Source: Chloroflexota bacterium (lineage in GTDB: Bacteria > Chloroflexota > Anaerolineae > Anaerolineales > Villigracilaceae). Taken from it: a DNA stretch of 64,000 nucleotides. Every line of letters begins with the position of its first letter. The stretch's first letter is position 1. The position numbers and the translations under genes were made by a program. Shown one piece after another: positions 1 through 64,000 of this stretch. The stretch covers positions 62,001 to 126,000 of the forward strand of contig JAJYLQ010000007.1 in assembly GCA_021787595.1 (NCBI GenBank). The letters run 5' to 3'. Under the pieces are notes generated by a model that was given only the letters and a program-made list of their open reading frames with translations, searched no databases and was not told the DNA's origin.

Positions 1-530
1 GCGCTCAAGTCCGGCCCGCCGCGCAGGGCTTTGAGAATGAAATCGCCGATGAACGGCACGCTTCCCGCGATCTGTGTTCCCACGGTCGTTGCCCAGTAGG
101 ATTGCTGATTCCACGGGAGCAGGTATCCGGTAAAGCCCATGCCAAGTGTCAGGAGGAACAGGCCGATGCCAATCAGCCACGTCAGTTCACGCGGATACTT
201 GAACGAGGCGGTTACGAACACGCGCAGCATGTGGATGAAGACCACCACCACCATCAGGGTCGCGCCCCAATGATGGATGCCGCGGATCAGCCAGCCAAAC
301 GCCACGCCGTTCATGATGTAGTTGATGCTGTCGTACGCGTGATCGGGCGAAGGCGTGTAATAAACGGTCAGGAAAATTCCAGTCACACCCTGCAAAATAA
401 ACAGGAACAAAGCGGCTGAACCCAGCGTGTTCCACCAGTTGCCTTTCGGCTCGGGGCGGTCGAGCAGATTTTTGTAAAGATCGTTCAGGCCGAGCCGCTC
501 ATCCAACCATTCGTAGACTTTTTTCCACAT
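1..530 (-). CDS. Cytochrome b, N-terminal part (runs off the window start)
   Basis: Reading leftwards from the ATG at 530, about 176 residues are visible before the window ends. The protein starts MWKKVYEWLDERLG. A membrane segment follows, containing IHHWGATLMVVVVFIHMLRVF-like sequence with two histidines 14 residues apart, the spacing of one bis-histidine haem b pair in cytochrome b/b6. The next hydrophobic segment holds GYLLPWNQQSYW, typical of the family. It is the membrane quinol-oxidising subunit of a bc1/b6f-type complex. The start lies one base after the stop of the Rieske gene, so the two are co-transcribed with the Rieske gene first. The C-terminal half, and whether it is split as in b6/subunit IV, cannot be seen. 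Confidence 0.9.
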   Translation of the reverse strand, partial: MWKKVYEWLDERLGLNDLYKNLLDRPEPKGNWWNTLGSAALFLFILQGVTGIFLTVYYTPSPDHAYDSINYIMNGVAFGWLIRGIHHWGATLMVVVVFIHMLRVFVTASFKYPRELTWLIGIGLFLLTLGMGFTGYLLPWNQQSYWATTVGTQIAGSVPFIGDFILKALRGGPDLS

Positions 531-531
531 G

Positions 532-1044
532 CTAGCTTTCCTTGTAATAGATTTCGAGCACGCCATCCTGTGTTACGCGGAAGTCCGTATACTGGTCAAG
601 CGGACGAGGCGGGGGCCCGCCCAAAACTTTTCCATCCATGCCAAATTTTCCATCGTGGCACGGACAGATGAACGCCTGCGCGTCGGCCCGCCAGTTGACG
701 GTGCAGCCGAGGTGCGTGCAGCGGCTGTTGAAAATAACCATGTCGGTTGGATTATCAGACTTGCGGATCACAAACCCGCCGTGACTCGTCGAAGTGCGTT
801 CCCAGCCATTGACCTGGACGCGCGTAAACGAGAACGCGTACGGCTTCCCGACCTGCATATCCGCAAATTTACCGATGGGGATCCACGCTTCTTTTGCGCC
901 GGACTTGAAGGCGGGGTCGAGCAAATAGGCGATGGCCGGCAGCCCGACCACCACCCCGATCACTCCCCCGACGATGCCCGTCGTGACTTTGATAAAGTCA
1001 CGACGGCTGATTTCATTGTGGCCTGTATGGCCTTCATCAGACAT
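532..1044 (-). CDS. Rieske 2Fe-2S protein of a quinol:cytochrome c oxidoreductase-type complex
   Basis: A 170-residue protein. The cluster-binding boxes are C109-T-H111-L-G-C114 and C127-P-C129-H130, giving the two Cys and two His ligands plus the usual disulfide pair. Residues 12-18 (ISRRDFIK) form a twin-arginine motif before one hydrophobic segment (about 20-43), so the protein is probably Tat-exported and membrane-anchored. The reading frame stays open upstream to 1176, but the ATG at 1044 has a good GGAGGTGT ribosome site and begins just before the Tat motif, so I chose it. The gene precedes cytochrome b on the same strand with a one-base gap. Its job is electron transfer from quinol to a downstream carrier; no cytochrome c1 gene is visible. 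Confidence 0.93.
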   Translation of the reverse strand: MSDEGHTGHNEISRRDFIKVTTGIVGGVIGVVVGLPAIAYLLDPAFKSGAKEAWIPIGKFADMQVGKPYAFSFTRVQVNGWERTSTSHGGFVIRKSDNPTDMVIFNSRCTHLGCTVNWRADAQAFICPCHDGKFGMDGKVLGGPPPRPLDQYTDFRVTQDGVLEIYYKES

Positions 1045-1422
1045 AGACACCTCCGCGAACAGTGCGTCACCGCAATCCACAAAAGACCCACACTGGGAAT
1101 TCGAATCACGTCCTTCCCAAAATGGGTCCGTCTCTTCGCGGTGGCGCGGCAGTTCGATTAGAATTAGACGGCTCACACGAATAAACGAGTGGGTTCATTT
1201 TGGATTATAAAGGTCTGTCAGCCCTTCATTAGAGGAAGTGTGGACTAAAATAACAAGGACGATTGTCACTTTCTGCCATCAGCCTGCCAAAGGATAATCG
1301 TCTCGTTTTTTGATGGCCCGGCTGCGGCGAGCATAAATTTGCAAAGTCGAGGCGCGGTATGATACTCCTCACAACACGAGGTAAAATATGGGCTCATGCA
1401 AAATTCTTCAAAGGAGGCACAG
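1045..1422. other. Intergenic region between divergent Rieske/cytochrome b and sdh operons
   Basis: About 380 bases separate the two divergent respiratory operons, so promoters for both should lie here. I see no convincing protein-coding frame. On the sdh side a strong AAAGGAGG Shine-Dalgarno sequence sits at 1410-1417. I could not pick promoter hexamers or an operator with confidence. Confidence 0.5.
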
Positions 1423-1797
1423 ATGGCTCTGAAAAGGAACGTCAGTCTGGCATCTGCCCTGCGCTATAAGGGGCAGGGCCCCATGCTGACGTACATCCTG
1501 CATCGCATCGGCGGAGTGGGGATGGCGGTCTTCGTTACGGTACATATCCTGGCATCATTCGTGGGAGGAAAAGCTGGAATTTTCGCCAACTCCATTTACG
1601 AAAACTGGCTCTTTCAAATTTTTATTTTCTTCTGTGTGTTGTTCCATGCCATCAACGGCCTGCGGATCACCATCTCCGATCTGTGGCCGAAATTGATCCA
1701 ACATCAGCGCGAAGCCATTTGGGTGGAGTGGGCTGTGTTCCTGCCGATCTATGGCATTGCCGTGTACGTCATCATCCGCGCGGCGCTGGGAGGCTAG
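1423..1797 (+). CDS. sdhC: Succinate dehydrogenase cytochrome b556 subunit
   Basis: A 124-residue membrane protein with three hydrophobic segments. The N-terminal MALKRNVSLASALRYKGQ is followed by the SdhC-type haem/quinone motif ILHRIGGVGMAVFVTVH and later CVLFHAINGLRI, which supply the conserved histidines. An earlier in-frame ATG exists at 1396, but the ATG at 1423 sits five bases after AAAGGAGG and gives the usual family start. It anchors the SdhAB catalytic pair and carries haem b and part of the quinone site. It is the first gene of sdhCDAB; the next gene starts one base after its stop. Confidence 0.93.
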   Translation: MALKRNVSLASALRYKGQGPMLTYILHRIGGVGMAVFVTVHILASFVGGKAGIFANSIYENWLFQIFIFFCVLFHAINGLRITISDLWPKLIQHQREAIWVEWAVFLPIYGIAVYVIIRAALGG

Positions 1798-1798
1798 C

Positions 1799-2233
1799 AT
1801 GACAGCGACAAAATCAAAAAGCCTGCCCCTTGCAAAGCGCGGCCTTAACTTCGAAATGCTCATGTGGATCTTCACGCGCCTTTCTGCGCTGGCGATGTAT
1901 GCGTTGATCCTGTTCGCGATCATCGGCGCATTGATCATGGGCGCGCGCACACAGATGAACATGGCCGACGTTCTGCGCTGGGGATTCATGCCGAACCTTT
2001 CGCACGTGCAGAACACGAATGTGCCGGACATTGCGCCCTGGTCCACGCCGTTTTGGAGAGCCGTCGCAAGCTTGTTGCTTCTCGTTGCGACAGCGCACGG
2101 CGTTCACGGACTGGTCGTGATCTGCGATGATTACATCGTAAAGCCGCGGGGCAGGCAGATCGTCCGCTTGATCAGCATCGTGTTCATGATCGCCATGATC
2201 GCGATCGGTCTGTACGTAGTCTGGACTCTCTAG
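1799..2233 (+). CDS. sdhD: Succinate dehydrogenase membrane anchor subunit
   Basis: A 144-residue protein with three membrane helices. The last part contains [16 protein letters not shown], matching the conserved His and Asp positions of SdhD proteins. The open frame extends back to 1751, inside sdhC, but the ATG at 1799 has GGGAGG just upstream and starts right after the sdhC stop. It completes the membrane domain of complex II together with SdhC. The N-terminal region [20 protein letters not shown] faces the catalytic subunits by analogy with the family. Spacing to sdhA is ten bases, with an AGGAGT ribosome site between. Confidence 0.9.
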
Positions 2234-2243
2234 GAGTTATTGC

Positions 2244-4037
2244 ATGGCAAACGTTCATGAATTTGATGTGGTGGTTGTCGGCGCGGGCGGTTCCGGGCTC
2301 ATGGCCGGCCTGTATGCCTCGCGCGGCGCAAAGACCGCGGTCATCAGCAAATTATATCCAACGCGTTCCCACACCGGCGCGGCGCAGGGCGGAATCAGCG
2401 CGGCGTTCGGAAACCTCGAAGAAGACAAACCCGAATGGCATACCTACGATACGGTCAAAGGCTCGGATTATCTGGGCGATCAGGATGCCATCGAGTTCAT
2501 GTGCAATGAAGCCATTGACGCGGTGCTCGAGCTCGAACACATGGGACTGCCGTTCGACCGCACGCCCGAAGGCCGCATCCTGCAGCGCAACTTCGGCGGG
2601 CACACCAATAACGAGACGGGCAAGCCCGTCCGACGCGCCTGCCACGCCGCAGACCGCACGGGCCACATGATCCTGCAAACGCTGTACCAGCAATGCCTCA
2701 AGAACAAGGTCAATTTCTTCGATGAATATCAAGTGCTGGATTTATTGCTGGTCAATGGCAAAGCCGCGGGCGTGGTCGCGGTTGAATTGGCAACCGGAGA
2801 ACTTCACACGTTCCATGCCAAAGCTGTCATCTTCGCCACCGGCGGACATGGCCGCATCTTCGAGGTGACCTCCAACGCGTACGCGTACACAGGCGACGGC
2901 GCGGCGATCCTCCTGCGCCGCGGCCTGCCTCTCGAGGATATGGAATTCTTCCAGTTCCATCCCACTGGTATTTACAAACTCGGCATCCTCATCACCGAGG
3001 GCGTGCGCGGCGAAGGCGGGGTGCTGATCAACGGCAAGGGCGAACGCTTCATGCCGAAATACGCGTCGCATGTTAAGGATCTGGCTTCGCGGGACGTGGT
3101 GAGCCGCGCCATCTATACCGAAATTCGCGAAGGACGCGGCGTCAACGGACAGAATTATGTCTATCTCGACTCACGTCCCGAGTCGATCATCAAATACGCC
3201 GCGGAAGATGGGCGCACCAATCCTGATGGCTCGCCTTACACCATCACCGCGGAAGAATTGTTGAAGAAACTTCCGGACATCGTGGATTTCAACCGCGTCT
3301 ATCTTGGCATTGACCCGATGACGCAGATGATGCCCATCCAGCCGACGGCGCATTACACGATGGGCGGAATCCCCACCAATAAATTTGGCGAAGTGGTGAT
3401 TGACGACAAGAACACGGCCTTTCCCGGGCTTTACGCGGCCGGCGAATGCGCCTGTGTTTCCGTCCATGGTGCGAACCGGCTCGGCACGAATTCATTGCTT
3501 GATCTCGTGGTGTTTGGCAAACATGCGGGTTTGCGCGCGGCTGAATATGCAAAGCAAGCCGACTTCCAGAAATTGCCGGATGATCCGACAGCCGAGGCGC
3601 GTGCTCAATTTGACGGACTCCGCAACGGGTCCGGAAAAGAGAACGTTTTCGACATCAGCCGTGAAATGAAGAAAGTGATGTTCGAGGATGTCGGCATCTA
3701 TCGCAATGAGAAAGGCATGAAGGCTGCCATCGAAAAAATTGCGGAATGGAAGGAGCGATTCAAGCATGTTCATATCGCGGATACCGGCAGGGTTTTCAAC
3801 ACCGAATTGCTCAATGCGTGGGAACTGGGCAACATGCTGGAAGTAGCGGATGTCATTGCCGAGTGCGCGCTGAATCGAAAAGAGTCGCGAGGCGGACATT
3901 CGCGCGAGGACTTTCAAAAACGTGATGATGTCAACTGGCTCAAGCACACATTGGCCTGGAAGAAGAACGGCAAAACCGAGATCGGCTACAAGCCGGTGAC
4001 GATCACGAAATATCAGCCGAAGGAGCGCGTTTACTAA
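2244..4037 (+). CDS. sdhA: Succinate dehydrogenase flavoprotein subunit
   Basis: A full-length, 597-residue SdhA. The N-terminal [16 protein letters not shown] is the FAD dinucleotide fold, and [15 protein letters not shown] holds the histidine that usually binds FAD covalently. FFQFHPTGI and the late [18 protein letters not shown] motif are diagnostic for the succinate dehydrogenase/fumarate reductase flavoproteins. It oxidises succinate to fumarate and passes electrons to SdhB. The C-terminal part (from about residue 450) has the usual helical domain ending in a basic segment. It lies third in the sdhCDAB operon. The following 78-base spacer contains short AATTACGAATT / CGTAAAACGTAAAACG-type repeated strings but no terminator. 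Confidence 0.97.
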
Positions 4038-4115
4038 TTACCAATTACGAATTGCGCATCACGAAATATGTAATGGGTAATTCGTAAAACGTAAAACGCA
4101 AACGAGGATTAAACC

Positions 4116-4823
4116 ATGCAGGTAACTTTAAAAGTCTTCCGCTACAACCCTGATGTTGACAAGAAATGGCATTACGAGACGTACAATCTCGATATCGAAG
4201 AAACCGAGCGTATTCTCGATCTGCTTGAACTGGTCAAGGGCCATTACGATGGATCGCTCTCCTTCCGGCGTTCGTGCGCGCACGGCGTGTGCGGCTCGGA
4301 CGCGATGCGCATCAATGGGCGCAACATGCTGGCCTGCAAAACGCTGGTGCGCGATGTCGGCGATAAGATCGCGGTTGAGCCTTTGCTCGGTTTGAAAGTC
4401 ATCAAGGACTTGATCGTGGATATGGAACCGTTCTTCGACAATTACAAAAAAGTCCTTCCGTATTTCATCAATGACAGCCCGCTTCCCGCGGATGGAAAAG
4501 AGCGGCTCCAGTCTCCTGGGGAGCGCGCCCGCTTCGATGACACAACCAAGTGCATTTTGTGCGCGGCCTGCACAACCTCCTGCCCGTCATTCTGGGGCAG
4601 CGACGATTATCTTGGCCCGGCTGCGCTGGTCGCGGCGCACCGTTTCATCTTCGACAGCCGCGACGAGGCCGCCTCCGAACGCTTGAGGATCATCAGCGAG
4701 ACGAGCGGCGTGGCGCGCTGTCACACCGTTTATAACTGCACGATGGCCTGCCCGCGCGATATTCAAATTACCAGGGCGATTGGTGAATTGAAGATGGCGA
4801 CGCTGACGGGGAAGGTGGATTAG
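4116..4823 (+). CDS. sdhB: Succinate dehydrogenase iron-sulfur subunit
   Basis: A 235-residue protein of usual length. The N-terminal ferredoxin domain carries RRSCAHGVCGSDAM...LAC, the 2Fe-2S ligands. The C-terminal domain carries CILCAACTTSCP and RCHTVYNCTMACPRDI, the 4Fe-4S and 3Fe-4S ligands. It conducts electrons from the SdhA flavin to the quinone site in SdhCD. It is the last gene of the operon, with AACGAGGATTAAACC before the ATG. After its stop comes a long gene-free stretch. Confidence 0.97.
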   Translation: MQVTLKVFRYNPDVDKKWHYETYNLDIEETERILDLLELVKGHYDGSLSFRRSCAHGVCGSDAMRINGRNMLACKTLVRDVGDKIAVEPLLGLKVIKDLIVDMEPFFDNYKKVLPYFINDSPLPADGKERLQSPGERARFDDTTKCILCAACTTSCPSFWGSDDYLGPAALVAAHRFIFDSRDEAASERLRIISETSGVARCHTVYNCTMACPRDIQITRAIGELKMATLTGKVD

Positions 4824-5493
4824 AAAATAGAGAATAGAAAACAGAAAGAAGTCAGGCTGCGTTCAATGGACGCGGCCTGATCGTTTTCATGCCCATTGCG
4901 GGAGAGCCATCACTCGATCACGTCCGAACCGGTCGCCGCGCAGGGCAGGTCGCGGGCGCGTTCTTCCACTTCAAGGTGCTTGCCTCAGGAATGTATACTT
5001 TGCATGGTCATAAATTGCGGTTTTCTGCCGCCCGGCTCGCGGAGATAAATCTCCTGCTCAACACATGGAAGTCTCTGCGGACTGGAGCTCAATCAGTCGG
5101 TTTTAGCCGACTTTCATGGACTGAGGCAGGATTTCAATCCGCCCGTTGAACAAAAACGCAATTTGTGGCCGCATGAGGTATAGATGCGAATGCCCTGGGA
5201 AATACTGCTGAGTTTCGACGCAGAAATGCCTGCCCGGAAACGCTGATTCAAAAAGCGAATTTGACTCTCGGCGGTGTCGCATGGCGCGCCATGGAAGGAA
5301 GAGCGCCATGCTTCGCGAGGAAGGCGGCGAGAGCACTTATGCAGGAGATCAAAATCACATAATTGCGCCATTTGCGTTAAACAGAAAAGAAGCCCAAGAC
5401 GTACTTTGTGGCTTCCGGCGCAATGTTGATTCTGAAATCGAATTGCGCGATACTGATGCCAGCAATTTGATTCGACTCAGAGAGGTAATCTAA
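4824..5493. other. Gene-free stretch after sdhB
   Basis: About 670 bases without a credible gene; the open frames here show no family resemblance and no ribosome sites. The middle (4993-5182) is a dense array of fold-back sequences, listed separately. The last 300 bases lead to the metallophosphoesterase gene, whose ATG at 5494 is preceded by AGAGAGGTAATCTAA. Confidence 0.5.
4993..5182. repeat. Inverted-repeat-bounded array of hairpins
   Basis: The ends 4993-5024 and 5152-5182 are imperfect inverted copies (shared core CATAAATTGCG followed by TTTT on one strand, matched by the complement on the other). Between them are GGAGAT-AA-ATCTCC (5041-5054), a long imperfect stem CATGGAAGTC / GACTTTCATG, the perfect hairpin AGTCGG-TTTTAG-CCGACT (5095-5112) and GGCAGGATTTCAATCCGCCC (5126-5145). 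The layout resembles a miniature non-coding element or a cluster of REP-like palindromes. No coding function is suggested. Confidence 0.6.
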
Positions 5494-6813
5494 ATGCCAA
5501 ACCTTATTGGTAAGAACGGACGTTTGTTCAGTGATCCGCAGCCCGGCGCGGACGAAGTCAGTTTCAAAGTAGATAATACCAGCGATTCGTACTACAACTC
5601 CCCGTATTACAAACAACATCAAGATCAAGTCCTGCCGATTCCGTCGCCGCGCGCCAAACCGCCGCGCATGAATCTGTCGGACGTGCTGGACGATCCATTC
5701 GTCCAGGCCATTCAGGCGGCGAAGAAAATTTCGTTTCACTCCGTTGGCGATACGGGAGCCGCCAAATCATCCGGGCCTGCGACCGAGGCTTCCGTTGCAG
5801 ATATGATGTCTGCGGATATACGTGATGGCGGATCAGGTGCGCCCGCTTTCTTTTTTCATCTCGGTGACATCGTTTACTATTTCGGCGAGAGCCAATATTA
5901 TTATGACCAATTCTACGAGCCGTATCGCGCCTACGACCGCCCGATCTTTGCCATCCCCGGAAATCATGATGGTGTTCTGCACGACGCGAAGGGTCAAACG
6001 CTTCAGGCGTTCCTGCAAAATTTTTGTGCCGATCAACCCGGCCGTTCGCCGAACGCCGGCGGACTCGTCCGCAGCGTCATGACCGAACCCGGAGTTTATT
6101 TCACGCTCGATGCGCCGTTCGTTTCGATCATCGGTTTGTACACCAACGTGCTCGAAGGTCCCGGCGTGATCTCGTCGCAGGGCGGCAGGTATCCGGTCAG
6201 CGATGAACAGATTCGATTTCTTCAGGACGAGCTGACGCGGCTCAAACCCATGCGCGAGTCTGGTCAATGTGCGGTGATCGTCGCGACGCATCATCCGCCG
6301 CTTTCTGCGGACGCGAAGCACGGCGGCACAGAGGGACTCTTTCAGGATATTGACAAGGCGTGTCAGGCCGCGGGACTTTGGCCGGACGCCGTTTTATCGG
6401 GCCACGCGCACCTGTATCAGCGCTTCACGCGCCGCACCGCCGGACACGAAATTCCGTACGTTGTCTCCGGCAGCGGAGGCTTCTCCGCCACGCCGCCGAT
6501 GGTCAATGTGCCGCCCGCGCCGTACACGCAAGGCGATGTCACCATGGAAATTGACCCGGTGATTCAGTTTGGTTATCTGACTTTAACTGTGGATGTGTCC
6601 GGCAATAACAAGTTGTTGACGATTGCCTTCAACTCGCCAAAGCTGGGCGCAAATTATGATCGAGTAACAGTTGATCTAACGAAGAGTCGAATCGTGAAGT
6701 CTGGAAGTCGGGTTGCATCTGCAGCGAAGAAAGCAGCGGCTAAATCAGCTTCGAAGGGCAAAACAGTCAGACCGAAAGCGAAATCAAAAACCGCCCGCAA
6801 ATCACGGAATTAA
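5494..6813 (+). CDS. Calcineurin-like metallophosphoesterase with a basic C-terminal tail
   Basis: A 439-residue protein. The metal-binding blocks of calcineurin-like phosphoesterases occur in order: SVGDTG (about residue 84), FHLGDIVYYFG (about 122), IPGNHDG (about 153), ATHHPPLS (about 267) and LSGHAHLYQR (about 302). The domain is closest in style to purple acid phosphatase-like enzymes, so the likely activity is hydrolysis of a phosphate ester or diester with a two-metal centre; the substrate is unknown. No signal peptide is visible. The last 40 residues are very rich in Lys and Ala (for example KKAAAKSASKGK), a tail type often linked with nucleic-acid or surface binding, though this is only an inference. 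It stands alone, followed by a terminator shared with the convergent lipoprotein gene. Confidence 0.88.
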   Translation: MPNLIGKNGRLFSDPQPGADEVSFKVDNTSDSYYNSPYYKQHQDQVLPIPSPRAKPPRMNLSDVLDDPFVQAIQAAKKISFHSVGDTGAAKSSGPATEASVADMMSADIRDGGSGAPAFFFHLGDIVYYFGESQYYYDQFYEPYRAYDRPIFAIPGNHDGVLHDAKGQTLQAFLQNFCADQPGRSPNAGGLVRSVMTEPGVYFTLDAPFVSIIGLYTNVLEGPGVISSQGGRYPVSDEQIRFLQDELTRLKPMRESGQCAVIVATHHPPLSADAKHGGTEGLFQDIDKACQAAGLWPDAVLSGHAHLYQRFTRRTAGHEIPYVVSGSGGFSATPPMVNVPPAPYTQGDVTMEIDPVIQFGYLTLTVDVSGNNKLLTIAFNSPKLGANYDRVTVDLTKSRIVKSGSRVASAAKKAAAKSASKGKTVRPKAKSKTARKSRN

Positions 6814-6856
6814 GAATGGCAGATTTCTAAACTTGTTGCCGTCAAGCGAATTGAAA

Positions 6857-6885
6857 AGTGCCTCTCCAAACATTGGAGAGGCACT
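6857..6885. terminator. Bidirectional terminator
   Basis: A perfect 13-bp stem (AGTGCCTCTCCAA / TTGGAGAGGCACT) with a three-base loop lies between convergent genes. It has AAAA on the left and a T-rich CTTGTTGTTTG on the right. Confidence 0.8.
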
Positions 6886-6911
6886 CTTGTTGTTTGTAGA
6901 TATTTCTCGAA

Positions 6912-7502
6912 TTATGTACCAGCCTTTTTCTGCAGATATTGAATCATCAAGTCAATCATGCTTGACGAAGCCGCGTTTGAGCTGTTTGCGCTTTGTGCCT
7001 GAGTTGACTTTGCGGTGGTGGTTGCCGGCGTGCTGACCGACGACCCCGTCCCGGGAATTCCGCCGCCCGGTCCGCCATCCGGAGGCGCAAATCCGCCGCC
7101 ATTGCGCTGACTGCTGCTTTGCTTGGCGGAGCTTTGTGCCGCGCTGACCTGCCCTTGCACGAAAGTCATGGCATCTTGTTGAGTGAGCTTCATATCGTCA
7201 ATTGCCTGTATTTGCTCCGTCGTCATTGTGGACTGGATTTGATGGATAACCGCATCAATCTCCTGCGGCGCCGCCGCGCTGTTTGCGCTTAGTTCCTTCC
7301 GCAATTCCCAAAGCGGCAGAAGTTTGGACGCCTGTTCTGTTGTCACGGCTTGTGCTGTGCCTTCGAGTTTGAGCGTACCGACGATGAGTTTTGTTTCAGC
7401 GGATAACGATTGGTTTGCTGTGCCTGCCGCAGGTTTTGCAGCGCTGCAGGCTGCTGCTATCAGCGTGAACAAAATCAAAATGGTAGTGAGGATCTTTTTC
7501 AT
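6912..7502 (-). CDS. Putative lipoprotein of unknown function, Gln/Ser/Gly-rich C-terminus
   Basis: From the ATG at 7502 (GGAGAAACC upstream) the protein has 196 residues. It begins with a lipoprotein signal, MKKILTTILILFTLIAAAC, with Cys19 as the likely lipidated residue; the residue at -3 is Ala, a weaker lipobox. Residues 30-115 are predicted helical and contain LPLWELRKEL and MTTEQIQAIDDMKLT, resembling the small periplasmic helical proteins of the Spy/CpxP type only in a general way. A low-complexity section GGGFAPPDGGPGGG follows. The last 30 residues form a short amphipathic segment. The gene is 76 bases downstream of, and on the same strand as, the GT39 gene. An upstream in-frame ATG at 7592 would overlap that gene and lacks a signal peptide. 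Confidence 0.75.
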   Translation of the reverse strand: MKKILTTILILFTLIAAACSAAKPAAGTANQSLSAETKLIVGTLKLEGTAQAVTTEQASKLLPLWELRKELSANSAAAPQEIDAVIHQIQSTMTTEQIQAIDDMKLTQQDAMTFVQGQVSAAQSSAKQSSSQRNGGGFAPPDGGPGGGIPGTGSSVSTPATTTAKSTQAQSANSSNAASSSMIDLMIQYLQKKAGT

Positions 7503-7578
7503 GGTTTCTCCTTGTGTTTCAAGTTCTGTTTCGTATTGCTGTTCATCTCCGTTTATCTCCGGTGAATAAGAGAATGTA

Positions 7579-9651
7579 TTAGCCACAGTCATAGAGCGTC
7601 ACTTGCATATTTCCGTTTGGTCCCGGCGCGAAGTTTTGTTGGTTGGCCGGGTTGTTCGATCCTGTGCGCGTTCCATCGGGCGCACCCGCGTTCTGCGTGG
7701 TCGCGTCGAAGCCTCGAACCGCTTTACATGAAGATGCAACCCAGCTCGAAATATCGCTTTGACCTCCGTTCGGGCCGCCGCCTCCGCCGCCCCAGTAAAT
7801 AAATCGCAGTGCGCCATTGCTCACCAATTGCGAAAGCGACTCTGGCGTTTCAACCGCATCCTGGCCGTTGAATCCGCCAAGATACAAAACCGGCCGCCCG
7901 GTGGCAAGCACATAATCCGCGCCCTGCATCGAACTCGGAACCGCCATCAGATATTTCACGCCTTGCGTGTTCTGTTCGAGATAGCTCAACAAGGTTTGAT
8001 TGATCTGCAAGCCGCCGCGATTCGCTGGTCCCGAAGAAACTCCGCTGTATGCCGCTGGCAAGGATTGATTTGCGCTGGCATTCAAATTGGTCAGGGCAGA
8101 CCATACGCCCGGTGTGATTAACATCGCGGTGATAATGAAAGCGAATCCGAAGACTGCGCCAGGTCCGCGTTTGCGAGCGAAGACGGCGATGAACAACGAA
8201 GCGAGTCCAATCACGAACAACGCAATCGTCGCGGTCATCCACCAGATGTTTTGTATAAATGATTGCGCGGTAAAAAATTGGAACACCAGTGTGCCGCCCG
8301 CACTCGACGCCAATAAAAGCGCGGCAAGCTGGAAATGTTTTTGTCCCAATCGCCATAGCTCAATCATGCCAATTCCAACCAGCGCGGCCAGTGGCGCGCC
8401 CATGATGGACAGATAATATTCGTGGAAGAATCCGGCAATGCTGAAGAACACGCCCGTTGTCAATAACCATCCGCCCCATAAAACCAAAGCCTGATGCTTT
8501 GATTCAATCGGCCAGCGCAAACGTGTGCCAAACAAAATGATGAGGGTGGCAAACAATCCAAATGGCAGCAGCCAGCTTGCCTCTTTGCTCAAGGGCGCGA
8601 TGAACAATCGAAATACTCCGGCCTGGCCGATGTTGAATCCGCCGGGGGCGCCGCCCGCGGGTCCGCGCAGATTGCCGGGCGCGTTTGGCGGGAGTCCGTT
8701 ATTCGTCCCGTTGAGAGGCGGAGGAGGAAATGCTCCGTTCAGCATCGGACCTCGAGCGGGCGCGCCTCCATTGGCGAATCCATTGCCTGGTCCGTTTCCG
8801 CCTCCCATCCCAAGCAGACGGCTGACTCCGTTATATCCAAAGGTCAGACTCATCTCGGTGTTGTTCCCGCTGCTGCCCACGTACGGACGCTGGCTCGCCG
8901 GAGTCAGATCCACTGCAGCTGCCCACGAAAACGAGATGACCAGCAACAACGCGGACGCGACTGCAAGTTTCCAAATCCTGCTCCACAGCTTTTCTTTGGA
9001 ACCTAAAAGGTAAAGCGCGTAAAACGCAGGCAACGGCAAATAGGCTTCGAGCATTTTGATGTTGAAGCCAATGCCAACCAGCGCCGCGCCCAGCAACAAA
9101 TAACGGAACCTGCTCGTTTCGGTCGCTTTGATGAAGGCCCATGCGGCCAAAAGAAGTGTCAGAATGAGCGTGCTGTCCATCGTGTTGTTGCGGTCGGTGG
9201 CGACGACGATGGGCGTGATTGCCAAAGCCAGTGCAGCCAATAAACCCGCGACTGTTCCGAATGATCTTCTTACCAGATGATAGAGAACGATCACCGAAAA
9301 AATACCTGCCAGAATTTCAGGCAGCACAACGCTGAATCCGCTGACGCCTAAAAAGTAAGCCGAGACCGCTTGAATCCATAAGCCGAGCGGAGGCTTGTCC
9401 ACGCTGACGGATCCGCCCGGTTCCGCCGCGACGAAGAAAAAGTTGTGCCACGATTGCAACATGCTGGTTACCGCGGCAGTGTAATAATGGTTGGCGAGGC
9501 CGATCGCGTCGAGGTTGGCAAAACGCAAAATGGCTGCCAAAATCACAATGGCTGTCAGACCGATCCATCCGAACAATCGCTCGCGCGAAATGCGTTGTAT
9601 AGTTATTGTGTCAATGCCGGGACTCAATGCTTGTTGAAACGGTAATCTCAT
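7579..9651 (-). CDS. GT39-family membrane glycosyltransferase (YkcB/PMT_2-like)
   Basis: A 690-residue polytopic protein. After the first membrane helix comes NHYYTAAV and then SVDKPPLGLWIQA, the conserved DKPP motif of the PMT_2/ArnT-type glycosyltransferases that use polyprenyl-phosphate sugars. About ten further hydrophobic segments follow. Residues 270-340 form an external loop of extreme Gly/Asn/Pro content (pieces such as GNGPGNGFANGG and AFPPPPLNG). The C-terminal extracytoplasmic domain includes YVLATGRPVLYLGGFNGQD and ends near residue 690, as in the YkcB group. The likely role is transfer of a sugar to a surface acceptor at the membrane. It is divergent from a two-component system, which may control it. 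Confidence 0.87.
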   Translation of the reverse strand: MRLPFQQALSPGIDTITIQRISRERLFGWIGLTAIVILAAILRFANLDAIGLANHYYTAAVTSMLQSWHNFFFVAAEPGGSVSVDKPPLGLWIQAVSAYFLGVSGFSVVLPEILAGIFSVIVLYHLVRRSFGTVAGLLAALALAITPIVVATDRNNTMDSTLILTLLLAAWAFIKATETSRFRYLLLGAALVGIGFNIKMLEAYLPLPAFYALYLLGSKEKLWSRIWKLAVASALLLVISFSWAAAVDLTPASQRPYVGSSGNNTEMSLTFGYNGVSRLLGMGGGNGPGNGFANGGAPARGPMLNGAFPPPPLNGTNNGLPPNAPGNLRGPAGGAPGGFNIGQAGVFRLFIAPLSKEASWLLPFGLFATLIILFGTRLRWPIESKHQALVLWGGWLLTTGVFFSIAGFFHEYYLSIMGAPLAALVGIGMIELWRLGQKHFQLAALLLASSAGGTLVFQFFTAQSFIQNIWWMTATIALFVIGLASLFIAVFARKRGPGAVFGFAFIITAMLITPGVWSALTNLNASANQSLPAAYSGVSSGPANRGGLQINQTLLSYLEQNTQGVKYLMAVPSSMQGADYVLATGRPVLYLGGFNGQDAVETPESLSQLVSNGALRFIYWGGGGGGPNGGQSDISSWVASSCKAVRGFDATTQNAGAPDGTRTGSNNPANQQNFAPGPNGNMQVTLYDCG

Positions 9652-9691
9652 TTCGTGGTCTCCATTTTATTGAAGTATTGGTTCGGAAGAT

Positions 9692-9751
9692 AATCCACAG
9701 ATTTCGCAGATTACATAGATTAGAAAAAATCTGTGTAATCTGCGGATTTCC
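9692..9751. repeat. Dispersed palindrome, CACAGATT/TTACACAGATT family
   Basis: An imperfect inverted repeat of about 20 bp per arm around TAGAAAAA. The arms contain AGATTTCGCAGATTACATAG and CTGTGTAATCTGCGGATTTC. A second member lies at 12219-12272. It sits in the divergent spacer between the GT39 gene and the response regulator gene. Confidence 0.75.
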
Positions 9752-9896
9752 TTTTCTTCGAGCCTTGCAAGTGGAGTCTACAAATTGAACCTGTGAGATC
9801 GCCAAGAGACGGTTGAGAAAATGTTGAGAGTGATCTATTTTTTAACAGCAATTTCTCAACATGTTTGTGTAAGATGTGTATGTGAAAACTTAACGG

Positions 9897-10036
9897 ACAT
9901 GTCATTGCGAGGAGCGGCGCGGTTAGCGCCGCGACGAAGCACTGTGTTCTCTCAGTGTGGCAATCTCAAATAACAACCGGTTGATTGTTCGAGGAGATTG
10001 CCGCGTGGCGCTAGGGCGCCACTCGCAACGACATGT
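9897..10036. repeat. Dispersed element with 15-bp terminal inverted repeats (family A)
   Basis: The ends are ACATGTCATTGCGAG and CTCGCAACGACATGT, inverted with one mismatch. Inside is the smaller palindrome GGCGCGGTTAGCGCC, and GTGGCGCTAGGGCGCCAC nearer the right end. Related copies occur at 15274, 17800, 28222, 30499, 42413 and 42607. The element fills much of the 418-base divergent spacer (9652-10069), so the promoter of the response regulator gene must lie inside it or at its right end. Confidence 0.75.
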
Positions 10037-10069
10037 GAAAAACGTTATGATTGGATTGGAATTCGTTGT

Positions 10070-10756
10070 ATGCCCACCGTGCTGGTTGTTGACGATGATG
10101 TGAAACTGCTCAAAATGCTGCAGCGCACTTTGGCGTATGAAGGCTTGCAGGTCGTCACCGCACAAAACGGCGAGGAGGCGCTGAATCAGGCGGACGTCTG
10201 CAAACCGGACCTGATCATTTTGGATTGGATGATGCCAAAGATGGACGGTTTGACGGTGGTTCAGGAATTGCGCGCCGAAAAGAATCCGGCGCTGGTTTTG
10301 ATGCTCACGGCGCGCGACGCGCTCGAAAACCGCGTCGAGGGATTGGAGAGTGGAGCGGACGATTATCTCGTCAAGCCGTTTGCGCCGGCGGAACTCGCAG
10401 CGCGCGTCCACGCTTTGCTGCGGCGAACCGACTCAAAGTCCGCGAAAGAGGCGGTTGAATTTGATGGCGTGACTCTCGATCCGGTCACGCGCGAAGTCCG
10501 CGTTGATGAACAAGTCATTGATCTCACAAAGACCGAATTCGATCTGTTGGATTTCTTCATGCGTCATCCGCGCCAGGTTTTGGAACGCGCACAAATCCTG
10601 AACAACGTTTGGGGATACGATTTCGGCGGTGATGACAATGTGCTGGAAGTTTACGTCGGCTATCTGCGGAAAAAGATGGAAGCAGGCGGACACCCGCGCT
10701 TGATCCAGACCGTGCGCGGCATCGGTTATGTTTTGCGAGCAGAGCGGGCGGACTAA
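10070..10756 (+). CDS. OmpR-family response regulator
   Basis: A 228-residue protein with an N-terminal receiver domain. Acidic D8-D9-D10, phosphorylation site D52 in LDWMMPKMDG, T80 and K102 (YLVKPFAPAEL) are all in place. The C-terminal winged helix (about 130-225) contains LTKTEFDLLDFF and RTVRGIGYVL, as in OmpR/PhoB regulators. The frame is open back to 9998, but the ATG at 10070 gives the standard start MPTVLVVDDD. The histidine kinase gene follows with a one-base TAATG overlap, so the two are translationally coupled. Likely targets are not visible; the divergent GT39/lipoprotein pair is the obvious guess. Confidence 0.95.
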   Translation: MPTVLVVDDDVKLLKMLQRTLAYEGLQVVTAQNGEEALNQADVCKPDLIILDWMMPKMDGLTVVQELRAEKNPALVLMLTARDALENRVEGLESGADDYLVKPFAPAELAARVHALLRRTDSKSAKEAVEFDGVTLDPVTREVRVDEQVIDLTKTEFDLLDFFMRHPRQVLERAQILNNVWGYDFGGDDNVLEVYVGYLRKKMEAGGHPRLIQTVRGIGYVLRAERAD

Positions 10757-12207
10757 TGTCCATCCGATTGCGTTTGACCCTGCTTTACAGCGCCATCCTC
10801 GCGCTGACATTGATCATCTTCGGCGCCGCGCTTTATACGATCCAGGCGCAGGAGACGATGAATTCTCTCCAGGCTAATTTGATTCAAAATGGAAACCGGC
10901 TTGCCCAGTCCATTCTGAACAATTATCTAAATCCCAACTCTAATCCGCCTCCAAGACCGCCGGGCCCGCCGCCGGTTCCAATCGAAACACTTTCAGGCGA
11001 CCAGACTTTCAATCAACTCCGTGAGCGCGTGATCGTGCGCGTGCTGGATCCAAATGGCAGCCTGGTGGCGAGTCCGTTCGCGGGGCAGGAGCAGGACAAC
11101 ACCGGCCATGCTTTGCCGCTCAGCGCCGATGGGCTTCAAACGTTAAAAAATAAACAGGTTTGGTGGGAGACATCTTCCACCACCGGCGATCCTTTGTTGA
11201 TCTATGATATCCCAGTGATCTATCAGGGCAACGTGACCTTTATCGTTCAAGTCGCACAATCGCTTGCTCAGCGTGACCAGTCGCTCGCGGCTTTGAGCCG
11301 CACGCTGATCATCGCCGGGCTGCTGACGATTTTGATCGCGTTCGGCATTGGCTGGATTCTTTCGGGCATTACTTTGAATCCAATTCATCACATCACGCAA
11401 ACGGCTCAGGTGATTGGCAACGAAAGTGATTTTTCGCGGCGCGTGGATTACAAAGGTCCGAACGATGAGATTGGACAACTGGCAAGCACCTTCAATTCGA
11501 TGCTGGTGCGTTTGCAGGACGCGTACCAGGGAGTGAGCCGCGCGTTGAAAATGCAGCGCGACTTTGTGGCGGATGTCTCGCACGAGCTTCGGACTCCGCT
11601 GACGACGATCCGCGGCAACCTGGAATTGCTGCGGCGCGAGCCTCCGATGCCTGCCGCCGAACAATCGGATGTGCTGACCGATGTGGTGGATGAAAGCGAC
11701 CGTTTGATCCGGTTGGTCAATAATCTTTTGATTCTAGCGCGCGCCGACGCAGGTCAAAGCCTGACGCGCGCATCAATTCCTGTCCGCGCGGTAATTCATG
11801 AAGCCTGCAAACAGGCGCAGCAATTGGATCGCCAACGCGAGATCGTTGAAGATGTGCAGGATCTGTCAGTCACTGGTGACCGAGACGCGCTCAAACAGGT
11901 CATTTTGATTTTGCTGGATAATGCCATCAAATATACGACGGAAGAAATTACAGTCTCAGCCAAAGCCGAGGAGAATCGGGTTTTGATTTGTGTCAGCGAT
12001 AAAGGGCGGGGGCTTTCATCCGATACGCTTGAACATGCGTTTGATCGTTTTTATCGCGGCGGGACGGAATCAAATGTTCAAGGCTTTGGCTTGGGTTTGC
12101 CGATTGCAAAAGCTTTGATCGAAAGCCGGGGCGGGACGATTGAAATTGAGAGCCAGCCGGAGAACGGCACAAATATCAAAGTGAGGTTGCCCGTCGCACA
12201 TTCTTGA
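10756..12207 (+). CDS. Membrane sensor histidine kinase
   Basis: A 483-residue kinase. There is one N-terminal membrane helix (about 7-29) and an extracytoplasmic sensor region with a proline run (PPPRPPGPPP, about residues 57-80). A second helix lies at about 180-205, followed by a HAMP domain. The HisKA domain has DVSHELRTPL with phospho-acceptor H276. The HATPase domain has DNAIKYT, GRGLSSD and GFGLGLPIAKAL, which are the N, G1 and G2 boxes. It pairs with the OmpR-type regulator immediately upstream. The signal is unknown. The proline-rich sensor loop parallels the Gly/Pro-rich loops in the divergent GT39 protein and lipoprotein, hinting that all three work in the same cell-envelope compartment. 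Confidence 0.95.
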   Translation: MSIRLRLTLLYSAILALTLIIFGAALYTIQAQETMNSLQANLIQNGNRLAQSILNNYLNPNSNPPPRPPGPPPVPIETLSGDQTFNQLRERVIVRVLDPNGSLVASPFAGQEQDNTGHALPLSADGLQTLKNKQVWWETSSTTGDPLLIYDIPVIYQGNVTFIVQVAQSLAQRDQSLAALSRTLIIAGLLTILIAFGIGWILSGITLNPIHHITQTAQVIGNESDFSRRVDYKGPNDEIGQLASTFNSMLVRLQDAYQGVSRALKMQRDFVADVSHELRTPLTTIRGNLELLRREPPMPAAEQSDVLTDVVDESDRLIRLVNNLLILARADAGQSLTRASIPVRAVIHEACKQAQQLDRQREIVEDVQDLSVTGDRDALKQVILILLDNAIKYTTEEITVSAKAEENRVLICVSDKGRGLSSDTLEHAFDRFYRGGTESNVQGFGLGLPIAKALIESRGGTIEIESQPENGTNIKVRLPVAHS

Positions 12208-12218
12208 TTTAAACAACC

Positions 12219-12272
12219 CGCAGGTTACACAGATTCCGCAGATTTATCAAAATTCAATCTGTGTAATCTGCG
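12219..12272. repeat. Dispersed palindrome, second CACAGATT-family copy
   Basis: The 17-bp arms CGCAGGTTACACAGATT and AATCTGTGTAATCTGCG are inverted with one mismatch around a 20-base loop. It lies between the convergent histidine kinase and methyltransferase genes and could act as a transcript end, but there is no T-tract. Confidence 0.75.
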
Positions 12273-12290
12273 AAATCGGTGAATAAAAAT

Positions 12291-13220
12291 TCACGAAAAG
12301 ATTTTTCCAACGATCACGTGAAATTTGGCCGGTTCACGCCGATGCAGAAGTTTTGCAATCCATGGGCGGATTGACCACTGCAAACTGTAAAACGGCGTAA
12401 TGATTTTCCATTGAACTTGCATTTTGTCTGCGAGTTCGCTCAGACGCGTATAAGTTAAATAATTTTCACTTGGTAAGTTGTTTGAAGCAAAACCGTATTG
12501 CTTTGCGAATTGTGTCTCACGTTCAGACACCATCTGCTCACCGCTGGAGGCATCACGATAAACCGGAGAGTCAATAATAGCGAGCAAACTTGACTGATTT
12601 AAAACTCTCAAAGTTTCTCTCAATGTTTGTTCGATGTTAGTTGAATAATGAAGCGACGCGTTGAACAAAATCACATCTGCCGAATTTTTGAAGAACGGCA
12701 GATAATCGAACTCCGCTTGGACGGGTAAAAATTTAGAATCATAAAAACGATAACAGCCAAGTCCGTCGAAGTCATTCACTGTTAAATCAATTGCAGCAGC
12801 ATGATGACCGCGCAAGGCTAAACGATTCGATAGCCAACCATTGCCCGCGCCCAGATCCAGAATCTGCAAAGGCCGCTTTGTATTCTTTTCCATTGGAACG
12901 ATAACGTGCTTGAGGAATGCGTCGAAGCTTTTGGCGCGGATGCGCCAGTCTGCGGACATGCGTCCGCTCAGATCGCGATAGGGCAGGTTGGCGTAATACG
13001 CCTTGTCGTGCGAACCGCGTCCCTCAGCGCGGCGGACCGTTTCATAGTCCCGGATGAAGCGGGAGAAATATTCTTCGCGCTCCGGCAATACCATCCGCCA
13101 GATGCCATCCACTCGATGAAACGTCAATCCGTCTTTTCGACATTTTTTTGTCGCGGCATTTTCATCATCCAGCAATGAGCCGCACTTTGGACAGGCCAGC
13201 GAGAAAGTTGATTCAGTCAT
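12291..13220 (-). CDS. Class I SAM-dependent methyltransferase with N-terminal zinc-ribbon-like segment
   Basis: From the ATG at 13220 the protein has 309 residues. The N-terminus carries FSLACPKCGSLL...KKC, a CxxC plus one further Cys, resembling a Trm112-like ribbon with the fourth ligand missing. Residues 120-230 form a methyltransferase fold: LQILDLGAGNGWLS (motif I), AAAIDLTVND (motif II) and DVILFNASLHY (motif IV). It probably methylates a small metabolite or glycan component. Its ATG overlaps the stop of the upstream nucleoside phosphorylase gene by eight bases, and it is the last gene of the long leftward surface-glycan operon. The substrate cannot be named. Confidence 0.82.
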   Translation of the reverse strand: MTESTFSLACPKCGSLLDDENAATKKCRKDGLTFHRVDGIWRMVLPEREEYFSRFIRDYETVRRAEGRGSHDKAYYANLPYRDLSGRMSADWRIRAKSFDAFLKHVIVPMEKNTKRPLQILDLGAGNGWLSNRLALRGHHAAAIDLTVNDFDGLGCYRFYDSKFLPVQAEFDYLPFFKNSADVILFNASLHYSTNIEQTLRETLRVLNQSSLLAIIDSPVYRDASSGEQMVSERETQFAKQYGFASNNLPSENYLTYTRLSELADKMQVQWKIITPFYSLQWSIRPWIAKLLHRREPAKFHVIVGKIFS

Positions 13221-13995
13221 CGAACGAATCCAGGACATTGATCAATGTGTCCAACACTTTTTCGATCTTCAAATGAAGCGCGCGCATATCCGGCGGCGCG
13301 GACCAGCGCGGCTTTGCTAAACTATCGCCGATGATCAAAACGGACGCGGCCTCCGCGCCGCGCACTTGCGCGGCCGCGAACAATCCCGCGCTCTCCATGT
13401 CCACCGCTTGGACGCCTTCGCCTTGAAATTGTTTTGCTTCTTCGCGCGTTTCGCGATACGGCGCGTCCGTGCTCCACGTCGCGCCGGTTGTGAATGCAAG
13501 ATTATCTTTGTTTAGCGCCTGCGCCATCGCGTCCACAAGTTTCGTTGATGCGCTCACATCTTTTTGCGGCGGAAGATAATGATAGGATGTACCCTCATCG
13601 CGAATGGCGCGATCACACACGACCATACTGCCGGGTTCCAAATCGGGTTGAAGCCCGCCGGCCAGCGAAAGAATCAAAAGCCGCTTCGTCCCCCACGCCA
13701 TCATTTCTTCCGCGATGCTGGTGATGGCCGGCGCGCCGATTCCAAAATTTCCCAACACGCCGACTCTGTCATGCGTTTGTCTCAGCAAATAAACGTCGCC
13801 CAAGAATCCATTGACGCGGTGCGACGCATATTTCCACGCGAAGCGTTTCATCACGCCGTTATACAAACAAAGCACCACGCTGCGCGGCGCCGAAAAATTT
13901 TCGAGCTTGCCCTGCCTGCGCCGGAACTCGATCATTTGCTCGGCGGTCAGCAAAGCAGGCAGTTTATATTTCTCGCGGAAGATCGGAAAGTTCAT
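13213..13995 (-). CDS. Nucleoside phosphorylase (PNP/UDP family, uridine phosphorylase-like)
   Basis: A 260-residue protein of the PNP_UDP_1 fold. VGVLGNFGIGAPAITSIAEEM (phosphate/nucleoside site) and GVQAVDMESAGLFAAA (ribose-binding Met-Glu) are the family hallmarks. It would cleave a nucleoside with phosphate to a base and ribose-1-phosphate. The overall pattern is nearer uridine phosphorylase than MTA phosphorylase, but specificity is not certain. Its start overlaps the end of the flippase gene by 32 bases and its end overlaps the methyltransferase start, so it is embedded in a glycan operon. This could mean recycling of a nucleotide-sugar by-product, or a fortuitous arrangement. Confidence 0.85.
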   Translation of the reverse strand: MNFPIFREKYKLPALLTAEQMIEFRRRQGKLENFSAPRSVVLCLYNGVMKRFAWKYASHRVNGFLGDVYLLRQTHDRVGVLGNFGIGAPAITSIAEEMMAWGTKRLLILSLAGGLQPDLEPGSMVVCDRAIRDEGTSYHYLPPQKDVSASTKLVDAMAQALNKDNLAFTTGATWSTDAPYRETREEAKQFQGEGVQAVDMESAGLFAAAQVRGAEAASVLIIGDSLAKPRWSAPPDMRALHLKIEKVLDTLINVLDSFDD

Positions 13996-15238
13996 TTTCT
14001 TTTCCTCGGATTCCGAATTTGACTCTTTCGCTGACGAGCAGAATGACGGATTGAATCGACTCCGCGCTCAACGCCGCCCATGCGGCTCCTTCCGGACCCT
14101 TGAGCGGGATCCACCAAAGATTCAGGATCAGCAGCCCGAGCAGACTCACCGCCAACGCGCGCACGACGAATCGTTCTTTGTTCGCAGCTAAAAACGAAAG
14201 CGTCAAATATGTATTGATCGTGAACGGAATCAACATCCATCCCAGAATTCCAAGAACATTTGCAGACGCGTCGAATTGACTTCCATAAAGCAGCGCGGTC
14301 AGCGGTGCGGAAAAGATGGATAGAATCAATGCGCCCACCATTGCAGCTGCAATTAAAGTTTTCCACGAAAGTTTGAAAGTTTGGATCCAGCGATTCTGAT
14401 TCGCGAAATCGGTCCGCGCGAACGCCATCGCCGGATACAGCGCGGCGAAAACCGCGATGTGGATTCCTTTGGAGGCTTCCACCATCCGCGCCGCGGCGGA
14501 GAATAAGCCGGCGTCCGTTGGGCCGCGCATCGTCGAAAGCATGGTAACGCTCAATCGCTGGTAAAGCATTCCGAGCAAAGCGATGAATGCAATCGGCGCA
14601 GTTTCTCGAATCAAACGAGGCAAATCCGCAAAAGGTTCGCGCCATGCCTGAATGAAATTTGGAACAGTGATCGCACAAATAAATCCAGCCGCGATGGCCG
14701 CAATGGTTTGAACGAGGACGAGAAAAACGGCCAGATCCATGATGCTGAACCTTGAAAGAAAAACGATCCCGACTTGCAAGCCCGCAACCACAATGTTCAA
14801 CAAAGTGTATGCGCCCATGTTTTGTTTTCCGCGCAGGGCCGTGGTGAAAACGGTAAAGAATGCCAGCGGAATGAGCACCAGACTGTACATTTTAAGAGCC
14901 GTGATGGTCTCAAGGTTTTGATTTGGAATGGATGATCCGGCAATCCAAACCAGGGTAATGAACAAAGCAGAAAGCGCCAATTGCACGATGAGCGCGGCGG
15001 ATAAACGCGAAAGATTATTCTGTGCGGCAATCTCGCGGATGATGAGCATGTCCGTGCCGAAGGTTGTCAGCGTGTTGGCAACGTAAAGAATGGCGGCGAT
15101 GAACGCGTACTCGCCGAACCCCGCGCTCCCAAGTCTGCGCGCGAGGACGATAGTAAACACAACCGTCAATCCCTGCGCGCCGAAGCGCGAGAGAATCATC
15201 CATAACGTGTTCTTGCCAAGTTGAGTTTGTTGGTTCAT
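13964..15238 (-). CDS. Polysaccharide flippase (MATE/Wzx superfamily)
   Basis: From the ATG at 15238 the protein has 424 residues with about twelve hydrophobic segments. It opens with NTLWMILSRFGAQGLTVVFT and LARRLGSAGFGEYAFI, the N-terminal signature of polysaccharide-biosynthesis (PST/Wzx) exporters. The role is flipping lipid-linked oligosaccharide across the inner membrane. An in-frame ATG 42 bases upstream adds a cysteine-rich stretch not expected in the family, so I prefer MNQQTQLGKN. It lies in the leftward glycan operon; a family-A repeat separates it from the upstream methyltransferase gene. Confidence 0.88.
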   Translation of the reverse strand: MNQQTQLGKNTLWMILSRFGAQGLTVVFTIVLARRLGSAGFGEYAFIAAILYVANTLTTFGTDMLIIREIAAQNNLSRLSAALIVQLALSALFITLVWIAGSSIPNQNLETITALKMYSLVLIPLAFFTVFTTALRGKQNMGAYTLLNIVVAGLQVGIVFLSRFSIMDLAVFLVLVQTIAAIAAGFICAITVPNFIQAWREPFADLPRLIRETAPIAFIALLGMLYQRLSVTMLSTMRGPTDAGLFSAAARMVEASKGIHIAVFAALYPAMAFARTDFANQNRWIQTFKLSWKTLIAAAMVGALILSIFSAPLTALLYGSQFDASANVLGILGWMLIPFTINTYLTLSFLAANKERFVVRALAVSLLGLLILNLWWIPLKGPEGAAWAALSAESIQSVILLVSERVKFGIRGKENELSDLPREI

Positions 15239-15273
15239 CGTCGTTTCGGGGAGTGCCTGACAGCAGAAACATA

Positions 15274-15377
15274 ATGTCATTCTGAGCGACCGCAGGGAGC
15301 GAAGAATCCCGCCGCTTTGCGGCGGAGACCCTTCGCTCGCCCCTTCACTCCGTTCAGCGCTTCGGCTCAGGGTGACA
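15274..15377. repeat. Dispersed element, family A
   Basis: Bounded by TGTCATTCTGAGC on the left and GCTCAGGGTGACA on the right, with an internal CCGCCGCTTTGCGGCGG hairpin. It lies between the flippase and methyltransferase genes of one operon. Confidence 0.75.
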
Positions 15378-15407
15378 AGGGTTTATGTTACTGAATTTAT
15401 ACTCTCC

Positions 15408-16220
15408 TCATTTCGGTTTGTAACGCATCGTCAAAATGTAAAAATCCCCCCAGCCGTTCCACGGCCAGTGAGGAGATAACCTGTCATCCAGCCAGCTCAA
15501 GATCGTATAAAGACGTCCAAATTGCTTGGCGAAGTTCTTGCTCTCCGCGGTCGGCGTGATAACGGACAGTCCCTCGAGCGCAATCAAATTGAAATCATTG
15601 CCGAACCAACTCAAGGCCTCGCGGGGCGAAAAATAGTAAACGTCGAAATGTAATCCTTCGAGGTTCGAGCGAACACCGCGATGAGTTAATCGTCGGAAAG
15701 CCAGCCGGAAATTTCCGCGGAAGACCTCGGCCATTTCCCACAAGCAGACGCGCGGCATCAGCACCCAGGTTATCAATCCATTCGGCTTGAGCACGTTTGG
15801 CAATTGTCGAATCACCGGCGTCAGGTTTGGGATGCAGTTGAGTCCGCCGAGGTCGGAGAAGACCGCGTCGAAAGGCGCGCCCGGCACCTCGTCCAGCGAA
15901 AGGAACGAACGCTCCTCGATGGTGATGCGATCATGGAGTCCCAACTCGTCCACTTTGCCGCGCAAACGCTCCAGCATTCCCGGCGCAATGTCCGTCGCGT
16001 GGATGCGATATCCGCGCTGCGCCAATGCGACCGCGTCCGTGCCCGTGCCCGCGTTGATTTCGAGGATTCGTGAGCCGCGCGGAATCACGCGTGTGACGTG
16101 ATCGTAAACTTTGTTGCGAATGCGCGTGAGATGCGGATGATCGCTGGCGAAGGCATCGTAGCGCGCCGCGCTGCGCGAGAAGGCTTCGGCAATGACATCG
16201 GTTTGCGGCAGTTGACTCAT
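15408..16220 (-). CDS. Class I SAM-dependent methyltransferase
   Basis: A 270-residue protein. The SAM-binding fold is shown by SRILEINAGTGTDAVALA (motif I), IHATDIAPGMLERLR (motif II), PFDAVFSDLGGLNC (motif IV) and LPNVLKPNGLITW (motif VI). The C-terminal half is aromatic-rich (FDVYYFSPREALSWF) and probably forms the substrate lid. The ATG overlaps the stop of the radical SAM gene as ATGA, so the two are translationally coupled. In this position it may modify a lipid or glycan made by the radical SAM enzyme. The substrate is unknown. Confidence 0.87.
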   Translation of the reverse strand: MSQLPQTDVIAEAFSRSAARYDAFASDHPHLTRIRNKVYDHVTRVIPRGSRILEINAGTGTDAVALAQRGYRIHATDIAPGMLERLRGKVDELGLHDRITIEERSFLSLDEVPGAPFDAVFSDLGGLNCIPNLTPVIRQLPNVLKPNGLITWVLMPRVCLWEMAEVFRGNFRLAFRRLTHRGVRSNLEGLHFDVYYFSPREALSWFGNDFNLIALEGLSVITPTAESKNFAKQFGRLYTILSWLDDRLSPHWPWNGWGDFYILTMRYKPK

Positions 16221-17779
16221 CGTGTCTCCTGCGGGCTGGGCGCGGCCGCGTCTTCGTGCGGCATGTGCGGCAAAGCAGATATAGTTGAAAGAGGTTGTTT
16301 CGCGAGAATATTGAGTTGCGCGCGGGCAAGCGGCAGCGTGATCAGGTTAAATGCAAGCCGCGCAGCGACTTTTAGATTCAGTGCGGACTTTAATTTCTTC
16401 CATGCTTTTCGCGCGCGGAATTCCTTGTGCACCACGCTGTATAACTTGCGATAGAACGCCGTCGAAAACGGGCCGTGATACAACATGGCGAGGTCGTCCG
16501 AATCCTGCCAGTTTTGTTTTTCTCCAAGCTGTTCACGCACGGCTTCATGGAACTTTGTGCCGGGCATCGGATATGAAACCGAGATGCCGATGTCATCCGG
16601 TTCGCAGCCGCGTACGAGTTGAATTGTCTTTTCGATGTCTTCACGCGTCTCGCCGGGATAACCAAACTGCAGAAAGAATCCAACTTGGATGTGTGCGGCT
16701 TTTAATCGCCGTGTTGCTTCGTGGATTTGATCAATGCGCGTGCCTTTGTCCATCGCGTCGAGGATTTTTTGCGAGCCGGATTCCGCGCCCATCCAGATCG
16801 TCTGCGCACCCGCGGCGCGTAACGATTCCACTTCGCCTTCGCGCGTCAACAAATCCGCGCGGCTCAACGCTTTGAACGGGATGCCTGCATTCTGCGATTT
16901 GACCGCCTCCGCAAAACGCGGCAGCCAGCCGGGCTTCAATCCAAAGATATCATCGGCGAACCAGATGTGATCGGGATGAAATTTTTCCTTCAGCCATTTC
17001 ATCTCTGCGGCGATGTTCTCCGGCGAGCGCGAATGATAGCGCTGTCCCCAAATCGGTTTGGCGCACCAGTTGCAGTGGAACGGACAGCCGCGCGTCGTGA
17101 CCATGTTCATCGAGAAATGGCCGTGACGTTCGAGCCAGACTTTTCGATACCGTTCGACATTTACAAGATCCCATGCGGGAAATGGAAGCGAATCAAGATT
17201 GGAAATATCCGGGCGGCGGGGAGTGTAGACAGTGGATGGTGAATCACGGTCTACGGTCTTCGGTCTACGGTCGAGATATGCAAGTCCCAAAACGGATTCA
17301 AGCTTCGCTTCGTTTCGACTTTGCTCAACGCAAGCTTTCCGCCCCGACAATTGATCCAGCAATTCGACGAGCGTTTCTTCGCCCTCGCCGAGCAGGACGA
17401 AGTCCGCGCCGCGAGCGAGATATGACTCAGCGTGGTCGGTCGCATCCGCGCCGCATACGATGACGGCGCAGCCGCGCGCCTTCGCCATGTCAATCATCGT
17501 GAACGCGGCCTGGCGCATCCGCATCAGACACATCTTGGAAAGATAATTAAAGTTGTCTTCGTAGATAATGGCAAACACCGGACGATGTTGGTCCAATGCA
17601 TTCGCCCATTCATTTTCTGATTCGGCCAGCATAGCATCGAAAAACGCAATGTCATAACCGTGCTGGCGCAGATGACTGGCCGCGTACAATGTGCCCAGCG
17701 GCGGATATGGCTGCATGGCTTCCCAAAGTTTGGGATCGAATCGAAGGTAATAGGATTGGCCCAACAAAATTTGACTCAT
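16217..17779 (-). CDS. B12-binding-domain radical SAM protein with two in-frame repeat insertions
   Basis: A 520-residue protein. Residues 1-140 form a cobalamin-binding-like Rossmann domain (LGTLYAASHLRQHGYDIAFFDA, VIVCGADATDHAESYL). The radical SAM core begins at about residue 228 with TTRGCPFHCNWCAKP, the CxxxCxxC cluster motif. WMGAESGSQKILDAM and FFLQFGYPGETREDI follow as in the B12-radical SAM group. Members often methylate or rearrange lipids and cofactors; the substrate here is not known. Between the two domains, residues of about 148-185 (RKACVEQSRNEAKL and PKTVDRDSPSTVYTP) are encoded by two different dispersed DNA repeats, so the linker has been lengthened in frame. The downstream methyltransferase overlaps by four bases. 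Confidence 0.88.
   Translation of the reverse strand: MSQILLGQSYYLRFDPKLWEAMQPYPPLGTLYAASHLRQHGYDIAFFDAMLAESENEWANALDQHRPVFAIIYEDNFNYLSKMCLMRMRQAAFTMIDMAKARGCAVIVCGADATDHAESYLARGADFVLLGEGEETLVELLDQLSGRKACVEQSRNEAKLESVLGLAYLDRRPKTVDRDSPSTVYTPRRPDISNLDSLPFPAWDLVNVERYRKVWLERHGHFSMNMVTTRGCPFHCNWCAKPIWGQRYHSRSPENIAAEMKWLKEKFHPDHIWFADDIFGLKPGWLPRFAEAVKSQNAGIPFKALSRADLLTREGEVESLRAAGAQTIWMGAESGSQKILDAMDKGTRIDQIHEATRRLKAAHIQVGFFLQFGYPGETREDIEKTIQLVRGCEPDDIGISVSYPMPGTKFHEAVREQLGEKQNWQDSDDLAMLYHGPFSTAFYRKLYSVVHKEFRARKAWKKLKSALNLKVAARLAFNLITLPLARAQLNILAKQPLSTISALPHMPHEDAAAPSPQETR
17247..17275. repeat. In-frame GGTCTACGGTC repeat inside radical SAM gene
   Basis: The + strand shows CGGTCTACGGTCTTCGGTCT and a third partial unit, a tandem of about 12 bp. 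In the gene this encodes part of the linker reading RRPKTVDRDS. Its sequence is unlike neighbouring codons and it keeps the frame. Confidence 0.7.
17305..17334. repeat. In-frame TTCGAC..TGCTCAACGC repeat inside radical SAM gene
   Basis: The + strand contains CGCTTCGTTTCGACTTTGCT followed by CAACGCAAGC, a variant of the GTTGAGC-TGTCGAA repeat also seen at about 40646. It encodes CVEQSRNEAK in the interdomain linker. Confidence 0.65.
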
Positions 17780-17799
17780 GAAGCTTACCTTTGCACACG

Positions 17800-17860
17800 G
17801 TCATTCTGAGTGGCGCCAAGTCGAAGATCCCGCACACGCGGGGGCGCGGCGAAGAATGAC
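17800..17860. repeat. Dispersed element, family A (short)
   Basis: The ends GTCATTCTGAG and GAAGAATGAC are inverted around a CCGCACACGCGGGGGCGCGG core. It sits between the nucleotidyltransferase and radical SAM genes of the operon. Confidence 0.65.
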
Positions 17861-17883
17861 ATGCCTACGTCTATTCATGAATT

Positions 17884-18819
17884 TCAAAACACTTTCTCAG
17901 GGTGGCATTCTTGAAACGGGTCCTCGATTCCAAGTTTTGTCAAACGCTGCTGAAATAATCGAATCGTCCGCGTGCCGTGATGATCGAAGTTGCCCTGGCA
18001 GATGTCGGCAGTAAAGATTGTTTCTGATCCAAATCCGTTTTGATGCGTGAAGCGCGCGATTTTGCGCTTCATTTCCCAGGCTTCGAGGTGATCGCCAAAC
18101 CTGCCGCAAAAAAGATCTTCGAGCGGCGAGAAGCGACTGAAGCCGCTGCTCCTGATCTTTTTCGGCACCCCATCAGCGTTTGGAAGAAATTCTTTTGTCC
18201 AGATGTTTGCCCGACGAAGGCGCGTATAAACGTCCATGCCGGTGATCGGGATCATCTGACAAAGTTCCCGCGCGGAATATACATCTTTTTGCTGCCATTC
18301 GAGCGCGCGCTCGGAGATGATCAGGTTCGGGCAAAGTACATTGCCGGATAATTTTGTCAAACGATTGAAAAGCAAAGCAAACGCGCGCGCCGTCCAAACG
18401 CGGCCATGCGCGGCCACGATCATGTAATCCAAGTCGCCGGTTTCGTCGCAGTTGCAGACGGCCAATGAACCGGTCAACCCGGCCATGCGGATGAAAGGCA
18501 ATGCGCCGAGAACGCGGCCATAACGAATCGCGCGTTGAAATGGGAAACGTGACGCGAGCCTGCGCTGCTCCCGCAGTGCCACCAACTTTTCACGGCCCGC
18601 GAGAAAATAATAACCGGCTTTCGTTTCAACAAAGTTATCGAGACCCGGCAGCGCAGCAGCCAATTCTTCGCGGGCGGCTGGTGCGGTCAGATAGCGATGC
18701 AGTTCATCGAGACACAGCGGATAATCGAACACGTCGGAGTAAGCCAGTGTTTTGAGGATGGCGCGTTCGAGGGAAACCGTCCGAAGCGGGGAGAAGCGGA
18801 GCGAAACATCGAGGGTCAA
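17884..18819 (-). CDS. Nucleotidyltransferase-fold protein of the glycan operon
   Basis: A 311-residue protein. An N-terminal helical, winged-helix-like region (about 20-100, ILKTLAYSDVFDYPLCLDEL) precedes a Pol-beta-type nucleotidyltransferase signature, GLTGSLAVCNCDETGDLDYMI, in which GS and the D-x-D pair are the expected metal and nucleotide residues. The rest of the protein is unassigned. Members of this type sit next to radical SAM and glycosyltransferase genes in other bacteria, but I know no proven substrate. The start overlaps the O-antigen ligase stop by four bases (ATGA). Alternative readings are an aminoglycoside-type or tRNA-type nucleotidyltransferase relative. Confidence 0.7.
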   Translation of the reverse strand: MTLDVSLRFSPLRTVSLERAILKTLAYSDVFDYPLCLDELHRYLTAPAAREELAAALPGLDNFVETKAGYYFLAGREKLVALREQRRLASRFPFQRAIRYGRVLGALPFIRMAGLTGSLAVCNCDETGDLDYMIVAAHGRVWTARAFALLFNRLTKLSGNVLCPNLIISERALEWQQKDVYSARELCQMIPITGMDVYTRLRRANIWTKEFLPNADGVPKKIRSSGFSRFSPLEDLFCGRFGDHLEAWEMKRKIARFTHQNGFGSETIFTADICQGNFDHHGTRTIRLFQQRLTKLGIEDPFQECHPEKVF

Positions 18820-20213
18820 GTCAACTCCTTGAACGGCGGCCCGCTTGCGGTCCGGCTTTGACGCGGGATTCTATCCAATGCAGCCGCCCATAATCCCAAC
18901 GCCAGATACAACCATAGGCGTCCGGCGGCCAACATCCAAGTGTAGTAATCGAAGAAACCAACGACGGTCACAGCGAGCAATAATGCCGCGGCGGCAGCGG
19001 TCAACGGATTTGATAATAATGATTGGCGCTGTTCGAAAAATGTTACGAATGGCAGAATGATCAACAGGAAATAAAAGACCGCGCCGAGCGCGCCGGTTTC
19101 GAGGGCGGCGTCGAGCAATGCAAAATGAATCGGTTCATAGGCAACTGGGAATTGCGGATAATAAGTTTTGAAAGCCAGCGGTGAAATGCCGAGGCCGACT
19201 CCCGTCAGCGGATGCTGCCAAAAGATCGGGGCCGCGTACTGAATCAGCAGAACGCGTTCGCCGAGGGATTGCTGCTCCACTGTCGGCTTGTTGAATGAGT
19301 TGCCCGCGCCGAGTCGCACGCCGAAGAAGCGCGCATACGCGAGGATGAATGGCGCAAGGATGATTGCGCCTACCAAAGCCAGCCACAACAAACGCGGCGC
19401 GGATTTTTGGCCGCGATGAATCATTTCCGCGAGAATGATGAACGCTGCACCGATTAAAAATGCGAGCCATGCCGAACGCGAAAAAGTCACGAGCAGGGCT
19501 GGAAGCGCGGGAAGGAAAAAGATCAACGCGGTGGTACGCGTGGATTGGCGAAGATACGCTGCCAGCAGAATCAGCAACGCGAAGGCGAGACAGCCGCCGA
19601 GGATGTTGGGGTGGTCGCTCAGGCCATACGCGCGCAACAAGCGGACCCCGTTGGCGGCAACAATACTAATGCCTGACCACGCCGGGTCGAGAACAAGTTC
19701 GCCGAATCGCTGCAAATCCACCGAGCGCTGGGCGATGAATTGAGCAATCGCAACAATTGCTTCGCTGACAGCCTGCAACCCGACTGGGTAGATTATCCAA
19801 TTGACAGAATGAATTTCATTGACGACAAAAAGATAAAACACGAACAACGCCACCAGTCGAATCGAATGGTCAATAGAAAGCATTCGATTAAAACTGGAGA
19901 TGACTGAAATCCAACCGGCCGCTGTCAAGCCGATGAGGGGAATCCAAACGTGGCGCGGGCCAGGGGTTATTCTTCGCGGCGAGAACAAAAACGAGAGTCC
20001 CCACAGCGCCAAGGTCGCCAGCATGAAGATGTCTGCGATGAAAAGCAGGAGATTGGTGTAATCGGCATAAACCGGCGGGATGGATTGTTTCAATAAAATG
20101 AAGCGATATCTGACGGGAATGAGAACGACTGTGAACGCAAACGCGAGCCGCGATGTGAAAGTCAGCGCGGAAGATATTTTTTGATTGATCGTTTGGATGG
20201 GAAAGTCGGTCAC
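18816..20213 (-). CDS. O-antigen ligase/polymerase-family membrane protein (Wzy/WaaL)
   Basis: A 465-residue protein with at least eleven hydrophobic segments and one large extracytoplasmic loop (about residues 285-370) containing NSFNKPTVEQQSLGERVLL and HPLTGVGLGISPLAF, the Wzy_C hallmark. Such proteins polymerise or ligate lipid-linked glycans outside the membrane. It is the first gene of the leftward operon. The spacer to the divergent glycosyltransferase (20214-20381) holds the promoters of both and a repeat-like stretch at 20275-20335. The exact acceptor cannot be decided from sequence, since ligase and polymerase share the fold. Confidence 0.87.
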   Translation of the reverse strand: MTDFPIQTINQKISSALTFTSRLAFAFTVVLIPVRYRFILLKQSIPPVYADYTNLLLFIADIFMLATLALWGLSFLFSPRRITPGPRHVWIPLIGLTAAGWISVISSFNRMLSIDHSIRLVALFVFYLFVVNEIHSVNWIIYPVGLQAVSEAIVAIAQFIAQRSVDLQRFGELVLDPAWSGISIVAANGVRLLRAYGLSDHPNILGGCLAFALLILLAAYLRQSTRTTALIFFLPALPALLVTFSRSAWLAFLIGAAFIILAEMIHRGQKSAPRLLWLALVGAIILAPFILAYARFFGVRLGAGNSFNKPTVEQQSLGERVLLIQYAAPIFWQHPLTGVGLGISPLAFKTYYPQFPVAYEPIHFALLDAALETGALGAVFYFLLIILPFVTFFEQRQSLLSNPLTAAAAALLLAVTVVGFFDYYTWMLAAGRLWLYLALGLWAAALDRIPRQSRTASGPPFKELT

Positions 20214-20381
20214 GGGAAATAGTCTACCAATAAAAACGCCAAATATTCGTGAAATGGATTTATGAAATTATAATGTCCCACCATTGCCTTGTTGCAATCT
20301 CAACCAACCTGCAAACAGGAGATTGCCACGTGACACTCGAAATTCATAGGGATCTTTGCAACAGAGTATTTCGTCATTATT

Positions 20382-21404
20382 ATGCCAGTTCAAATAGCAG
20401 TCAACGGCAGGTTTGAAGGACGGCGCATCACCGGCGTGGATCGTTACGCGTCCGAGATTCTGCGCCGCCTCGATGGACGCATGCGCGTCGTCAAGCCGCA
20501 TCGCATGTTGACTGGCTGGCGCGGTCATCTCTGGGAACAATTGATTTTGCCGGGATTGATTTCCAAAAATGAGTTGCTTTGGTCGCCAGCCAACAGCGGA
20601 CCGGTAATTGTTTCGAATCAGGTTGTGACCCTTCACGATTTGACGCCGCTGGAACATCCAGAATGGTTTGCCCCGGCGTATTCACTTTTATACCGGCTCT
20701 TATTTCCTGCGCTTGCGCGCCAGGTGAAATGCGTGATTACGCCCTCTGAATTCGTCAGGCAAAAAGTAATGGGTCGTTTTTCCCTGTCCGGGGACCGCGT
20801 GATTGCGGTCCATGAAGGCGTGGACGCGGGGCGATTCCGCTGGACGGATCCTTCTCCGGTACGCGCGCGTTACCAATTGCCGGAAAGATATATTTTGTTC
20901 GTTGGCTCGCTTCAGCCGCGCAAGAATTTGTCCGCTTTGCTCGATGCATGGAAGTTGGTCAAAGGAGAATTTCCAAAAACGGTTTTGGTCGTCGCCGGCT
21001 CGCGGAGCCGCGTGTTCCGTCGTGTTGACTTGCCGCCCAAAATGGAAGGGGTCCGGTTTCCTGGTTATGTTGAAGATGATGATTTGCCCGCGCTTTATTC
21101 AGGCGCTTCGGTTTATGTTTTGCCGTCCATCGAGGAAGGTTTCGGGTTGACCATGCTCGAAGCGATGGCATGCGGGACGCCGGTCCTCGCGTCGAATGGC
21201 GGCGCGCTGCCCGAAGTCGCGGGCGAGGCGGCCATGTTCGCGGATCCGCTTTCGGTGAGTCAGCTGGCGGATGCGCTGAGAAAACTTTTATCGGATGAAA
21301 GTCTGCTTTCAGAATTTAGAGTGAAGGGATTGGAACGCGCGTCCCAATTTAAGTGGGAGAAATCAGCCAGGGAAATCCGGGACGTGCTTTCGCGTTATGC
21401 CTGA
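20382..21404 (+). CDS. GT4-family glycosyltransferase
   Basis: A 340-residue GT-B fold enzyme. The N-terminal domain opens with IAVNGRFEGRRITGVDRYA, typical of mannosyltransferase-like GT4 proteins. The C-terminal nucleotide-sugar domain has ILFVGSLQPRKNLSALLDAW and PSIEEGFGLTMLEAMACGTP, the E-x7-E motif. It transfers a hexose, likely mannose or a relative, from a nucleotide sugar in the cytoplasm. It is divergent from the O-antigen ligase gene and overlaps the next glycosyltransferase by eight bases, making a two-gene operon. The ribosome site is weak, so the start at 20382 rests on homology-like length. Confidence 0.92.
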   Translation: MPVQIAVNGRFEGRRITGVDRYASEILRRLDGRMRVVKPHRMLTGWRGHLWEQLILPGLISKNELLWSPANSGPVIVSNQVVTLHDLTPLEHPEWFAPAYSLLYRLLFPALARQVKCVITPSEFVRQKVMGRFSLSGDRVIAVHEGVDAGRFRWTDPSPVRARYQLPERYILFVGSLQPRKNLSALLDAWKLVKGEFPKTVLVVAGSRSRVFRRVDLPPKMEGVRFPGYVEDDDLPALYSGASVYVLPSIEEGFGLTMLEAMACGTPVLASNGGALPEVAGEAAMFADPLSVSQLADALRKLLSDESLLSEFRVKGLERASQFKWEKSAREIRDVLSRYA

Positions 21405-22509
21405 AAATCCGCGTATTGCCGTGGTCATTGACGCCATGCCTGCCTACGCGGGAGCCGAGCGCCTGCTGGCGTCTGTCCTTGAACTTTATCCCGGCGCGCC
21501 AATTTACACATCCGTTTATGAACCGTCGGCGTTCATGCACACGCCCATCGCCCAACATGAAGTTCATACGTCATGGATTCAACACGTGCCGGGCGGCCCC
21601 GTCCATTATCGAAAATTCCTTCCGCTGCTGCCGGTCACATTCGAGCGATTCGATTTGAGCGGTTATGATCTCGTGCTTTCCTTCAGTTACGCGGTGGCGC
21701 ATGGCGTGCTTTGCCGTCCCGATCAACTCCACATCAGCTACACGTTCACGCCGCTTCGTTACGCCTGGCAAAATGCGGGCGAATATTTTCAGCACGGACT
21801 CTCATCCCTGATCGCGAAACCGGTTTTGCACTTCTTTCGAACCTGGGATCGAAATGCCGCCTCACGCGTGGACCATTTTGCGGCGATCTCCAAATGGACG
21901 GCGGACTGCGTCCGGCGCGCGTACCGGCGCGAAGCCGAAGTCATTTATCCGCCCGTTGAAATTGACCGGTTCGAGCCGCTCGATCCGCGCTGCGATTATT
22001 TCGTGGCGTTTTCGCGCCTGGTCGAACACAAGCGGATGGATTTGACCGTTGACGCGTTTTCGAAGCTGAACCTGCCATTGATTGTGATCGGCACCGGCCC
22101 GGAACGCAAAAAGCTCGAAGCGCGTGCCGCAGCAAACGTCAAGTTTCTTGGCTGGCAAAGCGATAGTGCGGTCGCTGGAATTTTGGGACGCGCCCGCGCG
22201 CTGGTCCATGCGGCGGAAGAGGATTTCGGATTGGTGATGGTCGAGGCGCAAGCCGCCGGCTGTCCGGTCATCGCGTTCGGACGCGGCGCGGCGCGCGAGG
22301 CTGTCATCGAAGGAAAGACCGGTCTGTTGTTTTCAGAGTCGAACGTTGATTCGGTGATCCGGGCCATTCGATGTTTTATCGAGGACGAAAGAACCTTCCA
22401 TCGGAACGACATCCTTGAAAACGCCAGCCGGTTTTGCAGGGAACGCTTTCAACGGGAATTTGCCCGGATGGTCGAACGCGAGTGGCGCGGGTTCGCAGTG
22501 AAGCAGTGA
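21397..22509 (+). CDS. GT4-family glycosyltransferase
   Basis: A 370-residue GT-B glycosyltransferase. The N-terminal IAVVIDAMPAYAGAERLLASV is the acceptor domain. FVAFSRLVEHKRMDLTVDAF and AAEEDFGLVMVEAQAAGCPVI form the donor domain with the paired glutamates. The mid-region LHISYTFTPLRYAWQNAGEY is characteristic of WbaZ-like mannosyltransferases, which suggests mannose transfer during O-chain building; this is an inference. It is the second gene of the pair and ends at a strong terminator. Confidence 0.92.
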   Translation: MPENPRIAVVIDAMPAYAGAERLLASVLELYPGAPIYTSVYEPSAFMHTPIAQHEVHTSWIQHVPGGPVHYRKFLPLLPVTFERFDLSGYDLVLSFSYAVAHGVLCRPDQLHISYTFTPLRYAWQNAGEYFQHGLSSLIAKPVLHFFRTWDRNAASRVDHFAAISKWTADCVRRAYRREAEVIYPPVEIDRFEPLDPRCDYFVAFSRLVEHKRMDLTVDAFSKLNLPLIVIGTGPERKKLEARAAANVKFLGWQSDSAVAGILGRARALVHAAEEDFGLVMVEAQAAGCPVIAFGRGAAREAVIEGKTGLLFSESNVDSVIRAIRCFIEDERTFHRNDILENASRFCRERFQREFARMVEREWRGFAVKQ

Positions 22510-22548
22510 GCGCTTCCCGGATGGATCGTCATTGCATCGTTTCGAATG

Positions 22549-22580
22549 ACAGTGACCAGGTTCGATTGCCTGGTCACTGT
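22549..22580. terminator. Bidirectional terminator
   Basis: A perfect 12-bp stem ACAGTGACCAGG / CCTGGTCACTGT with loop TTCGATTG, followed by TTGTTTG. It separates the glycosyltransferase pair from the convergent pyruvate:ferredoxin oxidoreductase gene. Confidence 0.85.
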
Positions 22581-22601
22581 TTGTTTGCCGGTTGTTATCG
22601 T

Positions 22602-25600
22602 CTACTCGTGATGCCCGTTGTCGTTCCCATTCCCGTTTGCATCGTAATGAATGGCGGCCATTTGCTGATACAGCGTCCAGCGTGACTTGGCATCGCGCTG
22701 GGCCTCGCGCATCAATTGTTCGGCGCGCGCTTCGTCGGTCAGGGTCAGCATCTTGTAACGCGTCTCGTTATACGCGTACTGCGACACTGGAATGCTCGGC
22801 TCTTTCGATTCAATAATCAGCGGATTCTTTCCGGCCTGCGCCAATCGCGGGTCGTAACGGTACACCGGCCACGCGCCCGATTGAACGGCCAGCTTTTGCT
22901 GTTGGAGGCCGAGCGAGGTATCAATGCCCTGCTCGATACAGTGGCTGTAAGCGATGATGAGCGACGGCCCGTCGTATGATTCGGCTTCGAGAAAAGACCT
23001 GAGCGTTTGCTGATCGTTATATCCCATTGCGACGCGGGCGACATAGACATAGCCATACGCCATTGCGATCAGGCCGAGGTCCTTTTTCGGCAGGCCTTTG
23101 CCGCTCATGGCGAACTTTGCGACTGCCGCGCGCGGCGTGGACTTTGAAGCCTGTCCGCCGGTATTGGAATAAACCTCGGTATCCAGCACCAGCACATTGA
23201 CGTTGCGTCCGCTCGCCAGCACGTGATCGAGGCCGCCGTAGCCGATATCATACGCCCAGCCGTCGCCGCCGATGATCCAGACCGATTTCTTGACGAGGCT
23301 GTCGGCAAGACTGATCAAATCCCTGGCGCGCGCATCCTTGGAATTGGCGAGTTTCTTTTTGAGTTCCGCGACGCGGTCACGTTGTGCTTCAATTCCAGCT
23401 TCGGAAGTTTGGTCTGCGTTCGAAATTGCATTGACCAGATCCGCGCCGAGAGCTTTCGTAATTTCTTCATTCTGCAGCAGCTCACGCGCATATTCGTTCT
23501 GCTTGTCAACTGTCAGGCGCATGCCCAATCCGAACTCGGCGTTATCTTCAAAGAGCGAATTCGACCAGGCCGGGCCGCGTCCTTTGGCATCCACCGACCA
23601 CGGTGTGGTGGGCAGGTTGCCGCCGTAAATCGAGGAGCAGCCGGTTGCGTTCGCGACAATCGCCCGGTCCCCGAAAAGCTGCGAGACCAATTTTACGTAC
23701 GGGGCCTCGCCGCATCCGGAGCAGGCGCCGCTGAATTCGAACAAGGGTCGCAGCAATTGCGAGTTCTTGATGGTGGATGGATTGATCAGCTTGCGATCCA
23801 GGTCCGGGATCTTCATGAAGAAATCCCAGTTCCCGCTTTCGCCCTCGCGCAAGGGCGGCTGCGGAGCCATGTTCAACGCTTTGCGTTCGGGATTCTTTTT
23901 GTCTTTGGCAGGGCAAACGTCCACGCATAACGTGCATCCGGTGCAATCTTCGGGCGCGACCTGAACGGTGTATGCCATGCCCTGCGAAAACTCCTTGAAC
24001 TTGGACGGCATGTGCTTGAACGTCGCGGGCGCGCTGTCCAGCAATTTATTGTCGTAAATCTTCTGCCGGATCACTGCGTGCGGGCAGACCATGATGCACT
24101 TGCCGCACTGGATGCACAGGTCGGATTCCCAAACCGGGATTTCGAGCGCCAGGTTGCGCTTTTCCCATTGGGTGGTGCCAGACGGGAATGTGCCGTCCAC
24201 AGGCAGTGCGCTGACGGGGACGTTGTTGCCGTCGAACGCGATCATCTGCCCGATCACGCTGCGGACAAATTCGGGCGCTTCCTTCGGGACCGGAGGCCGG
24301 CGCGTGATCTTCGACGTTACCGCGGCTGGAACCTTGACCTCGAAAAGATTCTCGATGGTGGCGTCCACCGCATCGAAGTTCATCTTCACGACGGCTTCAC
24401 CGCGCTTGCCGTACGTTTTCTCGATGGCGTGTTTGATCTCAGCGATGGCTGCTTCGCGCGGCAGGATTCCGCTGATGGCGAAGAACGCCGTCTGCATGAT
24501 GGTGTTGACGCGGTTTCCCATGCCGGTCTTTTCAGCCACTTCATACCCGTTGATGACATGGAATTTCAATTTCTTGTCAACGATGGCCTGCTGGACTTCG
24601 CGCGGCAGCTTGTCCCAAATTTCATCCTGTCCATAAAGGCTGTTGAGCAGGAACACGCCGCCCGGTTTGGCGTATTTGAGCATGTCGAACTGCTCGAGGA
24701 AATTGAACTGATGGCAGGCCAGGAAATTGGCCTGATTGGCTTCGATCAAATACGGCGCATGGATCGGCGTGGAACCAAAGCGCAGGTGCGAAGTCGTCAC
24801 CGTGCCGGATTTCTTCGAGTCGTAAACGAAGTAGCCCTGCGCAAAATTATCCGTCTCTTCGCCGATGATCTTGATCGAGTTCTTGTTCGCGCCGACGGTT
24901 CCATCCGAGCCGAGGCCGAAGAACATGCAGCGCACGGTCTCCTCCGGTTCGATGGAGAACGAGCTGTCCACATCGAGGCTGGTGTGGCTGACGTCATCCG
25001 TGATGCCAACGGTGAAATGATTCTTCGGCTTGGATTTCTTCAATTCATCCAGCGTGGCTTTGACCATGGCCGGCGTGAATTCCTTGGAGGAAAGCCCGTA
25101 GCGTCCGCCGATCACGGTTTGAACGTTCAAAGGTTGGAAGGTTTGAACGTTGTTCTCGCTGATGGCATTGACAAGATCGAGATACAAAGGTTCACCCGCA
25201 GAGCCGGGTTCTTTCGTTCGATCCAATACCGCGATATTTTTCACGGTCCTGGGCAGCGCAGAAATAAAATGTTCAATGGAGAATGGGCGATATAAACGGA
25301 TGCGCATGGCCCCGACCTTCTCGCCTTTATCCGCAAGGAATTTGGCTGTGGCTTCAGCCGTCTCGCCGCCGGAACCCATCAGGATCACGACGCGCTCGGC
25401 TTCGGGATGACCAACATAATCGAAAAGATGATATTGGCGCCCGGTGATCTTGGCGAACTTGTCCATTGCTTCCTGCACGATGGCGGGCGTCGCTTTGTAG
25501 AACGGGTTGACCGTCTCGCGTGCCTGGAAGTAGACATCCGGATTCTGCGCGGTGCCGCGGATGAACGGATGCTCCGGCGAGAGGCCGCGCGCCCGGTGAG

Positions 25601-26204
25601 CGCGGATCAGTTCCTCGTCCACGAGCGAGCGGAGTTCTTCATCCGTAAGTTGGAAAATTTTTGCCACTTCATGTGAGGTGCGGAAGCCATCGAAAAAGTG
25701 AAGGAACGGCACGCGGGCTTTGAGCGTGGCAGCCTGCGCGATGGCGGCGAAGTCATGGACTTCCTGTACCGAACCGGAGGCCAGCAGGGCAAAACCCGTC
25801 TGCCGGACGGCCATCACATCCTGATGATCGCCAAAAATGGAAAGCGCCTGCGCGGCGATGGAACGCGCCGCAACGTGAAAGACCGTGCTGGTCAATTCGC
25901 CCGCGATCTTGTACATATTCGGAATCATGAGCAGAAGACCCTGCGAGGCGGTAAAGGTGGTGGTCAACGCGCCGGCCTGCAAAGCGCCGTGGACCGCACC
26001 GGCTGCGCCGCCCTCGGATTGCATCTCGATCACGAGCGGGACCGTTCCCCATAGATTCTTTTGGTGCCTGGCAGACCATGCGTCCGCATGTTCGCCCATC
26101 GGCGAAGACGGCGTGATGGGATAGATCGCGATGACTTCATTCAGGCGATGAGCAACAGACGCCGCAGCTTCGTTGCCGTCAACCGTAATAACGTTGCTTT
26201 TCAT
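22602..26204 (-). CDS. nifJ: Pyruvate:ferredoxin (flavodoxin) oxidoreductase, single-chain
   Basis: A 1200-residue enzyme of the usual length with all domains fused. The pyrimidine-type domain starts VAHRLNEVIAIYPITPSSPM. The gamma domain follows at about 415-630. The 2x4Fe-4S insert has LCIQCGKCIMVCPH (about 690) and CTGCTLCVDVCP (about 745). The TPP domain has GACSGCGEAPYVKL (about 810) and GDGWAYDIGYGGLDH (about 960). It interconverts pyruvate plus CoA with acetyl-CoA, CO2 and reduced ferredoxin. The ribosome site AAAGGAGTCAGTTC precedes the ATG. A dispersed repeat encodes VQTFQPLNVQT at about residues 352-362, just before VIGGRYGLSSKEFTP. It is a single-gene transcription unit. Confidence 0.96.
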   Translation of the reverse strand: MKSNVITVDGNEAAASVAHRLNEVIAIYPITPSSPMGEHADAWSARHQKNLWGTVPLVIEMQSEGGAAGAVHGALQAGALTTTFTASQGLLLMIPNMYKIAGELTSTVFHVAARSIAAQALSIFGDHQDVMAVRQTGFALLASGSVQEVHDFAAIAQAATLKARVPFLHFFDGFRTSHEVAKIFQLTDEELRSLVDEELIRAHRARGLSPEHPFIRGTAQNPDVYFQARETVNPFYKATPAIVQEAMDKFAKITGRQYHLFDYVGHPEAERVVILMGSGGETAEATAKFLADKGEKVGAMRIRLYRPFSIEHFISALPRTVKNIAVLDRTKEPGSAGEPLYLDLVNAISENNVQTFQPLNVQTVIGGRYGLSSKEFTPAMVKATLDELKKSKPKNHFTVGITDDVSHTSLDVDSSFSIEPEETVRCMFFGLGSDGTVGANKNSIKIIGEETDNFAQGYFVYDSKKSGTVTTSHLRFGSTPIHAPYLIEANQANFLACHQFNFLEQFDMLKYAKPGGVFLLNSLYGQDEIWDKLPREVQQAIVDKKLKFHVINGYEVAEKTGMGNRVNTIMQTAFFAISGILPREAAIAEIKHAIEKTYGKRGEAVVKMNFDAVDATIENLFEVKVPAAVTSKITRRPPVPKEAPEFVRSVIGQMIAFDGNNVPVSALPVDGTFPSGTTQWEKRNLALEIPVWESDLCIQCGKCIMVCPHAVIRQKIYDNKLLDSAPATFKHMPSKFKEFSQGMAYTVQVAPEDCTGCTLCVDVCPAKDKKNPERKALNMAPQPPLREGESGNWDFFMKIPDLDRKLINPSTIKNSQLLRPLFEFSGACSGCGEAPYVKLVSQLFGDRAIVANATGCSSIYGGNLPTTPWSVDAKGRGPAWSNSLFEDNAEFGLGMRLTVDKQNEYARELLQNEEITKALGADLVNAISNADQTSEAGIEAQRDRVAELKKKLANSKDARARDLISLADSLVKKSVWIIGGDGWAYDIGYGGLDHVLASGRNVNVLVLDTEVYSNTGGQASKSTPRAAVAKFAMSGKGLPKKDLGLIAMAYGYVYVARVAMGYNDQQTLRSFLEAESYDGPSLIIAYSHCIEQGIDTSLGLQQQKLAVQSGAWPVYRYDPRLAQAGKNPLIIESKEPSIPVSQYAYNETRYKMLTLTDEARAEQLMREAQRDAKSRWTLYQQMAAIHYDANGNGNDNGHHE
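25116..25152. repeat. In-frame TTTGAACGTT repeat inside the oxidoreductase gene
   Basis: Two copies of GGTTTGAACGTT flank CAAAGGTTGGAA. The 37-base stretch is palindromic in style and encodes NVQTFQPLNVQT, a segment I would not expect at this point of the family. Confidence 0.65.
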
Positions 26205-26440
26205 GAACTGACTCCTTTGAAACCATTGAGGGTGCTCTGCACCCGGTTTATTGGATTATGTTTGAGCGGGGTCGCGGCCTCTTTCGCGGATTTCTCCTCT
26301 CCGGTTGGCGCGACGCACTTGCTCAGCTTCAAGTGTATCTCCCCGTGTGACGAGACGTTAGTTATATATGACTTAAATCCCCGTGCGAGTTGTCATATTT
26401 CGGACAAAAATGGGATGAATTTGCTGGAGATGGTTCTAAA

Positions 26441-26478
26441 TAAAAAAACCTTGCGAAGCAGAAAAGCTTCGCAAGGTT
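26441..26478 (-). terminator. Rho-independent terminator of the Nudix gene
   Basis: On the minus strand a perfect 13-bp stem AACCTTGCGAAGC / GCTTCGCAAGGTT with loop TTTTCT runs into TTTTTTTATT, just after the Nudix stop. Confidence 0.93.
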
Positions 26479-26482
26479 CATA

Positions 26483-27022
26483 TCACAGATATTTTTCCAA
26501 ATGTCGCTTTGCCAAAAACAGCGCTGCCAATGTTTTTGCGTCCGGCATTTCTCCCCGTTCTGCCACCTCGATTGCTTTCTTGAGTGGAATTTTCTCGACC
26601 TGCAGAAATTCGTCCGCATCGGCTTCGAGTGGATTGTGACTTAAGTCTGTTGCGAGAAACACGGCCATGAATTCGGTTGAGTAACCGGGCGCAAGAAAGA
26701 AATTGCCAATGCGTTCGAGTTTGCCCGCGGCCATTCCAGTCTCTTCGCGAATCTCGCGCGCTGCACAGACTTCATACGGCTCGTCGTTATCGTCGCGCGT
26801 GCCAGCGGGCAATTCCAGTAAATCCAGTCCCGCCGCATGACGATACTGGCGAACAAATAATAAGTTGCCATCATTATCAACAGGAATAATGATGACCGAG
26901 CCAATGTGTTCAACGATCTCGTATTTTGTTTCGCGGCCGTCTGGCGTCTTTAGATAGTCGCGTCGAATTTTGAATGCGCGTCCTTGAAATACGGGTTCAG
27001 ATTTCAATAATTCGAATGGCAT
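26483..27022 (-). CDS. Nudix hydrolase, ADP-ribose pyrophosphatase-like
   Basis: A 179-residue protein. The N-terminal KSEPVFQGRAFKIRRD and the region VEHIGSVIIIPVDNDGNLLFVRQYR are typical of the NudF/ADPRase group, as is LLELPAGT before the Nudix box. The box reads GTRDDNDEPYEVC then AAREIREETG, so the catalytic RExxEE is intact, but the spacing from G to the first E is one residue longer than the textbook G-x5-E. The likely activity is cleavage of ADP-ribose or related nucleoside diphosphate sugars to remove or recycle them. It is a single gene with its own terminator. Confidence 0.9.
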   Translation of the reverse strand: MPFELLKSEPVFQGRAFKIRRDYLKTPDGRETKYEIVEHIGSVIIIPVDNDGNLLFVRQYRHAAGLDLLELPAGTRDDNDEPYEVCAAREIREETGMAAGKLERIGNFFLAPGYSTEFMAVFLATDLSHNPLEADADEFLQVEKIPLKKAIEVAERGEMPDAKTLAALFLAKRHLEKYL

Positions 27023-27040
27023 GATTTCTCCTGTTAAATT

Positions 27041-27089
27041 CCCTCACCCTTTGTCCCTTTCCCAGCGGGAGAGGGTTGGGGTGAGGGGA
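27041..27089. repeat. Dispersed CCCTCACCC/GGGAGAGGG repeat (family B)
   Basis: Begins CCCTCACCCTTTGTCCC, has the central hairpin CCCAGCGGGAGAGGG and ends GGGGTGAGGGG. The outer parts are inverted copies of each other. Other copies are at 29476 (inside a gene) and 38476. Confidence 0.75.
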
Positions 27090-27095
27090 GAATAA

Positions 27096-27119
27096 AGCCC
27101 AGGCGGTTTTGCCTGGGCT
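27096..27119 (-). terminator. Terminator of the LysM lipoprotein gene
   Basis: A stem of nine bases AGCCCAGGC / GCCTGGGCT with a six-base loop. On the minus strand it is followed by TTTATT. It lies 22 bases after the LysM gene stop. Confidence 0.8.
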
Positions 27120-27141
27120 GTGATGCGAAATCAAATTCCTT

Positions 27142-27915
27142 TTACGGAATGGTCAATTGTTGTCCAACCGTCAGCGTTGCAGTGAGCGGCAGGTTGTTTG
27201 CCTGGGCAATCTGTTCGGGGAATATATCGCCGTAATGACAGGCAACGCCATAGATCGTTGTATCTCCGCTGCCAGTTACCGTATAAGTGTCGGGATGAGG
27301 ATTCAATGCTCGATCGGTTCCCGGCCACGAACTGTTTTGGGGCAGTTGCAGCGTAAAGCCGGGCACGAACAAGTTGCCATCCACGATGCCATTCAGCGCG
27401 AGCAGCTGGTTTGGATCAAGATCGTAGCGGCGCGCGATGCAATATGGAAATTCGCCTTCCTGCAGAGTGTACGTTGCCGGGACCCCACCCGCGATGGTCG
27501 GAACCACGACTGTCGTCTGCGGCGTTGGGGTTGATCCACCAACGACTACCGTTGCCGGAGCGGGCGTGACCGAAATCACAGCGATGGGTGTTTCGGAAGT
27601 TGCTGTAATTCCTGTCTCGGGTGTGATGGCTGTACCGCCCGGAGCAGATGGCGTATCTGTTGGCCCGCCCGGAGTCTCGGATGGAAGAACTGTTCCAAGT
27701 GCTTCGGCTGTCTTTGCAATCGCGGATGCCGTTCCGAGATCCGCCACGATCTGCATTGGGTCCTGACCTGTTGGGAACGGAGATACAAATGGACTCGTGG
27801 ATATGGGAGTTGACGTCGTGGCAGGTAGTTGCGAATAAGATTGTGTGCAGGCTGAGACCAAAACAGTAACAAGCACCAGGATGGAAGCCAGCCTCACGCT
27901 ATTTTTCTTGTTCAT
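27142..27915 (-). CDS. LysM-domain lipoprotein
   Basis: A 257-residue protein. A lipoprotein signal ends at LVSAC (Cys23). Residues 24-140 are a Ser/Thr/Pro-rich linker with many acidic and hydroxyl residues, likely extended through the cell wall. Two LysM-like repeats follow: YTLQEGEFPYCIARRYDLDP with LLALNGI (about 148-195), and YTVTGSGDTTIYGVACHYGD with IAQANNLP (about 213-257). Both contain an unusual Cys at the same position (FPYCIARR, YGVACHYG), which could form a disulfide. The role is probably peptidoglycan or glycan binding at the cell surface. Confidence 0.85.
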   Translation of the reverse strand: MNKKNSVRLASILVLVTVLVSACTQSYSQLPATTSTPISTSPFVSPFPTGQDPMQIVADLGTASAIAKTAEALGTVLPSETPGGPTDTPSAPGGTAITPETGITATSETPIAVISVTPAPATVVVGGSTPTPQTTVVVPTIAGGVPATYTLQEGEFPYCIARRYDLDPNQLLALNGIVDGNLFVPGFTLQLPQNSSWPGTDRALNPHPDTYTVTGSGDTTIYGVACHYGDIFPEQIAQANNLPLTATLTVGQQLTIP

Positions 27916-28086
27916 AACTGTCTCCTCTTTAATTTACTCAGAATGGGATGGTAGCATATACCGTTTGGCGCGTCAAGCTAAACCTAGGTCATGGGTGCGT
28001 TCAAAGGTCGTTATTTCGGAGTCCGAAGCGTCGCTGTGGCGCCATCTCCAGACTTCGAGCGAAATCACTCCGCGTTTACATACTTT

Positions 28087-28175
28087 GATACTGTTGGCGA
28101 AATCGGGAATTGCGCCTGCTTGCCCGTTTAGCAGGCACACATTTACGGATGGAAAATGAATTCGCCAACAGTATC
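28087..28175. repeat. Fold-back sequence with perfect 15-bp arms
   Basis: GATACTGTTGGCGAA (28087-28101) and TTCGCCAACAGTATC (28161-28175) are perfect inverted repeats 59 bases apart. The interior holds a second hairpin, GCCTGC / GCAGGC. It lies in the 470-base gene-free stretch 27916-28385, whose right part is a family-A element. I see no coding sequence in this stretch. Confidence 0.75.
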
Positions 28176-28221
28176 ATACTTTGAGTGCTCCCTATTGATG
28201 TTTACAAAAGTCAGTTAAGGG

Positions 28222-28355
28222 ATGTCACTCTGAGGGAGCGCACTTCCCTGCACCTGCACGCAGGGCAAGTGTGCGACCGAAGAGTCTCGTATTTCGGACT
28301 CGAGACCCTTCGCTCGCCCCTTCACTCCGTTCAGGGCTTCGGCTCAGGGGGACAT
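28222..28355. repeat. Dispersed element, family A
   Basis: Starts ATGTCACTCTGAGGGAGCG and ends GGCTCAGGGGGACAT, with an internal GCGCACTTCCCTGC...GCAGGGCAAGTGTGCG stem. It ends 30 bases before the stop of the leftward membrane-protein gene. Confidence 0.7.
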
Positions 28356-28385
28356 AAACCGATTTGTATGAATGTCAATGGGTCA

Positions 28386-30455
28386 TTATTGACCACAGCC
28401 CAAAATATTCAATAGATTCGACGCAAAACTCCGCGCCTCGTTCGGACCCTTCGACACGCTAAGGGCGGCGCTGTCGGCCTGCACCCGTTCCCAAAGCTGG
28501 CACAAACCCGCGCGGATTCTCGGCTGCTGATCCCATGCTGTCTGCGTGAGCTGTTTGGCGGAATTTAAATCTCCGGTGCGCGCATAAGCTTCGATGAATG
28601 GCAGCCATTCGAAAGGATCTTGCGGAGAGAAGCCCTGCTGTTTGGCTTCCTTTCCCAGCCGCGCGATTTGATTCCAATCACGGCTTTGACGCGCCAGCTC
28701 AGCTTTCTCGTAGAAATAACACCACGTATGATTTGATTCTGAAGTGAAAGGCGGATTCGGTAATGACGGCTCTGGCGCGCTTGTGATAATCCGCGATGGG
28801 TCAGAAAACGGAACCAGGCTGCTCAACGAGTCTGGAAATCTGCCATACGTTTCTGAGTCATTGAAAGCCGGGTCGAACACGCGCAGGCACCCGTTCTGCG
28901 GCACGTAGATCGCGATGGATTGCGAGGTGTTGCCGCGAAACGTCAGGGTGCGGTAGGGAAGTTGAATGACGGTATCCGGCTTGAGGTCCGAGAGTGTCGC
29001 GCCGCCCAGCCGTTTGTTTATGTAGATCATCGCGTACGGCAGGTCCGGCGGCTTGACGTCCGGCGCGTAAATCCAATTGATGGGCGCGGTGAAGGAAAGA
29101 TCGGTCTCGTAATCAATCGGAACGAAGTCGGTGAGAATGGCGGTGCCCGGCTCGAGGGCGGGGATGCGCCAGGCAAGCTGCTGGTAAATATCCTGCTGGC
29201 GCTGCCAGTCGCGGCGAAAGATGTTGGCATTGAAGAATTGTTGTCCGATGCCAAGGGCAATGAGAAAAGCAAAAGCAAATAATTTGGCGCGTTCGTTCTT
29301 GATCAACAGTTCAACCAGGCCGGCGACGAACAGGCTTCCGCCGAGCATCATCGAGATCATAAAGCGGTCGTAACTGGATTGAAGCGTGAGTGGAAGCCCG
29401 GCCGCGAAGGATGGAACACGTCCCAGCAAGATGCCGGCCAGTCCAATGAGAATCGCGGGAATGGCAAAAGTGATTCCCTCACCCCTTGTCCCCTCTCCCA
29501 GCGGGAGAGGGGTTGGGAGTGAGGGGAAAGTTTCGAGCTTTGAAAAATAAAATATCAGCAAGCCAAAGCAAGTTATGATCAGAGCCAGTGAAGCCAAAGT
29601 TGCCGGCGCGCGGATGGAATGAAATGAAAGCGCGAGAATTTGGAACCAGGTATAGAAGCCGGTTTTCCATAGAACGTCGCCAACGGCGAACAGGGCATCT
29701 TTGATGGATGGCAGTTGTTGGGAGGCGGCGATGCCATAGGAAATGTACGCGCCGGATCTGTAGTAATATGCCAGCCAGGCCGCGTCCGCCAGCCAGATGA
29801 GCAGATAGGGCCAGCCGCGTTTCAAAGTCTGAATCAGCCGCGGCCAAAACTCCCTGGTCGTTTCTGTGATGACGGTCCAGATGAATAAAAATCTCAACGG
29901 CTCCATGCCGAAGAAATATTCGGTGGGGAACAATCCAATGACGAGAAATATCAGCGCGAGGATTGTGTTTAAAAGTGATTTATCAGGATCGCGAATGGCG
30001 CGGATGGATAAGCCAATCGAAAGCAGATAAAAGATGAACGGAATCCATTCCTGGTTGATGTGCGTAAGCGCCACCCAGGTCTGGCTGTAACCGGGAAAGA
30101 CGAGCATCAGGAACGCGGCCGCGAGGGTTTGCTGTTTATGATTCGGCCAGACTTGATTTAATGCGAACCAGGCTGAAAGTCCCGCGATGAAGCGGATGAT
30201 CAGCGCGAAGATTTGCCAAAGCGTCGGGTTCAGCGGAATCAAACTGGTCGTGACGAAGAAGATCGGCCCGAGGAATGGACGAAAGCCGCGAAAGGCCGGG
30301 ATGAACGCGGCTGGGCCAAGAAATCTTGCGATCCAGGCGAAGGGCCAATCGTCCCAATAAAAGCCCGTCCACGGAATCAAAAGGCCGTAGGAGACGAATG
30401 CAGCGAGAAAAAATACAAGAGGAATCGTTTTGGCGGAGAATTGTTTTTTGAACAT
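28386..30455 (-). CDS. Large polytopic membrane protein, possible GT-C-type glycosyltransferase, with repeat-derived insertions
   Basis: From the ATG at 30455 (MFKKQFSAKT) the protein has 689 residues. About ten to twelve hydrophobic segments occupy residues 8-440. YWDDWPFAWI in the first external loop (an acidic pair near the first helix) resembles the active-site loop of GT-C glycosyltransferases. The C-terminal 230 residues are soluble, with TPR-like helices at the end (WLPFIEAYARTGDLNSAKQL). No family can be named with certainty. Two dispersed repeats are translated in frame: SLPTPLPLGEGTRGEG (about residue 335) in a loop between membrane helices, and ALSVSKGPNEA close to the C-terminus. 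The frame is also open for 78 bases upstream. Confidence 0.72.
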   Translation of the reverse strand: MFKKQFSAKTIPLVFFLAAFVSYGLLIPWTGFYWDDWPFAWIARFLGPAAFIPAFRGFRPFLGPIFFVTTSLIPLNPTLWQIFALIIRFIAGLSAWFALNQVWPNHKQQTLAAAFLMLVFPGYSQTWVALTHINQEWIPFIFYLLSIGLSIRAIRDPDKSLLNTILALIFLVIGLFPTEYFFGMEPLRFLFIWTVITETTREFWPRLIQTLKRGWPYLLIWLADAAWLAYYYRSGAYISYGIAASQQLPSIKDALFAVGDVLWKTGFYTWFQILALSFHSIRAPATLASLALIITCFGLLIFYFSKLETFPSLPTPLPLGEGTRGEGITFAIPAILIGLAGILLGRVPSFAAGLPLTLQSSYDRFMISMMLGGSLFVAGLVELLIKNERAKLFAFAFLIALGIGQQFFNANIFRRDWQRQQDIYQQLAWRIPALEPGTAILTDFVPIDYETDLSFTAPINWIYAPDVKPPDLPYAMIYINKRLGGATLSDLKPDTVIQLPYRTLTFRGNTSQSIAIYVPQNGCLRVFDPAFNDSETYGRFPDSLSSLVPFSDPSRIITSAPEPSLPNPPFTSESNHTWCYFYEKAELARQSRDWNQIARLGKEAKQQGFSPQDPFEWLPFIEAYARTGDLNSAKQLTQTAWDQQPRIRAGLCQLWERVQADSAALSVSKGPNEARSFASNLLNILGCGQ
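28443..28467. repeat. In-frame CCCTTCGACACGC repeat
   Basis: The + strand reads CGGACCCTTCGACACGCTAA followed by GGGCG. It encodes LSVSKGP close to the C-terminus of the membrane protein. Confidence 0.65.
29476..29525. repeat. In-frame family-B repeat inside the membrane-protein gene
   Basis: It matches the 27041 copy almost throughout: CCCTCACCCCTTGTCCCC, then CCCAGCGGGAGAGGGG, then GAGTGAGGGG. About 16-17 codons are added between membrane helices without breaking the frame. Confidence 0.85.
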
Positions 30456-30498
30456 TGATATTCCAGAGAGTTGTCTGCAATTATAAAGGATTGCCACC

Positions 30499-30615
30499 AT
30501 GTCGCTGGTCGAGTAGTGGCGCCGTAGCGTCACATGTCGAGACCAGGCGGCGAAGTACTAATCCCGTGCAACGTTCCTTTGGGCGTTAAGTTGAGATTGC
30601 CGCGCGCAATGACAT
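30499..30615. repeat. Dispersed element, family A
   Basis: ATGTCGCTGGTCGAG at the left and GCGCAATGACAT at the right, with internal palindromic pieces including GTGGCGCCGTAGCGTCAC. Confidence 0.6.
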
Positions 30616-30624
30616 GTGATGAAA

Positions 30625-30660
30625 CTAAAAAATGCTGTCATGCTCGACAGCATTTTTTAG
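30625..30660. terminator. Terminator after the TPR/zinc-ribbon gene
   Basis: A perfect 15-bp stem CTAAAAAATGCTGTC / GACAGCATTTTTTAG with loop ATGCTC. Its A/T tracts work for either strand; the nearest upstream gene is the leftward one ending at 30690. Confidence 0.88.
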
Positions 30661-30689
30661 TTGGTCATTTGATGTGGTTGGGCAGTTTA

Positions 30690-31250
30690 TTATCTGTTGG
30701 GCGTCGAGCGAATCAGCGCGCCGCAATATTCGCATTCGACGGTTTGATTATCCACCCACGAAATGCTGTCGCTGTGAATCGGCCCGCCGCACTTCGGGCA
30801 ATTGGTCGGCAAAGCGCCGTGTCTTACAATGGGCCTGGCCGGACCTTGCGATTGCGCCGGTATTGAACCGACCCTGCTGCCAAATTCATTTTGAATCGCA
30901 GCCGCCGCGCCGGTCATGCCTTTATTGGTGAACTTGCGGGTGATGTTGGCATAGAAAACCGGGGTCCGCGCGGCCATTTGATATTGGATGAACAGATTCA
31001 ACGCGGCGCGGGCCTGTTCCAATGCCAGCTGCGGACGGTTTGCGTCCGCGTACGCATGAGCGGCGCGGGCGTGCAGATTGGCTGCCCGGCGCGGATGCGG
31101 CGCGTCAAGTTCGCGCGCTAATTCCGCAAAGAGCGGCGCGGCTCCCGCGGGATTTCCAGCAGATGCCATTTGATTGGCCTTTGCCAGCGCCTCGATTTGC
31201 GAAGCGTCAAGCGGATTATCCTGCATGGCGGTGCGTAAAGTCCGAAACAT
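30690..31250 (-). CDS. Helical-repeat protein with C-terminal zinc ribbon
   Basis: A 186-residue protein not assigned to a named family. Residues 15-120 are helical and TPR-like (LAKANQMASAGNPAGAAPLF, HARAAHAYADANRPQLALEQ). Residues 148-182 carry CPKCGGPIH and CEYCGALI, a four-cysteine zinc ribbon. This combination suggests a cytoplasmic adaptor. GGAGGTAAAT precedes the ATG. It ends at a strong terminator and stands alone. Confidence 0.75.
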   Translation of the reverse strand: MFRTLRTAMQDNPLDASQIEALAKANQMASAGNPAGAAPLFAELARELDAPHPRRAANLHARAAHAYADANRPQLALEQARAALNLFIQYQMAARTPVFYANITRKFTNKGMTGAAAAIQNEFGSRVGSIPAQSQGPARPIVRHGALPTNCPKCGGPIHSDSISWVDNQTVECEYCGALIRSTPNR

Positions 31251-31274
31251 ATTTACCTCCAGAAATTTTGGTTT

Positions 31275-31410
31275 GACCTCTTGTGTAAATCAATCACTGC
31301 TCTGCAAGCCAACGTTAGAGAGCGTCGGCTGCGCAGAAAATAGTATGGTGTAGTGTGCGTTTTCTCTGGACCTGCCCCAGGGCAGGGCGAACGCACTTTT
31401 GCAAGAGGTC
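31275..31410. repeat. Miniature inverted-repeat element ending at the phosphoesterase stop codon
   Basis: The outer ends GACCTCTTG (31275-31283) and CAAGAGGTC (31402-31410) are inverted. Inside the right half is a nested fold: GTGCGTT, then CCTGCCCCAGGGCAGG (a perfect 7-bp palindrome), then AACGCAC. The left half has TGCTCTGCAAGCC and similar. The right end lies two bases from the stop codon of the leftward esterase gene, so its transcript would end in this fold. There is no coding frame. Confidence 0.65.
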
Positions 31411-31412
31411 TG

Positions 31413-32948
31413 TCATGGAATCGAAGCCGGGCCCGGCGGCGGATTGACAGGCAGAACCACGGGAGCGCGGGGTGCCTGATTGAAGTCAAAATCTGCGAGC
31501 AAATTGCCAAGGATCGGCACATCCTCGCGCACGGTTGGGCGCGGATCGGGCCGTCCGTCCGTCCTGGGATCGATGCGCTGGCCGCCGAGGAAAAGATCCT
31601 CGATGAATTTGATGTACGCATCGTGGCTCAATACCTGATGATCAATGAGACCCTGTCTGGCATACGCGCTGATCACCAGTCCCGGCACGCGCAGACCGTA
31701 TCCGTTTTCGTCCACGTGCGGCGGGACGACGTGATCGTAGAAGCCGCCCCAATCGTCCCACGAAAGGAAGATGGCTGTGCTGTCCCAATCGGGGCCCTGC
31801 ATGACCGCGTTGATCAAGCTGGTCGTCCAGGCCTGGCCGTCGCTGACGAGCGCCGGCGGATGTTCGCTGTTTGCGCCGCTGGGCGTGATCCAGCTGACCG
31901 CGGGCAACGTGCCGTTCTTTGCGTCCCTGTAAAAGTTCGTAACGTTCGTAATGTTTTGAAGCTGGTTGTCCTGCTTGACAGTGTCGAAGTACGGCAGCGG
32001 ATTCCAGATGCCGGGCGTCTTCGCGTCTTGATGAACCGGCGGACAATCCGCCGCGTCGTTGGCGCAATCCGGCTGCGTTCCGGTCTGAACGTAATATTTC
32101 CACGAGACTTGATTCTTGAAAAGCAAATAAGTCAGATCGGTCCAGGCGTAATCCGGCGGCGGCGCATTGGTCTCCTTTGGGTGGTTGGGATGGAAGTCCG
32201 GCGGGTTGCCCGGCGACTGCAGGGCGTTGATGCAGCTCATCGGATCGTTGGCCTTGGTGCATTTGGCTGACCATTCGGAAATCATGTAGAGGTGCGAAGG
32301 CAGACTCCAGGAAGCGTTCGGCTCGAAGAGATGATCCTGCAAAACGAAATCCTGCGCGTACGTCCAGTAATTGGGAATCTCGCGCGCATCGTGATAGCCC
32401 ATCACGTCGGTCGAGCCGCCGCCGCTGCCGCACGTGGGATCATTCGGCGTCACACAGTTCGCCTTGCCCCTTTCAGCCTGGCCAATGAAACCATTCATTT
32501 GACCGCCATTGATATCCGCGACGGCATTGTTTTGTCCGTGCGGACCGCCGAGATTTCGATTGGCTGGGTCGTGGAACGGGTAGACGCATTTCCCGGCGAC
32601 GGGGTCGTTGACGCAGACGGTAAATTTGCCGTTCTGTGTTGGAATGCCGTCGGCACCCGGATACGTGCCGAAGTACGTGTCGAAGGAACGATTCTCCTGC
32701 ATGATGATGACGACGTGTTTGATCCTGGATTGTGCGAGCGCCAGCTCCGGTGACGGCGGGACCGGTGTTGGAGCGGGTTGGCTCGCCGATTGATTTCCCG
32801 ATTCGCTTCCGGACGAATTGCCGGCCTGCCCGCCCGACGGATTCGCGGTCGGGACAGCCGTCGGCGTCGAAGCGAAACCGGCCAGGGCATTGCACGAAAG
32901 CAGGATAAGGCCGCACAGAAGCAACAAGAAATTGCGAAGGATTTTCAT
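31413..32948 (-). CDS. Secreted phosphoesterase, phospholipase C / acid phosphatase family lipoprotein
   Basis: A 511-residue protein. A lipoprotein signal ends LILLSC (Cys19), followed by a Ser/Gly/Thr/Pro linker. The catalytic domain starts [23 protein letters not shown], the hallmark of the phosphoesterase (PF04185) family, where Glu-Asn bind metals and the active nucleophile is the Ser/Thr. Later [13 protein letters not shown] and [17 protein letters not shown] are the matching metal-binding blocks. It should hydrolyse a phosphate ester such as a phospholipid or nucleotide outside the cell. Ribosome site AGAGGAAGA. It is preceded by a small membrane protein gene nine bases upstream, so probably a two-gene operon. 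Confidence 0.9.
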
Positions 32949-32957
32949 TCTTCCTCT

Positions 32958-33230
32958 TTATGCGGATGGCATCTTGCGCGCCAGGTCGGCCAGCAGGTAT
33001 AAACCTTCGCCGGCCGCGACAACGATCATGCCTTGAACAAAAAGAAAGGCCACCAATCCCACCCCGGTAAGCAGGCCGCCCAGACCGGCCGCGGGGCGCA
33101 CCGGCGCAGTGGACAGTGCGCGCTGTCCAGAGCGGATTGCGCCAGCTGCAACGGTTGCAACTCCCGCCAGCATGACCAGAATGCCGAGGATGATTAAGAT
33201 GAAAGCAGTAATGCGAGCAATTGTGTTCAT
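32958..33230 (-). CDS. Small membrane protein
   Basis: A 90-residue hydrophobic protein with two membrane segments (about 5-32 and 48-76), joined by a short polar loop SGQRALSTAPVRPA. No family recognised. It directly precedes the secreted phosphoesterase gene and has a good GAGAAGAA ribosome site, so it is probably expressed with it. Confidence 0.65.
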   Translation of the reverse strand: MNTIARITAFILIILGILVMLAGVATVAAGAIRSGQRALSTAPVRPAAGLGGLLTGVGLVAFLFVQGMIVVAAGEGLYLLADLARKMPSA

Positions 33231-33369
33231 GGCTTCTTCTCCTTATCGGAATGGAATCTATCACCCGCAAGTTATGCCAGTATGAGAGAACTGTAAAATT
33301 GTTGTAAACCGCACATCGCCTTTGGACAAAATGGCGCCCGGCTTTTTATGCGCGGCCAGGACCAGGCAT

Positions 33370-33609
33370 TCAATCATCTTCCTGCTTTGGATCACCGTAT
33401 ATTCTCGCAACCGCGGCTTCGATCTCTTCGGCCGAATGTTTCTCGCACGCCACCAGCGGACGATGCGCGTTGGGGACGCGTTTGCCACCCGCGCTCATCA
33501 CCTTTTCGTCCATAAATCTTCCGCTGGCATCATATACAACGTAAAGCTGGTAAAGCTTTCCGCAAACGATGCAGCCGTGCATTTCACCTTTGGTGTGGTT
33601 TTCTGACAT
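33370..33609 (-). CDS. Small cysteine/histidine protein of unknown function
   Basis: A 79-residue protein from the ATG at 33609, which has AAGGAGACCCAA upstream. The sequence contains MHGCIVCGKLYQLYVVYD and later VACEKHSAEEIEAAV. The CxxC plus the distant C/H pair suggests a small zinc- or metal-binding fold. I do not recognise the family. It sits between the small membrane protein and the amtB leader, on the opposite strand to amtB. Confidence 0.7.
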   Translation of the reverse strand: MSENHTKGEMHGCIVCGKLYQLYVVYDASGRFMDEKVMSAGGKRVPNAHRPLVACEKHSAEEIEAAVARIYGDPKQEDD

Positions 33610-33711
33610 TTGGGTCTCCTTAATTCTCCAACTATACAATAAAACCCCCATTTATGTTGACGGGCTTGTTTCCCTGTGACGGATGGCAGTGTATCGGAAG
33701 AACCTCATCAC

Positions 33712-33739
33712 TTGACAGCGGGGTGGCGCGGCATACAAT
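33712..33739 (+). promoter_or_regulatory. Sigma-70-type promoter of the amtB leader
   Basis: TTGACA (33712-33717) and TACAAT (33734-33739) are separated by 16 bases. The first hexamer is the exact consensus and the second has one difference. Transcription would begin near 33746, leaving about 250 bases before the amtB start codon. Confidence 0.7.
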
Positions 33740-33745
33740 CAGCCT

Positions 33746-33837
33746 GTGCCCAGGATATTAATGCAGGCAAACAGGAACCGGGGATCGCTGGAATGAATCT
33801 TAATGGCAAAAGCGGTACCCTAAACTGGTTGCAACAA
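33746..33837 (+). ncRNA. Candidate structured leader (riboswitch-like) of amtB
   Basis: The region between the promoter and the leader terminator has no convincing reading frame and contains short complementary segments: CCTG-TGCC-CAGG, and GCCTG pairing with the later CAGGC. It also has unpaired purine-rich pieces such as GGCAAACAGGAACCGGGG and TGGCAAAAGCGG followed by CCCTAAAC. A few strings recall the c-di-GMP-I riboswitch core (GGCAAAC, GCAAAGC, CCTAA), but the tetraloop helix of that family is not apparent. I therefore leave the class open. The position suggests control of ammonium uptake by a small ligand or RNA-binding protein. Confidence 0.4.
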
Positions 33838-33881
33838 GGTGCTGGTCAGGCCCAAACGGGCAGGCCGGTGCCTAATTTTTT
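33838..33881 (+). terminator. Leader terminator (attenuator) upstream of amtB
   Basis: GGTGCTGGTC and GGCCGGTGCC form a ten-pair stem (with G-U pairs), extended by CCC / GGG around AAAC. It is followed by TAATTTTTTG. It lies 115 bases before the amtB ATG and after the promoter, so it would abort transcription inside the leader. Confidence 0.65.
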
Positions 33882-33996
33882 GTCTTTGTCAAGAATATGT
33901 CAAGAAGGAGGCGGAGTTATAAGCAGATATCAGCCGGTTTGTTTGTGATGAACTTGCATGTTTTCACATCACCCAATACTACAAGGAGAATATTCC

Positions 33997-35226
33997 ATGA
34001 ATAATATAGATACCGGAGCTACTGCCCTGGTACTGGTCAGCGCTGCGTTGGTCATGCTGATGACGCCGGGCCTGGCCTTCTTCTATGGCGGGCTGGTGCG
34101 CCGCAAAAATGTGTTGACCATCATGATGCAGAGCTTCGTGTCAATGGGCATTGTCACCATCATCTGGGTCTTTGGCGGATTCAGCCTGATGTATGGTAAA
34201 GACATTGGCGGTTTCATCGGGAATCCCTTCCAATATTTCGGCTTGCAGGGCGTGGCCTCCGCCACCCTGCAGGTTCCGGGTTCCACGCAGACGATGCCGC
34301 TCATGGCCTATTTCGTTTTCCAGGAGATGTTTGCGATCATTACCCCGGCCCTGATCACAGGCGCTTTTGCCGACCGGGTCAGCTTCAAAAGTTATTTGAT
34401 CTTTCTCGTCTTGTGGAGCGTTCTGGTTTATACACCCATGGCTCACTGGGCCTGGGGCGGCGGTTTCCTGGCGCAAATGGGATTCGCTGATTTTGCCGGA
34501 GGAATCGTCGTCCATACCAGCGCCGGATTCGCCGCGCTGGCCTCCATTCTGATCATCGGTAAACGTAAGATCAAGAAAGGCGAGAAGCTCGCGCCGCACA
34601 ATGTCACTTATGTCGCGCTCGGAGCGGCCCTGTTATGGTTTGGCTGGTTCGGCTTCAATGGCGGCAGTGCGCTGGGATCCAACGGATTGGCGGCGGTGGC
34701 CTTTGTCAACACCGATATTGCCGCTTCATTGGCGATGATCACCTGGATGATCATTGATTGGACGCGTGAAGGAAAGCCCAATATGGTTGGCGCGATGACC
34801 GGGGCAGTCGCTGGGCTTGTGACGATCACGCCCGCGGCCGGATACGTTCAGCCTTGGGCCGCGGCGGTGATTGGCATCATCTGTGCTTTTGTCTGTCACT
34901 GGGCGATCCAGCTTCGCGCCAAAATGGGCTGGGATGACGCGTTGGATGTCTGGGGAGTGCACGGCGTGGGCGGCGCGCTCGGTACAATCCTCGTTGGCGT
35001 CTTCGCGGGGGTTGCCGTAAACAACGTCAGCGGATTAATCGAAGGCAATGTTCACCAATTCCTGGTGCAGTTGCTGGGAGCCGGGTTGGCCATTGTCTAT
35101 TCATTTGTGCTGACCTATATCCTTCTGTGGCTGGTAAACTTGATCACACCGGTGCGTGTGTCTGAAGAAATTGAGATTACAGGACTGGATGAAGGGCTGT
35201 TTGGGGAAGAGGCTTACGTGGAATAA
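33997..35226 (+). CDS. amtB: Ammonium transporter
   Basis: A 409-residue protein with about eleven hydrophobic segments. MTPGLAFFYGGLVRRKNVL near the N-terminus, PMAHWAWGGGFLAQMGFADFAG with the first pore histidine (about 148) and DVWGVHGVGGALGTILVGVFA with the second (about 318) are diagnostic for Amt proteins. It imports ammonium/ammonia. The open frame reaches back to 33958, but the ATG at 33997 has AAGGAGAATATTCC upstream. No GlnK/PII gene follows, which is unusual because amtB and glnK are commonly linked. It is preceded by a leader with an internal terminator and followed by a strong terminator. Confidence 0.95.
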   Translation: MNNIDTGATALVLVSAALVMLMTPGLAFFYGGLVRRKNVLTIMMQSFVSMGIVTIIWVFGGFSLMYGKDIGGFIGNPFQYFGLQGVASATLQVPGSTQTMPLMAYFVFQEMFAIITPALITGAFADRVSFKSYLIFLVLWSVLVYTPMAHWAWGGGFLAQMGFADFAGGIVVHTSAGFAALASILIIGKRKIKKGEKLAPHNVTYVALGAALLWFGWFGFNGGSALGSNGLAAVAFVNTDIAASLAMITWMIIDWTREGKPNMVGAMTGAVAGLVTITPAAGYVQPWAAAVIGIICAFVCHWAIQLRAKMGWDDALDVWGVHGVGGALGTILVGVFAGVAVNNVSGLIEGNVHQFLVQLLGAGLAIVYSFVLTYILLWLVNLITPVRVSEEIEITGLDEGLFGEEAYVE

Positions 35227-35239
35227 GCGGAATATCCTG

Positions 35240-35286
35240 AACAAAAACACGGAGACTCAGGAAAGAGTGAGCCTCCGTGTTTTGTT
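35240..35286 (+). terminator. amtB terminator
   Basis: Long stem AACAAAAACACGGAGACTCA / TGAGCCTCCGTGTTTTGTT with few mismatches and a short loop, 13 bases after the amtB stop, ending in TTTTGTT. Confidence 0.9.
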
Positions 35287-35299
35287 GCGTGGGCCATTA

Positions 35300-35695
35300 T
35301 GCCGTGAGTGTTGCGGCCTTGCCCATGCGGGGCTTGCTTTCGCTCGAGGGCGTCAACAAACGTTTCCCCGGCGGCTATATCGCTCCGCCGCAAAATCTCA
35401 AACGCATCTCGCCTGCTTTGATTTCCACGCTGGTTCTTGCGCGCCTTTGGAACATGAGCCAAAGCGAATCCACCCACTGCCAGCCGGTGGGCAGATCACG
35501 CCCGCGGCAACGATCATTCCAAGCGTCGCAACCACATCGCCGAGGACGTGTACAAACGCGCTCAGGCCATCAGCGGCAGGGAAAGAATCGAACTGTCGAA
35601 AAGGATAGAAACTCAGCGGGCAAGGCGGTCAGTCGTTGAAGGCACTCCGCGATAATTACAACATCAATGTCAACAAGCCGGGAGGGATTGTATGC
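35300..35695 (-). pseudogene. Decayed cation diffusion facilitator (CDF) transporter
   Basis: On the minus strand, pieces of a CDF-family metal efflux protein can be read in different frames. IAECLQRLTALPAE resembles the EAxQRLxxP block. LSAFVHVLGDVVATLGMIVAA closely fits the H-x-x-G-D conserved helix of CzcD/ZitB proteins. After a frameshift, TGWQWVDSLWLMF matches the next segment. Stops and a deletion (between the first two blocks) break it, and the N-terminal membrane domain is missing. The + strand frames in this 410-base stretch show no family. Boundaries are approximate. Confidence 0.6.
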
Positions 35696-35702
35696 CGATT
35701 TG

Positions 35703-36107
35703 CTAATGCAGTTTTTCCTTGTGGTCCACGATGACGCCCTGAGCGGCTTCGAGCGCGGCCTGGTCAATGCTGGGGATGTCGGTGATCACGGGCTTGATGC
35801 CGACCTGCTCCATGCTGTAATACGCGCCTGCACCCATGCCGCGCGCCAGCAGGAACTGGCAATCGCGGATGGCCTCCGCCATTTGGAAATGGCGGTCCTG
35901 TTCGGCAGGCGCAAAGCCGTGACCGCGCGGGTCATTTTCTTCGGCATGTTCTTCACCGGCGAAATGGGTGTGCCCCATTTTTTCGCGCTGTTCGCGGGCA
36001 ATGATTTGACCGTTTTCGATGGTCAGGACGGCATAGTAGCGAGCGCGTCCGAAGTGCTGGCTGATGGTCTGGCCGTCATCGGTGACGGCGGCAATTTTGA
36101 CAGACAT
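35703..36107 (-). CDS. NifX/NifB C-terminal-like protein (dinitrogenase FeMo-cofactor family)
   Basis: A 134-residue protein from the ATG at 36107 (AAGGAGATTCTC upstream). VKIAAVTDDGQTISQHFGRARYYAVL is the family N-terminus. FLLARGMGAGAYYSMEQVGIKPVITD is the conserved core. A His-rich insertion (MGHTHFAGEEHAEEND) sits in the middle. Outside nitrogen fixation, proteins of this family often accompany Fe-S or metal-related genes; here there is no nif gene. Neighbours are two YlbF paralogues and a chromate transporter, all on the same strand, suggesting a shared redox or metal-related function. The last part ends GVIVDHKEKLH. Confidence 0.88.
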   Translation of the reverse strand: MSVKIAAVTDDGQTISQHFGRARYYAVLTIENGQIIAREQREKMGHTHFAGEEHAEENDPRGHGFAPAEQDRHFQMAEAIRDCQFLLARGMGAGAYYSMEQVGIKPVITDIPSIDQAALEAAQGVIVDHKEKLH

Positions 36108-36141
36108 GAGAATCTCCTTGATGTAGTGCAAAATTTATTTT

Positions 36142-36171
36142 GCGTAATGCGAAATGAATTTCGCATTACGC
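36142..36171. repeat. Hairpin over the YlbF stop codon
   Basis: GCGTAATGCGAAAT and ATTTCGCATTACGC form a 14-bp perfect inverted repeat. It includes the stop codon of the upstream YlbF gene. A second small hairpin GCAAAA-TTTA-TTTTGC adjoins it. It may protect the mRNA or lower expression of the downstream NifX-like gene. Confidence 0.6.
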
Positions 36172-36540
36172 GGCGTGGGCGAGTTCGGTGAAATCGAGTC
36201 CAAGCTGGATGCTGATTTGTTCCGCCGTATCAGCGAGCAAAGGCTTGAACGCACCGAGCGCATCGTTGCGCGCGACGATCAACGGGTGAGCATAATATTC
36301 GCTTCGCAAAGTATGGAACGGCGCCATATCCTGCTGGCTGAGAATTTCGCCTTTCTGTTGGCGGGCGATCAGATCTGCGTAAAGATCCATGAAACGTTTT
36401 TCAAGCGCAACGGCTTGCGGATCATCTTCAAAGGTTTGGACGGCGGACTGATAGGCGCGAGCCTGCGAATCGGCGAGGATTGCATCAGCCAAGGAGCGGG
36501 CTGCATCCTGAATATCCTGAGGAAGTTCATTGGGGTTCAT
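36166..36540 (-). CDS. YlbF/YmcA-family protein (paralogue 1)
   Basis: A 124-residue all-helical protein. AARSLADAILADSQARAYQSAVQTFEDDPQAVALEKRF matches the YlbF core, in which an acidic/polar helix pair is connected by a D-P-x-A turn. There is no cysteine. YlbF/YmcA/YaaT proteins form the Ric complex in Bacillus, which controls RNase Y and binds Fe-S clusters; a role here is an inference. It lies eleven bases downstream of its paralogue. Confidence 0.82.
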   Translation of the reverse strand: MNPNELPQDIQDAARSLADAILADSQARAYQSAVQTFEDDPQAVALEKRFMDLYADLIARQQKGEILSQQDMAPFHTLRSEYYAHPLIVARNDALGAFKPLLADTAEQISIQLGLDFTELAHAA

Positions 36541-36551
36541 GATCCATCTCC

Positions 36552-36944
36552 TTATCCGCCGCAGCCGCAGCCGCGTTTGGCGTTGGCGACAAAGTCCACG
36601 CGCAGGGACTGGCTGAGCAATTCATTGACTGCGTTGAACAGGGCGCGCACTTCGCTTTCAGCGGCGCGATAAGTTCGGACGGCGGAAAGCGCTTCGAGTT
36701 CCAGGCTGAGGCGTTGGAGTTCCGCTGACAGTTCAGGATCGCCTCTTCCGCCGTGGAGAGAATTGCGCTTCATCTGGATCTGTGTGGACAGATCGAGCAC
36801 CTGCGGGTCTTTTTCCAAATCCATGATGGCTTGCAGGTAGGTTTGGTAGAGAGGCTGTTCGCGCAGCAGGTCGCCAAGTTGGGCGGCGGCTTTGTCCACG
36901 TTTTCATGCGCGGCAGGCAGGTTGAGGATGGGTAAAACGTCCAT
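36552..36944 (-). CDS. YlbF/YmcA-family protein with C-terminal CGCGG tail (paralogue 2)
   Basis: A 130-residue protein. The core QLGDLLREQPLYQTYLQAIMDLEKDPQVLDLST is YlbF-like. The C-terminus ends VANAKRGCGCGG, a Cys-Gly-Cys tail that could bind a metal or an Fe-S cluster, unlike the cysteine-free paralogue beside it. Such tails also occur in the Ric complex subunits that bind [4Fe-4S] clusters. GGAGATCAACG precedes the ATG. It follows a tiny 23-codon gene on the same strand. Confidence 0.82.
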   Translation of the reverse strand: MDVLPILNLPAAHENVDKAAAQLGDLLREQPLYQTYLQAIMDLEKDPQVLDLSTQIQMKRNSLHGGRGDPELSAELQRLSLELEALSAVRTYRAAESEVRALFNAVNELLSQSLRVDFVANAKRGCGCGG

Positions 36945-36989
36945 CGTTGATCTCCTTGTAGTAGATGTGGCGCAAGTCTGCGATTTGCG

Positions 36990-37061
36990 CTACGCTTCAA
37001 TCACGAGCATGCCTTGCGGCGTCAGCCCGTTGACGTGATGGTCCATGCCAGTGTTATTCAT
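36990..37061 (-). CDS. Very small open reading frame, 23 codons, with ribosome site
   Basis: The minus strand encodes MNNTGMDHHVNGLTPQGMLV followed by three residues (ending IEA) and TAG. CGAGGTGATTG lies just before the ATG. It is the first frame downstream of the chromate transporter gene and upstream of the YlbF pair. It may be a leader peptide, a residual gene end or a small protein. The evidence is the ribosome site and position only. Confidence 0.35.
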   Translation of the reverse strand: MNNTGMDHHVNGLTPQGMLVIEA

Positions 37062-37081
37062 CAATCACCTCGTTCTTTAGA

Positions 37082-38293
37082 TTATGCAACCCATCCCAGC
37101 GCAAGCAGTCCGCCCCACAGGGCGACGCCGCCGAGGAAGACCCATAAAATATCCACTTTGAACCAGCGCACGGCGACGAAGGCCGCGGCCGCCAGCGCCA
37201 GCGCCGCCGGAGTGGTCAGCGCCACGCCGCCCAGCTGCAGCACCACCACCGCCAGCAGTCCCACAAAAGAAGCCATCACGCCCATCAGCGCGCCGCGCAC
37301 CGGCGCCAGGTTTTTCAGATTCGCAAACACTTCAGTGAAAACCAGCGTCATCGCAAACGACGGCGAGAAAATGGCGAAGGTCGCCAGTAGTCCGCCCCAG
37401 AAGCCCGCCAGTTTGTAGCCGATGAACGCGGCGGTAATCAGAAAGGGTCCGGGCGTAATCTGTCCCAGCGCAATTCCATCCGCAAACTGGCGGAGCGTCA
37501 TCCAGTGATGTGCGTCCACCGTCTCCGACTGAATGAGCGGGATGATGGTCGAACCGTTGCCAAACGCAACCGCGCCGATCTTGAACAGCGAGAGCGCCAG
37601 CCCGCCGATTTCGGATTTGAGACTCCACGCGAAGCCGACCACCACCAGGATGACTGCGGTTACCACACTGATCCCCGCCCATTGTCTCGGCGAAGCGGAC
37701 TCCGCCGGCAGCGGCTTGCCTGCTCCAGGCTTTTTCCCCGCTGTGGGACGGATCAGCCACGCGCCGAGCGCCAGGGCAATCAGCACCGTCAAAATGGCGT
37801 TGAGTTTGAACAGCAGGGCTGCAAACGCCAGCGCCATAATGACCGCCTGTGTACGCTGCTGAACGTTGCGTTCGCCCATCTCCAGCGTGACGTTGAACAG
37901 CACGCCCACCACCAGCGCTTCCAGCCCCATAAAGATCGAATGCACCCAGGGCAGAGTCCCGGCCGCGAAGTAAAATGCTGAAAGGACGGACATGAGAATA
38001 AAAGATGGCAGGATAAATCCGGTGGTTGCCAGCACCGCGCCCATTACGCCGCGCAATTTGTAACCCACGTACGCGGTGAAATCCACCATGATCGGACCAG
38101 GATAAAGCTGCACCATCGCCAGCCCATCGTTCATCTCATCTTCGGTCAGCCAGTGATTTTTCATCACCAGCGCCTTGAGTTTTTGCAAAATCGCCATGCC
38201 GAAGGCGGTCAGGCCGACGATGAAGCAGGCGGAGAAAATCGTCCACAGCGAGACTTGCGGACGCGCTTCCGCTTCCATTAATTCAGCAGTCAC
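37082..38293 (-). CDS. chrA: Chromate transporter, two-domain (ChrA)
   Basis: A 403-residue membrane protein made of two homologous halves. Each half holds the signature near a conserved turn: MVQLYPGPIMVDFTAYVGYKL in the first and LGQITPGPFLITAAFIGYKL in the second (the Q-x-x-P-G-P motif of the CHR family). About ten membrane segments. In proteobacteria ChrA exports chromate; in other phyla these may carry other oxyanions. It lies downstream of an arsenic-type permease cluster and a 43-codon frame, and upstream of the YlbF genes, all on the minus strand. Confidence 0.92.
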   Translation of the reverse strand: MTAELMEAEARPQVSLWTIFSACFIVGLTAFGMAILQKLKALVMKNHWLTEDEMNDGLAMVQLYPGPIMVDFTAYVGYKLRGVMGAVLATTGFILPSFILMSVLSAFYFAAGTLPWVHSIFMGLEALVVGVLFNVTLEMGERNVQQRTQAVIMALAFAALLFKLNAILTVLIALALGAWLIRPTAGKKPGAGKPLPAESASPRQWAGISVVTAVILVVVGFAWSLKSEIGGLALSLFKIGAVAFGNGSTIIPLIQSETVDAHHWMTLRQFADGIALGQITPGPFLITAAFIGYKLAGFWGGLLATFAIFSPSFAMTLVFTEVFANLKNLAPVRGALMGVMASFVGLLAVVVLQLGGVALTTPAALALAAAAFVAVRWFKVDILWVFLGGVALWGGLLALGWVA

Positions 38294-38308
38294 GTGTATT
38301 CCTCATTA

Positions 38309-38440
38309 TCAGATTTGCGCCAATCGCAACCGGCGAATTGCGGCGCTCTTCAAAGCAGGCGCTTCGATCTTGTGCTGACCCGTACTCCGATACTCGAAAT
38401 CGAGTCCGCTCAGCCATTGGGAAAACGTGTTTTCAGTCAT
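38309..38440 (-). CDS. Small 43-residue protein between permease and chrA
   Basis: From the ATG at 38440 (CCGGAGGCTGAA upstream, a good site) the frame encodes MTENTFSQWLSGLDFEYRST and a C-terminal half rich in Arg/Lys/Leu (SAAIRRLRLAQI). It resembles no family I know. It could be a small protein or the truncated N-terminus of something larger. The upstream open frame in the family-B repeat is not counted. Confidence 0.4.
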   Translation of the reverse strand: MTENTFSQWLSGLDFEYRSTGQHKIEAPALKSAAIRRLRLAQI

Positions 38441-38475
38441 TTCAGCCTCCGGAAGGTTTTGTTTCCTCTCCATGA

Positions 38476-38512
38476 CACCCCTCTCCTTGTAGGAGAGGGG
38501 CCGGGGGTGAGG
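38476..38512. repeat. Family-B repeat, short copy
   Basis: CACCCCTCTCCTTG and GGAGAGGGG plus CCGGGGGTGAGG. It lies immediately downstream of the permease stop. Confidence 0.65.
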
Positions 38513-38516
38513 CGGG

Positions 38517-39566
38517 TTACATGATCCAATTGAACAAATAGCCGGTGATAATGATCGCCGCAGCAATCACGCCGATGAAGACTGCGATCAGCTGCGGCTT
38601 GAGCACGCGGCGCAGGATGATCGTCTCTGGCAGGCTCAGGCCCACCACCGACATCATGAACGCCAGCACCGTGCCAAGCGAGGCGCCTTTTTCCATCAAT
38701 GCGCTGACGATGGGAATGACGCCCGCCGCGTTGGAATACAGCGGAACACCGACCAGGACAGCCGCCGGAACCGACCACCATTCCTGCCTGCCCATGATCC
38801 CGGCCAATGCCGCATCCGGCACGTAGCCGTGAATGCCCGCGCCAACGGCAATGCCCGCCAGCACGTACAGCCAGACCTTGCCGACGATTTCCTTGACCGA
38901 CTCCCACGAACGCTCGATGCGCTCCTGCAAAGTCAATTTTTCGATCACGCCCGCGTCCTGACTTTGCATTTGCCAGACGAAGTCTTCCACGTAACGTTCC
39001 ATCTTGAGCCGCCCGATCACCACACCCGCGAGGATGGAAATAATCAACCCTGAAGCAATATATAACCCGGCCACCTTCCAGCCGAATAAACCAAAGAGCA
39101 ATACCACCGCGACTTCATTGATGGTCGGCGCGGCGATCAGGAAAGAAAATGTCACGCCTAAAGGGATTCCGCTTTCAACAAAACCAATGAAGAGCGGCAC
39201 CGCCGAACACGAGCAGAATGGTGTGACAATGCCGAGCATGGCCGCCAGCACGTTGCCCACGCCCTCGCGCTTCCCGCCCAGCCAGGAGCGCGTCTGCTCC
39301 GCGCTGAAAAATGTCCGCAGGAGCGAGATCAGGAAAATCATGCCGCCCAACAGCAGGATGATTTTGGGAACGTCGTAGAAAAAGAAAGCCAGCGAGTCGC
39401 CCAGGCGGGAACCTTGCCGCTGTGCCAACAGGCCATACGCAATCCAATTCGCCAGCGGCTGGATGACGCTGTACGTTGCAATCCAGGCGATGGCGGCCAG
39501 AACCACCAAGCCGATCAGTCGCCAGGGGATTTCGGGTTTCTTTTGGGTGGAAAGAGTCTGATCCAT
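38517..39566 (-). CDS. YraQ/ArsP-type permease (PF03773)
   Basis: A 349-residue membrane protein with about eight membrane segments. IVTPFCSCSAVPLFIGF with its TPFCSCS motif, and VPLYSNAAGVIPIVSALM in the second half, identify the permease family. Members include ArsP, which exports organoarsenicals. The upstream ATG at 39593 gives MNISSKEIN; I chose 39566 because GAAGGAAATAAAC precedes it. With the ArsR-type regulator and redox protein upstream this looks like a metalloid-responsive cluster; the ion exported cannot be named. Confidence 0.87.
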   Translation of the reverse strand: MDQTLSTQKKPEIPWRLIGLVVLAAIAWIATYSVIQPLANWIAYGLLAQRQGSRLGDSLAFFFYDVPKIILLLGGMIFLISLLRTFFSAEQTRSWLGGKREGVGNVLAAMLGIVTPFCSCSAVPLFIGFVESGIPLGVTFSFLIAAPTINEVAVVLLFGLFGWKVAGLYIASGLIISILAGVVIGRLKMERYVEDFVWQMQSQDAGVIEKLTLQERIERSWESVKEIVGKVWLYVLAGIAVGAGIHGYVPDAALAGIMGRQEWWSVPAAVLVGVPLYSNAAGVIPIVSALMEKGASLGTVLAFMMSVVGLSLPETIILRRVLKPQLIAVFIGVIAAAIIITGYLFNWIM

Positions 39567-39645
39567 GTTTATTTCCTTCGAGCTGATATTCAAATTGCCA
39601 AATGAAATAAGGCAGAAAAAGCGACAAGCCGCTTCTTGCCGGGAC

Positions 39646-39885
39646 TCAAACCTGACTCAGCCATTCCAGCAGTTGCGGGTCGCTGGGAATTTTTCCCGCC
39701 GAAACCAGCCGGTTATTGATGACCAGCCCCGGGGTCGAGAGGATCGGCCATTTCATGATCTCAGCGTAGTCGGTCACTTTTTCGATTTCCAGCTGCAGAT
39801 TATGTTTCTCTGCCAGCGCGCGGACATTCCGTTCCAAGCGTATGCAATTCGCGCAGCCGCTTCCAAGGATTTTGACGTTTAACAA
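39646..39885 (-). CDS. Thioredoxin-like small redox protein (MTH895/TM0996 family)
   Basis: A 79-residue protein. KILGSGCANCIRLERNV has the CxxC active site (C11, C14). WPILSTPGLVINNRLVSAGK is the cis-proline-like loop. These redox-active disulfide proteins commonly sit beside ArsR and YraQ/ArsP-type permeases and are thought to handle a thiol/metalloid step. Four bases separate it from arsR. Confidence 0.88.
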   Translation of the reverse strand: MLNVKILGSGCANCIRLERNVRALAEKHNLQLEIEKVTDYAEIMKWPILSTPGLVINNRLVSAGKIPSDPQLLEWLSQV

Positions 39886-39888
39886 TCT

Positions 39889-40269
39889 TCACCTCACGCT
39901 TTGAAGTTCCACCGGAATACTCATCCGGTGTGTAGTCCCTTGCTTGCAGTTTGGGCATGCACAGGCAATGGGCGTCAGCATCAATTTTGCTTCCGGCATT
40001 CCGGTTATCTTACGCACAGCATCCAGCACAGAATAGATCTCCGGGCGGGTGACGCGGTAATACACGTTCCAGCCCTCGCGGCGATCCTGAAGGAGATCGG
40101 CATCGCGCAGCACCATCAACTGCTGGGAGATATAGGCCTGCCGGTAACCCAGCGCCGCCTCCAGGTGGCAGACACATTCCTCGCCGCCGCGCAGGATTTC
40201 CAAAATCGCCAGCCGCGCCGGGTGGGTCAGTGCCTTGAGCAATTTGACTTCTTCAGAATAATCGTACAT
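39889..40269 (-). CDS. arsR: ArsR-family metalloregulatory repressor
   Basis: A 126-residue regulator. Winged helix: LLKALTHPARLAILEIL, GYRQAYISQQLMVLRDADLL, EGWNVYYRV. The metal site is visible as EECVCHLE (C32, C34) in helix 3, the position of the As(III) ligands in ArsR. An extra CACPNC (C103, C105, C108) in the C-terminus could add thiol ligands. I used the ATG at 40269; an in-frame GTG six bases upstream is the alternative. Two matching inverted repeats lie just upstream, fitting autorepression. Confidence 0.92.
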   Translation of the reverse strand: MYDYSEEVKLLKALTHPARLAILEILRGGEECVCHLEAALGYRQAYISQQLMVLRDADLLQDRREGWNVYYRVTRPEIYSVLDAVRKITGMPEAKLMLTPIACACPNCKQGTTHRMSIPVELQSVR

Positions 40270-40279
40270 GGTCACCTTT

Positions 40280-40295
40280 ATTCAATCCGTTGAAT
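40280..40295. promoter_or_regulatory. Probable ArsR operator 1
   Basis: Inverted repeat ATTCA-ATCCGT-TGAAT, centred between the -10 hexamer and the arsR start codon, so bound repressor would block transcription. Confidence 0.65.
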
Positions 40296-40298
40296 GTG

Positions 40299-40326
40299 AT
40301 TGTAGCCGGGCAATGAAAATTTGAAA
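40299..40326 (-). promoter_or_regulatory. Probable arsR promoter
   Basis: On the minus strand TACAAT (40299-40304) with a weaker TTTCAA -35 (40321-40326) and a 16-base spacer. The operator-like repeat lies immediately downstream. Confidence 0.5.
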
Positions 40327-40354
40327 GGTACGCAATGTCACATGATTTGCGTTA

Positions 40355-40372
40355 TATTCATCCTTTTGAATA
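40355..40372. promoter_or_regulatory. Probable ArsR operator 2
   Basis: Perfect inverted repeat TATTCA-TCCTTT-TGAATA, 76 bases from the first site and with the same half-site (ATTCA/TGAAT). Confidence 0.6.
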
Positions 40373-40454
40373 TTATTGGATGATACAAATCCCCGCTTGC
40401 GGCGGGATTTGATTCTTTGATCCGGCGGGTAGGCTTCTGCCGCCGCGGCAACCA

Positions 40455-40577
40455 TCACCGGGCTGGACGAGACCACCCCGCAACCATACGCTTCTGGAAA
40501 TAAAAGGCGACATTCACCAACCCGGTCATCACCGGCACTTTCACTAGCGGACCGATCACCGCCGCGCCGCTGTTAAT
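40455..40577 (-). pseudogene. Remnant of an ACR3-type arsenite efflux pump (C-terminal end)
   Basis: The minus strand reads INSGAAVIGPLVKVPVMTGL followed by VNVAFYFQKR before a stop. This matches the final membrane helix region of ACR3 pumps (NSGAA, then G-P-L/I-V-E-V-P-V, then V-N-V-A). Nothing of the pump can be read upstream of it, where unrelated repeat-rich sequence begins. It lies on the 5' side of arsR on the same strand, so a former arsenic operon has lost its pump. Boundaries are approximate. Confidence 0.6.
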
Positions 40578-40711
40578 GCACCAAAGTCATTCCCAATTAA
40601 CCATTCCCACTCTCTGATACAATTCGACCCAATCTCTGCACTGAGCCTGTCGAAGCGTCCAGCCTCCAATCTCCAATGCTCTGATCCTCCAATTGCCACT
40701 TGCCAATTACC

Positions 40712-42403
40712 ATGACCAACGAATCCCTTGTAATTTACTCCATGAACAAAGTGGGACGCATCGTCCCTCCCAACAAACAAATCCTGCGTGACATCTCGCT
40801 TGGCTTTTACTACGGCGCCAAGATCGGCGTGCTCGGACTCAACGGCGCGGGCAAGTCCACGTTGCTGCGGATCATGGCGGGCGTGGATAAAGACTACATC
40901 GGCGAGATCTCGCAATCCAAAGGCTACACCGTCGGCCTGCTCGAGCAGGAGCCAAAGCTCGATGAAACGAAGACCGTCATCGAAGTTGTGAAAGAAGCGG
41001 TACAACCAATTGTCGAAATGCTTGCGCGCTTCGATGAAGTCAATGCCAGGTTTGCCGAGCCTGATGCCGATTTTGATGCGCTGGTCAATGAGCAGGCGAA
41101 GCTTCAAGAGCAACTGGATAAGCACGATGCATGGAATCTTGATTCGCATCTCGAAGTCGCGATGGACGCGCTGCGTTGTCCGCCTGGCGATACGCCAGTC
41201 AGAGTTTTATCGGGCGGTGAACGCCGCCGCGTCGCGCTGACCCGGTTGCTGCTCACCGAGCCCGACATTCTCCTGCTCGACGAACCCACCAACCACCTCG
41301 ACGCCGAGTCCGTGGCGTGGCTCGAACATCACCTGCGCGACTACAAAGGCACCGTCATCGCCGTCACTCATGACCGCTACTTCCTCGATAACGTCGCCGG
41401 CTGGATCCTCGAACTCGACCGCGGCTACGGCATCCCGTGGAAGGGCAACTACTCCTCGTGGCTCGAACAAAAACAGGAGCGCATCCGCCTCGAAGAAAAA
41501 TCCGAATCCAAACGGCAGAAGACGCTCGAACGTGAACTCGAATGGATTCGCATGTCGCCCAAAGCGCGTCAATCCAAAGGACAAGCCCGCATCAGCGCCT
41601 ACGAAAAACTGCTCAGTCAGGAAACCGAAGCGCGCCGCGAAGATTTGGAAATTTATATCCCGCCCGGACCGCGGCTCGGCGATATTGTCTTTGAATTCAA
41701 GGATGTGACCAAATCTTTCGCCAGCCCCGACGGAGGCGGGGACGACCGCCTCATTCTCGATGGGTTTTCTGCCGCCGTTCCCCCGGGCTCTATCGTCGGG
41801 ATAGTGGGTCCGAACGGCGCGGGCAAGACCACGTTGCTGAAAATGATTATTGGCGAAGAAAAACCAGATAGCGGAAGCATCAAAATCGGTGATACCGTCA
41901 AACTTGCCTACGTTGACCAGGCGCGCACCCTCGATCCGCAGAAAACCGTGTATGAAGAAATCTCGCAGGGGCAGGAAGTTTTGGAACTTGGCAAGCGCAA
42001 GATCAACGCGCGCGGTTATTGTTCCTCGTTCAACTTCATGGGCACCGACCAGCAGCGCAAAGTCAGCGACCTCTCTGGCGGCGAGCGCAACCGCGTGCAC
42101 CTCGCCAGGACCCTCACCGAAGGCGCGAACGTTTTGTTACTCGATGAACCCACAAACGATTTGGATGTCAATACTTTGCGCGCCCTCGAAGGTGCGCTTG
42201 AAGAATTCGCAGGCACGGCGTTGGTCGTCAGCCACGACCGCTGGTTCCTCGACCGCATCTGCACCCACCTCATTGTCTTCGAAGGCGACTCCGTCGCCAG
42301 GATGTACATCGGCAACTGGTCCGATTATGAAACGATGATGCGCGAAAAGTTCGGGAAGGATTTGACTCCGCATCGAGTCAAATACAGAACGCTGAAGAGA
42401 TAA
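40712..42403 (+). CDS. ettA: Energy-dependent translational throttle protein EttA (ABC-F ATPase)
   Basis: A 563-residue soluble protein with two ABC cassettes. The first has GLNGAGKSTLLRIMAG (Walker A, about 43) and LSGGERRRVALTRLLL (signature, about 166) with LLLDEPTNHLD. The second has GPNGAGKTTLLKMIIG (about 367) and LSGGERNRVHLARTL with LLLDEPTNDLD. The central linker has TLERELEWIRMSPKARQSKGQ, the EttA-type P-site interaction arm. It gates the ribosome's first elongation step in response to ATP/ADP. The start is an ATG at 40712; a TTG 12 bases upstream is possible. The last 90 bases are partly duplicated downstream (42511-42603). Confidence 0.95.
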   Translation: MTNESLVIYSMNKVGRIVPPNKQILRDISLGFYYGAKIGVLGLNGAGKSTLLRIMAGVDKDYIGEISQSKGYTVGLLEQEPKLDETKTVIEVVKEAVQPIVEMLARFDEVNARFAEPDADFDALVNEQAKLQEQLDKHDAWNLDSHLEVAMDALRCPPGDTPVRVLSGGERRRVALTRLLLTEPDILLLDEPTNHLDAESVAWLEHHLRDYKGTVIAVTHDRYFLDNVAGWILELDRGYGIPWKGNYSSWLEQKQERIRLEEKSESKRQKTLERELEWIRMSPKARQSKGQARISAYEKLLSQETEARREDLEIYIPPGPRLGDIVFEFKDVTKSFASPDGGGDDRLILDGFSAAVPPGSIVGIVGPNGAGKTTLLKMIIGEEKPDSGSIKIGDTVKLAYVDQARTLDPQKTVYEEISQGQEVLELGKRKINARGYCSSFNFMGTDQQRKVSDLSGGERNRVHLARTLTEGANVLLLDEPTNDLDVNTLRALEGALEEFAGTALVVSHDRWFLDRICTHLIVFEGDSVARMYIGNWSDYETMMREKFGKDLTPHRVKYRTLKR

Positions 42404-42412
42404 ACAAGATTC

Positions 42413-42506
42413 ATGTCGTTGTGAGGAGGAGCGGAGCGACGACGAAGCAATCTCCTCGACACTGGGGATTGCTTCGTGGCGCCTTGGCGCCACGAAGCAA
42501 TGACAT
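42413..42506. repeat. Dispersed element, family A
   Basis: ATGTCGTTGTGAG at the left and GCAATGACAT at the right are inverted, with GTGGCGCCTTGGCGCCAC as an inner palindrome. It lies between ettA and its duplicated 3' fragment. Confidence 0.75.
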
Positions 42507-42510
42507 ATCT

Positions 42511-42603
42511 GGCAACTGGTCCGATTATGCAGCCATGATGATGGAAAAGTTTGGGAAAGATTTGACTCTGCATCGGGTGAAGTATCGAACGCTGAAAAGG
42601 TAG
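42511..42603 (+). pseudogene. Duplicated 3' end of ettA
   Basis: It begins GGCAACTGGTCCGATTATG, identical to the sequence in ettA at about 42311. It encodes GNWSDYAAMMMEKFGKDLTL and then HRVKYRTLKR with its own TAG stop. The parental end reads GNWSDYETMMREKFGKDLTP. Many silent and a few amino-acid differences mean that the copy is not recent or came from a paralogue. It has no start and is taken as a fragment. Confidence 0.85.
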
Positions 42604-42606
42604 CGC

Positions 42607-42683
42607 GTCACTTTGAGCGACAGCGAAGGGTCTCCTGCCAGCGGTTGAGATTCTTCGTGGCGCTTGGCGCCACTCAGAATGAC
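42607..42683. repeat. Dispersed element, family A (short)
   Basis: GTCACTTTGAG and CTCAGAATGAC ends are inverted, with GTGGCGCTTGGCGCCAC inside. It directly follows the ettA fragment. Confidence 0.7.
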
Positions 42684-42735
42684 ATAACGATGAGGAGATT
42701 GCATTGTGCGGACGACTGCAATGATATCTATGAAT

Positions 42736-42768
42736 CAAAAGACGGAGGTGGTTAGCCTCCGCCTTTTG
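42736..42768 (-). terminator. Terminator of the BNR-repeat gene
   Basis: Arms CAAAAGACGGAGG / CCTCCGCCTTTTG with one mismatch and a seven-base loop. On the minus strand the stem is followed by ATTC; the U-run is inside the stem. Confidence 0.65.
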
Positions 42769-42800
42769 TTCTTCCTTCATGACTTTTGTGTCCTTTATGG

Positions 42801-43955
42801 TTAAGAGACCGCGGCTTCGACGGAATTGATGGGCGGCAGGTAATCTGCCATCAACTCCCAACTATCGCCCGAGTCGCGTGAATAGAATAACTGACCGGTG
42901 TTCGTGCCAACATAAATCCCGGCATCTTCAAAATTATCCGTTGCCATCGCTTCACGCAAAACAACCAGATGCGCTTTATTCGGCAATCCCTTCGATATTC
43001 TCTTCCAGGATTCACCGGCATCCTTACTGCGCCAGACGGAAAATTTTCCATCCACGCTCATGCGATATTCATCGCTTTCTTCGAGCGCGATATAAATCGT
43101 TTTCGGATCCGTTGGATGCACGGCGATCGGGAACCCAAATCGAGCTGGCAATTTGCCTTCGCCGATATCAATCCAATCTTCACCTGCATCATCACTGCGA
43201 TATACACCGCAATGATTTTGCTGGAACAAAACATTTGGATTCGATGGATGCATCGCCATCTTGTGAACGCATTGACCGTATTCGGGAAACTGGTCCGGTT
43301 GGAAGCAGGCATGAACGTGTTTGTTGTGCGGCGACCAAGTCAGCCCGCCATCATCGGTGCGATAACAACCTGCCGCCGAAACGGCGATATACATCCGCTT
43401 CGGATTCTTCGGATCCAAAAGAATGGTGTGCAAGGCCAAGCCGCCCGCGCCTGGGTTCCATTTGCCGCGATGCGGATGATCGAATAGATTTTCGTTAAGC
43501 GTCCATGTCTCGCCGCGATCTTTGGAGATAAACAAGGAAGCAGGTTGCGCACCCGCATATAAAACGTTCGGTTCATCGGCGCGACCGGGTGTGATATTCC
43601 AAACCTTGATCATTTTTTCCGGCTTGTCTTTGATATTCTCTCCACTTTCAGAACGGAACATTTCATCCACTGTGCTGGCCGGCCTGCCCGATGCCGATGG
43701 ACGCGTGAGCGTAGGCACCTGCTTGGCTTGCTTCCACGTTTTGCCGAAGTCATCGGAGTAATGCGTCGTCGGTCCGTAGACAAAGTGATCGGTCGCGGTA
43801 TGGAGGCGCTGATCGCGGTCATCCATCCTCATGTGCATCACATTCCAACTTTTAAATTGAATATCACTGACTTTCCATTTTTCGCGCGCGGCATTGCTTT
43901 CGAAAATAAAGCCGCCCTTGGTGGTTCCGATATATACCTGTACTTTATTTTTCAC
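42801..43955 (-). CDS. BNR/sialidase-fold beta-propeller protein
   Basis: A 384-residue protein without signal peptide. Asp-box/BNR repeats recur: YSDDFGKTWKQA, ISKDRGETWTL, RTDDGGLTWSP, RSDDAGEDWID, RSKDAGESWKR and YSRDSGDSWEL, indicating a six- or seven-bladed propeller. The start MKNKVQVYIGTTKGGFIFES is characteristic of a group of cytoplasmic exo-alpha-sialidase-like proteins of unknown activity; sialidase catalytic Arg triads are not obvious. AGGAGACTAATGTG precedes the ATG. The function is unknown. Confidence 0.82.
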   Translation of the reverse strand: MKNKVQVYIGTTKGGFIFESNAAREKWKVSDIQFKSWNVMHMRMDDRDQRLHTATDHFVYGPTTHYSDDFGKTWKQAKQVPTLTRPSASGRPASTVDEMFRSESGENIKDKPEKMIKVWNITPGRADEPNVLYAGAQPASLFISKDRGETWTLNENLFDHPHRGKWNPGAGGLALHTILLDPKNPKRMYIAVSAAGCYRTDDGGLTWSPHNKHVHACFQPDQFPEYGQCVHKMAMHPSNPNVLFQQNHCGVYRSDDAGEDWIDIGEGKLPARFGFPIAVHPTDPKTIYIALEESDEYRMSVDGKFSVWRSKDAGESWKRISKGLPNKAHLVVLREAMATDNFEDAGIYVGTNTGQLFYSRDSGDSWELMADYLPPINSVEAAVS

Positions 43956-44039
43956 ATTAGTCTCCTTTCAGTCTACCAGAATAAATGTTCTAAAAATTAT
44001 ACCATAATTGTCCAGTTTGCAAGTGAGAATCCTGGCGCT

Positions 44040-44076
44040 AAAAAAGCGCAGGAGCAGGCTGTCAACCTGCTCCTGC
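44040..44076 (-). terminator. Terminator of the small membrane protein gene
   Basis: An 11-bp perfect stem GCAGGAGCAGG / CCTGCTCCTGC with loop CTGTCAA. On the minus strand it runs into CGCTTTTTTAGCGCC. Confidence 0.88.
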
Positions 44077-44110
44077 AAATAGAGGGCAAATTCGATTTGA
44101 TGAAACTGTT

Positions 44111-44611
44111 CTAACTCTGCGGGTTATTTTCCCCGCTTGGAACCGGCGCGGGACTTGCCGGAGGCGCCGCGGCAGCGGCCATGCCATTGCGCTTCCCGAT
44201 TTGATAGAAGATGAACGCCACCAGCGCCAGCACTCCGATTGGGATCAGCAGGCGCAACAACCCGCCAAGAAAGAAGAACATTCCAAACGGCATGAACATG
44301 CCGAATGGCCCGAAGCCGCCGTATGGCATGAAGCCGCGTCCGCCAAAGCGCTGCGTCCAGCTGTAGCCGCGGCCCGGTCCGAATCCAAAACCGGGACGCG
44401 TCCCGCGCGGCCCATTCGGATTGGCCGGTGTGGTTTGACCGTTCGGCGCGTTGGGAACAGTCTGCCCATTTGGCGCGTTGAAGCGATTCGCATATCGCGG
44501 TCCGAAGGCAAAAAGTGGATGTGTCTGCACGAGGAAGACAACTCCCACAATGGCTCCCACGATTACCAGTACAATGACGATCCCCAGAATCCATTTCCAA
44601 ACTTTGCTCAT
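44111..44611 (-). CDS. Gly/Pro/Phe-rich membrane protein
   Basis: From the ATG at 44611 (AAGGAGTTCAAT upstream) the protein has 166 residues. Two membrane segments (about 7-29 and 112-140) flank an external loop rich in Asn, Pro, Gly and Arg (NAPNGQTVPNAPNGQTTPAN is an internal repeat of a ten-residue unit) and Phe-Gly repeats (PYGGFGPFGMFMPFGMFFF). The C-terminus is Ala/Pro-rich. No family known; proteins like this may be envelope-stress or membrane-organising factors, but that is speculation. Confidence 0.7.
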   Translation of the reverse strand: MSKVWKWILGIVIVLVIVGAIVGVVFLVQTHPLFAFGPRYANRFNAPNGQTVPNAPNGQTTPANPNGPRGTRPGFGFGPGRGYSWTQRFGGRGFMPYGGFGPFGMFMPFGMFFFLGGLLRLLIPIGVLALVAFIFYQIGKRNGMAAAAAPPASPAPVPSGENNPQS

Positions 44612-44805
44612 ATTGAACTCCTTGATTTGAACGGTTGTATCATACCCCCCGACCGCAAAAAACGTATTAGAAAACTGTATAGCCATTATGTAGGCTGCGA
44701 GGCGGATTCCTACCTGAGAATCACGGAACAAAATCAGCCAAACTTATGACATTTTGGGGAAGCAAAAAACGGTCTCTTTGTTTTTGAGCTTGATAAAATT
44801 CGACC

Positions 44806-45420
44806 ATGCCAAAGTCGAAACGTAACTCGCTCATTTTCTTTTTTCTCACTGTTTTGATCATCGCCGTCGTTGCCTTATTCGGTCCTTCGGATCAAACGCT
44901 TGGATCGAATGTCCGCGTGGTGTATCTGCACGGCGCGTGGGTGCTGACGGCGGAGCTTGCCTTCGCTCTCGCGGGACTGGCGGGCCTGGTCGGCCTCCTC
45001 ACGCGCCGGGACTCGTTCCATGGCTGGTCCGCCGCCCTCGGACGCGCCGGAATCTTTTTCTGGATCACGTACATTCCGCTTTCGCTGTGGGCGATGGAAA
45101 CCAACTGGAACGGACTCTTCCTTGCCGAGCCGCGCTTTCACCTCGCCGTGACGTTCGCAGTCGTTGGTTTGCTTTTGCAAATTGGCTTGTGGTTCATCAA
45201 CGTCAATTGGCTGACATCCGCCGCGAATCTGATTTTCATCGTTGTCCTGCGGATTGTGTTCTCCGCCGCGCAATATGTGATGCATCCGCCGCCCTCGCCG
45301 ATCTTCAATTCAGGGGATTGGCGAATTATTGGATTCTTTATCGCGCTCAATGTGTTGAGTTGGGTTGCGGGTTATTTCCTGACGTTAGTCTTTCTGTCTT
45401 ACAGGCCTAAAAGAGCCTAA
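44806..45420 (+). CDS. Six-helix membrane protein of unknown function
   Basis: A 204-residue protein with about six hydrophobic segments. NVRVVYLHGAWVLTAELAFA lies in the second and ETNWNGLFLAEPRFHLA in a loop. The spacing of aromatic and histidine residues faintly recalls CcmC-type haem handling proteins, but the tryptophan-rich motif is absent, so I do not name it. No neighbour is obviously linked. It is followed by a truncated four-helix-bundle gene. Confidence 0.6.
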   Translation: MPKSKRNSLIFFFLTVLIIAVVALFGPSDQTLGSNVRVVYLHGAWVLTAELAFALAGLAGLVGLLTRRDSFHGWSAALGRAGIFFWITYIPLSLWAMETNWNGLFLAEPRFHLAVTFAVVGLLLQIGLWFINVNWLTSAANLIFIVVLRIVFSAAQYVMHPPPSPIFNSGDWRIIGFFIALNVLSWVAGYFLTLVFLSYRPKRA

Positions 45421-45433
45421 CAGGTCACAGAGA

Positions 45434-45685
45434 ATGACTGCATTCGAAAGATTCGAGGATATGAGGTCGTGGCAATCGGCGCGGGAGTTGGTTGGGATGA
45501 TTTATCGCCCGACCGATCTTCAAGATTTCAGCCATGATTTTGCGCTGCGCGATCAAATTCGCCGGGCGGTTATCTCGGTCATGAGCAATTTGAAAAAGCT
45601 TATACAAAAGCCAGGGGAAACGAATTATTCCACAAAAGAAGAATCGGGGGAATATTCCATTGAGTTACCGGACAACATCACGTGA
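45434..45685 (+). pseudogene. Truncated four-helix-bundle (23S rRNA IVS-type) protein
   Basis: The first 55 residues, MTAFERFEDMRSWQSARELV then IYRPTD...FALRDQIRRAVISVMSN, fit the start of the four helix bundle proteins, normally about 115-120 residues long. After MSN the family continues with IAEGFER, but here the sequence changes to LKKLIQKPGE and stops at residue 83. It looks like a decayed copy with lost C-terminal helices. No function for the full-length family is established. Confidence 0.65.
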
Positions 45686-45726
45686 AAATTCGGCAGCCTT
45701 TCATCATCAATCAACCTGCCGGACGT

Positions 45727-45789
45727 GTGAGACTTAAAGACTTGTAAGACTTTTGAGACTTGTTAGACCTGCCAGACCTGTTAGACTTC
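45727..45789. repeat. Degenerate AGACTT(G) repeats
   Basis: The core AGACTT, or its variant AGACCT, recurs every nine to eleven bases (GAGACTTAAAGACTTGTAAG and so on). It lies directly before the MFS gene start and may be a slippage-derived low-complexity tract. Confidence 0.6.
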
Positions 45790-45796
45790 TGGATTT

Positions 45797-46996
45797 ATGA
45801 GACTCAAAGTCCAACTCGTCATCATCACCTGCCTCCGCATTATTTTGAATACGATGCACAGGATGGTCTACCCGTTCCTGACGATTTTTGCGCGCGGCCT
45901 CGGCGTGGACGTGACAGCTATTTCTTTTGCATTGACCGGTCGCAACGTGGCAAGCGTGTTCAGTCCAGTCTTTGCTCCGGTTGCAGACTGGCGCGGGCGC
46001 AAGTTCGGGATGCTGGCGGGAGCGGTTACATTCACCGTTGTTGGACTCGTTGCAGTCTATCCGAGCCTCATCACATTGACGATTGCATTGATTCTGGCGG
46101 TCACCAGCAAATCATTATTCGACCCGGCCATTCAAGCCTATTTCGGCGACCGCGTGGCGTACGAGCAGCGCGGTACAGCGCTTGCCATTACTGAAATGTC
46201 GTGGTCGCTGGCGTTCATCGCAGGCGTCCCATTGATGGGATTCCTGATCGCGCGTTTTGGGTGGTCTGCGCCGTTCCCGGTGTTGGCGGCATTGGGCATC
46301 GGCATGTTCGCGGTCGTCTGGCGGATGATCCCGCGCAGCGATCCGCACCACGAACCGGACAACGAGGCGCGCAAAAATGCCGGCATTGTGCTGGCATCCA
46401 TTCCCGCGCTGGCTGGGATTTCGATTGCGTTATGGGCCAGCGCCGCGAACGAAATGGTCAACATCATTTTTGGTGTCTGGCTCTCCGACTCGTTTGGATT
46501 GCAGATCGCAGCCCTGGCCGGCGCGTCCGCCGTCATTGGGCTGGCCGAATTGAGCGGAGAAGGACTCGTCGCCTTGACAACGGACCGGCTCGGCAAGCCG
46601 CGCGCTGTCATGATCGGATTGTTCGCGAACATCCTGGCATCCGTTCTTTTGCCGTTCATCGGCCAGACGGAAATCGGCGCGCTCGTCGGCCTGTTCTTCT
46701 TTTACATTTCGTTTGAATACATGGTGGTCAGCCAGTTGCCGATGATGAATGAAATTGTGCCGCGTGCGCGTGCAACTGCGATGGCGTTCAATCTGGTTGG
46801 ATTCGGTGTTGGTCGTTCGCTCGGCGCGCTGCTTTCCACACTGGTTTATCAGCATTTTGGATTTTTGTCGGTTACGGTAATCGCTGCCATGTTCAACATT
46901 TTTGCGATGATCGCGCTGGCTGAAATGCAGCAGAAGGTCATCATCCTGCCGCGATTGATGATGTGGTTCAAGCGGACTTTCTCGCGTGCGGGCTGA
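45797..46996 (+). CDS. Major facilitator superfamily transporter
   Basis: A 399-residue membrane protein with about twelve hydrophobic segments. Helix 2-3 loop: PVADWRGRKFGMLAG, the D-x-x-G-R-K motif of the MFS. The second half has LTTDRLGKPRAVMIGLF, a matching internal repeat. It is likely a drug/proton-type antiporter or small-molecule exporter; the substrate is unknown. No clear ribosome site precedes the ATG at 45797. A methyltransferase gene follows 33 bases later. Confidence 0.87.
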   Translation: MRLKVQLVIITCLRIILNTMHRMVYPFLTIFARGLGVDVTAISFALTGRNVASVFSPVFAPVADWRGRKFGMLAGAVTFTVVGLVAVYPSLITLTIALILAVTSKSLFDPAIQAYFGDRVAYEQRGTALAITEMSWSLAFIAGVPLMGFLIARFGWSAPFPVLAALGIGMFAVVWRMIPRSDPHHEPDNEARKNAGIVLASIPALAGISIALWASAANEMVNIIFGVWLSDSFGLQIAALAGASAVIGLAELSGEGLVALTTDRLGKPRAVMIGLFANILASVLLPFIGQTEIGALVGLFFFYISFEYMVVSQLPMMNEIVPRARATAMAFNLVGFGVGRSLGALLSTLVYQHFGFLSVTVIAAMFNIFAMIALAEMQQKVIILPRLMMWFKRTFSRAG

Positions 46997-47029
46997 TATA
47001 ATCGGGAGGAATTTTCGCCAAAGGATTTT

Positions 47030-47638
47030 ATGTCTCAACCTTCAACTCATTTGACGCGCGGCGGAGGATTGCTCGAACCGATGCTGGCGCGTCTGCGGAC
47101 CCAGCGCGCCAACCGCCTCATCCCTGCAGACCTTCGAGCGGGCCGCATCCTCGACGTCGGATGCGGCTCTTATCCGTATTTCCTCGCTCACACCGCGTTC
47201 CAGGAAAAGTTTGCCGTTGACCAGTTGCCGATGTCGAAGGATATTGCGGTCAATCATCACATCGAATTCTTCACGCTCGATCTCAACAAGGAACCACACC
47301 TGCCTTTTGACGATAACTTCTTCAGCGCGGTGACGCTGCTGGCTGTGGTCGAACATCTCAACCCGGATAGTATGGCCTTATTATTCAAAGAAAGCCGGCG
47401 CGTGTTGAAGCCCGGTGGGCAAGTCATCATGACCACGCCTGCCGCCTGGTCGGACGGGTTGCTCAAGTTCATGGCGCGCGTCAATCTGGTCAGTGCGGAG
47501 GAGATCCACGAACACGCCTTCGCTTATACCCTGCCGCTGATCGGATGGCATTTCGGTCAGGCGGGTTTTGAAATGAGCAAGGTCCGGTTTGGTTATTTTG
47601 AGTTTATGCTCAACATGTGGGCGATAGCGCAAAAATAA
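47030..47638 (+). CDS. SAM-dependent methyltransferase (type 11)
   Basis: A 202-residue protein. GRILDVGCGSYPYFL is motif I, NHHIEFFTLDLNKEPHLPFD is the acidic loop, AVTLLAVVEHLNPD is motif IV and SRRVLKPGGQVIMTTPA is motif VI. It methylates a small molecule or lipid; the substrate is unknown. The spacing from the MFS gene suggests co-transcription. Right after its end the base composition drops and a restriction-modification island begins. Confidence 0.85.
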   Translation: MSQPSTHLTRGGGLLEPMLARLRTQRANRLIPADLRAGRILDVGCGSYPYFLAHTAFQEKFAVDQLPMSKDIAVNHHIEFFTLDLNKEPHLPFDDNFFSAVTLLAVVEHLNPDSMALLFKESRRVLKPGGQVIMTTPAAWSDGLLKFMARVNLVSAEEIHEHAFAYTLPLIGWHFGQAGFEMSKVRFGYFEFMLNMWAIAQK

Positions 47639-47689
47639 TCTAATTTTCTTCCCGTATAATTAGAGAAATCTATTTGCTAAGGACATTAT

Positions 47690-48868
47690 ATGAAAACTAG
47701 CGTTGTCCTTCAACCCTCGAATGGGGAAATGGGAGAAATTATCAAAGGCCTTCTCTCATCGCAAGAACCCATCTACAATAATATATGGCTTGTATCTGCG
47801 TTTGCAAATGCACAGGCTTTGCAACGAATTGCTCCAAGTATTTTGAATGCAAAGGCAAAAGGCGCAAATATCAACATCGTTGCTGGTTTTGATGTTAAAT
47901 CAACTTCTGCTGAAGCATTGAGAAAGATACATTCGCTGGGCGTTAATTCTGTTCTTGTCCACAACGCTCGCAGAGGGCATACTTTTCATCCGAAAATTTA
48001 TCTATTTGAAGCCACAGATCGAAAAGCGGAGGTCTTTGTTGGTTCCAGTAACTTGACTGATGGAGGTCTTTATACGAATTATGAGGCATCTACGAGAACC
48101 ACTTTCGAGTTTCCCACGGATAAAGAGGAATATGCTCAGTTCTTAACGTCGCTCGAAATATATTTGAGGCCAACGGGAGATACTGCACAAACCCTAACAC
48201 AAGAATTGATAAATACTCTTGTTAAACGCGGGGAAGTTCCAAGTGAGAAGGAGATTCGGAAAAGCCAGGCAAAACTTTTAAAGCCTAAAAGGAAAGCGAA
48301 TATTCCAAAATCTCCTTTTGGTGTAGAAAAAATTAAACGTCCGCCCGTTTTGAAAGAATCTTTTAAGAAAACGCCAATAGCTGTAAAACCGGGTATAAAA
48401 ATATCATCCCGTAAGGTTTCAGGTAAGTCGCCGATTTTGGGAGAATTACTTTGGCAGAAAACTAACCTTCCTGCTTCAGATGTACAAAGACAATCTGGAA
48501 ATGTTACAGGTGGTTTGCGCTTGACTCAAGCGGGTTGGGATGCGTCAGGAAATCCAATAGACCAAACTGTGTATTTCAGAAATGATGTTTTTGGTCATTT
48601 AGCTTGGTCTGTATGGAAGGAAAGGCCGTACAGTGAAATGGCAGAGGCGAACTTTGATGTTTATCTTCTCGGAGAAAATTACGGAATTCATCAACTTATG
48701 ATTAGCCATAAGCCTAGCGGAGAAGCAGGGCAACACAACTACACTACTATCCTGCATTGGAGCGATTTGGCCGAAACAATTCGCCAATTAAATCTTGTTG
48801 GAAGAACGTTCAATTTATATGCTCCCCCAAAGAGTCAGGCAGAACCGTTTGTTATTGAGGTGATCTAA
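47690..48868 (+). CDS. PLD-superfamily restriction endonuclease (NgoFVII/BfiI-like)
   Basis: A 392-residue protein. Residues 1-170 form a phospholipase D-like nuclease domain. THFHPKIYLFE-type sequence here reads HTFHPKIYLFEA (H100, K102), followed by VFVGSSNLTDGGLYTNYEAS (N and S at about 117-122), the HxK...N catalytic motif, present once as in BfiI. A basic linker (about 195-250, KPKRKANIPKSP) leads to a C-terminal domain with LTQAGWDASGNPIDQTVYFR, which may be the DNA-binding part. The AT-rich composition differs from that of the neighbours. The adjacent, convergent gene is a DNA adenine methyltransferase and the two stops overlap by four bases, so this is a restriction-modification pair. 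Confidence 0.85.
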   Translation: MKTSVVLQPSNGEMGEIIKGLLSSQEPIYNNIWLVSAFANAQALQRIAPSILNAKAKGANINIVAGFDVKSTSAEALRKIHSLGVNSVLVHNARRGHTFHPKIYLFEATDRKAEVFVGSSNLTDGGLYTNYEASTRTTFEFPTDKEEYAQFLTSLEIYLRPTGDTAQTLTQELINTLVKRGEVPSEKEIRKSQAKLLKPKRKANIPKSPFGVEKIKRPPVLKESFKKTPIAVKPGIKISSRKVSGKSPILGELLWQKTNLPASDVQRQSGNVTGGLRLTQAGWDASGNPIDQTVYFRNDVFGHLAWSVWKERPYSEMAEANFDVYLLGENYGIHQLMISHKPSGEAGQHNYTTILHWSDLAETIRQLNLVGRTFNLYAPPKSQAEPFVIEVI

Positions 48869-50535
48869 GCCTGATTAGTCATTTCATCTTCATCAGTTTC
48901 ATCAATACCTTGCCTCTGACGACGAAATCTCAAACGCGACCATGCTTCCAAAAGCGTGGTCGTCTCTTTTTTGTCGAAACCAAGCGGCATTAAAATTTTT
49001 TCGTTTTGTTGAGAAAACAATTCCTCGGCTGAAATCCCACTTTGGATAAGAGAATTGAGCTTATAAAGTTCCTTTTGGTCGTATCGTCGAATCGGAACCA
49101 ACAACTTTCGTATTTCAGAAGGTACGAGTTCTAGAACTCCGCCGCCATAATGTCTTCCTTCGATTTCGGCGCTTAATGCGGTAAGGCTGTTGATGAAAGA
49201 GCCAACGAGTGTTGCTTCATTGAATTTTTTGTGTCGGACGCGATAGGTTGTGTCAGTTGTATACGCCTGTGCTTTATTGAAAACCAAACGCGGAAAGTCA
49301 TGACTCCTCTTTAGCATTCCAAGGGATGTGGCATAGACAGAGGGGACACTATACCAAGGTTCTCGGATTCGGCATTTGTATCTTTTATGTATATCTAATT
49401 TCTCACCAAGATAAATATAATTTCTTACAGGCTCAGGCAACTCGCTGAGTTTCTCGTCAGAAAACCAAATGAAATTTGTTGGCAAGCCAAGTTTTTTATT
49501 TCTTTCAATTGAATCGTAGTCAAAAACGACGCCTGGGACATGTTCGCTTTTCCCAAACATGGGATATGCCCATTTTTTTAGAGAGTATTGTTTGACGATC
49601 TCATCGGGCACGAGAAAGAATTTATTCGCTCCCGTGACAATTCCAACAGCAACCTCAGCAATATTGTCAAAATAATAAACGCCTGAGTTCTCTTTTGCCT
49701 TTTTCAAAACTTCACGCTCTGCACTTGAAAGTAAAGCTAGCATCCACTTTCCCTTTACAGTTTCTCCGTTTGTATATTTGGCCCTTTCAAAATAACCTTC
49801 TGGATTTTCGGCGAGAAAATCTTTGCTTCGAGTTGCGATGATTGATACACCCCTAAAGTGTTCATCTGGTTCATTCTTTTTTTCTACTAACAACAGAACT
49901 GCGCCTTGAAGCGTACCTTCAAACCATATTTCTTGAGGGTCGAAAATCAAAACGCGAGAGCAAACCTTTGTCAGATAGACGCGCAGGGATTCCGCATGAA
50001 GTATATGCAGCAATTCCGAGGGAACAACCATTGCCAGCCTGCCGCCTGGGCGCAATAAAGCCAAAGAGGATATAACAAAAGGAACCCAAGCATTTGTATG
50101 CTTTGTGAATGGCAGATGAAAGACTTTGAAAATCTGCTCCGAAATGTTTTGTAAATTACTATCTAAATATTGATAGCGAATAAATGGTGGATTTCCTATA
50201 ACAGCATCAAACTGAGGAGGATTTAGTAACTTTGCAAGTGACCAGCCAAGAAAATCTCGGCTCTCAATTTCAACTTCAACTTTCTTGAATTCATTAGCCG
50301 CCTGCCTTGCTTTGCGAGCTTCAACAGGTTCGATTTCAAATGCTTTTATTGACTTCAAGCCATTGGTATTTAATCTTGAAAGGCCATACAAAAACACACC
50401 ATCACCACAACTCGGTTCCAAAATGGATTTTGGATGGATATTCAAAACCCATTTCAAAAGAAATGCGGCAATGTCGGGGTTCGTATAATAACCACCGCGC
50501 AGTTTGGTTGGCGATTCGTTAATCTTGAAGTTCAT
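48865..50535 (-). CDS. N6-adenine DNA methyltransferase (type II, gamma-like)
   Basis: A 556-residue protein. KSILEPSCGDGVFLYGLS (motif I, about 37-54) and DAVIGNPPFIRYQYLD (motif IV, N115-P-P-F) mark an N6-adenine methyltransferase of the TaqI/Eco57I type. The C-terminal 300 residues include a target-recognition-like part with NFIWFSDEKLSELP and LVPSEIRKLLVPI. It modifies the host DNA against the neighbouring PLD-type nuclease. Hand counting one 60-base line (49441-49500) gives 22 G/C, well below most of the window. The two genes are convergent, unlike most such pairs. Confidence 0.9.
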   Translation of the reverse strand: MNFKINESPTKLRGGYYTNPDIAAFLLKWVLNIHPKSILEPSCGDGVFLYGLSRLNTNGLKSIKAFEIEPVEARKARQAANEFKKVEVEIESRDFLGWSLAKLLNPPQFDAVIGNPPFIRYQYLDSNLQNISEQIFKVFHLPFTKHTNAWVPFVISSLALLRPGGRLAMVVPSELLHILHAESLRVYLTKVCSRVLIFDPQEIWFEGTLQGAVLLLVEKKNEPDEHFRGVSIIATRSKDFLAENPEGYFERAKYTNGETVKGKWMLALLSSAEREVLKKAKENSGVYYFDNIAEVAVGIVTGANKFFLVPDEIVKQYSLKKWAYPMFGKSEHVPGVVFDYDSIERNKKLGLPTNFIWFSDEKLSELPEPVRNYIYLGEKLDIHKRYKCRIREPWYSVPSVYATSLGMLKRSHDFPRLVFNKAQAYTTDTTYRVRHKKFNEATLVGSFINSLTALSAEIEGRHYGGGVLELVPSEIRKLLVPIRRYDQKELYKLNSLIQSGISAEELFSQQNEKILMPLGFDKKETTTLLEAWSRLRFRRQRQGIDETDEDEMTNQA

Positions 50536-50697
50536 TCTCAGTCAACTTCAGTTACCAGCACAAATATTCTATAATTATTATAAAGCCTTATACGAATTTA
50601 GCAAGAGTAATTATGCTTTATATTACAAGCGCCTTTTATATGCTCATCAATGTTCATTTATGTTTATCTGTGGTTAAATTACTTCATGCCCACTAAC

Positions 50698-50735
50698 TCC
50701 GCGTCCCAACTCCTGACTCTCAAAGGCGGCCTGCG
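50698..50735. repeat. Duplicated hutI 5' segment (left copy)
   Basis: TCCGCGTCCCAACTCCTGAC continuing through TCTCAAAGGCGGCC is the same as the start of hutI (52139-52176) apart from a few bases. Both are in frame with an ATG. TGTGGTTAAATT precedes each copy. Confidence 0.85.
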
Positions 50736-50757
50736 ATGGCGACCAACGGAAACAGAA

Positions 50758-51690
50758 ATGACAGTAAATGTTTCGCCCCTGAAATGCCAGGGCATCAAAA
50801 CGAAATTGGTCGAATGGATTAAAGATCATGCCATGCTCGAAAAAGACGGAACATGGATCGAGCCGTTTATGGGTTCGGGCGTGGTTGGATTCAACGTGCG
50901 CCCTAACCGCGCTGTTTTTGCAGATGTGAATCCACATATTGTCAATTTCTACAATGCAATCAAACGAGGCGAGATCACGGCAGGCGTTGCTAAAGAGTTC
51001 CTCGAAAAAGAAGGCGCACTACTTCAAGCCAAGGGCGAAGATCATTATTACAAAGTGCGCGAACGTTTCAACGAAGACTGCAATCCTTTGGATTTGCTCT
51101 TTTTGAACCGCGCGTGCTTCAATGGCGTGATGCGCTTCAATAAAAAAGGCGCGTTCAATGTTCCCTTTGGCCATAAACCGCAGCGTTTTGCGAAAGCCTA
51201 TATCACAAAGATTGCGAATCAAATTAAATATGTGACTCAGGCGGTCAATCAATATGATTGGCAATTTGCCTGTGCTGATTTCGAGAAAACAATTGTTTCC
51301 GCTTCACAAAACGATTTTATTTACTGTGACCCTCCGTATATTGGCAGGCACGTGGATTATTTCAACTCTTGGTCTGAAAATGAAGAACAAAGGCTTTACG
51401 ATTTACTTGTTGCCATACCTACAAAATTCATTCTTTCAACGTGGCACAGCAATCGCTATCGTACCAATCCTGCCATTGAAAAATATGTTAATCGCTTTAC
51501 CATTTTGACCCGTGAGCATTTTTATCATGTGGGAGCGAGCGAAAAGAATCGTAATCCGATGCTCGAAGCAATTGTTCTCAATTACAACCCTGTGCCGAAA
51601 GTGGAAGTTCAATTAGAAAAGCAAATGGCTCTATTTGAAAAGTCACATAAAGATGATTATGTGGTTTATACGCCAGCCACTGACAACTGA
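50758..51690 (+). CDS. dam: D12-class DNA adenine methylase (Dam/DpnM-like)
   Basis: A 310-residue protein from the ATG at 50758. The D12-class motifs are GTWIEPFMGSGVVGFN (motif I, about 31-46) and FIYCDPPYIGRHVDYFN (motif IV, about 187-203). It methylates adenine in a short site; the specificity is not deducible. The frame continues upstream to an ATG at 50686 and further to 50650, and that upstream part is the duplicated hutI start (SASQLLTLKGG). The natural start is most likely 50758, and a fusion of the hutI leader onto the methylase is possible. It lies next to the PLD/MTase pair and could be a solitary or accessory methylase. Confidence 0.88.
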   Translation: MTVNVSPLKCQGIKTKLVEWIKDHAMLEKDGTWIEPFMGSGVVGFNVRPNRAVFADVNPHIVNFYNAIKRGEITAGVAKEFLEKEGALLQAKGEDHYYKVRERFNEDCNPLDLLFLNRACFNGVMRFNKKGAFNVPFGHKPQRFAKAYITKIANQIKYVTQAVNQYDWQFACADFEKTIVSASQNDFIYCDPPYIGRHVDYFNSWSENEEQRLYDLLVAIPTKFILSTWHSNRYRTNPAIEKYVNRFTILTREHFYHVGASEKNRNPMLEAIVLNYNPVPKVEVQLEKQMALFEKSHKDDYVVYTPATDN

Positions 51691-51730
51691 TTACTGACCA
51701 CTGGATATTGAGATGCTCATCGGCTCTCAC

Positions 51731-51771
51731 TAAAAACAAGACTTCCGAAGTCTTTAGGACTTCGGAAGTCT
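51731..51771 (-). terminator. Terminator of the small protein gene
   Basis: Perfect 14-bp stem AGACTTCCGAAGTC / GACTTCGGAAGTCT, loop TTTAG. On the minus strand it is followed by TGTTTTTAG. Confidence 0.8.
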
Positions 51772-51789
51772 GTAATTCGCAGGCTCTAT

Positions 51790-52029
51790 CTAACGTGAAA
51801 GCTTTGTTACCTGCGGGATCTTTGTGGCTTTCGAAATTAACCGCAGGGCTTCGTTGACAGCTTCGTCATTCGGGAACGCCTTCGCAATTTCAGGCTCCAG
51901 TACAACAACATTGCTCCCAATCCTGCGTTTGGGATCAAAACGTCCCTTTGGCACGATGGTCATTTTCGAGAGACCGTATTCCTCTCGCAATTCATAGTCA
52001 TCCTGCTTCTTCATAGAACTTTTCTTCAT
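51790..52029 (-). CDS. Small basic/acidic protein, possible antitoxin-like
   Basis: A 79-residue protein: DDYELREEYGLSKMTIVPKG and IGSNVVVLEPEIAKAFPNDE with VNEALRLI near the end. The N-terminal L-S-K-M and the C-terminal helix with N-E-A-L-R recall the BrnA/CopG-like antitoxin group, but no toxin gene is beside it, so I only note the resemblance. It lies between the inserted methylase and hutI. No good ribosome site; the start may be the second Met (52014). Confidence 0.55.
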   Translation of the reverse strand: MKKSSMKKQDDYELREEYGLSKMTIVPKGRFDPKRRIGSNVVVLEPEIAKAFPNDEAVNEALRLISKATKIPQVTKLSR

Positions 52030-52126
52030 TTTTTTGCCAGATATTCTTCTATTACAGCATTCGGCAAAGAATAATAACTGTGGTTAAATTGGACTGGATA
52101 CTGATCACTGATTACTGGATATCATA

Positions 52127-53401
52127 ATGCTCATCCATTCCGCATCCCAACTCCTGACTCTCAAAGGCGGCCCGCAGCGCGGACGCGCTCTCGGCACACT
52201 TGGCATCATCGAAAACGGTGCGGTCATCATCCGTGATGAAAAGATTGTCGCGGTTGGCACAACGGATGAATTACGCGCATCTTTTAAAGATGAACCAACT
52301 TTGGATGCGAGCGGATGTGTCATCATGCCGGGCTTCGTTGATCCGCACACGCATCTCATTTGGGCTGGCGACCGCGCCAATGAGTTCGAGATGAAGATGG
52401 CGGGCAAGCCCTATCTCGATATTCTCGCGGCGGGCGGCGGAATCATTTCAACTGTCAGGCAGACGCGCACAGCCTCCATCGAATCGCTGATCGCGCAGAC
52501 ACGTCCGCGGCTGTTTCGGATGTTCGCGCACGGCACGACCACCGTCGAAGCCAAGACCGGTTACGGACTGCAAACCGCGACCGAACTTCGCCTGCTCAAG
52601 GCGCTGCTGGCGCTCGAAGATGAATGTCCGATTGACATCGCCATCACGTTCCTCGGCGCGCACGCCATTGCGCCGGAATACAAAGATAATCCGCAAGGCT
52701 ACACCGATCTGGTTTGCGACACGATGCTGCCGACGGTACAGCAATGGTGGCAGACTCACGCGCCGCGGCTGCCTCTTCCGTTTGTGGATGTATTCTGCGA
52801 AGACCGCGCTTTCACGCTCGAACAATCGCGCCAAATCCTGACCCAGGCGCGGGCTTTGGGATTCCCGTTGAAGATCCACGCGGACGAGTTCGACAACCTC
52901 GGCGGCGCGTCGCTGGCCGTCGAGTTGGGCGCGGCCTCTGCGGACCATCTCGTGAAAACCTCGGACGCGGATATTGCCGCGCTTGCCAAATCGGATACGG
53001 TCGCGGTTTCACTTCCATGCACGCCGTTTGGACTCGCCGAACACGAATATACGCCTGCAAAAAAGATCATCGAAGCAGGTGGATTGCTTGCCCTCGCGAC
53101 CGATTGCAATCCCGGAACGAGTTGGAATGAGTCGATGCAATTTGCAATCGCGCTGGCCTGTCGCTATATGGGTTTGACGCCCGCGCAAGCCATCGCCGCC
53201 GCGACCATCAATTCCGCGCATGCCATTCGCAGGTCCGATTTGATCGGTTCGATTGAAGAAGGCAAGCAAGCGGACTTGTTGATTCTTAATATCCCCGATT
53301 ACCGTCACATCGGGTATCGTTATGGAACGAATCTCGTCAAGCAAGTGGTCAAGCGCGGCCATGTTTATTCGGTGGATGTAGGTTATTATCGGACTGCATA
53401 G
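52127..53401 (+). CDS. hutI: Imidazolonepropionase
   Basis: A 424-residue amidohydrolase. MPGFVDPHTHLIWAGDRANEF carries the HxH metal ligands (about 73). AKTGYGLQTATEL, LKIHADEFDNLGGA (about 250) and LATDCNPGTSWNES (about 325, the catalytic Asp) are diagnostic of HutI. It hydrolyses imidazolone-5-propanoate to N-formimidoyl-L-glutamate in histidine degradation. No other hut gene is in the window. It is preceded by an R-M insertion. A small membrane protein gene follows after 14 bases. Confidence 0.95.
   Translation: MLIHSASQLLTLKGGPQRGRALGTLGIIENGAVIIRDEKIVAVGTTDELRASFKDEPTLDASGCVIMPGFVDPHTHLIWAGDRANEFEMKMAGKPYLDILAAGGGIISTVRQTRTASIESLIAQTRPRLFRMFAHGTTTVEAKTGYGLQTATELRLLKALLALEDECPIDIAITFLGAHAIAPEYKDNPQGYTDLVCDTMLPTVQQWWQTHAPRLPLPFVDVFCEDRAFTLEQSRQILTQARALGFPLKIHADEFDNLGGASLAVELGAASADHLVKTSDADIAALAKSDTVAVSLPCTPFGLAEHEYTPAKKIIEAGGLLALATDCNPGTSWNESMQFAIALACRYMGLTPAQAIAAATINSAHAIRRSDLIGSIEEGKQADLLILNIPDYRHIGYRYGTNLVKQVVKRGHVYSVDVGYYRTA
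52139..52176. repeat. Right copy of the duplicated hutI 5' segment
   Basis: The authentic copy within hutI, TCCGCATCCCAACTCCTGAC onward. Compare 50698-50735. Two related stretches (about 51687 and 52101, CTGATTACTG.CCACTGGATA) share additional sequence before ATGCTCAT. Confidence 0.85.
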
Positions 53402-53415
53402 AAAGGAGTTCAGTT

Positions 53416-53604
53416 ATGTCCATTGATTTTTCGAGTCTCAGTTCCATCATTTGGATCATCGGTCTTCTCGTCGTCGTGATGATCGTCCTTGGCGTCCTGG
53501 GTTTCATCTTCAGGCATATCTTCCATTGGTTTGCGCGCGGCTGCGGGTGCATCGGAACGATCCTTGTGATCTTGATCGCCTTGCGCCTGCTGAGGGTTCT
53601 CTAA
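53416..53604 (+). CDS. Small membrane protein
   Basis: A 62-residue protein. One long membrane segment WIIGLLVVVMIVLGVLGFI (about 13-31) and a second hydrophobic tail GTILVILIALRLL. A CGC pair lies between them (RGCGCIG). AAAGGAGTTCAGTT precedes the ATG. Family unknown; it may be co-transcribed with hutI. Confidence 0.65.
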   Translation: MSIDFSSLSSIIWIIGLLVVVMIVLGVLGFIFRHIFHWFARGCGCIGTILVILIALRLLRVL

Positions 53605-54012
53605 CGTTTGCACATAAATTCAAAATTCAGATGTCGTTGCGAAGCAAGCTCCCATTGAGATGACGAGACTGCTCCGGGAAGGGCGCCTTCGGCGTCGCAG
53701 CGGCATGATAGACACATCCCGGCATATCTAAAATAACCCAGGTTGCCACCTTGCGGCGATCGTAAAAGATTTAACGCAATACTGAACTCTGTGTTCTTCA
53801 GCGTCGCGTTAAGAAGTCCCGCTCCAGACGTTTCAAGGAATGCAGGTGGCAGCTTACGTTGAGTACACCGGGGCGAACGGCGGATTACGCGGAAAAAATT
53901 AAAAAGAATCCGTGTGCTGAATCGCGGCAACTCCCAGAGAGCCAGATTAAATTTGGAGCGATCTTGTGCTGGATTTGATAAAATACCCGCCTGTCAACAA
54001 CTCGGAGGAAAC
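53605..54012. other. Intergenic region upstream of arginase
   Basis: About 410 bases. The left part (53632-53720) resembles a family-A element (ATGTCGTTGCGAAGC at the start). A fold-back at 53771-53812 pairs TTAACGC with GCGTTAA and, nested, CTGAA with TTCAG. I see no gene. GGAGGAAAC precedes the arginase ATG. Confidence 0.45.
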
Positions 54013-54915
54013 ATGCAAATTGATATTATTGGAATCCCGATTGATCTCGGCGCAGACCGCCGCGGCGTGGACATGGGTCCCAGCGCGATCCGTTACGCGC
54101 ATCTGCAAAAGAAACTCGAAGCGCTTGGTTACATCGTCGAAGACAAAGGCAACATCGAAGTGCCCATTGCCGAGATGTGTTCCATCCACGATCCAAAACT
54201 AAAATATATTGACTGCATCGTTCCGATGTCGCGGCGCGCGGCGGGCGCGGTTTCCACTTCGATGCAGGCCGGGCATTTTCCGCTGGTGCTGGGCGGCGAT
54301 CACAGCCTGTCCATCGGTTCGATCCGCGGCGCGGCCAGGTTCAAAAAGCTCGGCGTGATTTGGATCGATGCCCACGCGGATTTCAACACCGACAAAACCA
54401 CGCCGTCCGGGAACATTCACGGGATGCCGCTGGCCGCGCTGTGCGGACTCGGGGACGCGCGATTAACTCGATTGTGGGACGAGCCGCTTCCGGTCGCGGA
54501 CCCGGGGCGGGTTGCCATTATCGGAGCGCGGGATCTCGACGCGGGCGAAAAAGTCAACTTGCGCGAGGCCGGTGTGATGGTCATGGGCATGGAACAGATT
54601 GACCGCTTCGGGATGGTGGCCGTCATGGAGAAAGCCATCGAACACGTCTCCCGTGATACAGACGGCATTTATCTTTCATTCGACATGGACGCCATGGACC
54701 CGCGTCACGCGCCCGGCGTTGGGACGCCTGTCCCTGCCGGCCTGACCCAGCGCGAAGCGCACCTCGCCTGCGAGATGATTGCGGAAACCGGCAGGCTGAC
54801 CGGCATGGACATTGTCGAAGTCAATGCCATTCTCGATATCCAGAATCAAACTGGCGCGCTGGCGGCCGAATTTGTCTTGTCGGTGCTTGGAAAACGAATT
54901 TGGAACAGTGATTAG
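54013..54915 (+). CDS. rocF: Arginase
   Basis: A 300-residue ureohydrolase. The three metal-binding blocks are [12 protein letters not shown] (about 92-103), [13 protein letters not shown] (about 115-127) and [19 protein letters not shown] (about 220-238). [15 protein letters not shown] near the N-terminus favours arginase over agmatinase. It cleaves arginine to ornithine and urea. The open frame extends 99 bases upstream, but the ATG at 54013 with GGAGGAAAC is clear. Neighbours hutI and arginase are both catabolic, though not closely coupled. Confidence 0.94.
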
Positions 54916-54950
54916 TTGGCAAAATTGTAAGAAAGCACTAAAATACACTT

Positions 54951-55580
54951 ATGAATGTTCCGCGCGGTCCATTGCTGATCGTGGAAGATACTGCAGATAC
55001 TCTCAACCTGTTAAGAGTAACGCTGGAGTTCAAAGGATATCGCGTGATAACCGCCCGCAACGGGCGCGAGGCCCTGGAGGCTGTTCAAAGGGAGCTCCCG
55101 GCTGTCATCATCACCGATATTTTGATGCCCGGGATGGACGGCTTTAGCCTTGTCCAGAGACTGCGGATCAATCCAGGGACACGCAATATCCCGGTCATTT
55201 TTCTGTCGGCCACTTATATTTCCCCGGAGGATAAGCAGTTCGCAATGACTCTGGGGGCGAGCCGCTTCATCGAAAAGCCAATTGATACTGAAGATTTTCT
55301 GAAAACGATTTCTGAATTATTCACGAAGGATACGCCCGAGTCGCCCCAGCCGCTGGACGAGCAGGAGTTTTATGAAGGCTACCAGAAGCGGTTGGAAGTG
55401 AAACTCCAGCACAAAGCGACACAAATCTCCCGGACCGAGCACTTGCTCGAAACCCTGCCGGAGGAAGAGAAGCCGCCCTTCAGGACGACTCTTCGCCAGG
55501 CTCGCGAGGAGCGCGAAGAGATCGAGCAGGAACTTGCCCAGATTCGCGAACTTCTCAGGAAAACTACGAAGTCCAAGTAA
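54951..55580 (+). CDS. Single-domain response regulator with coiled-coil tail
   Basis: A 209-residue protein. The receiver domain (1-125) has E12-D13, phosphorylation site D56 in ITDILMPGMDG, S86 and K108 (FIEKPIDTEDF). The remaining 80 residues are highly charged and helical, TLRQAREEREEIEQELAQIR, suggesting a coiled coil. No DNA-binding domain, so it likely signals through protein contacts. No kinase gene is adjacent. The stop overlaps the next start by one base (TAATG), coupling it to the inositol monophosphatase. Confidence 0.88.
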   Translation: MNVPRGPLLIVEDTADTLNLLRVTLEFKGYRVITARNGREALEAVQRELPAVIITDILMPGMDGFSLVQRLRINPGTRNIPVIFLSATYISPEDKQFAMTLGASRFIEKPIDTEDFLKTISELFTKDTPESPQPLDEQEFYEGYQKRLEVKLQHKATQISRTEHLLETLPEEEKPPFRTTLRQAREEREEIEQELAQIRELLRKTTKSK

Positions 55581-56362
55581 TGGCCCAACCCACAATATCC
55601 GAACTTGAGGAACTGGCCCGACGCGCCGGATCCATTTTGCGCCAGAGCTACAATAAAAAGCACCAGGTTTCTTACAAAGGTGTGATTGACCTCGTCACCG
55701 AAGCGGATCGCGCTTCGGAAGATTTCCTGCTGGGCGAAATCAACCAGCGCTGGCCCGGCAGTTATATTATGTCCGAGGAAAGCGGCGTAACGCAGGGAAG
55801 CAACGGCTTGAGCTGGTTCGTTGATCCGCTGGATGGAACGGTCAATTATGCCCATCACATTCCAATCTTTTCGGTCTCCATTGCGTATGCTCATCAAGGA
55901 GTCCTGCAGCTCGGCGTTGTCTACGACCCCATGCGCGATGAAATGTTTGCGGGGGAACGCGGCAGGGGCGCGCGGCTGAATGGGAATCCGATTCACGCAA
56001 CGGACCAGACCGAGCTGCAAAAGAGTCTGCTGGTCACGGGTTTTCCGTATGATGCGTGGAATACGAAACAAAACAACTTCGACAACTTCATCCGTTTTGC
56101 AAAGCTGACTCAGGGGGTGCGCCGTCTCGGGTCCGCGGCGCTGGACGCGTCGTATGTCGCGGCGGGCCGCTTCGATGGCTTCTGGGAACTTTCTCTCAAG
56201 CCGTGGGATGTGGCGGCTGGCGGTCTGATCGCCCTGGAAGCGGGGGCGAAAGTCACCAACATCCGCGGCGGCGAGGATTATTTATCCCCGCCGCAATCCA
56301 TCATCGCCGCGGCGCCCGGCATCCATTCGGAAATAATCGAGAAGCTGGATTCGACCGATTAG
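55580..56362 (+). CDS. suhB: Inositol monophosphatase family protein
   Basis: A 260-residue protein. IMSEESG (about 65), WFVDPLDGTVNYAHHIPIFS (about 79, motif 1) and LKPWDVAAGGLIALEAGAKV (about 207, motif 2) are the metal-binding blocks of the family. It is likely to hydrolyse myo-inositol-1-phosphate or a related sugar phosphate, and SuhB also has regulatory roles in other bacteria. It is coupled to the response regulator upstream; no further inositol gene is seen. The next gene is the large regulator 77 bases on. Confidence 0.92.
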   Translation: MAQPTISELEELARRAGSILRQSYNKKHQVSYKGVIDLVTEADRASEDFLLGEINQRWPGSYIMSEESGVTQGSNGLSWFVDPLDGTVNYAHHIPIFSVSIAYAHQGVLQLGVVYDPMRDEMFAGERGRGARLNGNPIHATDQTELQKSLLVTGFPYDAWNTKQNNFDNFIRFAKLTQGVRRLGSAALDASYVAAGRFDGFWELSLKPWDVAAGGLIALEAGAKVTNIRGGEDYLSPPQSIIAAAPGIHSEIIEKLDSTD

Positions 56363-56439
56363 TGTTCTTATAAGTTGCAAAAAGCGAATATGGGTTCACG
56401 CTATCTGATTAAAACAGAAGCCGTAGACTGACGTGAACA

Positions 56440-59400
56440 ATGAATCCGTCCGACATTCCAATCAGCAAGACGAAGATCCTGCTTCCCAAGCGCCGCGCGG
56501 AACTGCTGACCCGCAAGCGGCTGCTCGACGCGTTGTATGAATTCCTCGACCGGAAGCTGATCCTGGTTTCCGCGCCTGCGGGGTATGGAAAAACCTCCCT
56601 CTTGATTGACCTGGCGCACCACAGCGACCTGCCGTTTTGCTGGCTGGCGCTCGATCCGCTCGACCGCGATCCGCAGCGTTTCATCGCTTATTTCATCGCC
56701 GCGCTGACCGAGCATTTTCGGCAGTTCGGCAGCCGCTCCCGATCCGTGTTGAACACGATGACCAGCCTGGAAAATGGGATGGAGCCGCTGCTGGTCACAT
56801 TGGTCAACGAGATTTATGACGACATCCACGAACACTTTGTCCTTGTGCTGGACGATTTTCATTTGCTGGACGATGTCCAGGCCATACAATATTTTGTGAA
56901 TCGATTCGCGCAGCTGGTTGGCGAAAATTGTCATTTGATTCTGTCTTCCCGCTCCCTGCCGGAACTTCAGGATTTAACGCTGCTGGTCGCCCGCGAACAA
57001 GTCGGCGGCCTGGATTTTTCGGACCTCACGTTCACGCCGGAGGAAATTCAGGCGCTCCTGGCGCAGAATCAACAGATCCGCCTTTCAGACGATGACGCGC
57101 AGAAATTGATCGAGGCCACGGAGGGCTGGATCACCGGCCTGCAATTTACAGATTTGAACCAGCTGCAGTCCGGCGGGTTAAATTTCCAGCCATCTCACGC
57201 GGTCGGAATCAGCGTCTTTGATTACCTCGGCGAACAGGTGATCGAACATCAAACCGAGGCGCTGCAGTTGTTCCTTCTGCGCAGTTCCCTGCTTGAAGAG
57301 TTCGACTCCAAATTATGTGAAGCTGTGTTGGCTCCGTTATATCCTGAAAGCCAAAACTGGTCGAAGCTGATCGAAACGATCCTCCAGAAAAACCTGTTTG
57401 CCCTGCCGGTGGGGACGAATGGTCAATGGATTCGTTATCACCATCTGTTCCGCGATTATTTGCAGGAACGGATGCGCGGCGAGCGCCCCGATGAGGTCTT
57501 TCCCATTTTGGGAAGGCTGGCGCAATTCCAGGAAAAACAGGGACAATGGGAAAGAGCCTACCAGCTTTACAAACAACTCGGTAATATGGATGCCCTGGCC
57601 GACATGATCGAGCGCGCCGGAATCCCCATGTACCAAAATGCGATGCTGACTTTGGAAAGTTGGCTGAAAGATTTGCCGCCGTCCATCGCGCAGAATCGCG
57701 CGGGGCTGCTGTCACTGAGAGGGGTAGTAGAAGCTGCAAAAGGGAATTTGATCGATGCCGTAGATTTGCTCTCGTCAGCAATAATAAAATTCCGGGAAGA
57801 GAATAATACTGGCGGTTTGGCTTTAGCTTTGGTTCGACTAGGTAACGCTCAACGGCTAATCGGAAAATATGTAGATGCGGTTAATAATGCTGATGAAGCA
57901 ATGCAACTTACCGCGGTCATAGATGACCTACAATGGATTTATGCTGATGCATTACGTCTTAAAGGAATCAGCATATTTCGGCAAGGTCTTGCTTTTCACT
58001 CACTAAATTATTTGAATCGCGCCTTGGATATCTATGTTCGAGTGAAAGATACTGCTACTATTCCAGTCTTATTAATGGAAACTGGTATGGTGGAAGGAGT
58101 AATGGGAAACTACAATGAAGCTAAGGCTTCTTATGAAAAGGCACTAGCCATCTGGCGGCAGGTAGGGAATCTTATATGGCAAGCAGGCTTACTAAACAAC
58201 TTGGCTTTCTTGTATCAGCAGCATGGAGAATATGAGCTCGCTGTCCAAAATTTTGAGGAAGGCTTGCTTTGTGCACAAAGGAGCGGCTACAAGCGTCTGG
58301 AAGCTTTAATTTATCTTAGTTTGGGCGACTTATATGGTGAAATAGAAGATTTTGAAATTGCGGAACAAAATTATGGTCGCGCAAGTAGACTCATCCGTCA
58401 ACTTAACGAACGTTTTCTGAACAACTATTCTGTTCTTGCACGTGCCAATTTGGCTCTTTCGAAAAAGGAGTTGTCTAATGCCCACTATATCCTTGATCAG
58501 GTTGATACTTCTATAAAAGCAAGTAATTCAAATTATGAGTATGGTCTTTATCAATTGCTGTGCGGGCGGCTTTTATTAGAGGAAGCTGGAGCTGAACAAG
58601 CAATTACAGTCTTGATGGAAGCCAAACATCATCTTGCGGAAGATGGGCGAGAAATGGAAGGCGTTTGGAGTCAATTATGGCTGGCTGTCGCTCAATTTCA
58701 AGTTGGTGATCTCATTGCCGCACGAGAAGGGATAAAACTCGTTGTGCAAGACCCCGCTCATATCAAACACTTTGCAATTGTTATTGCAAGACAATTAAAG
58801 GATCGATTGCAGACTTTGCAGGATGACCAAGAACTTAAGCCATTACTGCGCGGTCTGCTTGAAAAGGTAGACCGTCAAGCGAACCAATTGCCCCGTATTC
58901 GTAGGCAATTAAGACGTTTGGCGCAAACAATAGAGATCCCAACAGCTAGAATAACGATTCGCGCCTTTGGACAGGGGCAGGTGTGGGTCAATAGCAAGTT
59001 ATTAACAATGGCCGATTGGCAGACACAATCTGTTCGCGAGTTATTCTTCTACTTCTTGGCGCAAGATCGGCCAGCAACTAAAGAGAAAATCGGGGAAACG
59101 CTTTGGTCGGAGACCGATGAACCGGTCAAACTCAAATTGCGTTTCAAGAATGAGATTTATCGTCTGCGGCGCGCTGTAGGCCAGGATGCAATTCTGTTTG
59201 AGAATGATCGCTATCGATTCAACCCTGCCATTGATCATGAATATGATGTCGAAGCATTTGAGACTTATTTGTCCAGAGCGAGGGCTTCTTCAGCGCCTAT
59301 GGAGCAGATAGACTTTTATCAAAAAGCAGTTGCATTAGTACAAGGACATTATCTTGAAGATATCGGGGCGACGTGGATCTGGCCTGAACGCGAGCGCTTG

Positions 59401-59673
59401 AGTCAGTTATATCTCTCTGCTTTATTGGCATTAGCGGAGCTTCATACAAAAAATGCACAGATGCCGAAAGCTTTAGGCGTATGTCAGCGCGTCTTGGAAT
59501 ACGATCCGACTTTTGAAGCTGCCTATCGCTTAATTATGCAAATTTACTCTCGTATGGGAGATCGGGCATCTGTCATTTACACTTTTCAGGCGTGTGAGGA
59601 CGCGATGCGAAAGGCGTTTGATATGCCGCCATCGGAAGAAACAATGAGACTTCAGCGCGAGTTGCTCGCCTGA
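56440..59673 (+). CDS. Very large MalT/LuxR-type ATPase regulator with TPRs and C-terminal winged helix plus BTAD
   Basis: A 1077-residue protein. Domains in order: a MalT-like AAA/STAND ATPase (1-330) with VSAPAGYGKTSLLI (Walker A, about 43-56) and VLVLDDFHLLDDVQ (Walker B, about 134). TPR repeats follow (about 380-780; YEKALAIWRQVGNLIWQAGL and others). A winged-helix (SARP-type) DNA-binding region lies at about 835-920 (VRELFFYFLAQDRPATKEKI, LWSETDEPVKLKLRFKNEIY), and a BTAD domain at 930-1077. It should sense a ligand or peptide through TPRs and ATPase and activate transcription. The sequence after about 57720 is much more AT-rich than before it, so the gene is probably a hybrid. A terminator follows 24 bases after the stop, then a repeat-bearing promoter. 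Confidence 0.9.
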   Translation: MNPSDIPISKTKILLPKRRAELLTRKRLLDALYEFLDRKLILVSAPAGYGKTSLLIDLAHHSDLPFCWLALDPLDRDPQRFIAYFIAALTEHFRQFGSRSRSVLNTMTSLENGMEPLLVTLVNEIYDDIHEHFVLVLDDFHLLDDVQAIQYFVNRFAQLVGENCHLILSSRSLPELQDLTLLVAREQVGGLDFSDLTFTPEEIQALLAQNQQIRLSDDDAQKLIEATEGWITGLQFTDLNQLQSGGLNFQPSHAVGISVFDYLGEQVIEHQTEALQLFLLRSSLLEEFDSKLCEAVLAPLYPESQNWSKLIETILQKNLFALPVGTNGQWIRYHHLFRDYLQERMRGERPDEVFPILGRLAQFQEKQGQWERAYQLYKQLGNMDALADMIERAGIPMYQNAMLTLESWLKDLPPSIAQNRAGLLSLRGVVEAAKGNLIDAVDLLSSAIIKFREENNTGGLALALVRLGNAQRLIGKYVDAVNNADEAMQLTAVIDDLQWIYADALRLKGISIFRQGLAFHSLNYLNRALDIYVRVKDTATIPVLLMETGMVEGVMGNYNEAKASYEKALAIWRQVGNLIWQAGLLNNLAFLYQQHGEYELAVQNFEEGLLCAQRSGYKRLEALIYLSLGDLYGEIEDFEIAEQNYGRASRLIRQLNERFLNNYSVLARANLALSKKELSNAHYILDQVDTSIKASNSNYEYGLYQLLCGRLLLEEAGAEQAITVLMEAKHHLAEDGREMEGVWSQLWLAVAQFQVGDLIAAREGIKLVVQDPAHIKHFAIVIARQLKDRLQTLQDDQELKPLLRGLLEKVDRQANQLPRIRRQLRRLAQTIEIPTARITIRAFGQGQVWVNSKLLTMADWQTQSVRELFFYFLAQDRPATKEKIGETLWSETDEPVKLKLRFKNEIYRLRRAVGQDAILFENDRYRFNPAIDHEYDVEAFETYLSRARASSAPMEQIDFYQKAVALVQGHYLEDIGATWIWPERERLSQLYLSALLALAELHTKNAQMPKALGVCQRVLEYDPTFEAAYRLIMQIYSRMGDRASVIYTFQACEDAMRKAFDMPPSEETMRLQRELLA

Positions 59674-59696
59674 TTTAAGCCTGCATCGTTCCTTCA

Positions 59697-59724
59697 AAGC
59701 AGCCAGCAGAGGCTGCTTTTTTTA
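59697..59724 (+). terminator. Terminator of the large regulator gene
   Basis: Eight-base stem AAGCAGCC / GGCTGCTT with loop AGCAGA, followed by TTTTTTAATC. Confidence 0.88.
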
Positions 59725-59727
59725 ATC

Positions 59728-59765
59728 TTTTGAAGCCTGTTTTGAAGCCTGGGGGCTTGTATGAT
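59728..59765 (+). promoter_or_regulatory. Tandem 12-bp direct repeats before a -10 box (SARP-like operator)
   Basis: Two perfect copies of TTTTGAAGCCTG (59728-59739, 59740-59751) are followed by exactly 8 bases and then TATGAT (59760-59765). SARP-type activators bind direct repeats spaced about one helical turn that end 8 bp before the -10 box; here the period is 12 rather than 11. There is no recognisable -35 hexamer, as expected for an activated promoter. It lies just downstream of the BTAD regulator gene, which would be the cognate activator. Confidence 0.6.
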
Positions 59766-59798
59766 TTGATCATCGTTACAGAAGAAAGGATTATTCTC

Positions 59799-59942
59799 AT
59801 GAATAACAAATTTACCCGCTTTGCTCTTTTTGCCAGCAAAATCAATCGCCAGCACATTCAGTTGGCAGTGGCTATCCTTGTACTGGCTATGTTGGTTTTA
59901 GGTATCGGTGCTCCCGTTGACGGTGGTATCTCCCCTCATTAG
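59799..59942 (+). CDS. Short hydrophobic peptide, candidate secreted signal
   Basis: A 47-codon gene with GAAGAAAGGATTATTCTC upstream. It encodes a basic N-terminus (MNNKFTRFALFASKINRQHI), then a membrane segment (AVAILVLAMLVLGIG), then APVDGGISPH at the C-terminus. The design (positively charged start, one helix, short polar Gly/Pro-containing tail) is that of a membrane-inserted or exported peptide. It is the first gene after the SARP-like promoter. Its stop TAG is followed after three bases by a GTG start in the same frame, belonging to the next gene. Confidence 0.7.
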   Translation: MNNKFTRFALFASKINRQHIQLAVAILVLAMLVLGIGAPVDGGISPH

Positions 59943-59945
59943 CTC

Positions 59946-60521
59946 GTGCTTCTCCTCTTTGCCCTTGCCGCCGGGTTGTTGGTCGGTTTGGGATGGGCGC
60001 GCTGGCGTAAAGAGCCTTACCAGGCGCCTGCTGTACAGGCTTTATGGCTGGCTGTTGTCGCTTTCATTCCACAGTTGGTTATCGCCTATTTACCAGCCAG
60101 CCGCCATCTCCTGCCCGATTGGGCTGCCGCGTTAAGCCTGTCGCTGTCGCTGATCCTCTTCCTGGCGTTTGCGTGGCTTAACCGTCGTTTGCCGGGCATG
60201 CCGATCCTGCTCATCGGGTTGCTGCTCAACCTGGCGGTGATTCTAGCCAACGGCGGCTGGATGCCGATCAGCCCGGAAACAGCGAGCCGCCTTGCGGGTC
60301 CCGATGCGATCCGAACCGTCAGCTTGGGCAGCCGCATTGGGCAAAAAGACATCCTTCTGAGTCCGCAGGGTACGCGCTTGGAATTCCTGTCGGATCGCTT
60401 TCTCCTCCCGAACTGGCTGCCGTATCAAGCGGCCTTTAGCCTTGGGGACGTCTTTATCGCCGCGGGCATATTCTGGCTGCTCGCCAGGCCGACGTCAAAT
60501 ACGAAAAGAGTTGCTGCATGA
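59946..60521 (+). CDS. DUF5317-like membrane protein
   Basis: From the GTG at 59946 the protein has 191 residues. It starts LLLFALAAGLLVGLGWARWR, then three more hydrophobic segments (VALFIP-type, SLSLSLILFLAFAWL, LIGLLLNLAVILANGG) and an extracytoplasmic part with NGGWMPISPETASRLAGPDA and FLSDRFLLPNWLPYQAAFSL. The pattern is that of the DUF5317 family, known in Chloroflexota and Firmicutes and without assigned function. It is in frame with the preceding peptide, one stop apart, and overlaps the next gene as ATGA. It may process, export or sense the peptide. Confidence 0.72.
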   Translation: MLLLFALAAGLLVGLGWARWRKEPYQAPAVQALWLAVVAFIPQLVIAYLPASRHLLPDWAAALSLSLSLILFLAFAWLNRRLPGMPILLIGLLLNLAVILANGGWMPISPETASRLAGPDAIRTVSLGSRIGQKDILLSPQGTRLEFLSDRFLLPNWLPYQAAFSLGDVFIAAGIFWLLARPTSNTKRVAA

Positions 60522-60793
60522 TTACATCAAATACTTTTACAACAAATTTGCCTTTCAGAGTTGGTTCGCCCGATCCTCATACCGGTCTCGGCAGTGTATT
60601 TGCGGCTGCGGTGGTCAACCGGGATTTTCGGAACACACTCTTGCAGAATCCCCAGGCCGCGCTCGAAAGCGGCTATATGGGAGAGCCATTCCTGTTGACG
60701 GCCGAGGAACATTCCCTTCTGACCTCCATAGCGGCGACTTCCCTCACCGACCTGGCCCAACAGATCATGGTATCACAGGGAGTCGGCGATTAG
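60518..60793 (+). CDS. Small RiPP-leader-like (NHLP/Os1348-type) protein
   Basis: A 91-residue protein without cysteines. The core AAAVVNRDFRNTLLQNPQAA with LESGYMGEPFLLTAEEHSLL resembles the conserved leader of nitrile-hydratase-like/Nif11/Os1348 peptide precursors (V-x-R/D-x-x-F-R-x-x-L-L-x-x-P-x-x-A-L, then L-T-x-x-E). The C-terminal tail ISATSLTDLAQQIMV-type sequence is short and has no obvious modified core. It may be a peptide precursor without modification genes, or a partner protein of the regulator. The start overlaps the DUF5317 stop by four bases, so it is in one operon. Confidence 0.65.
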   Translation: MITSNTFTTNLPFRVGSPDPHTGLGSVFAAAVVNRDFRNTLLQNPQAALESGYMGEPFLLTAEEHSLLTSIAATSLTDLAQQIMVSQGVGD

Positions 60794-60868
60794 AAAAGGC
60801 GCCAGCGGGATCGTACTCTTATTGTGTAAACTGGCGCGGTGGAGCGACGCGGCGGAGAAGGGGACGCG

Positions 60869-62392
60869 ATGAAAAGGGGATCATCGCGCCCCGCGTCCCG
60901 CTTTAGGAAACCTGGCGAAAAGATGCTTTTAGATAACCTGCCCAATGCCTCCACTCAATTGAATGCCATCCTTAGGGCGTTCCCGGATTTCCTCCTGATT
61001 TTGGATGAGAACGGATTCATCCTCGATTCCAAGGCTGGCGATTCGATTTTCCCATTCGTACCCGAACAATTCACACTGGGACAATCCATAGCCAATGCTT
61101 TTCCGCCGGATATTGCCGGCAGGTTCCAGCAGATCGTTCAAGACCTGAAGCAAACTCCCGTGATCCAGTCATTCGAATATTCGGTAAAACTCCAACAGAC
61201 GGAGCATTGGTTCGATGCGAAGTTTATTCCAGTCGAATCGGCGCAGGTCATCGTTGTCATTCGGGAGATCACCAGGCATAAGTTGGCCGAAGAAAGAACC
61301 CAGCGCCAATTAAATCGTCTGGCCGCATTACGCGCAATTGACCTGGCCATCTCCTCCACTCTCGATATTCACTTGGCGCTGTCTGTGGTACTGAGTCAAG
61401 TCACCTCCCAATTGAACGTTGATGCGGCGGATATTTTGCTGCTTAATCCGCAGAATAATTTGCTCGAATTTGCAAATGGTGTTGGCTTTCGTACCGAATC
61501 ATTGCAGCAGACGCGCCTGTCCCTGGGGGAAGGGTACGCGGGGGTGGCCGCTCTCAGGCGGCAGGTGATCAGCGTTCCGAACTTGCAGCGCGGAAAGACT
61601 GGTTTTCTTCGTTCGCCAAAATTCGCGGAGGAAGGTTTCCGCTCCTATTATTGCGTTCCGCTCATCGCAAAGGGCCATGTCCGAGGCGTGATGGAAGTCT
61701 TTCATAGAACGCCTCTCACCCCGGACCTCGACTGGTTCGACTTCATGGAGACGCTGGCCGGCCAGGCTGCCATTGCGGTGGAAAACGCAACGTTGTTCAG
61801 GGAGCTGCAGCGCACCAATTTCGAGTTGACCCTGGCTTATAATACAACCATCGAGGGCTGGTCACGCGCCCTCGACCTGCGCGACCGCGATACGGAAGGC
61901 CACACCCGGCGCGTGACCGAGATGGCGCTGAAACTTGCGCGGCGGCTGGGGGTATCCGAGTCGGAACTTATCAATGTTCAACGGGGAGCCATTCTGCACG
62001 ATATTGGCAAAATGGCCATTCCCGACAGCATATTATTGAAGCCCGGCCCCCTAAGCGCCGAAGAATGGAATATCATACGCCAGCATCCGCGTTACGCGCG
62101 TGAACTTCTTTCGCCAATTTCCTTTGTGCGGCCTGCGCTGGACATTCCCGTGTATCATCACGAAAAATGGGATGGGACCGGCTACCCTGACGGGCTGAAA
62201 GAAAATCAAATCCCATTGTACGCGCGGCTGTTTGCCGTGGCGGATGTCTATGACGCGCTTACATCCAACCGTCCGTACCGGCTGGCCTGGACGAAAGAGC
62301 AAGCCATTGCCTACATCCGCGAGCAGAGCGGCAGACATTTTGACCCGGACATGGTCAATCACTTCCTAAATATGCTGGCAGATGAGGACTGA
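60869..62392 (+). CDS. PAS-GAF-HD-GYP signalling protein (c-di-GMP phosphodiesterase-type)
   Basis: From the ATG at 60869 the protein has 507 residues. A PAS domain (about 28-140) starts LRAFPDFLLILDENGFIL. A GAF domain (about 150-310) contains LNVDAADILLLNPQNNLLEF and SYYCVPLIAKGHVRGVMEVF. The HD-GYP domain (about 325-495) has AILHDIGKMAIPD and PVYHHEKWDGTGYPDGLK, with the HD and HHExxDGxGYP motifs complete. It should hydrolyse c-di-GMP or a related nucleotide in response to a small molecule. It could belong to the peptide operon upstream, being 75 bases after the small protein. An alternative GTG start lies at 60839. A strong terminator ends it. Confidence 0.9.
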   Translation: MKRGSSRPASRFRKPGEKMLLDNLPNASTQLNAILRAFPDFLLILDENGFILDSKAGDSIFPFVPEQFTLGQSIANAFPPDIAGRFQQIVQDLKQTPVIQSFEYSVKLQQTEHWFDAKFIPVESAQVIVVIREITRHKLAEERTQRQLNRLAALRAIDLAISSTLDIHLALSVVLSQVTSQLNVDAADILLLNPQNNLLEFANGVGFRTESLQQTRLSLGEGYAGVAALRRQVISVPNLQRGKTGFLRSPKFAEEGFRSYYCVPLIAKGHVRGVMEVFHRTPLTPDLDWFDFMETLAGQAAIAVENATLFRELQRTNFELTLAYNTTIEGWSRALDLRDRDTEGHTRRVTEMALKLARRLGVSESELINVQRGAILHDIGKMAIPDSILLKPGPLSAEEWNIIRQHPRYARELLSPISFVRPALDIPVYHHEKWDGTGYPDGLKENQIPLYARLFAVADVYDALTSNRPYRLAWTKEQAIAYIREQSGRHFDPDMVNHFLNMLADED

Positions 62393-62425
62393 TTGACGCA
62401 GGTCCTGCTTATGATCATCTGTGTG

Positions 62426-62473
62426 GCTCACAAACAAAAGCCGTCAAACATTTGACGGCTTTTGTTTGTGAGC
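62426..62473 (+). terminator. Long terminator hairpin after the HD-GYP gene
   Basis: A 22-bp perfect stem (GCTCACAAACAAAAGCCGTC with its continuation and complement) around a four-base loop ACAT; T-rich arm CTTTTGTTTG. The right arm runs into the duplicated tRNA segment. Confidence 0.85.
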
Positions 62474-62508
62474 GCGGAGAGGCTCGAACTCTCAACCAAT
62501 GGCTTAAA
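62466..62508. repeat. Left copy of 43-bp direct repeat (duplicated tRNA-Lys 3' half)
   Basis: Identical over 43 bases to 62628-62670. It covers the T arm and the 3' side of the anticodon region of the tRNA-Lys gene but nothing of its 5' half. This is the structure left when an integrase uses a tRNA gene as attachment site. Confidence 0.85.
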
Positions 62509-62627
62509 TGAACTTTACAAAATGAGCGTGTTTCGAGCAGTGGATTATCAGAAAACGATAAAAGCCACATACCGTCGAAACCACCATATATAGGCAAGCG
62601 GGGGAGACGACACCGCCACAGATACTG

Positions 62628-62670
62628 TTGTGAGCGCGGAGAGGCTCGAACTCTCAACCAATGGCTTAAA
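62628..62670. repeat. Right copy of 43-bp direct repeat, inside the intact tRNA-Lys gene
   Basis: The same 43 bases in the functional tRNA gene. The 119 bases between the two copies hold no gene; they contain an inverted pair GTTTCGA / TCGAAAC and look like the residue of an excised element. Confidence 0.85.
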
Positions 62671-62702
62671 AGGCCACTGCTCTGCCATTGAGCTACGCGC
62701 CC
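62631..62702 (-). tRNA. tRNA-Lys (anticodon TTT)
   Basis: The minus strand folds into a full cloverleaf. The acceptor stem is GGGCGCG / CGCGCTC. The D arm is GCTC...GAGC, and the anticodon arm GTGGC-CTTTTAA-GCCAT has anticodon TTT. The T arm is GAGAG-TTCGAGC-CTCTC, with discriminator A. No CCA is encoded. The 3' half is duplicated 162 bases away. Confidence 0.95.
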
Positions 62703-62794
62703 GAACGTAAAGCGGACTGCATTCTATCATGGGCAAGTAGAGCCGTCAACGTAATAGACTCGAATCAGGCTGCATCTAACCACATGGAGATAAA

Positions 62795-63118
62795 ATGGCC
62801 GAAGTGAACTATGTAAATGAAAACGATTTTCAAAGCGAGGTCTTGAAGGCGGATAAGCCTGTGTTGGTGGATTTCACCGCAGCGTGGTGCCAGCCCTGCA
62901 AGATGATCGATCCAATCGTGAAGCAACTGGCGCAGGATTGGGATGGCAGGGTAAAAGTCGTCAAGCTCGATGCCGATGAGAACCCCAATGTTTTGATGCA
63001 GTACGGCGTGCTGGGGATTCCCACACTTATCCTCTTCAAATCAGGGGAAGTGAAAGAACGTGTGACTGGGTATCAGCCGAAAGAAAAGCTGGCGACGAAG
63101 CTCAATCCGCATATTTGA
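62795..63118 (+). CDS. trxA: Thioredoxin
   Basis: A 107-residue protein of standard length. VLVDFTAAWCQPCKMIDPIV holds the active site W31-C32-Q33-P34-C35, with Gln in place of the usual Gly. GVLGIPTLILF contains the cis-proline. It reduces disulfides in the cytoplasm. GGAGATAAA lies before the ATG. It is a single gene with a strong bidirectional terminator. Confidence 0.95.
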   Translation: MAEVNYVNENDFQSEVLKADKPVLVDFTAAWCQPCKMIDPIVKQLAQDWDGRVKVVKLDADENPNVLMQYGVLGIPTLILFKSGEVKERVTGYQPKEKLATKLNPHI

Positions 63119-63120
63119 AA

Positions 63121-63175
63121 ATTGAACGGAATCAAAAACGGGTCCGATCGGGACCCGTTTTTGATTCCGTTCAAT
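63121..63175. terminator. Bidirectional terminator between trxA and surE
   Basis: A 25-bp perfect stem (ATTGAACGGAATCAAAAACG and onward to GGGTCC, with its complement) around GATCG. The A- and T-runs serve both convergent genes. Confidence 0.92.
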
Positions 63176-63179
63176 CAGC

Positions 63180-63983
63180 CTATTTTCGCAACTGTTTTTC
63201 GAGTTCACCCAACTCCACCCTCGATGTCATATCCAGGCTGATGGGTGCCACCGATACGACGCGTTTTTTCCGCAAGGCAAAGACGTCGCTGTCCTTGTCC
63301 TCGCCGTCGAGAAAGGCCGCCTCTTTATAATTGACAAAACCGGGAACATCCCACGATTTTCGTTCAGGCGCAACCGGTTCATAATAACGCTGGCGTGCAA
63401 CGCGGGTGACCTGCCATGCAGTTTTCGTTGTGGCGTCCGACGGCACATCTACTTTCAGGATTTGAACGTCCGCGGGCATTTTCTTTTGCAGCAAAATGTT
63501 GGCAAAGAACGCGGTGAAATGAGCCGCGGCCGAGAAATCCACTTCATCAGAATACGAAAGATGATAGCGTTGATCTGCCTGAAGCGAAACCGCCAGTGCC
63601 GGAAATCCCAATGAGGCGCCTTCCATCGCCGCGCCGACCGTGCCGGAGATGGTCACGCCGAGTCCAACATTCTCGCCATAGTTGATTCCCGAAACGACCA
63701 GGTCGGGTTTCTGCGGCATGATTTCCAGCACACCGTGTAACACGGCCTGCGCGGGCGAACCACTTACCGCGTAGACTGTCCAGTCCTGTCCGTTCACGCG
63801 CAGTTTCTCTTCGCGGATCATGCCGCTCGATGAGTTTGGCAGGCTGCGGCCCATTCCCGAGGACTGCTCTTTTGGGGCCGCGACCGTCACATATCCGATC
63901 GAGGCGAGCGCGCCGGCCGCGGCCCAAAGTCCGGGCGAGCGGATTCCGTCATCGTTGGTTAGAAGAATTTGCGGCTTGTCCAT
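63180..63983 (-). CDS. surE: 5'/3'-nucleotidase SurE
   Basis: A 267-residue protein. ILLTNDDGIRSPGLWAAAGA has the catalytic Asp-Asp pair (D11-D12). VAAPKEQSSGMGRSL, DLVVSGINYGENVG and the GTVGAAMEGASLG run match the SurE metal and phosphate loops. It removes phosphate from nucleoside 5'- and 3'-monophosphates. The C-terminal 60 residues are somewhat divergent (FALRKKRVVSVAPISLDM). The gene is oriented towards trxA and ends three bases past the shared terminator; its promoter is near or beyond the window end. Confidence 0.93.
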   Translation of the reverse strand: MDKPQILLTNDDGIRSPGLWAAAGALASIGYVTVAAPKEQSSGMGRSLPNSSSGMIREEKLRVNGQDWTVYAVSGSPAQAVLHGVLEIMPQKPDLVVSGINYGENVGLGVTISGTVGAAMEGASLGFPALAVSLQADQRYHLSYSDEVDFSAAAHFTAFFANILLQKKMPADVQILKVDVPSDATTKTAWQVTRVARQRYYEPVAPERKSWDVPGFVNYKEAAFLDGEDKDSDVFALRKKRVVSVAPISLDMTSRVELGELEKQLRK

Positions 63984-64000
63984 AGTCAGGCAAAAAATGA

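Follow-up and report, generated by a model that had tools for sequence, protein, structure and literature searches.

A promoter and an intrinsic terminator retained ahead of amtB in two species of Anaerolineae suggest premature transcription termination in the leader

The window, i.e., the whole stretch of 64,000 nucleotides analyzed here, belongs to a 4.08-Mb draft genome (99.6% complete) with Anaerolineae as its relatives. It contains an ammonium transporter gene, amtB, separated by 345 bases from a divergent upstream gene; a promoter and a hairpin followed by a T-tract both lie inside that interval. The features are listed below, with comparisons to L038, the ortholog from a second genome of the same genus.

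33370..33651, minus strand: divergent upstream gene encoding a small protein (93 aa) that is conserved, has relatives in other genomes and is of unknown function
33712..33739, plus strand: sigma-70 type promoter TTGACA-16-TACAAT, 11/12 match, conserved in L038
33746..33837, plus strand: leader RNA before the terminator, with no conserved sequence and no unusual folding
33761..33796, plus strand: possible leader peptide (MQANRNRGSLE) with AGGA as Shine-Dalgarno-like sequence, unconserved in L038
33838..33881, plus strand: predicted intrinsic terminator, GGTGCTGGTC...GGCCGGTGCC and then TTTTTT; rank 1/151, z 4.2 versus L038, 10/10 basal pairs kept
33983..33989, plus strand: Shine-Dalgarno sequence AAGGAGA of amtB, identified from the sequence and aligned with CAAGGAG in L038
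33997..35226, plus strand: amtB, ammonium transporter (Ammonium_transp, PF00909, E 2.5e-124)

The upstream gene has relatives of 39-78% identity in 9 further genomes, which marks it as real. Because it is conserved and divergent, the terminator at 33838-33881 cannot belong to it; with such a neighbor, a plus-strand terminator serves no obvious purpose beyond ending transcripts that start at its own promoter. On the other side, directly 3' of amtB, lies a bidirectional terminator (35239-35283), a hairpin with T-tracts on both strands. It is followed on the opposite strand by a gene for a dinitrogenase iron-molybdenum cofactor family protein (PF02579; 35703-36131, minus strand). The only match of the window to Rfam at gathering threshold was a tRNA (62631-62702).

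The promoter comprises a -35 element TTGACA (33712-33717) and a -10 element TACAAT (33734-33739) separated by 16 bases. In the 64 kb, it was the sole sigma-70 match of at least 11/12 (spacing 16-18, both strands). Relative to the amtB ATG at 33997, the -35 element starts 285 bases and the -10 element ends 257 bases upstream, and transcription is predicted to start at about 33746. Between 33882 and the start codon, no further promoter of at least 9/12 was found except one whose -10 element ends at 33991, i.e., six bases before the ATG; it overlaps the start and is too close to the amtB ATG. The terminator lies on the plus strand about 130-137 nt after the promoter. Its hairpin (33838-33872) has a basal stem of ten pairs, 33838-33847 with 33863-33872, topped by more G-C pairs, and the T-tract TTTTTT occupies 33876-33881. 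At -25.9 kcal/mol, this hairpin comes first in strength among 151 hairpin-plus-T-tract sites, a rank that applies to the 64-kb window only, and it scored z -3.7 against shuffles of itself. A looser consensus scan returned 3 sites for 2.9 expected, and by that scan alone the terminator is not separable from chance. The sequence-only reading had named both elements, a near-consensus promoter some 250 bases before amtB and, between the two, a ten-pair stem followed by six T residues; both were confirmed, the former as unique in the window and the latter as first in rank.

This amtB was present in only two of the six genomes of the genus. The second genome, G003 (L005/L038; record PMLN01000292.1; 78% complete), comes from a fen-dwelling Anaerolineae bacterium. 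Its amtB is 92% identical to that of the window in amino acids and 80% in nucleotides; third codon positions are only 51% identical, indicating that unconstrained positions have drifted far. The gene upstream of amtB in L038 is a different one and has the same direction as amtB instead of being divergent, and the gene upstream of amtB in the window has its G003 relatives on other contigs. Comparison of the window with L038/L005 revealed only two clearly conserved noncoding blocks, the promoter, kept as cTTGACAg...cATACAATCA (z 6.3, none of 1000 shuffles as good), and the terminator, found at the corresponding place (z 4.2, again 0 of 1000). The stretch before the terminator gave z 0.37, with 373 of 1000 shuffles as good, and that after it was weakly alike (z 2.4), mostly in AGGAGGCG and the Shine-Dalgarno region. 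Right after the terminator, at 33887-33906, the window has two perfect TGTCAAGAA copies 11 bases apart that were not seen in L038. Each of the ten basal stem pairs is standard in the window and in L038, and five of them differ through one-sided change; between these two sequences, no two-sided compensatory change occurs among the ten pairs. This layout of promoter and terminator is common to two genomes only, the next closest amtB orthologs (70-82% identity) being without it. The two-species comparison favors selection on the terminator and counts against a conserved aptamer. The conservation or covariation among relatives on which the earlier proposal was to be judged was thus found for the terminator but not for the aptamer region (z 0.4) in the sole ortholog that shares the layout.

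The RNA between promoter and terminator looked unremarkable. Between the predicted start and the terminator lie 92 nt with a folding energy of -21.3 kcal/mol, where shuffles average -20.7 (z -0.2), so the 'potential folding region' noted ahead of the terminator is not special; the corresponding part of the L038 leader also folded no better than shuffles (z -0.9). In prefix folds, part of the 5' arm of the terminator was sequestered in both species, through different pairings, and no antiterminator common to the window and L038 was seen. A DNA search with the leader yielded no second copy in this genome and two short matches in 60 relatives. One of these, of 35 bases, sits at the start of an unrelated reading frame in G059 and was taken as chance; the other, of 29 bases, falls at the amtB end of the query.

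What does the terminator do? A promoter, a leader of about 92 nt and a terminator make up the layout expected if a metabolite riboswitch, known or new, controlled termination, but the other observations render this highly unlikely. The leader had no match at gathering threshold among 4227 Rfam families. Up to E = 10, it matched RAGATH-11, an IRES, a Yersinia sRNA and several miRNA and snoRNA families of eukaryotes, each at a score far short of the family's threshold, and GEMM-I, glnA and Downstream-peptide were absent from these matches. The earlier reading had noted a resemblance of some strings to the c-di-GMP-I core, short of a full match. The L038 leader likewise gave nothing credible at either setting. 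The pre-terminator leader is unconserved despite a 92% identical amtB and folds no better than shuffles, and the absence of a second copy, with only two matches of 29-35 bases in relatives, weighs in the same direction. No aptamer conserved across orthologous leaders was found in the one ortholog with the layout that was compared. A classical ligand-binding aptamer is not indicated, and the suggested new ligand class for nitrogen status is not supported, the would-be aptamer region being neither conserved nor unusual in folding. Control by translation of the leader, in which a ribosome on a short leader ORF would decide whether the terminator forms, also appears very improbable. The window does offer an ORF with an AGGA ribosome site (33761-33796), and an overlapping ATG ORF (33793-33948) has two Gln codons just before the terminator. 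Both species have a leader ORF that crosses the terminator, yet 58% of shuffles of the window leader and 39% of those of the L038 leader contain one as well. The small ORF preceded by a Shine-Dalgarno-like sequence is found in the window only, and the ORF of L038 is unrelated in sequence, with neither a Shine-Dalgarno sequence nor Gln codons before the terminator.

The chief rival is an sRNA gene upstream of a separately transcribed amtB: promoter and terminator would yield a free sRNA of about 135 nt, and amtB would be expressed mainly from a separate promoter downstream. An sRNA gene, too, would consist of a promoter and then a terminator, and L038 has a 10/12 promoter-like site 3' of its terminator, between it and amtB (2081-2108), that would bypass the terminator in that species. 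No such promoter was found in the window from 33882 to the start codon, except the one overlapping the start, and the body of the putative sRNA is unconserved between two species of one genus; we therefore consider this explanation unlikely. ANTAR proteins antiterminate the leaders of nitrogen genes (eut, nas, ami) and are predicted to do so for ammonium transporters; their target consists of two hairpins with A1/G4 hexaloops, the second overlapping the terminator (PMC3369931). Antitermination of this amtB leader by an ANTAR protein would follow a known mode of ammonium-transporter leader control (PMC3369931), and such a protein is encoded by six of six relatives from the order whose amtB leaders also bear a terminator but are of another kind. 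It is nonetheless already largely refuted and has next to no probability left. Neither this genome (99.6% complete) nor G003 (78% complete) yielded the domain, whereas the same search was positive in 54 of 121 Chloroflexota genomes, and a hexaloop hairpin with A1 and G4, let alone a pair of them, is in neither leader. PII-dependent control was rejected as well. The draft genome (G000; 99.6% complete), which encodes an ammonium transporter, had no match to PII (PF00543), and the search was positive in 13 of 14 control genomes. The remark that PII/glnK is not linked to this amtB was thus true, and the search detected no PII gene elsewhere in the draft genome either. We see a rather slim chance that a fast-evolving, genus-specific leader RNA or an antiterminator protein gates amtB by nitrogen status, which would be an undescribed control operating with neither PII nor ANTAR detected.

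Because the same-genus relative keeps both promoter and terminator although its upstream gene differs, premature termination within an amtB leader is likely and finds support in two species. On balance, we favor the reading in which the terminator is part of this leader and reduces or gates transcription of the gene. It most likely belongs to an ordinary attenuator and not to a new riboswitch, since the RNA between promoter and terminator bears no sign of a conserved metabolite sensor. What had been described as the layout of riboswitch or attenuator control therefore stands as a promoter and a premature terminator in the amtB leader, and not as a riboswitch. The promoter and the terminator occur in this order in the window and are retained with amtB, conserved together, in the second species. 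In the mechanism that we propose, amtB would be transcribed from the strong promoter at 33712-33739, and RNA polymerase would reach the intrinsic terminator about 130 nt downstream, so that only the read-through fraction would become amtB mRNA. If that fraction is fixed, the terminator, which is predicted to work in vivo, would act as a damper on a strong promoter; alternatively, read-through may be set by some factor that does not read conserved leader sequence. In either case, amtB expression is probably gated by early termination. A terminator-bearing leader kept in two species indicates where to look for amtB regulation, and it provides no support for a new riboswitch class.

Other lineages have other arrangements before amtB, and that of the window is probably one local solution among several. 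Seven orthologs of about 70-74% identity from sister genera (L118-L122, L023, L039) have no leader terminator. Some 110 bases ahead of amtB they carry the palindrome TACCTGAAATCAGGTA, or its variant TACCTGATTTTAGGTA in L121. For L023, the single case read completely, a divergent gene for a NarL/LuxR-like response regulator lies beside the palindrome, which in these genera probably serves as operator for a two-component system specific to nitrogen or to amtB. Regulation of amtB thus differs among closely related Anaerolineae, with a leader terminator here and a palindrome with a divergent response regulator there. Close to the amtB promoters of some other Anaerolineae (L009, L013, L007, L030, L032, L021) lie repeated palindromic strings, TACCCAAATGGGTA, ACCCATTTGGGTAA and ACCCATATGGGT among them, possible operators of some regulator. 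Among clostridial relatives (L044-L058, L060, L064-L067), a gene ending in a LuxR-type helix-turn-helix is often directly upstream of amtB, and repeated strings, for example TACAGTAAAA or GGGGTTTTGTGGTATTTCC, occupy the gap.

Five more distant amtB genes at the order level have a short leader in which a hairpin, GGC-CRYGAM-GCC, overlaps with a terminator immediately ahead of the gene. All five genomes, and a sixth whose terminator-like leader is without the hairpin, encode ANTAR proteins, several of them on the amtB contig; ANTAR-type amtB leaders are probably present in these lineages. The hairpin sites are in the leaders of L007, L008, L011, L029 and L031 and at 1500-1580 of L150. The element resembles the ANTAR element AGCAANGRRGCUY, save that loop position 1 is C where the latter has A, and is possibly a variant of the ANTAR target. 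In G051, the element and a terminator are found downstream of an ANTAR gene itself.

Among known systems, the glnA and Downstream-peptide riboswitches share with this leader a position before a nitrogen gene (glnA type), and the GEMM-I c-di-GMP riboswitch a likeness of short strings only; all three differ from it in that none gave a covariance-model match up to E = 10 and no conserved core was seen in the ortholog. ANTAR dual-hairpin leaders likewise have an intrinsic terminator between a promoter and a nitrogen gene, but in this case no ANTAR gene was found in the genome, and dual hairpins with A1/G4 hexaloops are absent from the leader. The sister genera have an orthologous amtB, but with a palindrome and no leader terminator at its promoter. 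The amtB leader has the anatomy of transcription attenuators in general, i.e., a strong promoter, a leader and an intrinsic terminator, the last of these conserved in a second species.
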